This document shows, in pieces, positions 1-42,136 of a stretch of DNA of 42,136 bases. The position numbers were made by a program, and so were the translations under genes. The stretch is from assembly GCA_026996295.1 (NCBI GenBank), contig JALWLL010000067.1, positions 1 to 42,136 of the forward strand. The letters are read 5' to 3'. Positions within the stretch are counted from its first letter, which is position 1; every line of letters begins with the position of its first letter. Source of the stretch: Sulfurimonas sp. (lineage in GTDB: Bacteria > Campylobacterota > Campylobacteria > Campylobacterales > Sulfurimonadaceae). A model generated the notes under the pieces. The model searched no databases and was not told the origin of the DNA. It worked only from the letters and a program-made list of their open reading frames with translations.

Positions 1-1
1 T

Positions 2-31
2 AGGGATTTGATTGCATTTGAGAAGATTTAA
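2..31 (+). CDS. Possible 3' end of a gene truncated by the window edge
   Basis: The first nine complete codons read RDLIAFEKI and then reach a TAA stop. The residues look protein-like and the position, just outside the tRNA fragment at 58-104, is where an integrase or cargo gene of an integrated element would end. Nine codons are too few to assign a family, and a chance open stretch cannot be excluded. Confidence 0.2.
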   Translation, partial: RDLIAFEKI

Positions 32-57
32 GGAAGTATGATATGTTGCTTTTAATC

Positions 58-104
58 GACTGTTAATCACTTGGTCACTGGTTCGAATCCAGTATCCGGA
101 GCCA
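58..104 (+). other. 3' half of tRNA-Asn (GTT), probable attachment-site remnant
   Basis: The stretch carries the anticodon loop ctGTTaa (60-66), a perfect five-pair T arm (77-93, actgg/ccagt around ttcgaat), the acceptor 3' strand atccgga (94-100), discriminator G101 and encoded CCA (102-104). The matching 5' acceptor strand (tccggat) and a D arm are absent from bases 1-57, and only part of the anticodon stem pairs. It is therefore not a working tRNA. Tyrosine integrases commonly recombine inside tRNA genes and leave exactly such an anticodon-loop-to-CCA duplicate at the far end of the element. I infer an att site with a genomic island to the left of the window. Confidence 0.7.
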
Positions 105-292
105 TTTCAAACTTAAACACCGCCCATTCAACCAATAAATGCAATTTCCACCTTACTAACTACGCAGCCATTACTTTTGAAACTCTAGCATAAAAAACTT
201 GCGCAGGAGGGTGTAAAGCCAAAAGATTTTCTCGCTCTATTGTTGAGTCTGTCTTGAATAAATCGAATCTAGTTTGTTTTGAAAGTGCTATC
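105..292. other. Intergenic spacer without a recognisable gene
   Basis: This is AT-rich sequence between the tRNA fragment and the rubrerythrin hairpin. A roughly 50-codon frame is open on the plus strand towards 350, but it has no credible start and no recognisable motif. I see no promoter or RNA gene. Confidence 0.5.
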
Positions 293-333
293 GTTTATAA
301 AGTGCTCTCTAAGCACTTTATAAACTTATTTTT
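293..333. terminator. Perfect 14-bp hairpin, probable bidirectional terminator after rbr
   Basis: Arms gtttataaagtgct (293-306) and agcactttataaac (312-325) are perfectly complementary around a 5-nt loop. The structure directly follows the rubrerythrin stop on the minus strand. On the plus strand it is followed by ttatttttt, which gives a T tract for transcripts arriving from the left. It probably insulates the element edge from the rbr gene. Confidence 0.6.
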
Positions 334-985
334 TAGAGTTAAGTCTTGACTGATACTCTTGTGGGTGTTTACAAACTGGGCATTTTTTCAATGCTTTTTT
401 ACCATAGTGGATGTGTCCACACACTTCACAGATCCAAGCTTCCTCTTCATTCTCACTTACAAACTCTTCACCGGCGTTGAGTCTATCAAGTAACATTTGG
501 AACATTTTTTCATGTTCTACCTCTATTTTACCTATACCGTTAAAGAGTGTTGCCGCTTCTTTGTGTCCTTCATCTTTAGCTATTTGAGCAAAATCTGGGT
601 ACATAGTTGTATTTTCATAACTTTCACCGTCTATTGCCATTTGAAGATTTTCAGCTGTATTACCAAAGTTGTTTTCACTCTCTGTCAACATTCTATTGTG
701 AAGTGATAACTCTAGTTTAGCATGAGTTTTTTCATTGTTCGCTGCTCTTTGGAAATGTTCGGCTATATCTCTATAACCCTCTTTTTGAGCTACTTTTGCA
801 AAATACTCATACTTATTTCTTGCTTGTGATTCACCCGCAAAAGCTTTGAGTAAATTCACCATAGTTAAATTTGTAGTAATACACTCCATATCTTCGCCGC
901 AACAACTAAGTGTTCCGCCTCCAACATTTTGAACTTCTACAACATTGCCACACTTATTACACTTATAACTTTCGTACTGTCTCAT
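326..985 (-). CDS. rrc: Desulforubrerythrin (peroxide reductase)
   Basis: The 219-aa protein has three parts. An N-terminal desulforedoxin-like Fe site (Cys9, Cys12, Cys28, Cys29) comes first, then a four-helix ferritin-like diiron domain (about residues 40-170) with EKTHAK and EVEHEK helices that supply carboxylate and His ligands, then a C-terminal rubredoxin domain with two CxxC knuckles (about 186-203). This order matches the desulforubrerythrin (Rrc) described in Campylobacter jejuni, which reduces hydrogen peroxide to water in the cytoplasm. The start has a clear AAGGAG ribosome site. It is divergent from a PerR-like gene, and its likely -10 box (minus TATAAT at 1029-1034) overlaps a palindrome, so peroxide-responsive control is likely. 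The family call is firm; the symbol is by analogy. Confidence 0.93.
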   Translation of the reverse strand: MRQYESYKCNKCGNVVEVQNVGGGTLSCCGEDMECITTNLTMVNLLKAFAGESQARNKYEYFAKVAQKEGYRDIAEHFQRAANNEKTHAKLELSLHNRMLTESENNFGNTAENLQMAIDGESYENTTMYPDFAQIAKDEGHKEAATLFNGIGKIEVEHEKMFQMLLDRLNAGEEFVSENEEEAWICEVCGHIHYGKKALKKCPVCKHPQEYQSRLNSKK

Positions 986-1029
986 TATGTACTCCTTTAT
1001 TTTAAAGATAAATATTATCCTTTGATAAA

Positions 1030-1044
1030 TTATAGTACTATTAA
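1030..1044. promoter_or_regulatory. Candidate PerR/Fur-type operator between rbr and perR
   Basis: The sequence TTATAGTACTATTAA contains the perfect palindrome ATAGTACTAT and resembles the 15-bp PerR box (TTATAATnATTATAA) at 10 of 14 defined positions. It overlaps the minus-strand TATAAT that I take as the rbr -10 box, so a bound repressor would block rbr transcription. Assigning it to the adjacent regulator is inference. Confidence 0.45.
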
Positions 1045-1083
1045 ACTTAATATATAATTTTTATCACTTAAAGTTTTTTAGTG

Positions 1084-1089
1084 TATAAT
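1084..1089 (+). promoter_or_regulatory. -10 box of perR, possibly leaderless
   Basis: A TATAAT hexamer ends six bases before the ATG at 1096. Transcription would then start at or next to the initiation codon, leaving no room for a ribosome binding site. Confidence 0.45.
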
Positions 1090-1095
1090 TACATC

Positions 1096-1497
1096 ATGAT
1101 TAATTATACTGATGAATTACGTAAACACAACTTAAAGGCAACACCGCAAAGATTGGCGATTAGTGATGCCTTATATATCAATGGACACATGAGCATAGAG
1201 GTGCTATATGAGTTGATGCTAAAAAAATTCAACTCAATATCTTTAGCGACTATTTATAAAAATATAAACCTGATGATGGAAAACTCTTTTATTCAAGAAG
1301 TGAAAATCCCAAATGCCAAATCAGTTTATGAGCTTACAAAAACAGCACACTCACACTTAGTCTGTGACAGTTGTGGTGAAGTTGAAGATATCACTATCGA
1401 TTTAGATGCTATCATAGATGAAGCAAAACAGATAAGCAGTTTTAAAATAGACAAAGCCAGCTTGGTTTTATCCGGAGTTTGTAAAAACTGTCAGTGA
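1096..1497 (+). CDS. perR: Fur-family regulator, PerR-like
   Basis: This 133-aa protein has the Fur-family layout. A winged-helix N-terminal domain contains the TPQRLAI signature and SLATIYKNI recognition region, and a C-terminal dimerisation domain contains a structural zinc site (CDSCG and a final CKNC pair) and a His-rich segment (AHSHLVC). I chose ATG 1096, because an upstream GTG at 1081 overlaps the -10 box and adds residues not typical of the family. Divergence from desulforubrerythrin favours a peroxide sensor (PerR) over an iron-uptake Fur, but sequence alone cannot settle the metal. The stop overlaps the start of the next gene by one base, so the two are probably cotranscribed. Confidence 0.8.
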   Translation: MINYTDELRKHNLKATPQRLAISDALYINGHMSIEVLYELMLKKFNSISLATIYKNINLMMENSFIQEVKIPNAKSVYELTKTAHSHLVCDSCGEVEDITIDLDAIIDEAKQISSFKIDKASLVLSGVCKNCQ

Positions 1498-2351
1498 TGA
1501 GCAAAGCTTTTTTTCTTTTTTTTGTGTTTGGCAGTATTGTTAGTAACCTTTTAGCAGCAAACTTTGTAGTGGTTCCTTATGTTGCTCTTATGGACTATAA
1601 AGATACCTATAAGAGTGATGCACTTCTTGGCGGAGTGTATGCAAAGTATTCAACACCGACAAAAGACTATGAATTTGCTTATGAGAACACCACAATTAAC
1701 TCTAAAAGCACAACATTACAAGATATTAAAAAATCTGATTACAGTTTTTTATACTCTCACACCTTAAACAACAACTACAAAGTAAGAGGTGGAATTCATC
1801 TTGTTATCTCCAATAACACTACAGGGGATGATGTTCAGTCTTACTTTGGCGGTATTGAATACTTCCAAAAGCAACACTTCTCTTTGGGTTTTGATGCCTA
1901 TTACTCATTGTATGCACAGAGTGAGTTGGGAAAAGAAGTTCTCCAGCTTAAGCCCTATTATGGTTTCAAGTTTGGTGAGTACGGCTCAACAATGGGTGCA
2001 TTTTCTGCAAAACTCAGCTATTATCACATCTATTTTATGCAAAAGAGCAAAGCAACACTTAACCGTTCCTACCTCTCTTATGAGGTTGAGATCAATCACC
2101 ATAAAGGTGATTTTTACACAAAGCTGAAAGCTTGGACAGGCAAACAGGTCTATGCCATAAGGGATAATGGGTTCACCCTGTATAATTTATATGAAAAACA
2201 TAAAGGGGGTTGGAGTCTCTCAAGCAAATATGCACTCAATGACCGCCTTGGCCTCAGAGCTTCTTATATCAATGAAGTCTATAGCAATATCGGTACTTCA
2301 AGCCTTTCTTATACAAATACCTACCTCTTATCCGGCGAATATAGCTTCTAA
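1497..2351 (+). CDS. Probable outer-membrane beta-barrel protein
   Basis: The product is 284 aa. It begins with a typical signal peptide (hydrophobic about 4-16, ending near LLAA) and is otherwise made of alternating aromatic and polar strands such as YFGGIEYF and LKPYYGFKFGEYGS. It ends in phenylalanine (LLSGEYSF), the usual C-terminal sorting signal for outer-membrane barrels. ATG 1497 shares one base with the perR stop codon, so translation is probably coupled. I cannot name the family. A role in the outer membrane, perhaps adjusted under peroxide stress with perR, is inference from position. Confidence 0.65.
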   Translation: MSKAFFLFFVFGSIVSNLLAANFVVVPYVALMDYKDTYKSDALLGGVYAKYSTPTKDYEFAYENTTINSKSTTLQDIKKSDYSFLYSHTLNNNYKVRGGIHLVISNNTTGDDVQSYFGGIEYFQKQHFSLGFDAYYSLYAQSELGKEVLQLKPYYGFKFGEYGSTMGAFSAKLSYYHIYFMQKSKATLNRSYLSYEVEINHHKGDFYTKLKAWTGKQVYAIRDNGFTLYNLYEKHKGGWSLSSKYALNDRLGLRASYINEVYSNIGTSSLSYTNTYLLSGEYSF

Positions 2352-2396
2352 CTTTTTTATTTACAAAATTTTAATAACTCCTCAGCACTCTTTTTG

Positions 2397-2402
2397 TATA
2401 AT
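2397..2402 (+). promoter_or_regulatory. -10 box upstream of prs
   Basis: TATAAT preceded by a T-rich run and a G (tttttgTATAAT) lies 30 bases before the prs ATG. This fits a housekeeping promoter of the T-tract plus -10 kind common in Campylobacterota. Confidence 0.5.
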
Positions 2403-2432
2403 CGCATACTTATTTTTCCGAAAAGGGATCTC

Positions 2433-3359
2433 ATGCGTGGTTATAAAATTTTTGCTGGAAGTGCCAGTGTTGATTTTGCAAATGAAATTTGTAAAATTTT
2501 AGATGTTCCGTTAGCAAAAGCTGATGTGAAAAAGTTTAGTGATGGGGAGATCTCGGTACAAATAGCTGAGTCTGTTCGTGGCCGAGATGTATTTATTGTC
2601 CAATCAACCGGTGCACCATCAAACGATAACTTGATGGAACTTCTCATTATGACAGATGCTTTACGTCGTTCATCTGCTAGCAGTATCACTGCTGTTGTTC
2701 CCTACTACGGCTATGCAAGACAAGACCGTAAAGCTGCTCCTCGTGTACCAATCACCGCAAAGCTTGTAGCTGATATGTATGAAACTGCCGGCATTGACAG
2801 GGTTGTAACGATCGATCTTCATGCAGGTCAAATTCAAGGATTTTTCAATATTCCTGTTGACAATCTCTATGGCTCTATCACTTTTGAGCAATATATTAAA
2901 AGCAAAAACCTTAAAAAGCCTCTAATAGCTTCTCCTGATATTGGTGGTGTTGCTCGTGCCCGTTACTTTGCAAAACGTATGGGTCTTGAGATGGTTATTG
3001 TTGACAAACGTCGTGAAAAAGCCAATGAATCAGAAGTGATGAATATTATTGGTGATGTTAACGGGTATGATGTTATTATGATTGACGATATGGTTGATAC
3101 TGCCGGAACGATGGTCAAGGCAGCAACTGCACTTAAAAACAAGGGAGCAAACAGTGTCATGGCATGTGCGACACACGGTGTTTTAAGTGGTAAAGCGTAT
3201 GAAAACCTTGAAAACGGTGAGCTTGATGAGCTTATCATCACAAACACACTCGAGAGTAAACCAAGCAAAAAGATCAAGGTGCTTACCGTAGCACCACTTT
3301 TTGCAGAAGTTATCAGAAGGGTTTACCATAACGAAAGTGTAAATTCACTTTTTGCATAA
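2433..3359 (+). CDS. prs: Ribose-phosphate pyrophosphokinase (PRPP synthetase)
   Basis: This 308-aa enzyme makes 5-phosphoribosyl diphosphate from ribose 5-phosphate and ATP, feeding purine, pyrimidine, histidine and NAD synthesis in the cytoplasm. Visible signatures are the N-terminal KIFAGSAS and KFSDGE segments, the flexible-loop region [10 protein letters not shown], the metal-binding [11 protein letters not shown] stretch and the PRPP-binding loop [13 protein letters not shown]. Length is normal for bacterial class I enzymes. The start at 2433 follows a good AAGGGA site and matches the family N-terminus. lepA begins 14 bases after the stop and is probably cotranscribed. Confidence 0.97.
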
Positions 3360-3373
3360 AAAAAAGGATATCA

Positions 3374-5164
3374 TTGAAAAACATTAGAAATTTTTCTATT
3401 ATTGCACATATAGATCATGGTAAGAGCACCCTCGCCGATCGCATCATTCAAGAGTGTGGTTCGGTGAGCGACAGAGAGATGAGCTCACAGATGATGGATA
3501 CAATGGACATAGAACAAGAGCGTGGTATCACTATCAAGGCTCAATCCGTCAGACTTGATTATGTCAAAGATGGAGAACATTATATTCTTAACCTTATTGA
3601 CACACCGGGTCATGTTGACTTCTCATATGAGGTAAGTAAATCTTTAGCCTCCTCTGATGGTGCTCTTCTTATAGTTGACGCTGCACAGGGTGTTGAAGCT
3701 CAAACCATTGCAAATGTTTACCTTGCACTCGATAATGACCTTGAACTTATTCCCGTTATTAACAAGATCGATCTTCCTGCAGCTGATCCCGATAAAGTAG
3801 CAGAAGAGATAGAAACGAGTATAGGGATAGATGCGACCGACGCTGTTTTGGTAAGTGCAAAAACAGGTGCAGGTATCCGTGAGCTTGTTGATGCGATCGT
3901 TGATCGGGTTCCAGCTCCACAAGGGGATCCTGAAGCTACAACAAAAGCTATCATCTATGACAGCTGGTTCGATCAGTATCTTGGAGCACTCGCTTTGGTT
4001 CGTGTATTTGACGGTGAGATCAAGAAAAATCAAACAGTCAAACTTATGAGCAACTCAGAAGAACATCAAGTGCTAGATCTGATGTACCCTCACCCTCTGA
4101 AAAAACTCAAAACCGATTCCATAAAAGCAGGTGAGATCGGTATAGTCGTTCTTGGACTTAAAGAGGTAAGTGTTGTCAATGTCGGTGACACCATCACGGA
4201 TGCTAAAAACCCAACTTCTGAACCTGTTGGTGATTATGAACCTGCAAAACCTTTCGTATTTGCAGGTCTGTATCCCATAGATACCGACAAGTTTGAAGAT
4301 CTGCGTGATGCACTTGATAAGCTCAAGCTCAATGATTCTTCCCTCTCTTATGAACCGGAAACCTCCATAGCCCTCGGTTTTGGCTTCCGTGTTGGTTTTC
4401 TTGGCATGTTACATATGGAAGTGATCAAAGAGAGACTTGAGCGTGAATTTGCTCTTGATCTTATCGCTACGGCTCCATCAGTTATCTATCATGTGTATTT
4501 GACGGATGGAACACTTGTAAAAGTGCAGAACCCCTCTGAACTTCCGGAAGTTCAAAAGATTGACCGTATCGAAGAGCCTTATGTGAAAGCGACGGTGATC
4601 ACACCAAGTGAATACCTTGGAAATATCATGACCCTTCTTATTAACAAGCGTGGTGTTCAAGATAAGATGACTTACCTTAACGAAGAGAGAGTCATGCTTG
4701 AGTACTCACTTCCGATGAATGAGATCGTGGTAGATTTTTACGATACACTCAAGTCTATCTCAAAAGGGTATGCTTCCTTTGACTATGAACCAAGTGAGTT
4801 TAAAGCGGGTGATCTTGTGAAACTTGATGTAAAAGTGGCGGGGGAAGTTGTTGATGCGCTGAGTATTATTGTTCCTCGCACCTCTGCTGTGCAACGCGGT
4901 CGTGTACTTGTTAAAAATATGAAAGAGCTTATTCCTCGTCAACTTTTTGAGGTAGCTGTTCAGGCATCTCTTGGTAATCAAGTCATTGCTCGTGAAACCG
5001 TTAAGAGTATGGGCAAAAATGTTACTGCAAAATGTTACGGCGGTGATATTACCCGTAAGCGTAAACTTTTGGAAAAACAAAAAGCCGGTAAAAAACGTAT
5101 GAAGTCGATAGGAAAAGTGCAACTTCCACAAGAAGCCTTTATGTCGGTTTTGAAAATGGACTAA
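3374..5164 (+). CDS. lepA: Elongation factor 4 (LepA), ribosome-bound GTPase
   Basis: The 596-aa protein shows the EF4 order: GTPase domain with P loop AHIDHGKST near the N-terminus, DTPGH and NKIDLP motifs, EF-G-like domains II, III and V, and the EF4-specific C-terminal domain with the KAGKKRMK basic stretch. EF4 back-translocates or remodels stalled ribosomes, notably under ionic stress. Translation begins at TTG (3374), preceded by AAAAAGGA. The TTG is supported because the next codons give the canonical [16 protein letters not shown] start. Length matches the family. comF starts two bases after the stop. Confidence 0.97.
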
Positions 5165-5165
5165 T

Positions 5166-5741
5166 TTGAAGTGTCTTATGTGTGAAAACTTCTCTTTTTC
5201 ACACATTTGCAAATCGTGTCAAGAACTTTTTTTACAGCCGAGCATCTACAAACGTACACTTTTACATAATGTGGAAGTGATCTCTTTTTACAAATATAAA
5301 GATATAAAAAAACTCTTACATACAAAACATACTGATCTTGGTTATTACATATATACTATTCTTGCGAAAAACTCTTTTGAAATATTTGCCAAAAATTTCA
5401 ACTATCAAGAACACATTGCTGCCATACCCATCGATGATACTGCTGAGCATGGCTACTCACATACAGCAATACTCACCAAGCATCTGCAAACAAAAAGCAT
5501 AACTCCGCGATATAACACACTGCGAGCAAAAAACAAAGTGTCATATTCCGGCAGAAGCAAAGATTTTCGAGCAAAAAATCCAAGAGAATTTGCACTCAAA
5601 AACTTTCATGAAAGTGCACTTATCTTAGTTGATGATATCATCACAACGGGCTCAACACTCAACGAAGCCCTCAGAGTTATGCAAAAAAATGATAAAGAGG
5701 TTTTATGTTGTTTAACCTTGGCCGATGCTTCTTTAAAATAA
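5166..5741 (+). CDS. ComF family phosphoribosyltransferase-like protein
   Basis: This is a 191-aa protein with an N-terminal zinc-ribbon-like pair (KCLMC and HICKSC) followed by a type I phosphoribosyltransferase fold. The PRPP-binding loop LVDDIITTGSTLNEA lies near residue 155. ComF proteins are linked to DNA uptake and processing of incoming single strands; the phosphoribosyl substrate is unknown. I chose the TTG at 5166, since it keeps both cysteines of the first CxxC, while the first ATG (5178) loses one. It follows lepA by one base, so it is probably translationally coupled. Its last nine bases overlap the end of the opposing AsmA-like gene. Confidence 0.8.
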   Translation: MKCLMCENFSFSHICKSCQELFLQPSIYKRTLLHNVEVISFYKYKDIKKLLHTKHTDLGYYIYTILAKNSFEIFAKNFNYQEHIAAIPIDDTAEHGYSHTAILTKHLQTKSITPRYNTLRAKNKVSYSGRSKDFRAKNPREFALKNFHESALILVDDIITTGSTLNEALRVMQKNDKEVLCCLTLADASLK

Positions 5742-7730
5742 ACCTTTAAAAAGTTTTCCAAGCTCTTTTTCTATTGCTTTACCCGTTTTTGACTTTATAA
5801 GCTCTTTTGCATCTACCGATATTTTTGGAGAGGAAACAGCTCCCTTCAAACCTATAGTAAGAGGATAGGTATTGGCTACGATAGTTAGTTTTGAATCTAT
5901 CTTTTTTGTCAAGGTATTGAGCTTTGTATTTGTACTCTTGATGGCTGACTTGTTAGACTTTAGATCAAGTGAAGCGACAATTTTCTCTTTGTTGATCTTT
6001 GCATGAAGATCACCGCTGAACTTCTCTACATACAGATCAACTTTTGTATATTTTTTGACCAAATGAAGCATCTCATTTTTTTGGAAGCTTCCATCAAAAA
6101 GCTTGGCTTTGACATCACCCTTTGCATCTGCAAGATTATAAGTGAGTGTACCATCAAGTTTTGAGCGAAATATCTCCGGATAGATCAAGATATGCAAAAT
6201 ATCCAAAGTTTGTAAGGATTTCATATTTACCACAAAATCATCATTATGAAGCTTGGCATCTATTTTTCCCCCTGCTATATGGGAGAAGATAGTGAGATCC
6301 AAATCTTTTGCTTTTTTCACCTCACCCTCCACTTCTATGCCGCCTCGCAGCTTTCTTTGAGTGATAAAAAAGAGTTTGTTCAAACTTGCAACATTCACTT
6401 TATAATCACTTCTGAGTGAAGCATCACCAATATCAAACACAGCCTCCTTTATATCTAGCTTCGCAAGTGTCGAATCGAGGGTGAGTTTTGTTTTCACCTC
6501 AGAGCCATCTAGTGTACTTACGCTCTCTAGCTTATATTTGGTCTTGGGCATAAGACTCTCAAACTCATAAGCTTTACTCAGGTAAACATTATCTAAAACA
6601 CCTTCGCGGATAGTAGTCTTTACAACGCCGTCTAAACTTGCAGTGCTTAAATCATTGATATCTGCTTGCATAGAAAACAGACCATCACTATAGTGAGGCT
6701 GTTTTAACATATAAAGAACTTTTTGCAGATGAAGATCTTTTACCTTTGCGTGAAGCGATTTTGGTATAAACTCTTTGAGTGTGAGTGTAAAAGAGGTATC
6801 AGATGCTCCAACATCACTTACTCCACTCACTCTAAGTTTTTCTTTGGAGCCTTTCACATCGCCACTCATACTAAAACGACCTCGGATATCTGCACCGATC
6901 ATCGGTTTAAGAAGTGCCAGCTCTTTCATGTTGACCTTATAACTCATATCCATCTTCAGTGGCGTTGGAGTAAGCGTACCGGTTGAAGAAACTTTGGCGA
7001 GGTTTGATACAAGCTTGGAAGTGTATGCTACATCATCACCTTTGAGTTGTGCATCAAAATTGATGTTAAACAAAGTTTTTGGAAGTGTAATATTAAAATC
7101 CTGCTTCATAACATGCGTATCTATCTTGCCATTTTTACTCAAAAGTTTCACATCACCGTCTAAAGCATGTTGCTTGATACTCTTAAAGTTAATCTCCAGA
7201 TCTATATCCGCACTTGCATACTGTTTTTGTGAAGCCATATAAAGCAAAGAAGATAAAGAAGCACCTTCCACCTTTGCAATGATCGAGGTTGGAGTAAAAT
7301 CTTTCACTTCAACATGGTAGAGTGTTTCACTTTTTGCCAGATCACTTGTGCCGTCAACTTCTAAAAACTTCATATCCCCGACAACTTTCCCCTCTGTAAA
7401 AAAAGCACCTTGAAGATGTGCCGATGTAAGCGTTTGCAGAGTATGGAGCTCATCAAGTTTTACTCTGTATGCTATGTTAAAGGATTGAGAGAATAAAGAG
7501 TAGTTTCCTTTTACTATGATGATGTTATTTGCATTAAGATCCAAAATAATCTCAAAGTCACTCATACTTAGGTTAAAAACTTCAAGTTTTGATGCAAGCA
7601 GAGTTTGTCTTTGGATCTCAGACTCTATCACAGGTTTTAAAAGTTTGTTTCCAAAAGAGGTAAATAAGAGAGTGTATATCCCTACAACAATCACTGCTAA
7701 AACACCTACAAACCAAGCTAAAAATTTCAT
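5733..7730 (-). CDS. AsmA/TamB-like periplasmic protein with N-terminal membrane anchor
   Basis: The 665-aa protein has one hydrophobic N-terminal segment (about residues 3-22, FLAWFVGVLAVIVVGIYTLL). Then come long runs of alternating beta strands with repeated motifs such as SYKVNMKEL and LDGVVKT, and an end in LGKLFKGLF. This is typical of the AsmA-like superfamily, bridge-like proteins thought to move or restrain phospholipid between the membranes. I chose ATG 7730, which has TTGGAG at proper spacing; a TTG 39 bases upstream is less likely. The family assignment is from architecture only. A role in outer-membrane lipid homeostasis is inferred. Confidence 0.6.
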   Translation of the reverse strand: MKFLAWFVGVLAVIVVGIYTLLFTSFGNKLLKPVIESEIQRQTLLASKLEVFNLSMSDFEIILDLNANNIIIVKGNYSLFSQSFNIAYRVKLDELHTLQTLTSAHLQGAFFTEGKVVGDMKFLEVDGTSDLAKSETLYHVEVKDFTPTSIIAKVEGASLSSLLYMASQKQYASADIDLEINFKSIKQHALDGDVKLLSKNGKIDTHVMKQDFNITLPKTLFNINFDAQLKGDDVAYTSKLVSNLAKVSSTGTLTPTPLKMDMSYKVNMKELALLKPMIGADIRGRFSMSGDVKGSKEKLRVSGVSDVGASDTSFTLTLKEFIPKSLHAKVKDLHLQKVLYMLKQPHYSDGLFSMQADINDLSTASLDGVVKTTIREGVLDNVYLSKAYEFESLMPKTKYKLESVSTLDGSEVKTKLTLDSTLAKLDIKEAVFDIGDASLRSDYKVNVASLNKLFFITQRKLRGGIEVEGEVKKAKDLDLTIFSHIAGGKIDAKLHNDDFVVNMKSLQTLDILHILIYPEIFRSKLDGTLTYNLADAKGDVKAKLFDGSFQKNEMLHLVKKYTKVDLYVEKFSGDLHAKINKEKIVASLDLKSNKSAIKSTNTKLNTLTKKIDSKLTIVANTYPLTIGLKGAVSSPKISVDAKELIKSKTGKAIEKELGKLFKGLF

Positions 7731-7836
7731 CAATGCTCCAATTTTTTTGTATTTATAATGGTACTGCAATTTTCATTAAATTGTTTTTTAATAGAGAAAG
7801 CGCCTTGAAAGCTCAATATTTTGGGAAACAAACATA

Positions 7837-7857
7837 CTTGATATAGTTTGACTCAAC
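7837..7857. promoter_or_regulatory. HAIR-like inverted repeat 1 upstream of grpE
   Basis: The half-sites CTTGATA and ACTCAAC are separated by seven bases, matching the HspR-associated inverted repeat (CTTGAGT-N7-ACTCAAG) at 11 of 14 positions. HspR is the MerR-type heat-shock repressor of Helicobacter and Campylobacter. A second copy lies 49 bases downstream. Confidence 0.55.
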
Positions 7858-7885
7858 TTATCTAACCTAAAATATGCAATAGACA

Positions 7886-7906
7886 CTTGACATTGTTACA
7901 CTCAAT
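7886..7906. promoter_or_regulatory. HAIR-like inverted repeat 2 within the grpE promoter
   Basis: The half-sites CTTGACA and ACTCAAT with a seven-base spacer again match the HspR box at 11 of 14 positions. The left half overlaps the -35 hexamer and the right half fills the promoter spacer, so bound HspR would occlude RNA polymerase. The two copies share CTTGA, internal A-T-GTT bases and ACTCAA. Confidence 0.6.
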
Positions 7907-7915
7907 ATGTATAAT
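7887..7915 (+). promoter_or_regulatory. Consensus sigma-70 promoter of grpE-dnaK
   Basis: TTGACA (7887-7892) and TATAAT (7910-7915) are both perfect and separated by 17 bases. The predicted start lies about 30 bases before the grpE ATG, which has an AAAAGGAG ribosome site. A full -35 box is rare in Campylobacterota and suggests a strong promoter held down by a repressor. Confidence 0.8.
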
Positions 7916-7953
7916 AGTGTTATCTTTTTGAAAAAAGGAGTTTACAAACTATT

Positions 7954-8517
7954 ATGTCTAAAGAAGAATTAAACAATGAAAATCTTCAAAATGAAGAAGA
8001 AAATACAGAAGTAAAAGAGCTTAACTCTGATGAGGCGGAAGCGGAAGCAGAAGCTGTTGAAAATGAATTTAACCTTTTACAAACAGAGTTAGCACAACTA
8101 AAAGATAAGTATGCGCGTGTTCATGCTGATTTTGACAATATCAAAAAAAGACTCGAACGTGAAAAATATACAGCGGTAGAGTATGCAAATGAAAAATTTG
8201 CAAGAGATATGATCCCTGTTATGGATTCACTTCAAGCTGCTATGAACTCTGCGCAAAGTGATGCTGAGCCTGCGGAGCTTATTGAAAAGCTCAAAGAGGG
8301 CATCGAGTTGACACTTAAGCAGTTTACTACGGCTTTGGAGAAACACGGAGTACAAATGGTTCCTCATGATGAAGCGTTTGATCCAAATATTCACAATGCG
8401 GTTCAGAGTGTTGACAGCGATGAAGTTGAGAGTGGGCAGATCGTCCAAACTTTTCAAACCGGATACAAGTACAAAGAGAGACCGTTACGTGAAGCAATGG
8501 TAGTTGTAGCAAACTAA
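7954..8517 (+). CDS. grpE: GrpE nucleotide exchange factor
   Basis: The 187-aa co-chaperone releases ADP from DnaK. It has a Glu-rich disordered N-terminus (about 1-40), a long coiled-coil helix containing KYARVHADFDNIKKR, and the C-terminal beta domain with the family motif HDEAFDPNIHNAV and the terminal LREAMVVVAN. Length is usual. It is the first gene after a promoter with HspR-type boxes, followed by dnaK after a 100-base gap that contains a hairpin. No hrcA precedes it, although hrcA-grpE-dnaK is the common order in Campylobacter and Helicobacter. Confidence 0.96.
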   Translation: MSKEELNNENLQNEEENTEVKELNSDEAEAEAEAVENEFNLLQTELAQLKDKYARVHADFDNIKKRLEREKYTAVEYANEKFARDMIPVMDSLQAAMNSAQSDAEPAELIEKLKEGIELTLKQFTTALEKHGVQMVPHDEAFDPNIHNAVQSVDSDEVESGQIVQTFQTGYKYKERPLREAMVVVAN

Positions 8518-8552
8518 CAAAGGCGTGCTACCTAAGGGGCACAAATAAATTC

Positions 8553-8580
8553 TAAAACAGTATATACTTTCACTGTTTTA
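8553..8580 (+). promoter_or_regulatory. Inverted repeat between grpE and dnaK
   Basis: A perfect nine-pair stem (TAAAACAGT at 8553-8561 with ACTGTTTTA at 8572-8580) encloses a ten-base loop and is followed by an A-rich stretch, not a T tract. It is therefore unlikely to be a strong terminator. It may be an RNA processing or stability element that lets DnaK be made in excess of GrpE. Confidence 0.4.
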
Positions 8581-8617
8581 AAAAATAATATAAAAAATTT
8601 ACATTAAGGAAGAAAAA

Positions 8618-10504
8618 ATGAGCAAAGTTATTGGTATAGATTTAGGAACAACAAATTCATGTGTGGCGGTTTACGAAGGTGGTGAAGCAAAAGTAATCCC
8701 AAATGCAGAGGGTAAAAACACAACGCCTTCAGTTGTAGCATTTACAGATAAGGGTGAGGTTCTAGTAGGTGATCCTGCAAAACGTCAAGCGATCACAAAC
8801 CCTGAAAAAACGATCTCTTCTATCAAGAGAATTATGGGTCTTATGATGAATGAGGAAAAAGCAAAAGAGGCTCATGATAAAGTAACATACAACATTGTTG
8901 ACAAGGATGGTATGGCTGCGGTTGATGTTGCAGGTAAAATCTACACACCTCAAGAGATCTCTGCAAAGATCCTTACAAAACTAAAAGAGGATGCTGAGAG
9001 TTATCTTGGAAGTAGTGTAACTGACGCTGTTATTACGGTTCCTGCATACTTCAATGATGCACAAAGAAAAGCAACAAAAGATGCCGGTACGATCGCGGGT
9101 CTTAATGTTCTTCGTATCATCAACGAGCCGACTGCTTCTGCATTGGCATACGGACTTGATTCTAAGAGTGAAGAAAATGTACTTGTTTATGACCTTGGTG
9201 GTGGTACGTTTGACGTTACAACACTAGAGATCTCTGATGGTACTTTTGAGGTACTAAGTACTGATGGTAACGCTTTTTTAGGTGGTGATGATTTTGACAA
9301 CAAAATTGTTGACTTCTTAAATGATGAGTTCAAATCAACACACGGTATTGATCTTAAAAATGACAAAATGGCTCTTCAACGTCTCAAAGACGCTGCTGAA
9401 AATGCGAAAAAAGAGCTTTCAAGTTCAACTGAAACTGAGATCAACTTACCGTTTATCACTATGACAGAAGCGGGACCACAACACTTGGTTGTAAAACTGA
9501 CTCGTGCAAAATTTGAGGGTATGATCGATGAGCTTGTTGATGAGACTATTGAGCATATCAAAGTAGCTATGAAAGATGCTGACCTTGATAACAATGAGAT
9601 CAAAGAGATCATCATGGTTGGTGGATCTACTCGTGTTCCACTAGTACAAGAGAAAGTTTCTAACTTCTTTGGAGGCAAAGATCTTAATAAAGGTGTAAAT
9701 CCTGATGAAGTTGTTGCAGCCGGTGCTGCTATCCAAGGTGGTGTTTTACGTGGAGATGTAAAAGATGTTCTTTTACTTGATGTAACTCCGTTATCTCTTG
9801 GTATTGAAACTTTAGGTGGTGTTGCAACAAAGATCATCGAAAAAGGTACAACGATTCCTGTAAAAAAATCTCAAATCTTCTCTACGGCGGAGGACAACCA
9901 ACCGGCTGTTTCTATCTCTGTTGTTCAAGGGGAGAGAGAGTTTGCTAAAGATAACAAGTCTTTAGGTCTGTTTGAATTGACTGATATCCCTGCTGCACCG
10001 CGCGGTGTTCCTCAAATTGAGGTGACATTCGATATCGATGCAAATGGTATCTTGACTGTTAGTGCGATGGATAAAGGTACAGGTAAAGAGCAAAAAATTA
10101 CGATCACAGGAACTTCCGGACTCAGTGAAGAAGAGATCGAAAAAATGGTTCAAGATGCAGAAGCTCATAAAGCTGAAGATGCAAAAAGAAAAGAGTTAGT
10201 TGAGCTTAAAAACCAGGCTGATGCTCTTATAGCTCAAACTGAAAAATCTTTAACTGAAATGGGTGATAAAATTGAAGCTGACGAAAAAGCTAAAATTGAA
10301 GCAGCTATCAATGATCTTAAAGAGGTTCTCAAAGATGAGGCTGCAACAAAAGAGCAGATTGAAGAGAAAGTCAAAGCACTTACAGAAGCTAGTCATAAAA
10401 TGGCAGAGCAGATGTACAAACAAGAGCAAGGCGGTGAGGCTGCAGCAGCTGACACTAAAAAGAAAAAAGATGACGACGACGTTATCGATGCAGAGATCGA
10501 ATAG
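8618..10504 (+). CDS. dnaK: Chaperone DnaK (Hsp70)
   Basis: The 628-aa Hsp70 folds and protects cytoplasmic proteins using ATP, with GrpE as exchange factor. The sequence shows the N-terminal phosphate-binding motif [14 protein letters not shown], the second phosphate loop [11 protein letters not shown], the adenosine motif [12 protein letters not shown], the interdomain linker [12 protein letters not shown], the substrate-binding domain and a helical lid. It ends in a charged tail, [11 protein letters not shown]. Start has an AAGGA site and the canonical N-terminus. It shares the grpE promoter, and a strong terminator follows the stop. No dnaJ is adjacent. Confidence 0.99.
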
Positions 10505-10523
10505 GTATCTAGCTCATCTTTGT

Positions 10524-10564
10524 AAGCCCTGTACCCTTTGTAAAGGGGTATGGGGCTTTTTTTA
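10524..10564 (+). terminator. Strong Rho-independent terminator after dnaK
   Basis: A long stem pairs AAGCCC...TACCC (from 10524) with GGGGTA...GGGCTT (to 10558), with two G-T wobbles and a small loop, and runs into a T-rich tail. It lies 20 bases after the dnaK stop and faces the convergent oleate hydratase gene. Confidence 0.9.
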
Positions 10565-10578
10565 TTTATAACCTTATC

Positions 10579-12162
10579 TTATCTGCTAAAAGCTTTCATA
10601 GCCGCGATTATATATTTTGGATTATGGATAGAATCATAAACGGGAAGTACCTTCTTATCTGTTTCAAACAACCCATATACTGCCATTTGAGCAGTTCTTA
10701 CAGAGTACTCTACAGTAAACACACAATCGTTCTCAACTTCAGCAAATTGACCTAAAAAAGCAAAGTTCGTTGCACCTTTTGGTATAACATCAGGTCTGTC
10801 CCCTTTTTTTCTTGGCATAAACAAAGAGTCTATAAATGGCATCGAAACAGGAAGACAGTTAATCTTTTGTGCTGCTAAAACAGGTTGCATCAGCTTTTGG
10901 ACTCTCAAATGAGCAAACAACTCCTCCACAATCTCCTCTCCACTGCACTCTGCCATTGTTTTATCTACATAGTTTCCTTTGCGATCGGGATAAAGTCCAT
11001 AGCCCCAAAAGATTTTAACATCATCAGGCTGATTTGGAAAATGTGGTTGATGAGCGATAACTATAGACATGAGCCAGTTTGAATCACTTAAAGTCACAAG
11101 CCCTCCCGTTCCATCAACATTACCACTAAACTCTTGCATATAATCATGAAATGTCGTATCTTTAAGTGTTACCGTAAATGAATACCATTTTTGCAGATCT
11201 ATATCATCACAAAAAGGATCAGGATTGCCAAAAATTTCATGTTTTTTTGCAAGTTTTTTCCACAACTTCCAAGAAGCTGACTCCTGTAAACCTTTAAGTT
11301 TTGCAGCCCTGTGCCAACTTCCAACATCTGTACTATCAGTGATAGAGCCATTGGTAATAAATACATAATCATTATCACTTAAAACTATCTCATCTTTATT
11401 TGCAAGATGGAGCACTTGAGCAGTATGCTTATTTGCAGATAAGTTAAAATCTATATCAACGACCTCCACTCCCATTTCAAAATGCACACCTTTAGCCTGA
11501 AGATAATGCTTGAGCGGTCTTATGACAGAATCATACTGATTGTATTTGGTACGCAAAACACCTCCGAGTCTGTGAAGTCCATCTACTAAATGGATAAAAC
11601 GCTTCATATAGCGTCTCATCTCAGCAAGAGAACTCCACTTCTGAAAAGCAAACATCGTTGTCCAGATATACCAAAACTTCGTATCGAAAAAATCTTGATC
11701 GAACCAATCCTCGATGCGCTTATTTGAAAGTGTGCTCTCCGGTACAAACGTAAGCTTTACCAAATCAGTTTGTTGTTTGAAAGAGAGTTCGTAAGATGAA
11801 ACATCAAGAATCTTCCCCTCTTTTAAAAGGCGAGCTTTGGCATTTGAGACATACTTTTCATTAAAAGCAAAAGATTCATCACGTACAGAGATGTTGGGAT
11901 CTTCCAAAGAGGGGATATGAGAGAGTAAACTCCAGTAGCAGACATAATGCTTCTCATGCATACGTCCACCACGGATCAAAAAACCTTCATCCTCATTGCC
12001 TGTACCGTCACACGCACCACCGGGGAGATTGTCTTTTTCTAAAATATAAATATTCTCTCCGGGTATTTTTGCATCTTTTTCAAGATAAAATGCAGCAGCC
12101 AACGCTGCTATTCCACTACCTATGAGATAAACTTTTGTTTCTTGCTTCTTAGTTTCTTGCAT
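10579..12162 (-). CDS. Oleate hydratase family FAD-dependent protein (MCRA family)
   Basis: This 527-aa protein has an N-terminal dinucleotide-binding motif (VYLIGSGIAALAAA, about 11-24). The segment LIRGGRMHEKHY (62-73) corresponds to the highly conserved RGGR...E region of oleate hydratases, and SIPSLED- and GGVLRTKYNQYDS-like stretches also fit that family. These enzymes add water to the cis-9 double bond of unsaturated fatty acids, giving 10-hydroxy acids, with FAD in a structural role. It is somewhat shorter than most members. ATG 12162 follows AAGGAG with good spacing. It lies upstream of nothing on its strand and converges with dnaK. Fatty-acid detoxification or membrane adaptation is inferred. 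Confidence 0.85.
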   Translation of the reverse strand: MQETKKQETKVYLIGSGIAALAAAFYLEKDAKIPGENIYILEKDNLPGGACDGTGNEDEGFLIRGGRMHEKHYVCYWSLLSHIPSLEDPNISVRDESFAFNEKYVSNAKARLLKEGKILDVSSYELSFKQQTDLVKLTFVPESTLSNKRIEDWFDQDFFDTKFWYIWTTMFAFQKWSSLAEMRRYMKRFIHLVDGLHRLGGVLRTKYNQYDSVIRPLKHYLQAKGVHFEMGVEVVDIDFNLSANKHTAQVLHLANKDEIVLSDNDYVFITNGSITDSTDVGSWHRAAKLKGLQESASWKLWKKLAKKHEIFGNPDPFCDDIDLQKWYSFTVTLKDTTFHDYMQEFSGNVDGTGGLVTLSDSNWLMSIVIAHQPHFPNQPDDVKIFWGYGLYPDRKGNYVDKTMAECSGEEIVEELFAHLRVQKLMQPVLAAQKINCLPVSMPFIDSLFMPRKKGDRPDVIPKGATNFAFLGQFAEVENDCVFTVEYSVRTAQMAVYGLFETDKKVLPVYDSIHNPKYIIAAMKAFSR

Positions 12163-12207
12163 GGTAATCTCCTTCTTGAGTATTACCAATTGTAGCTCAA
12201 TTTACAT

Positions 12208-12699
12208 TTATCTAAAATCTTTTCGTGCAATTGCAAGAGCATGGTTAAAGTCCATAATCTCTCCACCATAAAGTTTCTGAAATTTTTCAGCCATCTTTTT
12301 ATCTGCAAATGCATACTTGCTGATACGGCTCATTGTCCCCGGTTTTTTACTTCCGACAACATAAAAAGCTTTTGATGTATCTATAAACTTTAGAGAATCA
12401 ACATCAACTACTTTAGGGTTTTTAAGTGTCACCCCCTCACCCAGGTGATCCTCTAAACAGTGTATAGAACAATACTGATACTTTTTGTCCTTGTGTGTTG
12501 CACTATGACTTGTTTTATAAAATTTCACAAGATCCATACCACATCTTGCACAATAGCGTTTGTTCTTAGTATCTTGTACAAGCACTGCCTCATTTTCACT
12601 CACTGATTGAAACATTTTTGAAGAGACATGAGGCTCTTTCTCAGGCCCACATCCAACTAACAATAACCCTATAATCACTGCCAGATAAACTTTTAACAT
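12208..12699 (-). CDS. NosL-like lipoprotein
   Basis: The 163-aa product has a lipoprotein signal (LLLVGC lipobox near residue 17), then CARCGMDL and YCSIHCLEDH segments whose Cys, Met and His residues match the metal-binding pattern of the NosL family. NosL proteins are outer-leaflet copper chaperones first known from nitrous oxide reductase assembly. No nos genes are visible nearby, so the client is unknown. Two ATGs are adjacent; the second (12699) has better spacing to AAGGA. It ends 45 bases before the oleate hydratase start on the same strand and may share its transcript. Confidence 0.75.
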   Translation of the reverse strand: MLKVYLAVIIGLLLVGCGPEKEPHVSSKMFQSVSENEAVLVQDTKNKRYCARCGMDLVKFYKTSHSATHKDKKYQYCSIHCLEDHLGEGVTLKNPKVVDVDSLKFIDTSKAFYVVGSKKPGTMSRISKYAFADKKMAEKFQKLYGGEIMDFNHALAIARKDFR

Positions 12700-12733
12700 C
12701 ATTCTTCCTTCTCTTATTTATGAGATTTTATCT

Positions 12734-12757
12734 ATTAATAATTACATTATTGTTAAT
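12734..12757. promoter_or_regulatory. AT-rich palindrome between NosL-like and thioredoxin-like genes
   Basis: Half-sites attaataa and ttgttaat (7 of 8 complementary) flank an eight-base centre in the divergent intergenic region, just before a plus-strand TATAAT at 12764-12769. It resembles a Fur/PerR-like operator but could be chance in such AT-rich DNA. Confidence 0.3.
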
Positions 12758-12799
12758 TATCACTATAATTACACACAACTTCTTACAAATGGAACACTG

Positions 12800-13297
12800 A
12801 TGTACTCAAAAATAAAATATTATCTCAAAGAGATCATTCTCTTTGTTGTCGTTATGACTCTCTTTGCCAATGCTGTAAGCTTTTACAAAAGCATAGACCT
12901 TCCGGAAAAGAAATTTCAACCTCTCAATCTAACACTTATAGACGGTACAAAGTATCAGTATAAAAAGCAGAAGCCTTTGCTTGTACACTTCTGGGCAACA
13001 TGGTGTCCCACCTGCAACTTGGAAGCTGCCAATATACAGAAGATCTCTGAGAGTTTTGAAGTGATCACTATAGTTGTAAAATCCGGAAGTAATGAAGATA
13101 TACAAAAGTATATGCAGGAAAACAAACTTACATTCCATGTGATCAATGATACAGAAGCTTTTTTTGCAAGAGAGTACAATATTGAAGTCTTTCCGACAAC
13201 TTTCATATATGATAAAAATGGGGAAGTTGCTTTTAGTGAGGTTGGTTACACAAGTACTTTTGGTTTGTACTTAAGAATGTGGCTTGCAGGTATCTAA
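12800..13297 (+). CDS. Membrane-anchored thioredoxin-like protein (TlpA/ResA type)
   Basis: The 165-aa protein has one N-terminal membrane segment (about 11-27), then a thioredoxin fold with active site WATWCPTC (Cys69, Cys72) and a cis-proline loop, VFPTTF. This is the layout of periplasm-facing TlpA/ResA/DsbE proteins that reduce disulfides in apocytochromes or copper-site proteins, or of the suppressor-of-copper-sensitivity type. It is divergent from a NosL-like copper-binding lipoprotein, which suggests a shared role in metal-centre assembly or copper stress. A promoter (TATAAT at 12764) and a GGAAC ribosome site precede it. A hairpin terminator follows directly. Confidence 0.82.
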   Translation: MYSKIKYYLKEIILFVVVMTLFANAVSFYKSIDLPEKKFQPLNLTLIDGTKYQYKKQKPLLVHFWATWCPTCNLEAANIQKISESFEVITIVVKSGSNEDIQKYMQENKLTFHVINDTEAFFAREYNIEVFPTTFIYDKNGEVAFSEVGYTSTFGLYLRMWLAGI

Positions 13298-13298
13298 A

Positions 13299-13327
13299 AT
13301 ACTGACGCAGAGATAGTGCGTCAGTAT
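13299..13327. terminator. Bidirectional terminator between convergent genes
   Basis: An 11-pair perfect stem (ATACTGACGCA with TGCGTCAGTAT) encloses a seven-base loop. It lies between the stops of the thioredoxin-like gene and the molybdoenzyme gene. A T run follows the hairpin on the minus strand. Confidence 0.8.
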
Positions 13328-13329
13328 AA

Positions 13330-16300
13330 TTATGTGATGTTTACAGCATATGCTTTGTCTGAGAGTGGAACCCAAGGACGTTTGATATGTTGTGGACGAC
13401 GAAGTTTATCGTTTTTGTTAAGAGGACGCGTCAACTCATCTCTCCAACCTTGGTAAATTTTGAAGTTATTCTCATAATTTACATAGATATCACCTATCTT
13501 ATCACCCTTTTGAGAAGGTTCTAAAATAACTTTTTGGTGCCAACAGTGCATACCCGAAATTGGATCAGGGTGAGCCGCTGCAACAGCATTTTGCCATGAG
13601 CCGCTTAAGCCATCCCACCAAATATTTCCGGAGTCACGGTTGTAGTCTGCAAAACGTTTTGTATGGAAAGGGTGAATACCTTCAGTATATTTAAGTTTAC
13701 CCTCTTTACCATCCATTTGCAACTCTGCAGTAGGAACACCAAAACTGTTAATGCCACTTGTACCGTCATAATCCTCTATTTTGATCTGTCCGGCAGTTGA
13801 ACCTGCATCTTTTACAGAAGCAGCCAAAAATTTAGGATCATCCATGTTACGTTTGATCGGTTGAGGGTCAACCTTGCCATCTGCTACTCCATTAGGGATA
13901 CTCACAGAGTTTACAAGTTTCCATCTGCCTCCATGGTGTGAACAGGCAAGTGTTCCCGGGAGTATCCCCTCTGTCGGCACTGCCATAGCGACAAAATAAC
14001 CAGACTCTAAACCTGTAACACTATCGACTATTCTTACACGAATCGCATCTCCACGTTTAAAACCTTGACGCGCTGCATCCGGAGTTGATATCCAGATAGG
14101 ATCATGGTTTTGTGAAATTTCCATAAGATGTTTAGAGTTGGCTGAACGGGTATGAATGTTATACGGAAGTCTAAAGACCGTATTTAAGGCATAAGCGTTC
14201 TTCTCCGTCATATAAGTATGATCCACATGTGAAACAATATGCGGCATCTCTTTTTTCTCCTGCTCATTACGAGGGTAAAAAGGTATTGCATACTCCGGCC
14301 ATTTCCAATCATCTGCAAGCCATTCACAGAAGAAATCGAGTTTTTTGTCTAAAGTTGCAAAACCCTCCATCTTCTTGCCATCTATCTCAATACCAATAGA
14401 TTTTTTCTTGCCATGATGCTCAACAGACATAACACCCGTTCTCTCATCAATCTCTACATGTTCTTTGTTGTATTTATGACCGTGTGAAATATAATTCTCA
14501 CCATCATCTTTCACCTCACGCTCTTGAGGGGAATAGATCTTATTCTCCTCAAGCCATGCGCCATGATCTCTCATATACTCATAAACCGGATACTCTTTAT
14601 CTTTATAGCGAGCATCAGAAGTCGCTGTAGCTTTAAGATTTGGCAGGTTATCACCAAAGGCTGCATCATACCACTCAGCAATGGTAACAGGCGTTCCGGG
14701 ATTCTTTTTTGATTCCCACATTTTTTTCACACCAAGCTTACCGCTAGGATCAATATAGTTGACACACATATCAAACCAAAATTCATTCTCTTCCCACACT
14801 TCACCAAGACCGGCTTTTATATGCGCTTCGAGCGTGGCACGATTTGGATTGTTTGGTTTCCATCCCGCTTTTTCAAGAGCTACACGCATAACAGGCTGAC
14901 GAAATGATGTCCAACGAGCAGGCATAGTAGCTTCTGAATGCTGGTCATGTCGCTCACCTGCAAGACCAACAGGTAAAATATAATCAACATACCAGTTTGT
15001 CTCCGACCATGTTGGAGACAAGTTAAAAGTTAGTTCCATTTTAGACTCATCTTTAATAGTCTCTATCCATCTGAAACCATCCGGATTGATCCAAACCGGG
15101 TTGTACATACGAGGGATCCAAACAGAAAGTTTTGTAGGAACATTCAGCCCTTTGTCCTGCCATTTTTTCTGCCATTGTGTATCACTTAAAAGGTGTGGTA
15201 ACAAATAGGACATCTCATATGTAGAGAGTGGCCACTCCGGCGGCCATGTAAGTTCATTATATACATCGACTTTAGGAATATTCACACCCCGTTTACCTTG
15301 ACCGACTGTCGCACTTCCACCTTTACCGGCGACGGAAATAACATGCCAATGGTGGAAAAATGTACCACCCTCTGGCCCAATGGCTCCACGAAGAGCTATT
15401 GGCAAGTATCCTGTTCTGCCACTCATCCAGCCACCACGGTTACCCGCTGCAGTAGCACGCCAAAAATACGACGATATGGAAGTCCCTGCCCAAATGAACA
15501 TATCGTACAGCTCTTCAAGCTTATAGGCAGGTACACGTGTCTCTTTTGAGACATGCTCGAGTGTATATGGTGTATATAGCTCTTTGATAGTATCTAAAAA
15601 TGCATCAAAATCATTTTTCGTTGGAACTTGAGAGATATACCCTTTTTCCACCATATACTCCAAGTACGCTTTGTTATCTAAAAACACTTCCCAGTTCATC
15701 CATTTTTTAACAAAGGCACGGTTGACTTTGCCTTCATTTAAAATTCTTTGTGTCAAATAAAGATAGATCAACGGTTCAGTACCCGGCCAAGAAGCGATCC
15801 AAAGATCAGCCATACCCGCGGAGTTAGACATCCTCGGATCCATAACAACAAGTTTTGCTCCCTTAGCTCTTGCATCTGCAATAAATGAAGCTGACTGTTG
15901 GAAGTAATGACCCGCATCAGCAGCGTGAGATGAGTTTAAAAAGATCAGTTTCGCATTTGCCCAGTCCGGTGATGTTCTGTCATCATTTGCCCATTGGATA
16001 GTTGGTGTACGACCACCTGAGGAACAAATATTTGTATGTGAATTGAATGCATCACAACCAAGTGTATGCCAAACTTTTCCTGTAAAACCGTTCTCATTTG
16101 GACGACCGACATGGAACATTACAGTCTTTTTGGAAAGCTCATCACCCTTTGCCAATGTATCACCCATCTTCTTACCGATAGTGCTCATCGCCTCATCCCA
16201 TGTTGTACGGATCCACTTCCCTTCACCACGCGCAGAACCAGGGGCACGCTTGAGTGGGAATGCTATACGATCAGGATCGTACATCTGTGATTGTGTTGCA

Positions 16301-16719
16301 TACCCTTTTGCACAGTTACGCCCACGAGATCCTGGATGAAGCGGATTACCCATATATTTTTTAACTGTAAATGTTTTTTTGTCGATCCAAGCTGTCAAAC
16401 CACATGAAGCTTCACAGTTTGAACAAGCAGTCGGTACGATCATATAGTCATTGACCTCTATACCATCAGGATTCTCTTCACTTCTTACACCGTGACGCTC
16501 AATACCCCCACGTTTCCAGTCATTTCCATCTAACTCTTTAAAATCCGACCACTCCTCCATTGGAGGGTAAAATGACAATGAGTCCGGAGTGTTTGTAAAC
16601 TTAGAATTATTTACAGATTCTGCCAGTGCATCGGTTGTAAAAACACCTTTTGCGATCGCAGCACCTGCAACACTAAATGCAGCACCTTTTAAAAATGTTC
16701 TTCTACTTTGTAAATACAT
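13330..16719 (-). CDS. Molybdopterin oxidoreductase catalytic subunit, Tat-exported (PsrA/PhsA/SoeA/ArrA/TtrA-like)
   Basis: The 1129-aa protein starts with a twin-arginine signal (SRRTFLKG, likely cleaved after DALA), so it works outside the cytoplasmic membrane. Cys99, Cys102, Cys106 and Cys136 form the N-terminal [4Fe-4S] site. NICSSGGR places Cys232 where the DMSO-reductase family carries its Mo/W ligand; a Cys here fits polysulfide, thiosulfate, tetrathionate, arsenate or sulfite enzymes rather than Asp-type nitrate reductases. A C-terminal molydopterin-binding domain is visible around ACSHHGGRWKLV. It is the last gene of a ferredoxin-NrfD-catalytic operon. Substrate and direction are not decided by sequence; sulfur chemistry is plausible in this group. 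It is longer than typical PsrA proteins. Confidence 0.85.
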   Translation of the reverse strand: MYLQSRRTFLKGAAFSVAGAAIAKGVFTTDALAESVNNSKFTNTPDSLSFYPPMEEWSDFKELDGNDWKRGGIERHGVRSEENPDGIEVNDYMIVPTACSNCEASCGLTAWIDKKTFTVKKYMGNPLHPGSRGRNCAKGYATQSQMYDPDRIAFPLKRAPGSARGEGKWIRTTWDEAMSTIGKKMGDTLAKGDELSKKTVMFHVGRPNENGFTGKVWHTLGCDAFNSHTNICSSGGRTPTIQWANDDRTSPDWANAKLIFLNSSHAADAGHYFQQSASFIADARAKGAKLVVMDPRMSNSAGMADLWIASWPGTEPLIYLYLTQRILNEGKVNRAFVKKWMNWEVFLDNKAYLEYMVEKGYISQVPTKNDFDAFLDTIKELYTPYTLEHVSKETRVPAYKLEELYDMFIWAGTSISSYFWRATAAGNRGGWMSGRTGYLPIALRGAIGPEGGTFFHHWHVISVAGKGGSATVGQGKRGVNIPKVDVYNELTWPPEWPLSTYEMSYLLPHLLSDTQWQKKWQDKGLNVPTKLSVWIPRMYNPVWINPDGFRWIETIKDESKMELTFNLSPTWSETNWYVDYILPVGLAGERHDQHSEATMPARWTSFRQPVMRVALEKAGWKPNNPNRATLEAHIKAGLGEVWEENEFWFDMCVNYIDPSGKLGVKKMWESKKNPGTPVTIAEWYDAAFGDNLPNLKATATSDARYKDKEYPVYEYMRDHGAWLEENKIYSPQEREVKDDGENYISHGHKYNKEHVEIDERTGVMSVEHHGKKKSIGIEIDGKKMEGFATLDKKLDFFCEWLADDWKWPEYAIPFYPRNEQEKKEMPHIVSHVDHTYMTEKNAYALNTVFRLPYNIHTRSANSKHLMEISQNHDPIWISTPDAARQGFKRGDAIRVRIVDSVTGLESGYFVAMAVPTEGILPGTLACSHHGGRWKLVNSVSIPNGVADGKVDPQPIKRNMDDPKFLAASVKDAGSTAGQIKIEDYDGTSGINSFGVPTAELQMDGKEGKLKYTEGIHPFHTKRFADYNRDSGNIWWDGLSGSWQNAVAAAHPDPISGMHCWHQKVILEPSQKGDKIGDIYVNYENNFKIYQGWRDELTRPLNKNDKLRRPQHIKRPWVPLSDKAYAVNIT

Positions 16720-16732
16720 TAATATTTTCTCC

Positions 16733-17638
16733 CTAACTCATTGGTAATAATTGTGGAATCATAAGCCATACATGCTTCACAACCCACAGACCTGCCAGCG
16801 CCAATATAGCTGCAAGCTTTAAAATAGATTCACTTTTACTTACTCTACTTATAACGATCAGAAGCATTGGCAGTAAGTACGCAACCCATTGTCCAATCCA
16901 GAACATTGATGTGTAAGGACCGTCACCTTTAATGTATTCCAACACGGCAGCAACCTCTTCTGCTTTCATTGGACCAAATATATACTCTGACATATAAAGT
17001 ACAAAGGACATAAATGCACTTAGAGCTAAGATATTTGCTAAAGATTTTTGTGCATCCCAGTTCAGTTTTCCTCCACCAAGAAGTAGCATGAATGCAGAAC
17101 CGGATAACAATGCAGCAAAAATCATTTGTGCTGATTCTGTCGGCATCTGCCAGAGTTCACGTGCTGTACACTGAGACATCAACCCTGCAGTATAGAGTGT
17201 TACAGGGATCGCAAGTGCAACCACCCATGGTAGTATTTTGTCAAATGCCGCATTGTCTTTTTTGACAAAAGACAAAAATGCAAGCAAAAACAACAAACCG
17301 ACAAATGCCGTAGCCATCCATGCACCCACTGTAATAGCAGAAGTTATATGTGGGTAGAAAAATATATGCCACATTCTAAGGGGCTGATGTAGATCTGCCA
17401 ATGTAAAGAGCAAAAATATATGTATAAATATGATCGATGCCACTATTGTAGGAAACCTTAGTTTACCCACCTGATCAGGATAACGCTTTAAAAGCATAAA
17501 GAGCATAAAAATCACACCCGTACCTATACTTTTTGCCCACATGTTCACTGTAACCAACCAAGGCCAAACTGTACCCGGAAGCGCTACATCTAAAGTTACC
17601 ACAGCATTTGTAGCTGCTAAAATCTCATGTGCTGCCAT
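16733..17638 (-). CDS. NrfD/PsrC-family membrane anchor subunit
   Basis: The 301-aa product is almost entirely membrane segments (roughly eight), with the family's N-terminal VWPWLVTVNMWAKSIGTG and LADLHQPLRMWHIFF regions. NrfD/PsrC proteins exchange electrons with the quinone pool and pass them to the periplasmic ferredoxin and molybdoenzyme subunits. Its ATG shares one base with the stop of the ferredoxin gene (TAATG), and its stop is 13 bases before the catalytic gene, which has a GGGAGAA site. The three form one operon and surely one complex. Confidence 0.9.
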   Translation of the reverse strand: MAAHEILAATNAVVTLDVALPGTVWPWLVTVNMWAKSIGTGVIFMLFMLLKRYPDQVGKLRFPTIVASIIFIHIFLLFTLADLHQPLRMWHIFFYPHITSAITVGAWMATAFVGLLFLLAFLSFVKKDNAAFDKILPWVVALAIPVTLYTAGLMSQCTARELWQMPTESAQMIFAALLSGSAFMLLLGGGKLNWDAQKSLANILALSAFMSFVLYMSEYIFGPMKAEEVAAVLEYIKGDGPYTSMFWIGQWVAYLLPMLLIVISRVSKSESILKLAAILALAGLWVVKHVWLMIPQLLPMS

Positions 17639-18276
17639 TAGTGGTGTCCTCCTACCGGAAGTGTTGTTATCTTGTTAAAGAGTGAATGCCCTTCAATTCT
17701 CTGTGAAGCAAGAGGATTAAGGGTTACATTGCCACCACCGACATAATAATGATGAGGGTTTGTACCTTTCTCCGGCTTACGTACTTGAACGTTACCTTGG
17801 TTGCTTTGAATATATTTGGATATATTTGAAGTTGGATCATCAAGATCACCAAAAATATTTGCCTGTACGGGACAAGCAACAACACACGCCGGCATCATAG
17901 AAGAAGCAACGCGATGCGCACAGTATGTACACTTATCTGCTGTTTGTGTCTGAGGGTCTATATAAATAGCACCATATGGACATGCCATAACACAACCTGC
18001 ACAACCAATACAACGCTCTTTATCTATGTTTACAATTCCATTATCAAGATAGTGCAAAGCACTTACCGGACAGATTCTCTCACAAGGGGCATTTTCACAG
18101 TGGTTACATCTCAGTGGAGTAAAAGTTCTTTTTGTTTCTGGGAACGTTCCCACATCTACATACTTAACACGAAGTCTCCATGTACTCAGCGGAACTTCAT
18201 TTTCCACCTTACATGCGATTTCACATCCTTTACAACCCATGCACAGGTGTAAATCAACCAGGAAACCTAATTGCAT
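17638..18276 (-). CDS. Four-cluster ferredoxin subunit of the molybdoenzyme complex (DmsB/PsrB type)
   Basis: The 212-aa protein carries four [4Fe-4S] binding groups: CMGCKGCEIAC (Cys12-Cys22), CNHC...CERIC, CIGCAGCVMAC and CTYC...CVVAC. It wires electrons between the NrfD anchor and the catalytic subunit. I chose ATG 18276, preceded by AAAGGAG at ideal spacing; the longer upstream start would add an atypical extension. There is no signal peptide, so export is presumably by co-transport with the Tat-bearing catalytic subunit. It is the first gene of the operon; a palindrome lies about 135 bases upstream. Confidence 0.92.
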   Translation of the reverse strand: MQLGFLVDLHLCMGCKGCEIACKVENEVPLSTWRLRVKYVDVGTFPETKRTFTPLRCNHCENAPCERICPVSALHYLDNGIVNIDKERCIGCAGCVMACPYGAIYIDPQTQTADKCTYCAHRVASSMMPACVVACPVQANIFGDLDDPTSNISKYIQSNQGNVQVRKPEKGTNPHHYYVGGGNVTLNPLASQRIEGHSLFNKITTLPVGGHH

Positions 18277-18411
18277 ATATTCTCCTTTAGCCTCATTTTG
18301 CGGCAAGTTTAGTTTTATAACGACAACAAATCTGTTTAAAAAGAGCTCTTATACTTCTAAATATAAAGCCCTTATCTACAAAAATACTATCTAAGTAAAC
18401 CTAAATTCTTT

Positions 18412-18437
18412 CTATCAAAGTGATAAATATTTGATAG
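18412..18437. promoter_or_regulatory. Inverted repeat upstream of the molybdoenzyme operon
   Basis: CTATCAAA (18412-18419) and TTTGATAG (18430-18437) are perfect complements around a ten-base centre, followed on the plus strand by seven Ts. No plus-strand gene precedes it, so a terminator role is unlikely unless it catches an unseen RNA. An operator (TTTGAT half-sites recall Crp/Fnr-type sites, but with different spacing) is an alternative. The rest of 18277-18548 is AT-rich, without a recognisable gene. Confidence 0.4.
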
Positions 18438-18548
18438 TTTTTTTATAAATGGGTAATTTTGAAAAGGTAAATTACAAATAATTTTTAATCTTTTTTCATT
18501 ACCACAAATACAATCTAATCAGATATTTTCAGTTTATATTAATAAACT

Positions 18549-19022
18549 TTATTCATCCAGAAAAAATTCCGGATCATCCAGGCAGTCCATACCGTCTGAA
18601 TGGTCCTTCACATGTGCTCCATAGGTAAAAGTGAGTTCACCACCCATTTTTCCCTGATATAAAACACCACCGGCAACCAACGCCACCAATACTACTGCGG
18701 CAACTTCAGCTTTAAAAACACTTTTAATGCAACCAAACATTTTAAGTGCGGTTGCCAGAACCATTCCTATAAGAAGATAGAGGGCAAAATCTTTATGGGT
18801 CTTTAGAAGTTCTTGACCCTCACTTGAGATCAAAGAAAAAACTTCTGAGCCATCTTCTTTGCCGCTAAAATACGCAGCAATAATAAATATGGCCGCAAAA
18901 AGCATAAAACGGGTAGATATCTTTGACATAAGTTCACTCGGCTTGTAAAGATACGCCAAACCGATGATAAGAGATATGATGGGAAGTGAAATTGCAAAGT
19001 GTGCAATGGGAGGATGTAACAT
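18549..19022 (-). CDS. DUF2231 domain membrane protein
   Basis: The 157-aa protein begins MLHPPIAHFAISLP, the hallmark of DUF2231, and has four hydrophobic segments (about 8-27, 39-51, 81-100 and 105-124), then an acidic tail ending in DCLDDPEFFLDE. The conserved N-terminal histidines suggest haem or metal binding, but function is unknown. It follows hisD by 73 bases on the same strand. A small hairpin covers part of its ribosome binding site. No signal of horizontal origin. Confidence 0.75.
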   Translation of the reverse strand: MLHPPIAHFAISLPIISLIIGLAYLYKPSELMSKISTRFMLFAAIFIIAAYFSGKEDGSEVFSLISSEGQELLKTHKDFALYLLIGMVLATALKMFGCIKSVFKAEVAAVVLVALVAGGVLYQGKMGGELTFTYGAHVKDHSDGMDCLDDPEFFLDE

Positions 19023-19027
19023 AGAAA

Positions 19028-19049
19028 CTCCTTAGTGAAAATTACTAAG
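19028..19049 (-). promoter_or_regulatory. Hairpin overlapping the ribosome site of the DUF2231 gene
   Basis: On the minus strand CTTAGT and ACTAAG (19031-19036 and 19044-19049) form a perfect six-pair stem that includes half of the AAGGAG ribosome site (19028-19033). It could lower translation until unfolded. It is short, so moderate evidence only. Confidence 0.3.
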
Positions 19050-19095
19050 AAATATTCTACATCGTATGTTTATAGTTTTTTCTTATAAAATCAAA

Positions 19096-20388
19096 CTACT
19101 TTTTTAGTCTAACTCTGACCGATTGTTCGTGTGCACTCAGCCCTTCTGTATGTGCTATTAAAGCACACTCTTCACCTATTTCATTGATCGCCTTGTGTGA
19201 AAATGAGATGATCGATGTCTTTTTCATAAAATTTTCAACACCAAGCGGTGAGTAAAACTTTGCAGTTCCCCCGGTTGGAAGTGTGTGGTTTGGTCCTGCC
19301 ACATAATCACCTATCGCTTCTGGAGTATTATGCCCCAAAAAGATCGCTCCAGCATGTTTGATAAGCGGCAAGAGTTCAAACGGAGAGAGTGTCGCGATCT
19401 CAAGGTGTTCCGGAGCGATCTTGTTCATCAAAGAGATCGCCTCTTGCATATCAGAAGTTACAATAATAGCTCCACGTTCCTCTATGGACTTTCTCGCTAT
19501 CTCTTGACGAGGCAGTTTTAAAAGCCATGCCTCAATTTCAACTTTCACCTCATCGGCGAGCTTCTGAGATGGAGTGATAAGTATGGAGCTTGCCATCTCA
19601 TCATGTTCAGCTTGAGATAAAAGATCGATAGCAAGGTGGTTTGCATTGGCACTCTCATCCGCCAATATACCTATCTCACTAGGACCTGCGATCATATCAA
19701 TATTAACATCACCAAAAACCATCTTTTTGGCAGTTGCTACAAAAATATTCCCCGGTCCTGTTATCACATCGACTTTTGCAATATTTTCAGTACCATAAGC
19801 CAGTGCCGCAATAGCTGAAGCTCCACCAACCTTATACACCTCACGCACACCACACAAATGGCAGGCTGCAAGTAAAAGGGAATTTGGTTCATTATCTGGA
19901 GTTGGTGTGCATACAATGATCTTCTCAACACCTGCGACCTGAGCAGGAATGACATTCATCAAAAGTGAAGAGGGGTATGCCGCTTTACCACCGGGGATGT
20001 ATAGACCCGCACTCTCAACAGGTGTGACTCTTTGACCGAGTATAGTTCCATTTGCTTCATCATCAAACCAGGATTTTGGTTTTTGTTTCTCATGATAGGT
20101 TTTTATTCTGTCATATGCCAAGTGAAGTGCGCTTTTGAGTTTTGGCTCAAGCACAGCATAGGCTTCTTCCATAGACTCTGTAGATATTTTCAGATCTTCA
20201 TCACTTTGCGGTGTCCAGTTATCAAACTTGGCAATATGTTTTTTTAAAGCCTCGTTCTTATGTGTTTTAATTTCATCAATGATATTCCCCACGATAGAAC
20301 TCACCTGAGCTATATCCATTTTTCCTCTTTGAAGAAGTTCTTCAAACTCTTGGGGGAAGTGAGAAGATTGAGTATTTGTAAATATCAT
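19096..20388 (-). CDS. hisD: Histidinol dehydrogenase
   Basis: The 430-aa enzyme oxidises L-histidinol to L-histidine in two NAD-dependent steps, the end of histidine synthesis. Visible family segments are the GLYIPGGKAAYPSS loop, the NAD region VDVITGPGNIFV, the zinc and catalytic stretch SQAEHDE, IAPEHLE, and GPNHTLPTGGTA. Length is normal. It stands apart from other his genes, as is common in Campylobacterota. The start has AGGAAAAATTT before ATG and a minus-strand TATAAT at 20419-20424. Confidence 0.97.
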   Translation of the reverse strand: MIFTNTQSSHFPQEFEELLQRGKMDIAQVSSIVGNIIDEIKTHKNEALKKHIAKFDNWTPQSDEDLKISTESMEEAYAVLEPKLKSALHLAYDRIKTYHEKQKPKSWFDDEANGTILGQRVTPVESAGLYIPGGKAAYPSSLLMNVIPAQVAGVEKIIVCTPTPDNEPNSLLLAACHLCGVREVYKVGGASAIAALAYGTENIAKVDVITGPGNIFVATAKKMVFGDVNIDMIAGPSEIGILADESANANHLAIDLLSQAEHDEMASSILITPSQKLADEVKVEIEAWLLKLPRQEIARKSIEERGAIIVTSDMQEAISLMNKIAPEHLEIATLSPFELLPLIKHAGAIFLGHNTPEAIGDYVAGPNHTLPTGGTAKFYSPLGVENFMKKTSIISFSHKAINEIGEECALIAHTEGLSAHEQSVRVRLKK

Positions 20389-20418
20389 AAATTTTTCCTA
20401 CTATTTTTTATTAACGAA

Positions 20419-20424
20419 ATTATA
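20419..20424 (-). promoter_or_regulatory. -10 box of hisD
   Basis: On the minus strand this reads TATAAT, about 30 bases before the hisD ATG, with no clear -35 box, as is usual in this group. Confidence 0.5.
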
Positions 20425-20462
20425 TCTAAAAAACTACCAATACGCTTTTAGATAATCTACGC

Positions 20463-20468
20463 TATAAT
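20463..20468 (+). promoter_or_regulatory. -10 box of the basic-tail hypothetical gene
   Basis: TATAAT lies 34 bases before the ATG at 20503, divergent from the hisD promoter. The leader contains a short attgc/gcaat inverted repeat. Confidence 0.45.
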
Positions 20469-20502
20469 TCCAACAAAAATTGCGTGCAATGAAGGACTTC
20501 TA

Positions 20503-21138
20503 ATGTCATCAAATACCTCCGGGCTCAAACGCCACAACCATATAGTACATCCATGTAAAGATGATGCCAAAACAGCTCTTTTACAGCATATAATCAAGCA
20601 AAACCCAACGCAAACTATTTATGTCATTGCAAACGACACCAAGGAGCTAAAAGAACTTCTTTCACAGCACAACATATCTCTTTACAACGATGAAGAACTT
20701 CAAAGCTCTGAGGATCTTCAGTGTGAGCTTCTTATAAGTTATGATCTTCCGGACTCTGCAGAAAGTTATCTGCAAAGAATCACCCATACAGACAAAGCTC
20801 TCATCTTGCTTGCTGAAACTGAACATAAAAAACTCTATCCCATAGAGACACTTCTTAAAAGAGCTCTCAAACAAGAACAGGTTGAAGGGTTTGAGAGCAC
20901 AAAAGAGGTCTCACACAAATCATCTCAGAAGAGTTTGAAAAAGAAAAAGCCTGCTTCTAAATATTTGGGTAAAGACAAAAACGGTAAAGCTATCTTTTCT
21001 GCAAAAAGTGGTGAACGCAACCATCGTTATGACGGAACACCTAAAAGTGAGAGCGAGAAAGTATCCAGCAAACGCAGAAAGGGTAAAAAGATCTCCATTA
21101 AAGCTATTAAACCAAAAAAAGAGCAAGAGCAAAAGTAA
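20503..21138 (+). CDS. Hypothetical protein with a lysine/arginine-rich C-terminal half
   Basis: I do not recognise this 211-aa protein. The first ~125 residues look globular and mixed alpha/beta (YVIANDTKELKELL, ELLISYDLPDSAESYL), and LISYDLPDSAESYLQRITH resembles the 'DLP...Y.HR.GR' region of superfamily-2 helicase C-terminal domains. Residues from about 140 on are strongly basic and low complexity (SLKKKKPASKYLG, SSKRRKGKKIS). Such a tail suggests RNA or ribosome contact. The start has an AAGGAC site and a -10 box. The cytochrome gene begins 11 bases after its stop. Confidence 0.6.
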   Translation: MSSNTSGLKRHNHIVHPCKDDAKTALLQHIIKQNPTQTIYVIANDTKELKELLSQHNISLYNDEELQSSEDLQCELLISYDLPDSAESYLQRITHTDKALILLAETEHKKLYPIETLLKRALKQEQVEGFESTKEVSHKSSQKSLKKKKPASKYLGKDKNGKAIFSAKSGERNHRYDGTPKSESEKVSSKRRKGKKISIKAIKPKKEQEQK

Positions 21139-21149
21139 AACCTCACACC

Positions 21150-21506
21150 ATGAATAAAGCTCTTTTTCTTCTCATAACCCTAAGCACTCTTTATGCACAG
21201 GACCCCTATGCAGCTCTTTTGTTTCACGGTAACTGCACCACTTGTCATCATGAGCAAAAAACGCTCTCAGCTCCGGCTGTTGTTACCTTTAAAAAACGCT
21301 ATATGGATGCTTTTAAAACAAAAGAAGATTTTATTTTTTATATGTCACAGTGGGTAGTCTCTCCAAAAAAAGAGACCTCTATCATGCATGACGCCATCAA
21401 AAAACACGGACTTATGCCTGAACTTGGATTTGATCTGAGCACCATAGAGATCATCAGTCGCTATATTTACGACACTGACTTCACACAACGCCACCCCAAC
21501 CATTAA
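21150..21506 (+). CDS. Monohaem cytochrome c-like periplasmic protein
   Basis: The 118-aa protein has a signal peptide (MNKALFLLITLSTLYA), then a single haem-binding CTTCH motif (about residues 30-34) and MPELGFDLSTIEI with a candidate axial methionine. Small c-type cytochromes of this kind shuttle electrons in the periplasm. The length leaves room for one haem domain only. No strong ribosome site is visible; it follows the previous stop by 11 bases and may rely on coupling. It converges with the next gene after eight bases. Confidence 0.75.
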   Translation: MNKALFLLITLSTLYAQDPYAALLFHGNCTTCHHEQKTLSAPAVVTFKKRYMDAFKTKEDFIFYMSQWVVSPKKETSIMHDAIKKHGLMPELGFDLSTIEIISRYIYDTDFTQRHPNH

Positions 21507-21514
21507 ACTTCTGC

Positions 21515-21901
21515 TTAGACTAGCTCATCGACCCACTTTTGCATTTTCTCGTTAACGTGGGGAACAGGTGCTTCTAAAAAACTCACCACAAACACCTCTT
21601 TCATTTGTGCAACACCTATGCTTCTAGGACGCACAGCAAGCATACGGGGATCTGGAAGTTTCTCACCAAAACAAAAAACTATGTTTTTAGCATCAAGGAT
21701 ATCAGGGTTGATCACACCCCCTTGTAAACATTTTGTATGTTCATAATGATCAAATACTTCTATAAATGTCGCTACAGGATCAGCGTCTATTTTTTGTTTA
21801 AAATACTCTAACACTTCACTCACATTGTTGCATGGCGTTTTATCGATTGCGATCTCTTGCACATACACCGGGTATTTTTCTAAAATTATCTCTTTATTCA
21901 T
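21515..21901 (-). CDS. Small hypothetical protein, possibly DUF6858
   Basis: The 128-aa protein is soluble and mixed alpha/beta, without signal peptide. It has features such as EVFDHYEHTKCLQGG and NIVFCFGEKLPDP, with two cysteines and several histidines. It seems a small conserved cytoplasmic protein of Campylobacterota, and I tentatively think of DUF6858, but cannot check. The start has a clean AGGAG site inside the tail of a ~41-codon membrane mini-gene upstream on the same strand. Confidence 0.6.
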   Translation of the reverse strand: MNKEIILEKYPVYVQEIAIDKTPCNNVSEVLEYFKQKIDADPVATFIEVFDHYEHTKCLQGGVINPDILDAKNIVFCFGEKLPDPRMLAVRPRSIGVAQMKEVFVVSFLEAPVPHVNEKMQKWVDELV

Positions 21902-21911
21902 CTATCTTCTC

Positions 21912-22037
21912 CTAAAATATTTGTATGGCAAAACCATAAAGTGTAAAACCCACCATAAAAAAGAGTAACATCCTATACATCTGGTAAACAAATTTAAAGA
22001 GTTCATAATTGAGTTTTTTCATATTCTTCTTCACCAT
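21912..22037 (-). CDS. Small membrane protein (about 41 aa)
   Basis: This short frame encodes a basic start (MVKKNMKKLNYELFKF) and one hydrophobic helix (MLLFFMVGFTLYGFAIQIF) ending in TAG. It stops 10 bases before the ATG of the 128-aa gene and contains that gene's ribosome site, as in an operon. An internal ATG (ending 22022), preceded by GGTGAAG, would give a 36-aa form. Single-helix mini-proteins of this type often attach to larger membrane complexes. Evidence is layout and composition only. Confidence 0.45.
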   Translation of the reverse strand: MVKKNMKKLNYELFKFVYQMYRMLLFFMVGFTLYGFAIQIF

Positions 22038-22104
22038 GGCTAAGTTATTTTACAAATTTAACATAGTATTTATAAAAAGTAAATTAATAATTTTCTATAA
22101 TAAT

Positions 22105-22126
22105 TATAAGATATAATAATCTTATA
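22105..22126. promoter_or_regulatory. Palindrome just upstream of the lysine-rich gene promoter
   Basis: TATAAGAT and ATCTTATA are perfect complements around a six-base centre, five bases before the -35 hexamer. This is where an activator or repressor could bind. The AT-rich setting lowers certainty. Confidence 0.4.
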
Positions 22127-22131
22127 TAAAA

Positions 22132-22161
22132 TTGACATTATTTACTTAAAAGTTATATAAT
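22132..22161 (+). promoter_or_regulatory. Near-consensus sigma-70 promoter of the lysine-rich/amr operon
   Basis: TTGACA (22132-22137) and TATAAT (22156-22161) are both perfect, with an 18-base spacer. The start of the lysine-rich gene lies 30 bases downstream with an AAGGA ribosome site. Full -35 boxes are unusual here; the only other one I see in the window is at grpE. Confidence 0.75.
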
Positions 22162-22190
22162 GGTTTTAAGTCAATTATAAAGGATAAGAA

Positions 22191-22439
22191 ATGGCAAAGA
22201 AAGAAAAAAAAGAAGAGAAAAAAAAGAAAAAAGTTGTTGTAGAAGCATCAAAAAGCAAAGCGCCTAAAAAAGAGAAAAAGAAAGAAAAAAAGAAAGATAC
22301 AAAGAAAAAGAAGAAAGAGGATAAAAAGAAACTCAAAGAGAAAGTACCTGCTTCAAAAAAGAGCAAAAAGAGCAAAGCAAAAAAAACAAAAGATTCCAAA
22401 AAGAAATCTAAAAAGAGTGCGAAAAAATCTAAGAAGTAG
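22191..22439 (+). CDS. Lysine-rich basic protein (82 aa)
   Basis: The product is about 56% lysine (46 of 82), with Glu, Ser and Ala making up most of the rest, and no Cys, Gly, Arg, His or aromatic residue. It consists of loose repeats such as EKKKEKKKDTKKKKK and KKSKKSAKKSKK, recalling histone-H1-like or nucleic-acid-binding tails. The promoter and ribosome site argue that it is real. It is 24 bases upstream of amrA and probably cotranscribed. Binding to DNA, RNA or ribosomes is the simplest guess. Because a radical SAM enzyme follows, it could also be a modification substrate, but it lacks Cys or aromatic residues that most such enzymes target. Confidence 0.65.
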   Translation: MAKKEKKEEKKKKKVVVEASKSKAPKKEKKKEKKKDTKKKKKEDKKKLKEKVPASKKSKKSKAKKTKDSKKKSKKSAKKSKK

Positions 22440-22463
22440 CACATGATATAAAGGAGGGTTTAG

Positions 22464-23036
22464 ATGTTAGATCCAATCTTATTACGAATTGCTAAAACCG
22501 CCATTATGAGCCATTTTGAAAGTGTTCACAACATAGACGAAGAGCGGCTTATACAGGAGTATCCCTATCTTGGCAAAGAGGGAGCCTCTTTTGTAACACT
22601 CAACCATCAACACCGGCTGCGTGGTTGTATAGGCTCCATAGTTGCGCACAGACCTCTCATCGAGGATATCGTACAAAATGCGCTCGCAGCCGCATTTCAT
22701 GATCCACGCTTTGCCCCCTTAAGTGCTTCTGAACTACAGGAACTTACTTTGGAAGTCTCCGTTTTAAGTACACCGGAACTTCTCAGATATGATGATTTTG
22801 ATGACCTTGTGCGTAAAGTTCAGCCAAAAATTGATGGCCTCATACTCAAACACGGCCCTTATCAGGGAACATTTTTACCACAGGTCTGGGAGCAACTACC
22901 AACGCCTGAGCAGTTTTTAATCCACCTAAGCATAAAAGCAGGTGCAGATGAATCTATCTATACACAACATCCAACTATTTACAGATATAAAGTTGATGCT
23001 ATAGAGGAGAATTTTGATGAAGTACTCCCGTTATAA
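22464..23036 (+). CDS. amrA: AmmeMemoRadiSam system protein A (AMMECR1 family)
   Basis: The 190-aa protein has the family's signature RLRGCIGSI (near residue 50) and the following AFHDPRFAPL and ELTLEVSVLS segments, covering a complete AMMECR1 domain. AMMECR1 is conserved from archaea to humans with no settled reaction. The start has AAGGAGGG seven bases upstream. The gene overlaps the radical SAM gene by 20 bases and is the first of a complete A-S-B triplet, which supports a joint function. Likely cytoplasmic. Confidence 0.92.
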   Translation: MLDPILLRIAKTAIMSHFESVHNIDEERLIQEYPYLGKEGASFVTLNHQHRLRGCIGSIVAHRPLIEDIVQNALAAAFHDPRFAPLSASELQELTLEVSVLSTPELLRYDDFDDLVRKVQPKIDGLILKHGPYQGTFLPQVWEQLPTPEQFLIHLSIKAGADESIYTQHPTIYRYKVDAIEENFDEVLPL

Positions 23037-24006
23037 AGATGAAAAATCTATCGTTTGCCTGTTATGCAAACATTACTGCACTCTCAAAGAGGGGAAAAAT
23101 GGCATTTGTGGCATAAATTACAACAAAGAAGGAAAGCTCTTTAACAAAACCTATGCTCATCCCAGCGCACTCAACATAGACCCCATCGAGAAAAAGCCCC
23201 TGTACCATTTTCTGCCCTCCTCCTCATCACTATCCCTTGGCACTGTCGGATGTAATTTCAGGTGCCCTTTTTGCCAAAACTATACTATTTCGCAAACATC
23301 AGAGGTTGATGAGAGTATCACCTATATGCCAGAAGATATTGTTGCTCTTGCACTTGAGCATCAAACGCAAAGTATCAGTTACACATATAATGAGCCAACC
23401 ATTTGGTACCCTTATGCCAAAGATATCGGCATTCTCGCTCAAGAAAAAGGGATCAAAAACGTTTTTGTTTCCAGTGGATTTGAATCACAAGAGGTTCTTG
23501 AGGACATGGAATCTTGGCTTGATGCTGCAAATATTGACCTGAAAAGTTTTTCACATGAGTACTATAAAAAAGTACTTAAAACAGATCTCGACGGTGTACT
23601 CGAATCACTCAGAAGCTTTGCAAAAAGCGGTATATGGCTTGAGATCACTACACTTTTGATCCCCGGCATCAATGACTCTCAAAAGGAGATAACACAGATG
23701 GCAGAGTTTATCTCAAGTGAACTTGGTACAGAAATACCTTGGCACTTAAGTGCTTTTCATCCTGATTATAAGATGCGAGACACTCCTCATACTTCACTTG
23801 AGTCTATGTTACGTGCACAAGAGATAGCAAAAAGTTATGCTTTAGAGTATGTTTATCTGGGCAATATACAAACAGATACTGCAACATACTGTCCAAAATG
23901 CAATAATGAGCTCATAAACAGACGAGGATTTCATGCAAAGATCACGGGTATGCATAACGGCAGATGTAAAAAATGTAATGAAAAAATAGTAGGAGTATGG
24001 CAATGA
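23017..24006 (+). CDS. amrS: AmmeMemoRadiSam system radical SAM enzyme
   Basis: The 329-aa protein is a radical SAM enzyme with cluster motif CNFRCPFC (Cys79, Cys83, Cys86). It also has an N-terminal Cys group (CLLCKHYC plus Cys31) and a C-terminal zinc-ribbon-like part (CPKC and CKKC). This matches AmrS, related to pyruvate-formate-lyase activases. It would cleave S-adenosylmethionine to start a radical reaction on an unknown target. ATG 23017 lies inside amrA and follows GAGGAG at good spacing; an upstream TTG is less likely. The stop overlaps the amrB start (ATGA). Confidence 0.93.
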   Translation: MKYSRYKDEKSIVCLLCKHYCTLKEGKNGICGINYNKEGKLFNKTYAHPSALNIDPIEKKPLYHFLPSSSSLSLGTVGCNFRCPFCQNYTISQTSEVDESITYMPEDIVALALEHQTQSISYTYNEPTIWYPYAKDIGILAQEKGIKNVFVSSGFESQEVLEDMESWLDAANIDLKSFSHEYYKKVLKTDLDGVLESLRSFAKSGIWLEITTLLIPGINDSQKEITQMAEFISSELGTEIPWHLSAFHPDYKMRDTPHTSLESMLRAQEIAKSYALEYVYLGNIQTDTATYCPKCNNELINRRGFHAKITGMHNGRCKKCNEKIVGVWQ

Positions 24007-24788
24007 AGCGAGAGATGAGTGTAGCCGGGACATTTTACCCGGCAAGGGCTGTTGAACTTGAGAGATATTTTGAATATTTCAACAAAATATATGAAGAAAA
24101 CTTTGAGATAAACCAAGCTAAAACAAGGGCTGTGATTGTTCCCCATGCAGGCTATATCTACTCAGGATATACCGCCAACATCGCATACAGGGTTTTGCAA
24201 AATCTACCTACGAAGAGCTTCTTAGTGATAGGACCTTCTCACAAAATCGCTTTTAGCGGTATAAGTATGTGCAAGTTTGATGCATATGAAACACCTTTTT
24301 CAAGCATAGAGCCTGCTTCTGATCTTTTTGATGAGCTTAGTAAAAAGTTTGATCTTGCATCTATCCCGCAGGCTCATGCAGAGCACTCTACGGAAGTGCA
24401 GTTCCCCTTTTTAAAATACTATCTGCCCCAAGCCGAAATCCTCGAACTGGTTTACTCCGATGTTGATCCAAACGACGTTGCCAAGATCATCTCCTATGTG
24501 TTAAAACATGAACAATGGGGTGTAATCATCAGTACAGATCTGAGCCATTTTTACTCCCTTGAGGATGCCAATAAACTTGATGGCATCTGTTTGGATGCGA
24601 TTGAAAAAGTAGATGCGGCAGCGCTTCATCATGGATGTGAAGCGTGTGGGAAAATAGGCATAGCTGCCATGCTTACAAGCGCAAAAGAGCTTGGAATGCA
24701 CTCACATATACTCGACTACAGAACAAGCGCCGATGCAAGCAATGACACAAAAAGTGTGGTAGGGTATGTGAGTGCTTACTTTAACTAA
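24003..24788 (+). CDS. amrB: AmmeMemoRadiSam system protein B (Memo-like)
   Basis: The 261-aa protein belongs to the Memo family, related in fold to class III non-haem iron dioxygenases. The expected metal-site segments are present: HAGYIYSGYTA, VIGPSH, STDLSHF, and the conserved cysteine in EACGKIG. Human MEMO1 has been linked to redox and iron biology; the bacterial role is unknown. I chose ATG 24003, seven bases after AGGAG; an ATG six bases earlier lies too close to that site. The start overlaps the amrS stop by four bases. Confidence 0.92.
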   Translation: MKREMSVAGTFYPARAVELERYFEYFNKIYEENFEINQAKTRAVIVPHAGYIYSGYTANIAYRVLQNLPTKSFLVIGPSHKIAFSGISMCKFDAYETPFSSIEPASDLFDELSKKFDLASIPQAHAEHSTEVQFPFLKYYLPQAEILELVYSDVDPNDVAKIISYVLKHEQWGVIISTDLSHFYSLEDANKLDGICLDAIEKVDAAALHHGCEACGKIGIAAMLTSAKELGMHSHILDYRTSADASNDTKSVVGYVSAYFN

Positions 24789-24794
24789 CTTTGA

Positions 24795-24800
24795 TACAAT
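24795..24800 (+). promoter_or_regulatory. -10 box of the cupin gene, possibly leaderless
   Basis: TACAAT ends six bases before the cupin ATG, so a transcript starting at the usual distance would begin at the start codon. There is also no clear ribosome site. Read-through from the amr operon is an alternative. Confidence 0.35.
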
Positions 24801-24806
24801 GCTCTT

Positions 24807-25121
24807 ATGAAAAGATCAAATATATTAAAAGATATTCCGGATGACCTCAAAGAGGAGGTTTTTCAAAAAATTTTAGATACTTCCGAGTTTACCTTAGAGC
24901 GTATCATATCCTATGGGCATACTTCACCCGCCACAGGATGGTATGAACAAAAACGCAGCGAATGGGTGTTGCTGTTGGAAGGGGAAGCCGTTATATCTTT
25001 TGAAGATAACGATGTACGATTATGTAAAGGGGATTATATTACTATCCCCGCATTTGTAAAACACAGGGTCTCTTGGACGAAGCCAAAAGTTGAGACCATC
25101 TGGCTTGCTCTACACTACTGA
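24807..25121 (+). CDS. Small cupin-domain protein
   Basis: The 104-aa protein is one cupin barrel: an N-terminal helix (DLKEEVFQKIL), then strands with EWVLLLEGEAVISFED and the second cupin motif GDYITIPAFVKHRVSW. Part of the usual first-motif histidine set is replaced, so metal binding is uncertain. It lies 18 bases after amrB on the same strand, the last gene before a convergent helicase gene, and may work with the AmmeMemoRadiSam proteins. Substrate unknown. Confidence 0.78.
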   Translation: MKRSNILKDIPDDLKEEVFQKILDTSEFTLERIISYGHTSPATGWYEQKRSEWVLLLEGEAVISFEDNDVRLCKGDYITIPAFVKHRVSWTKPKVETIWLALHY

Positions 25122-25126
25122 GTGAG

Positions 25127-26410
25127 CTATTTTGGATCTCTTTTTGTTGTTTTTCTCTTCTTTTTTGAAACCTTTAAAGATTTTGCCGTAACTTTTTTAG
25201 CCTCTTTTTTCTTTATAAATTTTTTCTCAGTTTTTTTATGTTCTGACTTAAGTTTTAGCTCATCCTGATCTTTGCGTCGTATGGTAGGATCAGGTTCAAA
25301 ACCCTCAACAACATCTTTTAAAATTTTTTGTCCGATAAGTCTTTCGATATCTTTAATATCATACTTTTCATAAATATCTATAAGTGTGATAGCTTCACCC
25401 TCACGCCCTGCACGCCCTGTTCTTCCCACGCGGTGAACATAATCCTCGGCAATAGCAGGAAGCTCATAGTTGATCACATACGGTAAATGCTCAATATCAA
25501 GACCACGTGATGCAATATCTGTCGCTATAAGAACACGAATTTTTTTGGCCTTAAACTGCTGCAGCGTTTTCAATCGTTTTGCTTTTGTTTTATCTCCATG
25601 AATAACACCACAGCTAAGCCCATCTTTTTGCAGCTCTTCATAAAGCTCATCGGCACTGGCTTTTGTCTTTGTAAAAACTAAAACCTGTTCAAAATTACGT
25701 GAACCTATGAGGTATGCCAAAAGTTCCGCTTTTCTATCTGTATCAACATGGTAAGCGATCTGGTTTATCGTATCTACCGTTGTATTTTTTTTGGCTGTTT
25801 CTATAAAAGCCGGTTTTCTCAGTATAAGCTTTGAGAGTTTTCTCACCTTTTCACTGAATGTTGCTGAGAACAAAAGAGTCTGATGTTTTTTTGGAAGCAA
25901 AGGGTGGATTTCACGTATATCTTTTGAAAAACCCATATCAAGCATTCTATCGGCTTCATCAAGAACAAAAATCTCCACATCATCAAGATATAAACCTTTT
26001 TGTGTATGCTCCATTAAGCGCCCCGGAGTCGCTATGATGATATCGGTGCCACTTCTAAGAGCACGCCTTTGTTTTTCAATGTCTTTACCTCCGATCAATA
26101 TGGTCGTTTTAATATCCATATACTTACAAAAAGCCTGCACATCTTCATATATCTGAATACTCAATTCACGTGTGGGAGAAAGTATAACGGCACGGACACC
26201 CTTACCCTCTTGCGGTTTTCTCAGTCTTTGCAGTATAGGCAAGGCAAAAGCAGCTGTTTTACCTGTTCCTGTCTGTGCGGTTGCAAAAATATCTTTTTTT
26301 TGTAAAACCAAAGGGATGGCTCTTGTTTGGATGGTTGTAGGGTTTTTATAGCCTAGATCTTCTATGGCCTGAAGAAGTGGTTTAAAGACTCCTAATTTTT
26401 CAAATGACAT
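25127..26410 (-). CDS. DEAD-box RNA helicase, RhlE-type
   Basis: The 427-aa protein has all DEAD-box motifs: Q motif with PTTIQTRAIP, ATAQTGTGKT (I), PTRELSIQI (Ia), TPGRLME (Ib), VLDEADRML (II), SATF (III), and HRVGRTGRAGREG (VI). The ATP-dependent helicase core ends near residue 370. A lysine-rich tail (KKFIKKKEAKK...KKKRKTTKRDPK) follows and probably holds RNA. Such helicases act in ribosome assembly and cold adaptation. It converges with the cupin gene after five bases. Confidence 0.93.
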   Translation of the reverse strand: MSFEKLGVFKPLLQAIEDLGYKNPTTIQTRAIPLVLQKKDIFATAQTGTGKTAAFALPILQRLRKPQEGKGVRAVILSPTRELSIQIYEDVQAFCKYMDIKTTILIGGKDIEKQRRALRSGTDIIIATPGRLMEHTQKGLYLDDVEIFVLDEADRMLDMGFSKDIREIHPLLPKKHQTLLFSATFSEKVRKLSKLILRKPAFIETAKKNTTVDTINQIAYHVDTDRKAELLAYLIGSRNFEQVLVFTKTKASADELYEELQKDGLSCGVIHGDKTKAKRLKTLQQFKAKKIRVLIATDIASRGLDIEHLPYVINYELPAIAEDYVHRVGRTGRAGREGEAITLIDIYEKYDIKDIERLIGQKILKDVVEGFEPDPTIRRKDQDELKLKSEHKKTEKKFIKKKEAKKVTAKSLKVSKKKRKTTKRDPK

Positions 26411-26480
26411 GCATTACCTTTTTGATTTATTTAAAAACTCTCTATTTACAAAGAGTTAGTAGAACTTTTAGATATTCCCG

Positions 26481-26493
26481 TGTATAATATACA
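26481..26493. promoter_or_regulatory. Short palindrome with TATAAT between helicase and DUF2062 genes
   Basis: TGTATAATATACA is a perfect 13-base palindrome containing a -10 box. It sits in the divergent spacer and could be a promoter for either gene or an operator. Chance is possible in this AT-rich spacer. Confidence 0.3.
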
Positions 26494-26571
26494 TGGAATT
26501 TTATCATATTATTAAGAAGATAAGTTCTTTATAGATATAATCCGATCACATTTAAACACTAAGTATTATCA

Positions 26572-27081
26572 ATGATAAGAAGAACTCTTAAAAAGACAAC
26601 ACAACATAAGAAACTCAACGAATTTATAAAAAAATATAAAATTCCAAAAGAGTATCTCTCCGGCAACAGAAAAATGATCTCGCGCGGTGTTCTTGTGGGT
26701 CTGTTTATAGCCTTCATCCCTATGCCGATGCAGATGGCGGCGGTTTTACTGTTTATGCCGTTTTTCAGATTCAATGTTCCCGTGGCACTTGCTATGTGTT
26801 GGCTGAGCAACCCCCTTACCATGCCCCCTATGTACTACATGGAGTACCTCACCGGTTCTTTTTTGCTTGGCATCAAGCCAGAACCCGTAGAGATGACACT
26901 CGAATGGTTCTCAAACAATCTGGATGATATTTTTATTCCACTTTATTTCGGTACTGCTATCTACTCTGTATTTGGTTCCCTTACGGCGTACTGGATAGTT
27001 AACTTTTTATGGGAAAAATCTGTCCATAAAGAGAAAAAAAAGAAAAAAAAGAGTAAGAAAAAAACTAACGAAGAAAGTTAA
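26572..27081 (+). CDS. DUF2062 membrane protein
   Basis: The 169-aa protein has the DUF2062 core: GLFIAFIPMPMQM, then CWLSNPLTMPPMYY (the family's conserved N-P pair), with three hydrophobic segments (about 42-70, 76-100 and 124-147) and a very basic cytoplasmic tail (KEKKKKKKSKKKTNEES). Function unknown. The last 17 bases overlap the end of the opposing DUF1294 gene. No clear ribosome site, though a TATAAT lies about 30 bases upstream. Confidence 0.85.
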   Translation: MIRRTLKKTTQHKKLNEFIKKYKIPKEYLSGNRKMISRGVLVGLFIAFIPMPMQMAAVLLFMPFFRFNVPVALAMCWLSNPLTMPPMYYMEYLTGSFLLGIKPEPVEMTLEWFSNNLDDIFIPLYFGTAIYSVFGSLTAYWIVNFLWEKSVHKEKKKKKKSKKKTNEES

Positions 27082-27355
27082 GATCATCCACCTGCGAAAA
27101 ATAATACACAAGCAAAGCAAGCCATAAAAGAATTATTGCCACATGTTTGAGTATAAAAGAACTCTTTTTGATCTTGTGACGAAACAAAATCATACTTAAA
27201 CTAGCCCCTACTACACCACCAAGAAGCGAGAGTGTATGCAACCTTTTTTCCGGTGTTCGTGAGGCATTGACCCGTGATTTGTACTTATCAAAAGTAAAAA
27301 GCACAAAAGCAGCTATGTTTATCAAGAGAAAATAAAGGAGTAGAAGTTTTTGCAT
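27065..27355 (-). CDS. DUF1294 membrane protein
   Basis: The 96-aa product has the family features FDKYKSR near residue 21, TPEKRLHTLSLLGGVVGA, and two to three hydrophobic helices. DUF1294 proteins are small integral membrane proteins of unknown role. It starts five bases after the lgt stop and is the last gene of the hemN-Fe-S-lgt operon. Its 3' end overlaps that of the opposing DUF2062 gene. Confidence 0.85.
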   Translation of the reverse strand: MQKLLLLYFLLINIAAFVLFTFDKYKSRVNASRTPEKRLHTLSLLGGVVGASLSMILFRHKIKKSSFILKHVAIILLWLALLVYYFSQVDDLNFLR

Positions 27356-27360
27356 CGGAG

Positions 27361-28179
27361 TTAGATTTTTTTACTTCTGTTTTTAAAATATGCCCATCCA
27401 AGCAGACCAATCACACTCATACCAAGACTCATCACCTGCCCCTGTGTAATCATATCACAACACACATACCCTATCTGCGCATCCGGAGCGCGGTATATCT
27501 CAGCGATAAACCTGAAAAGTCCATAACTGATCGCATAGATAAAGATAAGCTCTCCGGCATAACTTTGATATCTTCTATACAAATACACAACGACAAAAAC
27601 ACCCACTCCTTCCAAAAGAGCTTCATACAACTGAGAAGGATGACGCAGTACACCATCCACATATATGCCCCAAGGCACATCTGTCTCACGCCCTATTAGC
27701 TCTTGATTGAGGAAGTTACCAATACGCCCAAACACAAAAGCAAGTGGGACACTTATGGCTACAAGGTCAAGTATTTTTCCTATATGCACCTTGTGTCTTT
27801 TAGAGTAAAAATAGGTTCCAAGTAAAAAACCGATCACCGCTCCATGATAACTCATCCCGCGAATACCAACAAATTCACCGTTTTCAAACGGGTTAAAAAT
27901 CTGCCAGGGATGGGTGAGATACTCAAGTGTATGTGTATCGTAAAAAAGTATGTACCCGAGTCTTGCTCCAAGTATTACACCTATTTCCACATAGATGAAA
28001 TACACATCAAGCTCTTTGGATTGAAAGTCGAGCTTATCTTTTTTTATAAAATATTTTCCGATATATAAGGCGGAGATAAGTGCCAAAACATACATCATCC
28101 CATACCAGTGAACAGGCAGAGAGAATATATGAAAAGCTACAGGGTCAAACCGTTCATATACATGATTCCAAGCTTCCAT
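27361..28179 (-). CDS. lgt: Prolipoprotein diacylglyceryl transferase
   Basis: The 272-aa integral membrane enzyme moves diacylglyceryl from phosphatidylglycerol to the lipobox cysteine of prolipoproteins. Signatures are HWYGMMYVLA near the N-terminus, GARLGYILFYD, the GMSYHGAVIG loop, and the strongly conserved GRIGNFLNQELIGRETD. Seven membrane segments are expected and visible. Length is usual. It follows the Fe-S protein gene by six bases. Confidence 0.97.
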   Translation of the reverse strand: MEAWNHVYERFDPVAFHIFSLPVHWYGMMYVLALISALYIGKYFIKKDKLDFQSKELDVYFIYVEIGVILGARLGYILFYDTHTLEYLTHPWQIFNPFENGEFVGIRGMSYHGAVIGFLLGTYFYSKRHKVHIGKILDLVAISVPLAFVFGRIGNFLNQELIGRETDVPWGIYVDGVLRHPSQLYEALLEGVGVFVVVYLYRRYQSYAGELIFIYAISYGLFRFIAEIYRAPDAQIGYVCCDMITQGQVMSLGMSVIGLLGWAYFKNRSKKI

Positions 28180-28185
28180 ACAGCC

Positions 28186-29469
28186 TTACTTTCTCAGTGC
28201 TTCAGCGATCAGCTCTATAGGGTTTTTAAACACTGTCTCAACATCTGCACCGTGCATGGAATTATTAATCTGCATACGGCAGGCACTACACTCGGCACTC
28301 ACGATCTCAGCGCCCGTGTTTTTGATCATAGCCGCTTTTGGTCTGCCTGCAGCCTCGGCAAAATGAAACTTTTCACTCTGCATCGTCACACCGCCAAAAC
28401 CACAACATGCGTTTGGATCGCTCATCTCAACAATATTATAGTTTTTCGAAATAAGGTTACGAGGCTCTTGGTAGATACCTTGCATCTTTCTTGCATGACA
28501 CGGATCGTGATAGGTTACGATCTTTGTATCTTTTTGTTTGGAAGCCAAAAGCTGTTCAAGATGTGTATGGTGTTGAAGCCACTCTGTTGCCATAAATATT
28601 TTCTCTTTTATTGCTTTGGCTCTGGCTTGCCACTCAGGCTGATCGTGAAAATAATGTTCGTAATCTATTTTAAGCATAGCAGAACATGTAGCCTCCGGCA
28701 CTATGATAGCCTCAACATCTTTTGCAAAACTCTCAAAGTATTCTATGTTAAATTTTGCATTATGATCCACGGTATTAAAATCACCCGTAAAATAAGCCGG
28801 AGCCGAACAACATTTTTGCTGTTTTGCCAAGAACGCATCGATCTCTAACGCTTCTAGTATCTCTAAAAGAGAATCTCCCACATCTTTATAGTTATAATTA
28901 CCCAAACACCCTATGAAAATGGCAACTTTTCTTTTTGCACCATTGTCAATATGCTCCGGATGTGAGTTTAAAAATGATTTTTTTCTCAAACTCGGAAGGA
29001 GCCTATCTGCTTTGAGCATAGGGATAGAAAAACGTGAGTTCATAGAGTCTATATCTGCTCTGATCTTAAAACCGCAAGTCTGAAATACCCAACCAAGCTT
29101 AAACGCCAGATCATTAAGCCATCTATGGCGAAGCAGTAAAAAGAAAGCCCTCTTATACCATGCTATCCCAAACTTCTGAGCAATATCGGCACGAGCCTGC
29201 TCTATAATCATATCTGTAGGAAGTGATTTTGGACATACATCAACACAGTTCGTACATAAAAAGCATGACTCAAAAATATCTTTTGCTGTTTTATCAAGCT
29301 CCAAATTACCACGCTTATAGGCACCCAAGAGGTCGATAAAACCACGAGGGGAAGTGACCTCATCGGCATTGACATTATGTATGGTACATACAGGGATACA
29401 TTTTCCGCATTTCACACAATCATCAGCGATCTCATCGAAGCTAAAAATATCTTCTAGTTTTTTAGACAT
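28186..29469 (-). CDS. (Fe-S)-binding protein with two CCG domains (GlcF/LutA/GlpC-like)
   Basis: The 427-aa protein begins with two [4Fe-4S] motifs (Cys18, 21, 24, 28 and Cys69, 72, 75, 79). Two cysteine-rich CCG domains follow, seen as KCCSAPAYFTGD and ACCGFGGVTMQ. This is the layout of the electron-accepting subunits of glycolate, lactate and glycerol-3-phosphate dehydrogenases and of HdrD-like proteins. No flavoprotein partner is nearby, so the donor is unknown. It lies between hemN (two bases upstream) and lgt. Confidence 0.85.
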   Translation of the reverse strand: MSKKLEDIFSFDEIADDCVKCGKCIPVCTIHNVNADEVTSPRGFIDLLGAYKRGNLELDKTAKDIFESCFLCTNCVDVCPKSLPTDMIIEQARADIAQKFGIAWYKRAFFLLLRHRWLNDLAFKLGWVFQTCGFKIRADIDSMNSRFSIPMLKADRLLPSLRKKSFLNSHPEHIDNGAKRKVAIFIGCLGNYNYKDVGDSLLEILEALEIDAFLAKQQKCCSAPAYFTGDFNTVDHNAKFNIEYFESFAKDVEAIIVPEATCSAMLKIDYEHYFHDQPEWQARAKAIKEKIFMATEWLQHHTHLEQLLASKQKDTKIVTYHDPCHARKMQGIYQEPRNLISKNYNIVEMSDPNACCGFGGVTMQSEKFHFAEAAGRPKAAMIKNTGAEIVSAECSACRMQINNSMHGADVETVFKNPIELIAEALRK

Positions 29470-29471
29470 CG

Positions 29472-30839
29472 CTATACCGTTTTAGAAAATGTCTTTTTAC
29501 TTGCTGCATGTTTTTTCATGTATGCATCAAAAGGCATAGCAATATTTCTGATAAGAAGTGTTCCTGTTTCACTACACTCTATATGAGTATCACTGATACT
29601 CAAAAGTTCATCTTCTACAAAAGGCTGTAGCGCCTCAAGCGCATCGGCAAAATATGTTTTAAACTCGATATCAAAAAGAGATTCAAATCTTTTAATATCA
29701 AGCTTAAAGTTACTCATAAGCTCCATAATCACAAACTGGCGTATTTGATCATCATCATGAAGTACTACACCACGCTCAAACGGTAACTTTCCTGCATCTA
29801 TGGCTGCTTCATACTCTTTCATATCTTTAAAGTTCTGGTTGTAACTGTCAACACCTTCACCAATAGAAGTGAGTCCCACACCAATAAGATCTGCCCCGCC
29901 TTTGGTAGTGTAGCCTTGGAAGTTTCTGTGAAGCTCCCCTTTCTCAATCGCTTTAAAAAGTTCATCTTCCGGTTTTGCAAAGTGATCCATACCGATCATT
30001 TTATAGCCGTGAGACGTCAAAAAATCGATCGTGTGTTGCATGATCTGAAGTTTCTCATCCGGAAGCGGCAGTGTTGTCTCATCGATCTTTCTCATCGTCT
30101 TTTTAAGCCATGGCACGTGTGCATAGTTAAACACGGCAAATCTGTCAGGATTAAGGGTGATCGCCAACTCAAGCGTCTCTTTAAACGTATCGAGTGTTTG
30201 AAACGGAAGTCCGTAGATAAGGTCAACATTCACAGAGTGCATATTGTATTTGCGTGCCAGATCCATTGCCGCTTTTGTGATCTCATAAGGTTGTACACGG
30301 TGCACAGCGATCTGTACCTTTTCGTTAAAATCCTGAAGACCAAAACTTACACGGTTAAAGCCCGCTTCACTCATCACTTTCATCTGATCTTCATTAATGT
30401 GACGGGGATCTATCTCACATGAGACCTCAGCATCTTCTACAAAGTTTGGAAAGTAGGATTTGATCTCTGCAATAATCTCACGAAGTTGTTCTGCTGAGAA
30501 AAATGTCGGTGTTCCGCCGCCAAAGTGCATCTGGATAACTTCACGCTTACAGTTAAGATGTTTTGAAAGTATCTCCAGCTCTCTTTTAAGATAGCCCATA
30601 TAACGGAGCATTTTGTCCTCTTTGGAAGTGAAGACAACATTACATCCGCAAAAATAACATGCATTTCTACAAAAAGGCAGGTGAAAATAAAGACTCAATG
30701 GACGGCTCGGGTCTTGAGACTCAAGTTTTTTGATGTAACCATCATATGTGTACTCATCACTAAACTCTAATGCTGTAGGGTAACTTGTATAACGAGGGCC
30801 TGGTTTTGAATACTTTGTAAACTTTGCAAAATCTAACAT
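29472..30839 (-). CDS. hemN: Oxygen-independent coproporphyrinogen III oxidase
   Basis: The 455-aa radical SAM enzyme decarboxylates coproporphyrinogen III to protoporphyrinogen IX in haem synthesis without oxygen. The motif CRNACYFCGC holds the CxxxCxxC cluster site plus the extra Cys typical of true HemN, with YTSYPTA near the N-terminus and the FGGGTPTF loop. Length fits HemN rather than the shorter HemW. The ATG follows AGGAAC. It is the first gene of an operon with an Fe-S protein, lgt and DUF1294. Confidence 0.95.
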   Translation of the reverse strand: MLDFAKFTKYSKPGPRYTSYPTALEFSDEYTYDGYIKKLESQDPSRPLSLYFHLPFCRNACYFCGCNVVFTSKEDKMLRYMGYLKRELEILSKHLNCKREVIQMHFGGGTPTFFSAEQLREIIAEIKSYFPNFVEDAEVSCEIDPRHINEDQMKVMSEAGFNRVSFGLQDFNEKVQIAVHRVQPYEITKAAMDLARKYNMHSVNVDLIYGLPFQTLDTFKETLELAITLNPDRFAVFNYAHVPWLKKTMRKIDETTLPLPDEKLQIMQHTIDFLTSHGYKMIGMDHFAKPEDELFKAIEKGELHRNFQGYTTKGGADLIGVGLTSIGEGVDSYNQNFKDMKEYEAAIDAGKLPFERGVVLHDDDQIRQFVIMELMSNFKLDIKRFESLFDIEFKTYFADALEALQPFVEDELLSISDTHIECSETGTLLIRNIAMPFDAYMKKHAASKKTFSKTV

Positions 30840-30987
30840 AATGTTCCTATGTGGTCACCTCAAGTAAAGACTACTCTCAAATGACAAAATCAATAATTAC
30901 CGCGATTATCTCTAAAAAACCTTGAAGAAGTGATAAAAGTATAGATATAGTTTTTACTAATACAAGATATTCAAAAAAAACTTCTCT

Positions 30988-31098
30988 TTATTTCTGCAGT
31001 TGACTCGCCACGATTTCACCCTTTTGCATCACAAGTATCGTATCGGCATGTTCAATAGTACTGAGTCTGTGGGCAATAAAGATTTTCTCAGTTCTCAT
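30988..31098 (-). pseudogene. 3' remnant of an ABC transporter ATPase
   Basis: The 36 codons encode FIAHRLSTIEHADTILVM and QKGEIVASQLQK. The first part is the H-loop strand and the following helix of ABC exporter ATPases; the second is their usual C-terminal end. Walker A, Walker B and the signature motif are missing. The fragment begins inside the last bases of the LtaS-like gene, in another frame, which indicates that a deletion removed most of an MsbA/PglK-type exporter gene. It lies beside the LPS locus, where such exporters belong. Confidence 0.8.
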
Positions 31099-33088
31099 GC
31101 CTTTTATTTTTTTGCGACTGTATCAGATACTCTGTAACAGCCAATGTTGCCTTGTAGTATTTTTCACACTCTTTTTGAGCCAAAGTTTTTGCCTTGCCAA
31201 GCTTAAAACCTCCATCTTTTGCCATAATAACACCTGCATCATTAAATCCACAATGAAGTATGTTCTTATCTAAAAGGTTTGTCCCTATAGCTATATAGCT
31301 TTTATCATAGAGTGTCAGATTGTAAAGTGTCGGAAAAATATCTTTATGCGAAGATGGTACTTTTGTATCGATCTTTTCCTTTGGTTGCAAAGACTTTGGT
31401 AGATATATATAAAAAGGGACTCTTTTTGTTTGTGTATAGTAATCATCATAACGCATAATCCCTTCAACCGTGTTGTTATCCGCCGTAATTGCCACCACCG
31501 TATTGTTCACTAAAGAGGATGTTTTGACACTATTCATAAACTCCCCTGCCATATCAACCGCATAAGCATAGTCTCTAAACCTTTGTTTTGCGAGTTGCAA
31601 ATCTCCACTGATATGCTCTTTGAGTTTTGCAGATATTTGTAAACTCTTGGATGTATAATCACTCGGAATTTTATAGGGGGGATGGTTGTTGGTTGTAAGT
31701 ACAAAGATAAACTGTGGTTTTTTAGCATTGAGAAGCTTCTCATACACATACTTATAAAGGTAGCCGTCAAACACTCCCCAGTCATGAGAAATATTTTTAG
31801 CATTCTTCCCCAAAGAGGCTGCTATCGTTGCTTTGCCCTCAACATGTTCAAAACCTTGACGGGAAACAAAACTTCCTATATTTCTCCACGAAAGATCCCC
31901 TCCATAAACAAAGCTCGTCTCATAGCCGGCATCCTTATACACCTTTGCACTTGCCTGTTTAAAAGAGGTATTTAAAAAGGAGCTTTGGGCAAAAGAGGTA
32001 GAGTTTGGTCTTGCCGTAATATTGAGAAGTAAGGGTTCTAGCGATACAACAGTACCGTTGGAAGATGAGATAAAACGTGTAAAAAGTGTATCCTGCTCAA
32101 AATGTTTTTTGAGTGCACCCAAAATATTGAAACTCTCACTTTGATACTGCAGCAAAGGCATACCAAAACTCTCTACCATCACAACAACCACATGAGGCTT
32201 CTGTGTTACCAACAACTTGTTTTTAGGAGTTTTATAGCTAATGTTTTCAATAAGATTCTGAGTATTTATGGAATTTTTATGCGTATGTATCTCAAACGCT
32301 TTGTTGATTTTTCCTTGATAACCAAGCTGTTTAATAAGATCATAATGCCCTGACTTACTTTTTGCATACTGCTCGTAAGAGTTTAACATGGCGTAGCCTG
32401 CCGTTTGGGGAAGCTTGTTTAAAAATGGATCGGTTGCAACATCAGGTATATCTTTTGCCAGAGGGAACAAGCCAAGAGAACCGCGTCCAAGAACACCAAC
32501 CAATACAATAACACCCACAAACAGAGCCAACTGCTTAAAAATATTCCAGGAGAAAAACAGGGACTGCTTCTCTTTTATCATACTAAATATCAAATAGTAT
32601 AAAAAAGTCAAAAACACTACCATAGCAAGCACTACAAAAGGGACATTATAGTTAGCCATAGCAGTATTGAAAAGCGCCTGTGTGTCATCATCTATCACAC
32701 CAAAGATCATAAGTGTTGCATGTTCTCCAAAGAAAGAAAAGTACACAAGATCAGCAAAAGTGATCGCTGCTAAGAGAGTTAAGAACAGAGCAAAATAAAA
32801 TCTAAAAAAAGCATACATATACTTCTGCAAAAATTTCAGATGCAAAAGCCATACAAGAAAAACAAGGATAACTGCCAGACTAAAAATATAGGCCAATATA
32901 CTTGCATCTAAACGCATACCAAGCCAAAAAGTGTTGAAAAGTTCTAACAAAGAGTAGTTAAATGCACTGCCATAACTCACAAGCAGGTACACTCTGGCAA
33001 GGCTCATGAGAAAAAGCATGGCAAGAAAAAGTTTTAAAAAGGAGTAGAGTAAATTAACTAAAAATGAGAAGTGTTGATATTTTTGCAT
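31088..33088 (-). CDS. LtaS-like membrane sulfatase-superfamily protein (phosphoglycerol/phosphoethanolamine transferase type)
   Basis: The 666-aa protein has five N-terminal membrane helices (about 10-38, 62-84, 93-116, 150-170 and 185-203) and a large outer alkaline-phosphatase-like domain. Glu306 (VMVESFG) and Thr346 (SNGTVV) match the metal ligand and nucleophile of lipoteichoic acid synthase, and TNNHPPY (His469) matches a substrate-site His. ITADNN (537-538) has Asn where most members have His of GDH, which may affect metal binding. Such enzymes decorate glycans or lipids with phospho-groups. I chose ATG 33088; a TATAAT lies five bases upstream. Confidence 0.75.
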   Translation of the reverse strand: MQKYQHFSFLVNLLYSFLKLFLAMLFLMSLARVYLLVSYGSAFNYSLLELFNTFWLGMRLDASILAYIFSLAVILVFLVWLLHLKFLQKYMYAFFRFYFALFLTLLAAITFADLVYFSFFGEHATLMIFGVIDDDTQALFNTAMANYNVPFVVLAMVVFLTFLYYLIFSMIKEKQSLFFSWNIFKQLALFVGVIVLVGVLGRGSLGLFPLAKDIPDVATDPFLNKLPQTAGYAMLNSYEQYAKSKSGHYDLIKQLGYQGKINKAFEIHTHKNSINTQNLIENISYKTPKNKLLVTQKPHVVVVMVESFGMPLLQYQSESFNILGALKKHFEQDTLFTRFISSSNGTVVSLEPLLLNITARPNSTSFAQSSFLNTSFKQASAKVYKDAGYETSFVYGGDLSWRNIGSFVSRQGFEHVEGKATIAASLGKNAKNISHDWGVFDGYLYKYVYEKLLNAKKPQFIFVLTTNNHPPYKIPSDYTSKSLQISAKLKEHISGDLQLAKQRFRDYAYAVDMAGEFMNSVKTSSLVNNTVVAITADNNTVEGIMRYDDYYTQTKRVPFYIYLPKSLQPKEKIDTKVPSSHKDIFPTLYNLTLYDKSYIAIGTNLLDKNILHCGFNDAGVIMAKDGGFKLGKAKTLAQKECEKYYKATLAVTEYLIQSQKNKRHEN

Positions 33089-33093
33089 TTGCA

Positions 33094-33099
33094 ATTATA
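33094..33099 (-). promoter_or_regulatory. -10 box of the LtaS-like gene, possibly leaderless
   Basis: On the minus strand TATAAT is followed by five bases and then ATG 33088. No ribosome site fits between them. The third such case in this window. Confidence 0.4.
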
Positions 33100-33153
33100 C
33101 TATTTTTAATCGTTATTTGAGTAAAATAGGAAACTTTTTACTGGGACTGTTAA

Positions 33154-34020
33154 ATGAAAAAAAAGATATTGATCACCGGAGGGGCCGGTTTTGTCGGTTC
33201 ACATCTGTGTGAAAGACTTGCTCAAAATCAAGAAAATGAAGTGTACTCGCTTGACAACTACTTTACAGGAAGCGAAGCAAATCATGTACAAGATGTCACC
33301 TACATCAAAGGCGATACAAAAGATATCGCTTCTCTTATAGATTTTGATCCTGACATGGTGTACCATCTTGGTGAGTACTCACGAGTTGAGCAAAGTTTTG
33401 ACGATATCAAAACGGTATGGGAATATAACAAAGACGGTATCTTTGCTGTTTTGGAGTTTGTACGTCGTGCAGGCTGCAAGATCCTCTATGCCGGCAGTTC
33501 AACAAAATTCGGTGATGGTGGACTTGGTAGAAGTGCGTCACCGTATGCCTGGACAAAAGCGACCAATACAGAACTGGTGATGAACTATGGCAACTGGTTT
33601 AATGTACCTTATGCCATCACCTATTTTTACAATGTTTATGGTCCAAGAGAGATTCAGACAGGAAAATATGCAACACTTATAGCACTTTTTAAGGAAAAAA
33701 TGAAAAATGCCGAACCACTTACCATCGTAAGTCCAGGCACTCAAAAGAGAAACTTCACTCACATAGACGATATCATCGATGGTTTGGTACTAGTTGGTGA
33801 AAATGGCTATGGTGATGAGTTTGGTATCGGAAGTGGTGAAGCGTTTACCATCAAAGAGGTAGCACAGATGTTTGGCGGTAAGATCGAGATGCTGCCTGAG
33901 AGAAAAGGGAACCGTATGAGTGCCGATGTCGTAACAGCAAAAACAGAAGCGCTTGGATGGAGTCCTAAAAAGAAACTCAAAGACTACATCGACACCCTAA
34001 GAAAAAACGGTTGGAAATAG
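33154..34020 (+). CDS. NAD-dependent sugar epimerase/dehydratase (extended SDR)
   Basis: The 288-aa protein has the Rossmann motif ITGGAGFVGS near the N-terminus and the catalytic YAWTK (YxxxK), with GSSTKFGDGG before it. It belongs with UDP-hexose 4-epimerases and related nucleotide-sugar enzymes. Its position at the start of a glycan locus suggests it makes a precursor sugar for LPS. It is a little shorter than GalE. The GT4 gene starts directly after its stop. Confidence 0.85.
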   Translation: MKKKILITGGAGFVGSHLCERLAQNQENEVYSLDNYFTGSEANHVQDVTYIKGDTKDIASLIDFDPDMVYHLGEYSRVEQSFDDIKTVWEYNKDGIFAVLEFVRRAGCKILYAGSSTKFGDGGLGRSASPYAWTKATNTELVMNYGNWFNVPYAITYFYNVYGPREIQTGKYATLIALFKEKMKNAEPLTIVSPGTQKRNFTHIDDIIDGLVLVGENGYGDEFGIGSGEAFTIKEVAQMFGGKIEMLPERKGNRMSADVVTAKTEALGWSPKKKLKDYIDTLRKNGWK

Positions 34021-35103
34021 ATGCGTTCAAACAAACAAGCAACAGCTGTTATTTGTCTCTCGCATCACACGGGTGGGATGGAACTTGCTGCTACAAAGCT
34101 GGCTAACAATCTCTCTAAAGCGGTAGAGATCACCTATATCATCAAAGAAAACACCTTCATACATGAGCAGTGCAGATCTAACCCTGATTATAGCGAGCTA
34201 CACTATGAAAGCATCAATTTCAGTACAACGCTGATGAGTCCCTCTATCATTTTTGGAGTGAGAAAGATCATAAAAGAAAAGGGTATCAAAAATGTTATTT
34301 TTGTAGGTGCTTCTGAGATGAAGTCACTCTATTTTGCATTTTTAGGACTCGATATCAACCTCATCGTCAGACACGGAACGATCAAATCACGCCCAAAAAA
34401 GGGTTTGTTTCACCGACTGGTCTATTCAAAAGTAAATACCCATGTAGCTATCTCCAAGTATATGTCCGGCAATGTTGAGTTTATCATACCCTTTGGAAAA
34501 AACACCAAAGCGACCGTGATCGTTCCCTCTTTGGGCAAAAAAATATCATCACTCAAACCCACAGACTCAGATACTCTCAGACTTCTGCACGCCGGAAGGG
34601 TAACCTCGGGCAAAGGGATAGACAAAGCGATTGAAGCGTGTCAAATTCTTTATGAAAACTCAATCGATTTTCATTTTGACAATTTTGGTCCTGCTGATGT
34701 AAAATACGCACAACAACTTCAAGAGCTTTTAAATGCTATAGCGTACAAGGAGCATATTCATATAAACGGTTTTACCAATAATATTTATGATGAATATCCA
34801 AAACACGATATATTTATATTTCCTACACCCGATGAGGGCTATGGCAATGTTATGATGGAAGCGATCTCTCACGGCATTATAGTTTTGGCATTTGATAACA
34901 CCGCTATTTCAAACTTCGGGGAGATGGGCTTTCATATCCACCTAGTAGAAGACAAAAGTTTACAAGCACTTAAAGAGAGACTTCTTTATATTGCTCATAA
35001 TCTTGAGAGTGAAAAAGCAAAAGCAAGGCAAAACATAGAAAAAGCAAAAATCATTTTTGCTCCTGAGCGTGAGGTAAAAGAGTACCTCGAGTTACTCATC
35101 TAA
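34021..35103 (+). CDS. Glycosyltransferase family 4
   Basis: The 360-aa product has a GT-B layout: an N-terminal acceptor half with SHHTGGMELAATKLANN, and a C-terminal donor half with LHAGRVTSGKGID and PTPDEGYGNVMMEAISHG, whose two glutamates form the EX7E motif. It probably adds a hexose to LPS core or O-chain. ATG follows the epimerase stop with no gap. The O-antigen ligase gene starts 14 bases later. Confidence 0.87.
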   Translation: MRSNKQATAVICLSHHTGGMELAATKLANNLSKAVEITYIIKENTFIHEQCRSNPDYSELHYESINFSTTLMSPSIIFGVRKIIKEKGIKNVIFVGASEMKSLYFAFLGLDINLIVRHGTIKSRPKKGLFHRLVYSKVNTHVAISKYMSGNVEFIIPFGKNTKATVIVPSLGKKISSLKPTDSDTLRLLHAGRVTSGKGIDKAIEACQILYENSIDFHFDNFGPADVKYAQQLQELLNAIAYKEHIHINGFTNNIYDEYPKHDIFIFPTPDEGYGNVMMEAISHGIIVLAFDNTAISNFGEMGFHIHLVEDKSLQALKERLLYIAHNLESEKAKARQNIEKAKIIFAPEREVKEYLELLI

Positions 35104-35117
35104 ACCTTTAAGGAAAA

Positions 35118-36428
35118 ATGGTACATATGGCATCTGAGAATATACTCGAAAATAAATATTATGCAAAGAGCATTCTTTTTTTAATTTTCTGCTATACATT
35201 TATCAACATAAAATTTTACCATTTTGGAGATATTCTTCTAGGTCTTATTATCTTGGGAACCCTCCCTATATTTGTTATCTATAAAAAAACGATATTCAAA
35301 GATCCCATAGTGATCCTCTTTGCCCTTGTTGTAATACTACAAATACTCAGCTGGCTTAACAGTGTCATCTTTGCACCAGAATTTGCAAACAAAGCCCCGA
35401 CACCGGACAGACTTGGAAAACTTTTTGTCTTTTTCTTTATTGCATATTGGCTTAAAGGTAATCTCAAAAATGTCATTATGCTTTGGCTTTTTTTCATTTT
35501 CGGATTTATTTTCACCATTGTACTCAATGTCGATATAAGCTATCTGTATGATCTCACTTTTACACATGAAAGAGCTGATTTTTTGATTAAGAACTCCCAA
35601 TTTGACTCTATGCTTGCGGGTACAAGTTTACTGATCTCACTCTTTTTGTTCTATCTCACCTACCACGCTGACATCTCTTCTAAAAACATGAAAAGACTAC
35701 TCCTTTTTGGCACCTTTGTATCGATCCTTGTATTCACTTATCTCGTTGTAATTACACAATCAAGACAGGTATGGCTTGGGCTGTTTATCGCCATTGTTGT
35801 TGGAGTTATCACCTATATAAAAATATACCATATTAAAAACATAAAAATGATTCTTCTTGGAGCTCTTTTAACAGCAGGAGCATTTGTTTTACTTACAAAC
35901 TCCTCTATCATACAAGAGAGAATCTCACATGAGCAGACTACTATAGACTCTATTATAGATCAAAACACTTCTATTGAGATGTCCAGTATAGGGATCAGAG
36001 TGAGCTCTTGGCTGGATGCTCTTGAGTGGATACAACGCCATCCGATTTTAGGTCTGGATTCAGAAGCGATACCTGAAGTGATCCGACAATCAGACAGATT
36101 TGATGAGAGCTTAAAAAAGCGATTTGGACACTTACATAACTTTTTTATAGAAACTTTGGTTGCTTATGGCTTTGTAGGACTTTTTTTCATGTTAGCTCTT
36201 TATTATTTCATCATTAAAAGTATAAAAGATGACGCTTTAAGCCATGAAAATAGAAAAATGTTTTTCCCTTTTGCCATCACTTTTTTACTCTTTTGGCTAA
36301 TCATAAATAACTTTGAAACATTTAACAGCAGGTGGCTTGGTGTTTATGTAAACAACATTATCATTGCAAGTTTTTATACTTTTTATCTCACAAACTCTTT
36401 AAAAGCAAAAAAACCTACCCTTTCCTAA
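35118..36428 (+). CDS. O-antigen ligase family protein (WaaL/Wzy_C type)
   Basis: The 436-aa protein has about ten to twelve membrane helices, a long periplasmic loop (about 270-345) and the motif LHNFFIETLVAYGFVGLFF with the essential-type histidine. SRQVWLGLFIA holds an Arg typical of the family. These proteins either attach O-antigen to lipid A-core (WaaL) or polymerise it (Wzy); which one is not decided here. The 3' end overlaps by 14 bases the end of the opposing GT2 gene. Confidence 0.82.
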   Translation: MVHMASENILENKYYAKSILFLIFCYTFINIKFYHFGDILLGLIILGTLPIFVIYKKTIFKDPIVILFALVVILQILSWLNSVIFAPEFANKAPTPDRLGKLFVFFFIAYWLKGNLKNVIMLWLFFIFGFIFTIVLNVDISYLYDLTFTHERADFLIKNSQFDSMLAGTSLLISLFLFYLTYHADISSKNMKRLLLFGTFVSILVFTYLVVITQSRQVWLGLFIAIVVGVITYIKIYHIKNIKMILLGALLTAGAFVLLTNSSIIQERISHEQTTIDSIIDQNTSIEMSSIGIRVSSWLDALEWIQRHPILGLDSEAIPEVIRQSDRFDESLKKRFGHLHNFFIETLVAYGFVGLFFMLALYYFIIKSIKDDALSHENRKMFFPFAITFLLFWLIINNFETFNSRWLGVYVNNIIIASFYTFYLTNSLKAKKPTLS

Positions 36429-37236
36429 TCCCGTTTTTACAAATATATAAATTTTTCATCTGTCTTTCTTTCATTTGTTCTCTTCCATTCTCACCGCCGA
36501 GCGCATCAGATTTTTCATGATACAGATGATATACAATCGCTATATTTTTACTTGATTTCACACTATAACCCGCCATTTTAAATCTCCAGTCCAAATCCGT
36601 ATCATCTGCAATAGAGGAGTTTTCATAACCCTCATCAAAACCGTTAATCGCTACAAAATCCTCCTTAAAACATGACCAGTTACAGCCCAAAATAGCGATC
36701 GCACGTTTTCTTTTAGAAAGAAAGAGTTTGTATATGAGAGAGTTTGGATTTATATATATCCCCTGCTCACATCGTATATCTTTGTTGAACATAAATTTCA
36801 ATAAAAAAAGAAAATAAAACTTCTCCAAAGTACGCACTCTAAGCTTCCCATCTCGTATCGCTTGAGAAGTTTTTTGATCCAAATTTACTCTTCTTCCAGC
36901 CAGGATTTGACCTCTTTTTGCAATTGTTATCTGTGAGCTTATAAAACGAGAATGGGGCAGTACATCCCCATCTATAAAAAGAAGATACTCTCCACTACTT
37001 GCAACAATCGCTTTGTTTTGAATTGTTGTTTTTGTTCGTCCGGTATCGGGATGAAAGATATGCTTAATAGTGAGTTTATCTGTATATGTTTGCAGCAGTT
37101 TGGCTGTTTCTTGTGCATCATCATCTTCTGCGACAACCACCTCAAAATCATCATAATCTTGCAACATCAGAGCTTGTAAAACGAGAGAGAGGGTTGCATT
37201 GTCTTTATAGGTTGTGACAATAACACTAACTTTCAC
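36415..37236 (-). CDS. Glycosyltransferase family 2
   Basis: The 273-aa protein has a GT-A fold: SVIVTTYKDNATL at the N-terminus, FIDGDVLPHS with the DxD metal site, and a C-terminal DDTDLDWRFK matching the catalytic (E/D)DxDW region. It starts with GTG inside the end of the upstream GT4 gene (11-base overlap). It probably adds a sugar to surface glycan. It ends overlapping the O-antigen ligase gene. Confidence 0.85.
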   Translation of the reverse strand: MKVSVIVTTYKDNATLSLVLQALMLQDYDDFEVVVAEDDDAQETAKLLQTYTDKLTIKHIFHPDTGRTKTTIQNKAIVASSGEYLLFIDGDVLPHSRFISSQITIAKRGQILAGRRVNLDQKTSQAIRDGKLRVRTLEKFYFLFLLKFMFNKDIRCEQGIYINPNSLIYKLFLSKRKRAIAILGCNWSCFKEDFVAINGFDEGYENSSIADDTDLDWRFKMAGYSVKSSKNIAIVYHLYHEKSDALGGENGREQMKERQMKNLYICKNGIRKG

Positions 37237-38338
37237 TCAAGTCCTTTATGATAGCTCCCAACTTCTTAAACTGTTTTTCATTGGAAAATTTTTCTTCACA
37301 TTTTTTTTGCCCATGTAACGCAATTTTTTCTTTGAGTGTTTTGTCATCTACAAGTTTTTGTATCTTTTGTGCCAAACTTTCAAAATTTCCAACTTCAAAA
37401 AGAAGTCCTGTGTGTTCATCATCTATGATCTCTACCACACCGCCGCTGTTTGAACCGATAACAGCAGTTTGAACCTGCATAGCTTCTATCACAACCAGAC
37501 CGAAGGTTTCTCTTTTAGAAGCCATCACTATCACATCACAGGCTTGAAAAAAATGGTGAGGATTTTTCATAAAACCTAAAAAATGCACCCTCTCTGCAAC
37601 ACCCAAATCCTTAGCTAAACGCTTAAGCTCTTCTGTGTAGCCCTTTTTCATCTCATGCCCGACAAAATATGCCTCAACATGTTCATTATCTATTTTGGAA
37701 AGTGCTTTTATGAGAAGGTGCTGCCCTTTTGCTTCATTGATACGGCCAACCATTCCAACATTAAAATTTTCTTCTTCAAATCCAATCTCTCGTTTGAAAC
37801 CTTTTAGTGCATCATCATTTAATTGTTCAACTTTCTCAGAACCCATATAAAGCACTTCAATCTGAGGACGAATATCTTGAGGAATGAATCTCTCTAGTTG
37901 CTCTTTAACCTGATAGGTTACAGGCAGCATCAAATCAATATTTTTATATAAAAACCTGTGGTAAAAATCATCTTTAAAACGTGTCATCGTCATGTTACGC
38001 GTTTGCACCAACTTTGGTTTTTTCTTTGAGAGCAGTTTTGCCAGCACCACAAAAGGTATATCTTTCGTCCAGTGAAGATGAATCACAGCCACATCTCTTG
38101 CATCGATCACATCAGCAAGTTTTTTCGCAGCACCAAACATAAAAAAGTTAGATGTTTTATCTATTTTTATATATTCATCTTGAGCATCTTCATAATACTG
38201 CTCAAGCTTTGTATCTTCATTTAAAACAGAGATCACTTCAAACATATCCTTGAGTGCCTTGGCCGCTCTTACCATATACAGTTCAAGCCCACCAAGATCA
38301 GGAGACATACACAGCTCCATTACAACTTTTCTACTCAT
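37226..38338 (-). CDS. Glycosyltransferase family 4
   Basis: The 370-aa GT-B enzyme has SPDLGGLELYMVRAAKAL near the N-terminus, VGMVGRINEAKGQHLL at the start of the donor domain, and SKRETFGLVVIEAMQ with the EX7E pair. The start overlaps the stop of the GT2 gene upstream by eight bases, and its end overlaps the GTG of the next, so the three genes 39071-36415 form a tightly coupled operon. LPS core or O-chain synthesis. Confidence 0.88.
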   Translation of the reverse strand: MSRKVVMELCMSPDLGGLELYMVRAAKALKDMFEVISVLNEDTKLEQYYEDAQDEYIKIDKTSNFFMFGAAKKLADVIDARDVAVIHLHWTKDIPFVVLAKLLSKKKPKLVQTRNMTMTRFKDDFYHRFLYKNIDLMLPVTYQVKEQLERFIPQDIRPQIEVLYMGSEKVEQLNDDALKGFKREIGFEEENFNVGMVGRINEAKGQHLLIKALSKIDNEHVEAYFVGHEMKKGYTEELKRLAKDLGVAERVHFLGFMKNPHHFFQACDVIVMASKRETFGLVVIEAMQVQTAVIGSNSGGVVEIIDDEHTGLLFEVGNFESLAQKIQKLVDDKTLKEKIALHGQKKCEEKFSNEKQFKKLGAIIKDLSES

Positions 38339-39071
38339 TTTCTTGCATCTCCACTATTAAAGCATATTTCATATACGAGCTAAATGCCGAAATGACTGCT
38401 ACATTCCAGCCATTGAGCCCATGGAATGCTCCACCTTTTAAGATCAAAGCCTTAAACAAAGCACCCACACCATGTAAAAAAGGGTCAAACTTACTCGCTC
38501 GTTTACCCTCTTGGTATGCTATTCTCGCTCCACGTGTGATAAACTTATGCGTCGTTTGAATCATATGAGCATAATCTTCATAAGAATAGTGCAGCATATC
38601 AGCATCCAAATCTTTTACGTTTTGTGTATCAACCCGAGCATGACCACCCGCTGTTGTGTAGCCACACTTGGTTCTGTTGTAGAGCCTTGTGACCCTGTCT
38701 GGATACCAAAGCTTGATAAAGTTCTTGCCCACATAGCTCTTTCTTGCAAAACTAAACGCATCGTAGCGTGTGCTGTCAAGATCTAGGTTTTTTATGGCTT
38801 CGATCGCATTTGTATCGAGTCGCTCATCGGCATCGATGCTGAGAATCCAGTCATACTTTGCCAAAGGGGCACCAAAAGCTTTTTGTCTTCCATCACCAAG
38901 ATACTCCTGTTTTACAACTTTAGCACCTAAGGACTCAGCTATCTCACATGTTCTGTCACTACTGAGTGAATCAACGACCAGCACCTCATCACAAACTTCT
39001 TGAACCGATTTTATAACTTCTTCAATATTTTTTTCTTCATTAAGGGTAATAATATTTGCTGTTATTTTCAT
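38331..39071 (-). CDS. Glycosyltransferase family 2, WaaE/KdtX-like
   Basis: The 246-aa protein has the GT-A start ANIITLNEEKNIEEVI, then VDSLSSDRTCEIAESLGA and SIDADERLD with the DxD motif, and PDRVTRLYNRTKC. This pattern is typical of the WaaE/KdtX group, which adds glucose to inner-core heptose. The exact sugar is inferred. First gene of a minus-strand triplet and divergent from the GT4 gene at 39136. Confidence 0.85.
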   Translation of the reverse strand: MKITANIITLNEEKNIEEVIKSVQEVCDEVLVVDSLSSDRTCEIAESLGAKVVKQEYLGDGRQKAFGAPLAKYDWILSIDADERLDTNAIEAIKNLDLDSTRYDAFSFARKSYVGKNFIKLWYPDRVTRLYNRTKCGYTTAGGHARVDTQNVKDLDADMLHYSYEDYAHMIQTTHKFITRGARIAYQEGKRASKFDPFLHGVGALFKALILKGGAFHGLNGWNVAVISAFSSYMKYALIVEMQENE

Positions 39072-39101
39072 AAAGCTTATTTTAGCATAGTAAACTTTCG
39101 A

Positions 39102-39122
39102 TATAATTTCATAAATTATAAT
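39102..39122 (+). promoter_or_regulatory. Tandem -10 boxes before the GT4 gene
   Basis: TATAAT occurs at 39102-39107 and again at 39117-39122, 28 and 13 bases before the ATG. Either could serve; the first leaves a more usual leader. Confidence 0.4.
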
Positions 39123-39135
39123 TCAGGCCATAAAA

Positions 39136-40299
39136 ATGAAAGTTGCTGTAGTTGTTCGTAGTTTAAAAATAGGGGGGATGGAACGTGTTGCCATCTCTTT
39201 GACAAAAGCGTTTCAAGATGCCGGACACGACAGCCATCTTATCTATTTTAAGCACAAAAAAAAGCATTACTCAACTCAAGAGATACAAAATGTTCACTTC
39301 TGGAATTTTGATACTTTTTTGGCCAAAACCGTCGTTGGGCTTTTTTATGAAATTCTCATACGAATTCTCAATATCCCCTTTCGCCAAAGCTATGCTATCA
39401 CCAAAGGTTTTGTGACATCCTTTATCTTTAAGTCCAAAATCAAACAACTTGAAAAAAATTCGACCCCTTTTGACTTTATTATTATCAGAGGACAAGGTAC
39501 CTTTGAGTTTTTATGGTTCAATCAAGATAAACGCTATGTACAGGTTTGTGAAAACCTTCTCTATCCCGACCATAAGATGACCTATTTTAGAAAAATACAT
39601 GCAAAGTGTCTTTATGACAACAAAAACATTGCCTGTGTCTCAAGCGGAGTACTGCAAAGTTTTCATGATCTTGAAAACGAAGCGGGACTCAAAGCAAAAA
39701 AAGCGATCAAGATCACAAACCCCATAGATGTACACAACATACAAACGGCATCCAAAGAGTATCGTCCGGATATCGAAGCACCCTATATTGTCAATGTCGG
39801 CAGAATTGCTCCCGTCAAACAGCTTTCGCTTCTCATCGATGCCTATGCTTACATGAAGCAAAAATATGGCACTTCCCATAAACTTGTACTTGTAGGACAA
39901 GGACATGATGAAGAGAACATTCGCCAAAAAATAAAAACCATGCAACTTGAAAAAGATGTTATCCTCGCGGGCTTACAAACAAATCCCTACCCATGGATAG
40001 CCAATGCAGACCTTTTTGTACTCAGCTCAAAGCATGAAGGACTTGGCATGGTACTTCTAGAAGCGCTTGCCTGCAGAACACACCTCGTTGTTACAAAAAG
40101 CCCCGGTGGCGTAACCGATATTATGCAAAATGAACTTGAGCATTTTCTTTGTGAAGCTAACGATAAAGCGTTGGGTGAGAGGATATATCAAGAACTCACA
40201 CAACCCTCTCCTATAGATTTTGACAAACATTTAGAACCTTTTTTGCCACAAACCATACTTAACAAATATATAGAAGAATTTTCTATAAACAAAGGCTAG
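39136..40299 (+). CDS. Glycosyltransferase family 4
   Basis: The 387-aa GT-B enzyme begins VVRSLKIGGMERVAISL and has VNVGRIAPVKQLSLLI and SSKHEGLGMVLLEALA, with the EX7E motif, and SPGGVTDIM near the end. Family features resemble WaaG-like core glucosyltransferases and PglH/PglJ-type enzymes. The Kdo-kinase-like gene follows by three bases, suggesting inner-core assembly. Confidence 0.88.
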   Translation: MKVAVVVRSLKIGGMERVAISLTKAFQDAGHDSHLIYFKHKKKHYSTQEIQNVHFWNFDTFLAKTVVGLFYEILIRILNIPFRQSYAITKGFVTSFIFKSKIKQLEKNSTPFDFIIIRGQGTFEFLWFNQDKRYVQVCENLLYPDHKMTYFRKIHAKCLYDNKNIACVSSGVLQSFHDLENEAGLKAKKAIKITNPIDVHNIQTASKEYRPDIEAPYIVNVGRIAPVKQLSLLIDAYAYMKQKYGTSHKLVLVGQGHDEENIRQKIKTMQLEKDVILAGLQTNPYPWIANADLFVLSSKHEGLGMVLLEALACRTHLVVTKSPGGVTDIMQNELEHFLCEANDKALGERIYQELTQPSPIDFDKHLEPFLPQTILNKYIEEFSINKG

Positions 40300-40302
40300 A
40301 TA

Positions 40303-41049
40303 GTGTCTTATAAATACACTTTAAACGAAAAATACACCTCTTTTGAAAATGAACTTCTAAATATCAGAGATATTTTTCAAAACTCCCATGAGAGTATCCA
40401 TAAAGCACGAAACGAGCTTAAAATCATTGAACTTCACGGTATTCAATGCGTTGTAAAATCATTCAAAGTACCCCATATAATAAATAGATTTGCATACACC
40501 TTTTTACGTGAAGGCAAAGCAAAAAAATCTTACAACAACGCAGTAAAACTACAAAAGCTCAATGTCAATACACCCGAACCTATAGGGATCATAGAGTTTT
40601 TTCAAACAGGACTTTTAAGCCAAAGTTTTTTTATTGCATCTTATGAGCCTTATGATTTTACAATCAGAGAGGTTTTTCATCATAAGGTAGATGATGTTGA
40701 AGAGATTTTAAAAGAGTTTGCAAAATTCACTTATGAGATTCATCAAAAAGGTGTTTGGCATGTTGATTATTCACTTGGAAATATCCTCATCTCAAAAAAA
40801 GAGGATGGCAGTTACAAGTTCTCTTTGGTAGATATCAATCGTATGGAGTTTAAAAAGATACCACCAGATGAGGGACTCAAAAATTTCAATAAATTTTGGG
40901 CAAAATTTGACACTGATCTGCCTCTTATAGCAAAAGAGTATGCCAAATTAGCCGGTTTTAATGAAGAGGAAGCTGTTAGGATTGTTCTAGAAGAAGCAAA
41001 AAAGCTTGAAGACAAAGTCAACCTTAAGAGAAAACTAAAAGGTCGCTAG
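40303..41049 (+). CDS. LPS kinase-like protein (WaaP/KdkA/InaA family)
   Basis: The 248-aa protein has a small protein-kinase-like fold: CVVKSFKV with the ATP-binding lysine, WHVDYSLGNILI as the HxDxxxxN catalytic loop, and LVDINRMEF in place of DFG. These enzymes phosphorylate Kdo or heptose in the LPS inner core. It starts with GTG three bases after the GT4 stop. Its last 15 bases overlap the end of the opposing heptosyltransferase gene. Confidence 0.78.
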   Translation: MSYKYTLNEKYTSFENELLNIRDIFQNSHESIHKARNELKIIELHGIQCVVKSFKVPHIINRFAYTFLREGKAKKSYNNAVKLQKLNVNTPEPIGIIEFFQTGLLSQSFFIASYEPYDFTIREVFHHKVDDVEEILKEFAKFTYEIHQKGVWHVDYSLGNILISKKEDGSYKFSLVDINRMEFKKIPPDEGLKNFNKFWAKFDTDLPLIAKEYAKLAGFNEEEAVRIVLEEAKKLEDKVNLKRKLKGR

Positions 41050-42000
41050 AGCAGCTTTTACTTGTTCAAACACCTCTGCACGCTTTTTGGCATCACTTGG
41101 CAACATAAAATGGTGTTGCAGCTTTTCCTCTCCTACGCTTTTCCACCTCGCAGCACTGGCAAAGAGTGAATCTGCGAAAAATGTCATGGTTGCACACCCC
41201 ACAAGAGATGCCAAATGATATGTTCCCGTGGAGGTTGAGATAAAAAGTTTACAATTTGCGATGAGTTTTGCAAAATGGATCAATCCATCTTCTGAGATAT
41301 GCAATACTACAGAAGTGTTTTGAAATCTTCTTTGCATCTCTTGATACAACACTTTTTCATCGGGACCAAAAGTGAGAAGCACTTGATAGTTTTTGTTTTT
41401 TACAACCTCACCAATAAGCACTTCATACTCATCAAGTGTCCAGTTTGCATCAGATGAACCTCCAAAACCTACGTGAAATACTATCACCTCTTTTTCTATA
41501 GCATGTTTTTTGCAAAAATCCCTATAAATATCTTTAGCATCATCAAACGCTAAAAGGGGTTGCGGATAGTGCTCTTTGATATCTGAAAAGAGTACTTTCG
41601 TCAGCGCAATATTGTACTCAAACTCAGCCATTTCAACCCGTGAGCGTCTTTGTTTCACTCGTCTGTTGTAAAATATTTGAGCAATTTTTGTAGCGGGGGC
41701 TATACGGATTTTTATCTGAGCTAAAAACTGAGCCAGAGCAACTCGTGTATTTGAGAAAAAACTTATCGAAGCATCGATCTTGTGTTTTTTGATTTTTTGT
41801 ACCAACTCAAAAAGAGGACTTTGCGGAGTATCGACTATCACCTCATCTATAAACTCGCAAGCCTCTGCCAACTCTTTGTTTAAAGGGGCAACGCAAGCGA
41901 TTATCTTATTGTGCGGGTTATACTTTTTCAAGATATAAATAGCCGGCAGTGCTGTGATAAAATCTCCAAGTTTATCTGTTCGTACAACAAGTATATTCAA
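41035..42000 (-). CDS. Glycosyltransferase family 9 (heptosyltransferase-like)
   Basis: The 321-aa protein begins ILVVRTDKLGDFITALPA, the GT9 signature, and has VFHVGFGGSSDANW and STSTGTYHLASLVGC, the donor-site region of ADP-heptose transferases. It probably adds heptose to the LPS inner core. Translation starts at TTG (41998-42000), which is supported because the next residues are exactly the family N-terminus. It lies three bases after the stop of a UDP-glucose dehydrogenase gene. Confidence 0.9.
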   Translation of the reverse strand: MNILVVRTDKLGDFITALPAIYILKKYNPHNKIIACVAPLNKELAEACEFIDEVIVDTPQSPLFELVQKIKKHKIDASISFFSNTRVALAQFLAQIKIRIAPATKIAQIFYNRRVKQRRSRVEMAEFEYNIALTKVLFSDIKEHYPQPLLAFDDAKDIYRDFCKKHAIEKEVIVFHVGFGGSSDANWTLDEYEVLIGEVVKNKNYQVLLTFGPDEKVLYQEMQRRFQNTSVVLHISEDGLIHFAKLIANCKLFISTSTGTYHLASLVGCATMTFFADSLFASAARWKSVGEEKLQHHFMLPSDAKKRAEVFEQVKAALATF

Positions 42001-42003
42001 TGA

Positions 42004-42136
42004 CTATTGTACCCCAATCTGAAAATATTCAAAGCCGTACTCAGCCATTTTTTCTTTTTTAAACTGGTTTCTTCCATCAAAAAAAACAGGGCTTTTGAGA
42101 AGTTTTTTCATCTCTGTAAAGTCGGGACTTCTAAAC
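42004..42136 (-). CDS. UDP-glucose 6-dehydrogenase, C-terminal end (partial)
   Basis: The last 43 codons of a gene entering from the right edge are present. They read RSPDFTEMKKLLKSP and VFFDGRNQF, then MAEYGFEYFQIG, matching the C-terminal part of UDP-glucose/GDP-mannose dehydrogenases, where the phrase 'DGRN' is highly conserved. The enzyme would make UDP-glucuronate for surface glycans. The start lies outside the window. It precedes the heptosyltransferase gene by three bases. Confidence 0.82.
   Translation of the reverse strand, partial: FRSPDFTEMKKLLKSPVFFDGRNQFKKEKMAEYGFEYFQIGVQ

Follow-up and report, generated by a model that had tools for sequence, protein, structure and literature searches.

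The Memo and AMMECR1 families have conserved members in archaea, bacteria and humans, and neither has a settled biochemical function. In the genome of a Sulfurimonas species (2.1 Mb in 119 contigs), genes for both proteins lie together with a radical SAM enzyme gene, between a small lysine-rich open reading frame (ORF) and a cupin gene, which raises the question of which flanking genes belong to the system and what the system may do. The original prediction was that both flanking genes may extend it and that the radical SAM enzyme may act together with, or on, the lysine-rich protein. Here we favor, with moderate confidence, the reading that the locus is a complete amrA-amrS-amrB operon to which the downstream cupin gene has been added as a fourth member at the level of the lineage, the lysine-rich ORF standing outside the system.

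The window, that is, the whole analysed stretch of 42,136 nt from contig JALWLL010000067.1, contains five plus-strand ORFs arranged head to tail, exactly as first described: the lysine-rich ORF (22191..22439; 82 aa), amrA of the AMMECR1 family (22464..23036), the radical SAM gene amrS (23017..24006, with its likely ATG start at 23017), amrB of the Memo family (23997..24788), and the cupin gene (24807..25121). The predicted complete A-S-B set with overlapping genes is borne out at 22464-24788, with overlaps of 20 nt between amrA and amrS and 10 nt between amrS and amrB, and all three products exceed their NCBIfam cut-offs: AmrA matches TIGR04335 with 198.6 bits (cut-off 99), AmrS matches TIGR04337 with 359.6 bits (cut-off 220), and AmrB matches TIGR04336 with 234.9 bits (cut-off 26). 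This amrS is the only one in the genome above the family cut-off. The cupin gene follows amrB after 18 nt and is convergent with a DEAD-box helicase gene on the minus strand (25127-26410). No RNA families or tRNAs were found within the window. Elsewhere in it, a run of minus-strand genes at 13330-18306 encodes what was recognised by eye as a large oxidoreductase of the molybdopterin type, together with its iron-sulfur and membrane subunits; it resembles polysulfide or tetrathionate reductase by sequence and fits a sulfur-metabolising host.

The AMMECR1, radical SAM and Memo proteins, encoded together, constitute the known AmmeMemoRadiSam system (TIGR04335, TIGR04336, TIGR04337), with the same three proteins in one operon of overlapping genes. 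We assessed residue conservation among 83-126 relatives per protein. AmrA, for which the solved structures 1WSC, 1VAJ and 1ZQ7 are relatives, has the LRGCIG motif (L52-R53-G54-C55, G57) that is kept among its relatives. In AmrS, the radical SAM CxxxCxxC motif is intact (C79, C83 and C86, at least 95% conserved in 126 sequences), and further conserved cysteines are located in the N-terminal (C14/C17/C21/C31) and C-terminal (C292/C295/C317/C320) parts. Across 90 AmrB sequences, the metal triad H50/H82/C217 shows conservation of 95% or more. With the AmrA motif, the AmrS cysteines and the AmrB metal triad all conserved, the operon looks functional. No defined biochemical activity for the bacterial AmmeMemoRadiSam proteins was found in the literature.

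AmrB matches human MEMO1 (PDB 7KQ8, 3BCZ) over its full length in a profile search (8.2e-38), and H50, H82 and C217 align with H49, H81 and C244 of the human protein, so that AmrB carries the His, His and Cys ligands of the Memo family. The gene of the bacterial protein, unlike that of MEMO1, shares an operon with amrS and amrA; we know of no radical SAM enzyme that works with MEMO1. The three MEMO1 residues were shown to bind iron, and the fold and two histidine ligands are common to Memo and the LigB-type extradiol dioxygenases (PMC11081632). The third ligand of the latter is a glutamate, whereas AmrB has a cysteine (C217) at this position, as in MEMO1, and therefore departs from the 2-His-1-carboxylate pattern; no dioxygenase activity was found for MEMO1 (PMC11081632).

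The downstream protein has a Cupin_2 fold, as judged from its profile match (2.7e-8) and a predicted structure (pLDDT 92.7) whose top fold match is 2OPK, the nearest solved relative (E = 4e-21 by sequence; TM-score 0.95 to the model). 2OPK is REUT_A1446 of Ralstonia eutropha, a structural-genomics protein whose annotation as a 'putative mannose-6-phosphate isomerase' was made by fold only; the window gene differs in being operon-linked to amrB. No literature mentioning both '2OPK' and 'cupin' was found. Metal-binding cupins canonically carry HxH(x3-4)E in motif 1 and a histidine in motif 2, whereas motif 1 here reads Y46-x-Q48-x3-E52, with YxQ in place of HxH. Metal binding is possible but would be non-canonical, since HxH is replaced while E52 and the motif 2 residue H86 are retained. 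The Nif11-cupin family (TIGR03890) also matches the whole protein (6.4e-22), which nevertheless has no Nif11 leader domain and scores 78 bits against a cut-off of 159.

The proposal that the cupin gene extends the system is supported by the comparison of 135 genomes of the genus, in which amrB occurs in 80 and the cupin in 65. The cupin is present in 56 of the 80 genomes with amrB versus 9 of the 55 without it (Fisher p = 4.5e-10, not corrected for descent), and about a third of the amrB genomes lack it. It stands directly behind amrB in 32 genomes, starting -2 to 21 nt after the last amrB codon; a further five have it on the amrB strand at a downstream distance of 749-1223 nt, so that it is adjacent to or within 1.3 kb of amrB in 37 of the 56 genomes with both genes; in the remaining 19 it is located elsewhere, on another contig in 18 of them. 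A repeated fourth gene after amrB distinguishes the operon in this genus from the AmmeMemoRadiSam system as known. No published link between amr genes and a cupin was found, co-mentions being confined to plants, and the 2019 analysis of Memo gene contexts by Burroughs et al. may mention a cupin. The AmmeMemoRadiSam system itself is already known, but to our knowledge the literature found does not describe a cupin that recurs in operons with amrA and amrB.

A second difference from the known system is that many relatives have retained amrA-amrB-cupin as an operon from which amrS has moved away. In about 22 of the genomes with amrB and the cupin directly adjacent, the order is amrA-amrB-cupin with no amrS between the first two genes, and the others are mostly amrA-amrS-amrB-cupin. 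On the level of whole genomes, amrS and amrB (present in 85 and 80 genomes, respectively) are found together in 73 (p = 4.6e-17). The amrA-amrB-cupin set is a stable unit, and amrS can move elsewhere in the genome, where it is usually still present. What looks like a step from the longer to the shorter arrangement is found at locus L381 (genome G158), where a 53-residue in-frame AmrS relic between amrA and amrB has lost the radical SAM core but still has the final CxxC and the N-terminal region with its four cysteines. This genome carries a full-length amrS, of a different type, on another contig. The relic could be either a fossil or a small functional protein. The amrB tree requires the cupin to have gained or lost its place beside amrB about 13 times and amrS to have come or gone about 11 times, with much of the tree poorly resolved (33 of 75 inner branches below 80% support). 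The gene linkage is common by descent, which counts against reading the cupin as a partner.

Two other arrangements were observed. A second, well-supported amrB clade in the genus (genomes G001, G039, G053, G117, G129, G166, G171, G173, G175, G177 and others) has amrS-amrB with neither an adjoining amrA nor a cupin. Of the 38 loci with amrS separated from amrA and amrB, 14 have a protein-L-isoaspartate methyltransferase (PCMT) gene within 3 kb, and nine (L043, L047, L058, L059, L064, L066, L067, L070 and L073) carry it on the same strand, 37-204 nt upstream.

Outside the genus, GTDB genomes were scanned with a cupin alignment, which yielded 80 diverse loci; four of them have amr genes within 6 kb and 76 have no amr neighbours. 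In three of the four, all from Oceanospirillaceae-type Gammaproteobacteria (L283, L292 and L296), the order is amrB-amrA-cupin, and L296 has amrS beside amrB as well; the cupin therefore stands by amrB in more than one lineage. The fourth, from Oryzomonas (L253), has amrS 1.1 kb from the cupin on the opposite strand, a proximity that may be due to chance. Among 235 genomes from the order of L283, the cupin and amrB occur together in 19 versus 9.4 expected (p = 3.3e-4), although by their coordinates the two genes are adjacent only in the genome of L283 itself. No amr genes were found near the cupins of genomes from another bacterial family (f7) of the order to which the window belongs, and the cupin-amr link is therefore not phylum-wide. 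On present evidence, the cupin is a free-standing family that was joined to amrAB in at least two lineages. Since the same cupin stands alone elsewhere, it is an accessory and not an obligate part of the amr system. Its role may be general, because it is widespread without amr neighbours and no repeated gene family was found among its same-strand neighbours at loci outside the amr context. At the three gammaproteobacterial loci, a gene assigned by eye to a macro-domain-like (ADP-ribose binding) family follows the cupin gene, overlapping it or within about 10 nt (L283 6341-6856, L292 1897-2421, L296 6176-6850); in L283 and L296, genes that resemble thpR and dusC by eye precede it.

The persistence of amrA-amrB-cupin after the departure of amrS from the operon allows a stronger, tentative reading, which we consider possible: AmrA, AmrB and the cupin would form the true functional core, AmrS would be a separable feeder, and the cupin would bind what the Memo protein uses or makes. 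Although its gene can leave the operon, AmrS is still retained in the genome. If such a core is real, the cupin would offer a handle for finding the long-sought Memo substrate; that it stays with AmrA and AmrB narrows this search, and its own ligand may be the product or the substrate of the Memo protein.

Alternatively, the cupin gene could be a mere positional neighbour, carried without joint function in an old block of amrASB, cupin, DEAD-box helicase, DUF2062 and lgt genes. The wider block with the helicase is kept in the window and at three other loci (L178, L195 and L210), and at five loci the cupin gene stands by the helicase gene without amr genes (L193, L194, L196, L197 and L199). However, the other loci examined with directly adjacent genes have varied flanks and no helicase gene within reach, whereas amrB and the cupin gene overlap or almost touch there. 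The linkage also survives the loss of amrS from the operon, it recurs with a different gene order in the Oceanospirillaceae-type genomes, and the co-occurrence of the cupin with amrB holds at the genome level too, all of which makes a purely positional association somewhat unlikely.

Returning to the favored reading of an amrASB operon with the cupin as its fourth member, we infer a reaction scheme. What is observed is the operon itself, the families to which its products belong, the conservation of their metal and cluster ligands, and the linkage of the cupin; the reaction is conjecture, since no activity is known for any member. AmrS would generate a 5'-deoxyadenosyl radical and modify a small molecule or a residue, on which AmrB would perform an iron-dependent step at its 2-His-1-Cys site. 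AmrA, with its invariant cysteine, may bind or carry an intermediate, and the cupin, in the lineages that have it, may bind or further process the same compound. For Memo systems, modification of nucleotide bases or isoprenoids was reportedly proposed by Burroughs and colleagues in 2019.

A role other than biosynthesis was also considered, in which the amr genes and the cupin would act as a device for iron or redox stress, with AmrB storing or sensing metal. Consistent with it, MEMO1 is an iron-binding protein with an influence on iron homeostasis (PMC11081632), and few domains mark anaerobes as strongly as AMMECR1, PF01871 being present in 50.66% of anaerobes versus 3.38% of aerobes (PMC13386939). 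Such a device leaves unexplained why a radical SAM enzyme is kept genome-wide, and we regard it as unlikely. Less likely still is a role of AmrS as an activase that, like that of pyruvate formate-lyase, forms a glycyl radical on AmrB itself or on a separate glycyl radical enzyme. Profile searches match AmrS to several activases, PflA and YjjW among them, and it looks like a radical SAM enzyme of the PflA type to which cysteine motifs have been added. However, every one of these matches is far below its curated cut-off (56.5 versus 250.2 for YjjW and 51.5 versus 231.75 for PflA), and no glycyl radical enzyme was recognised by eye next to the amr genes here.

The lysine-rich protein fared differently from the cupin: the expectation that both flanking genes would recur next to amr genes in relatives held for the cupin and failed for the lysine-rich ORF. 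No other lysine-rich ORF of comparable length was found by the amr genes at 80 amrS loci from the window's taxonomic family and 40 further amr and cupin loci, so that about 100 other amr loci lack a counterpart. Comparison thus gives no support to the proposal that AmrS works with this protein or modifies it. A protein search of the 135 genus genomes returned only the window itself and one chance match (E = 0.42) inside a long frame. Homology searches are weakened by low-complexity proteins; a composition scan, which is independent of homology, found only the window's copy in nearly 2 Mb of relatives' DNA (at least 30% Lys over at least 50 aa). The protein is made up of 46 lysines in 82 residues (56%), with no cysteine or other repeated acceptor motif, and a precursor conserved beside its maturase in relatives, as expected of radical SAM peptide maturation, is missing here. 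We therefore rejected it as a conserved component of the system. That it serves the radical SAM enzyme as in peptide-modifying systems is highly improbable, since a substrate is expected to be kept with its maturase and this one is not, even though it is encoded just upstream of amrA and radical SAM domains related to Memo-AMMECR1 systems were linked to peptide processing (PMC7159879, citing a 2019 analysis by Burroughs et al.).

The lysine-rich ORF is a genome-specific orphan with a strong promoter. A sigma-70 consensus promoter, TTGACA-18 nt-TATAAT with 12/12 matching positions, lies ahead of it on the plus strand (22132..22161), and the gap between the ORF and amrA is 24 nt; judged from these two features, the ORF is likely the first gene of one transcript with the operon, and its promoter probably drives the amr genes as well. 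Other lysine-rich stretches occur in window proteins encoded at 20503-21138, at 25127-26410 (the DEAD-box helicase) and at 26572-27081, and with such ends on several proteins, basic tails seem to be a common habit of this genome.
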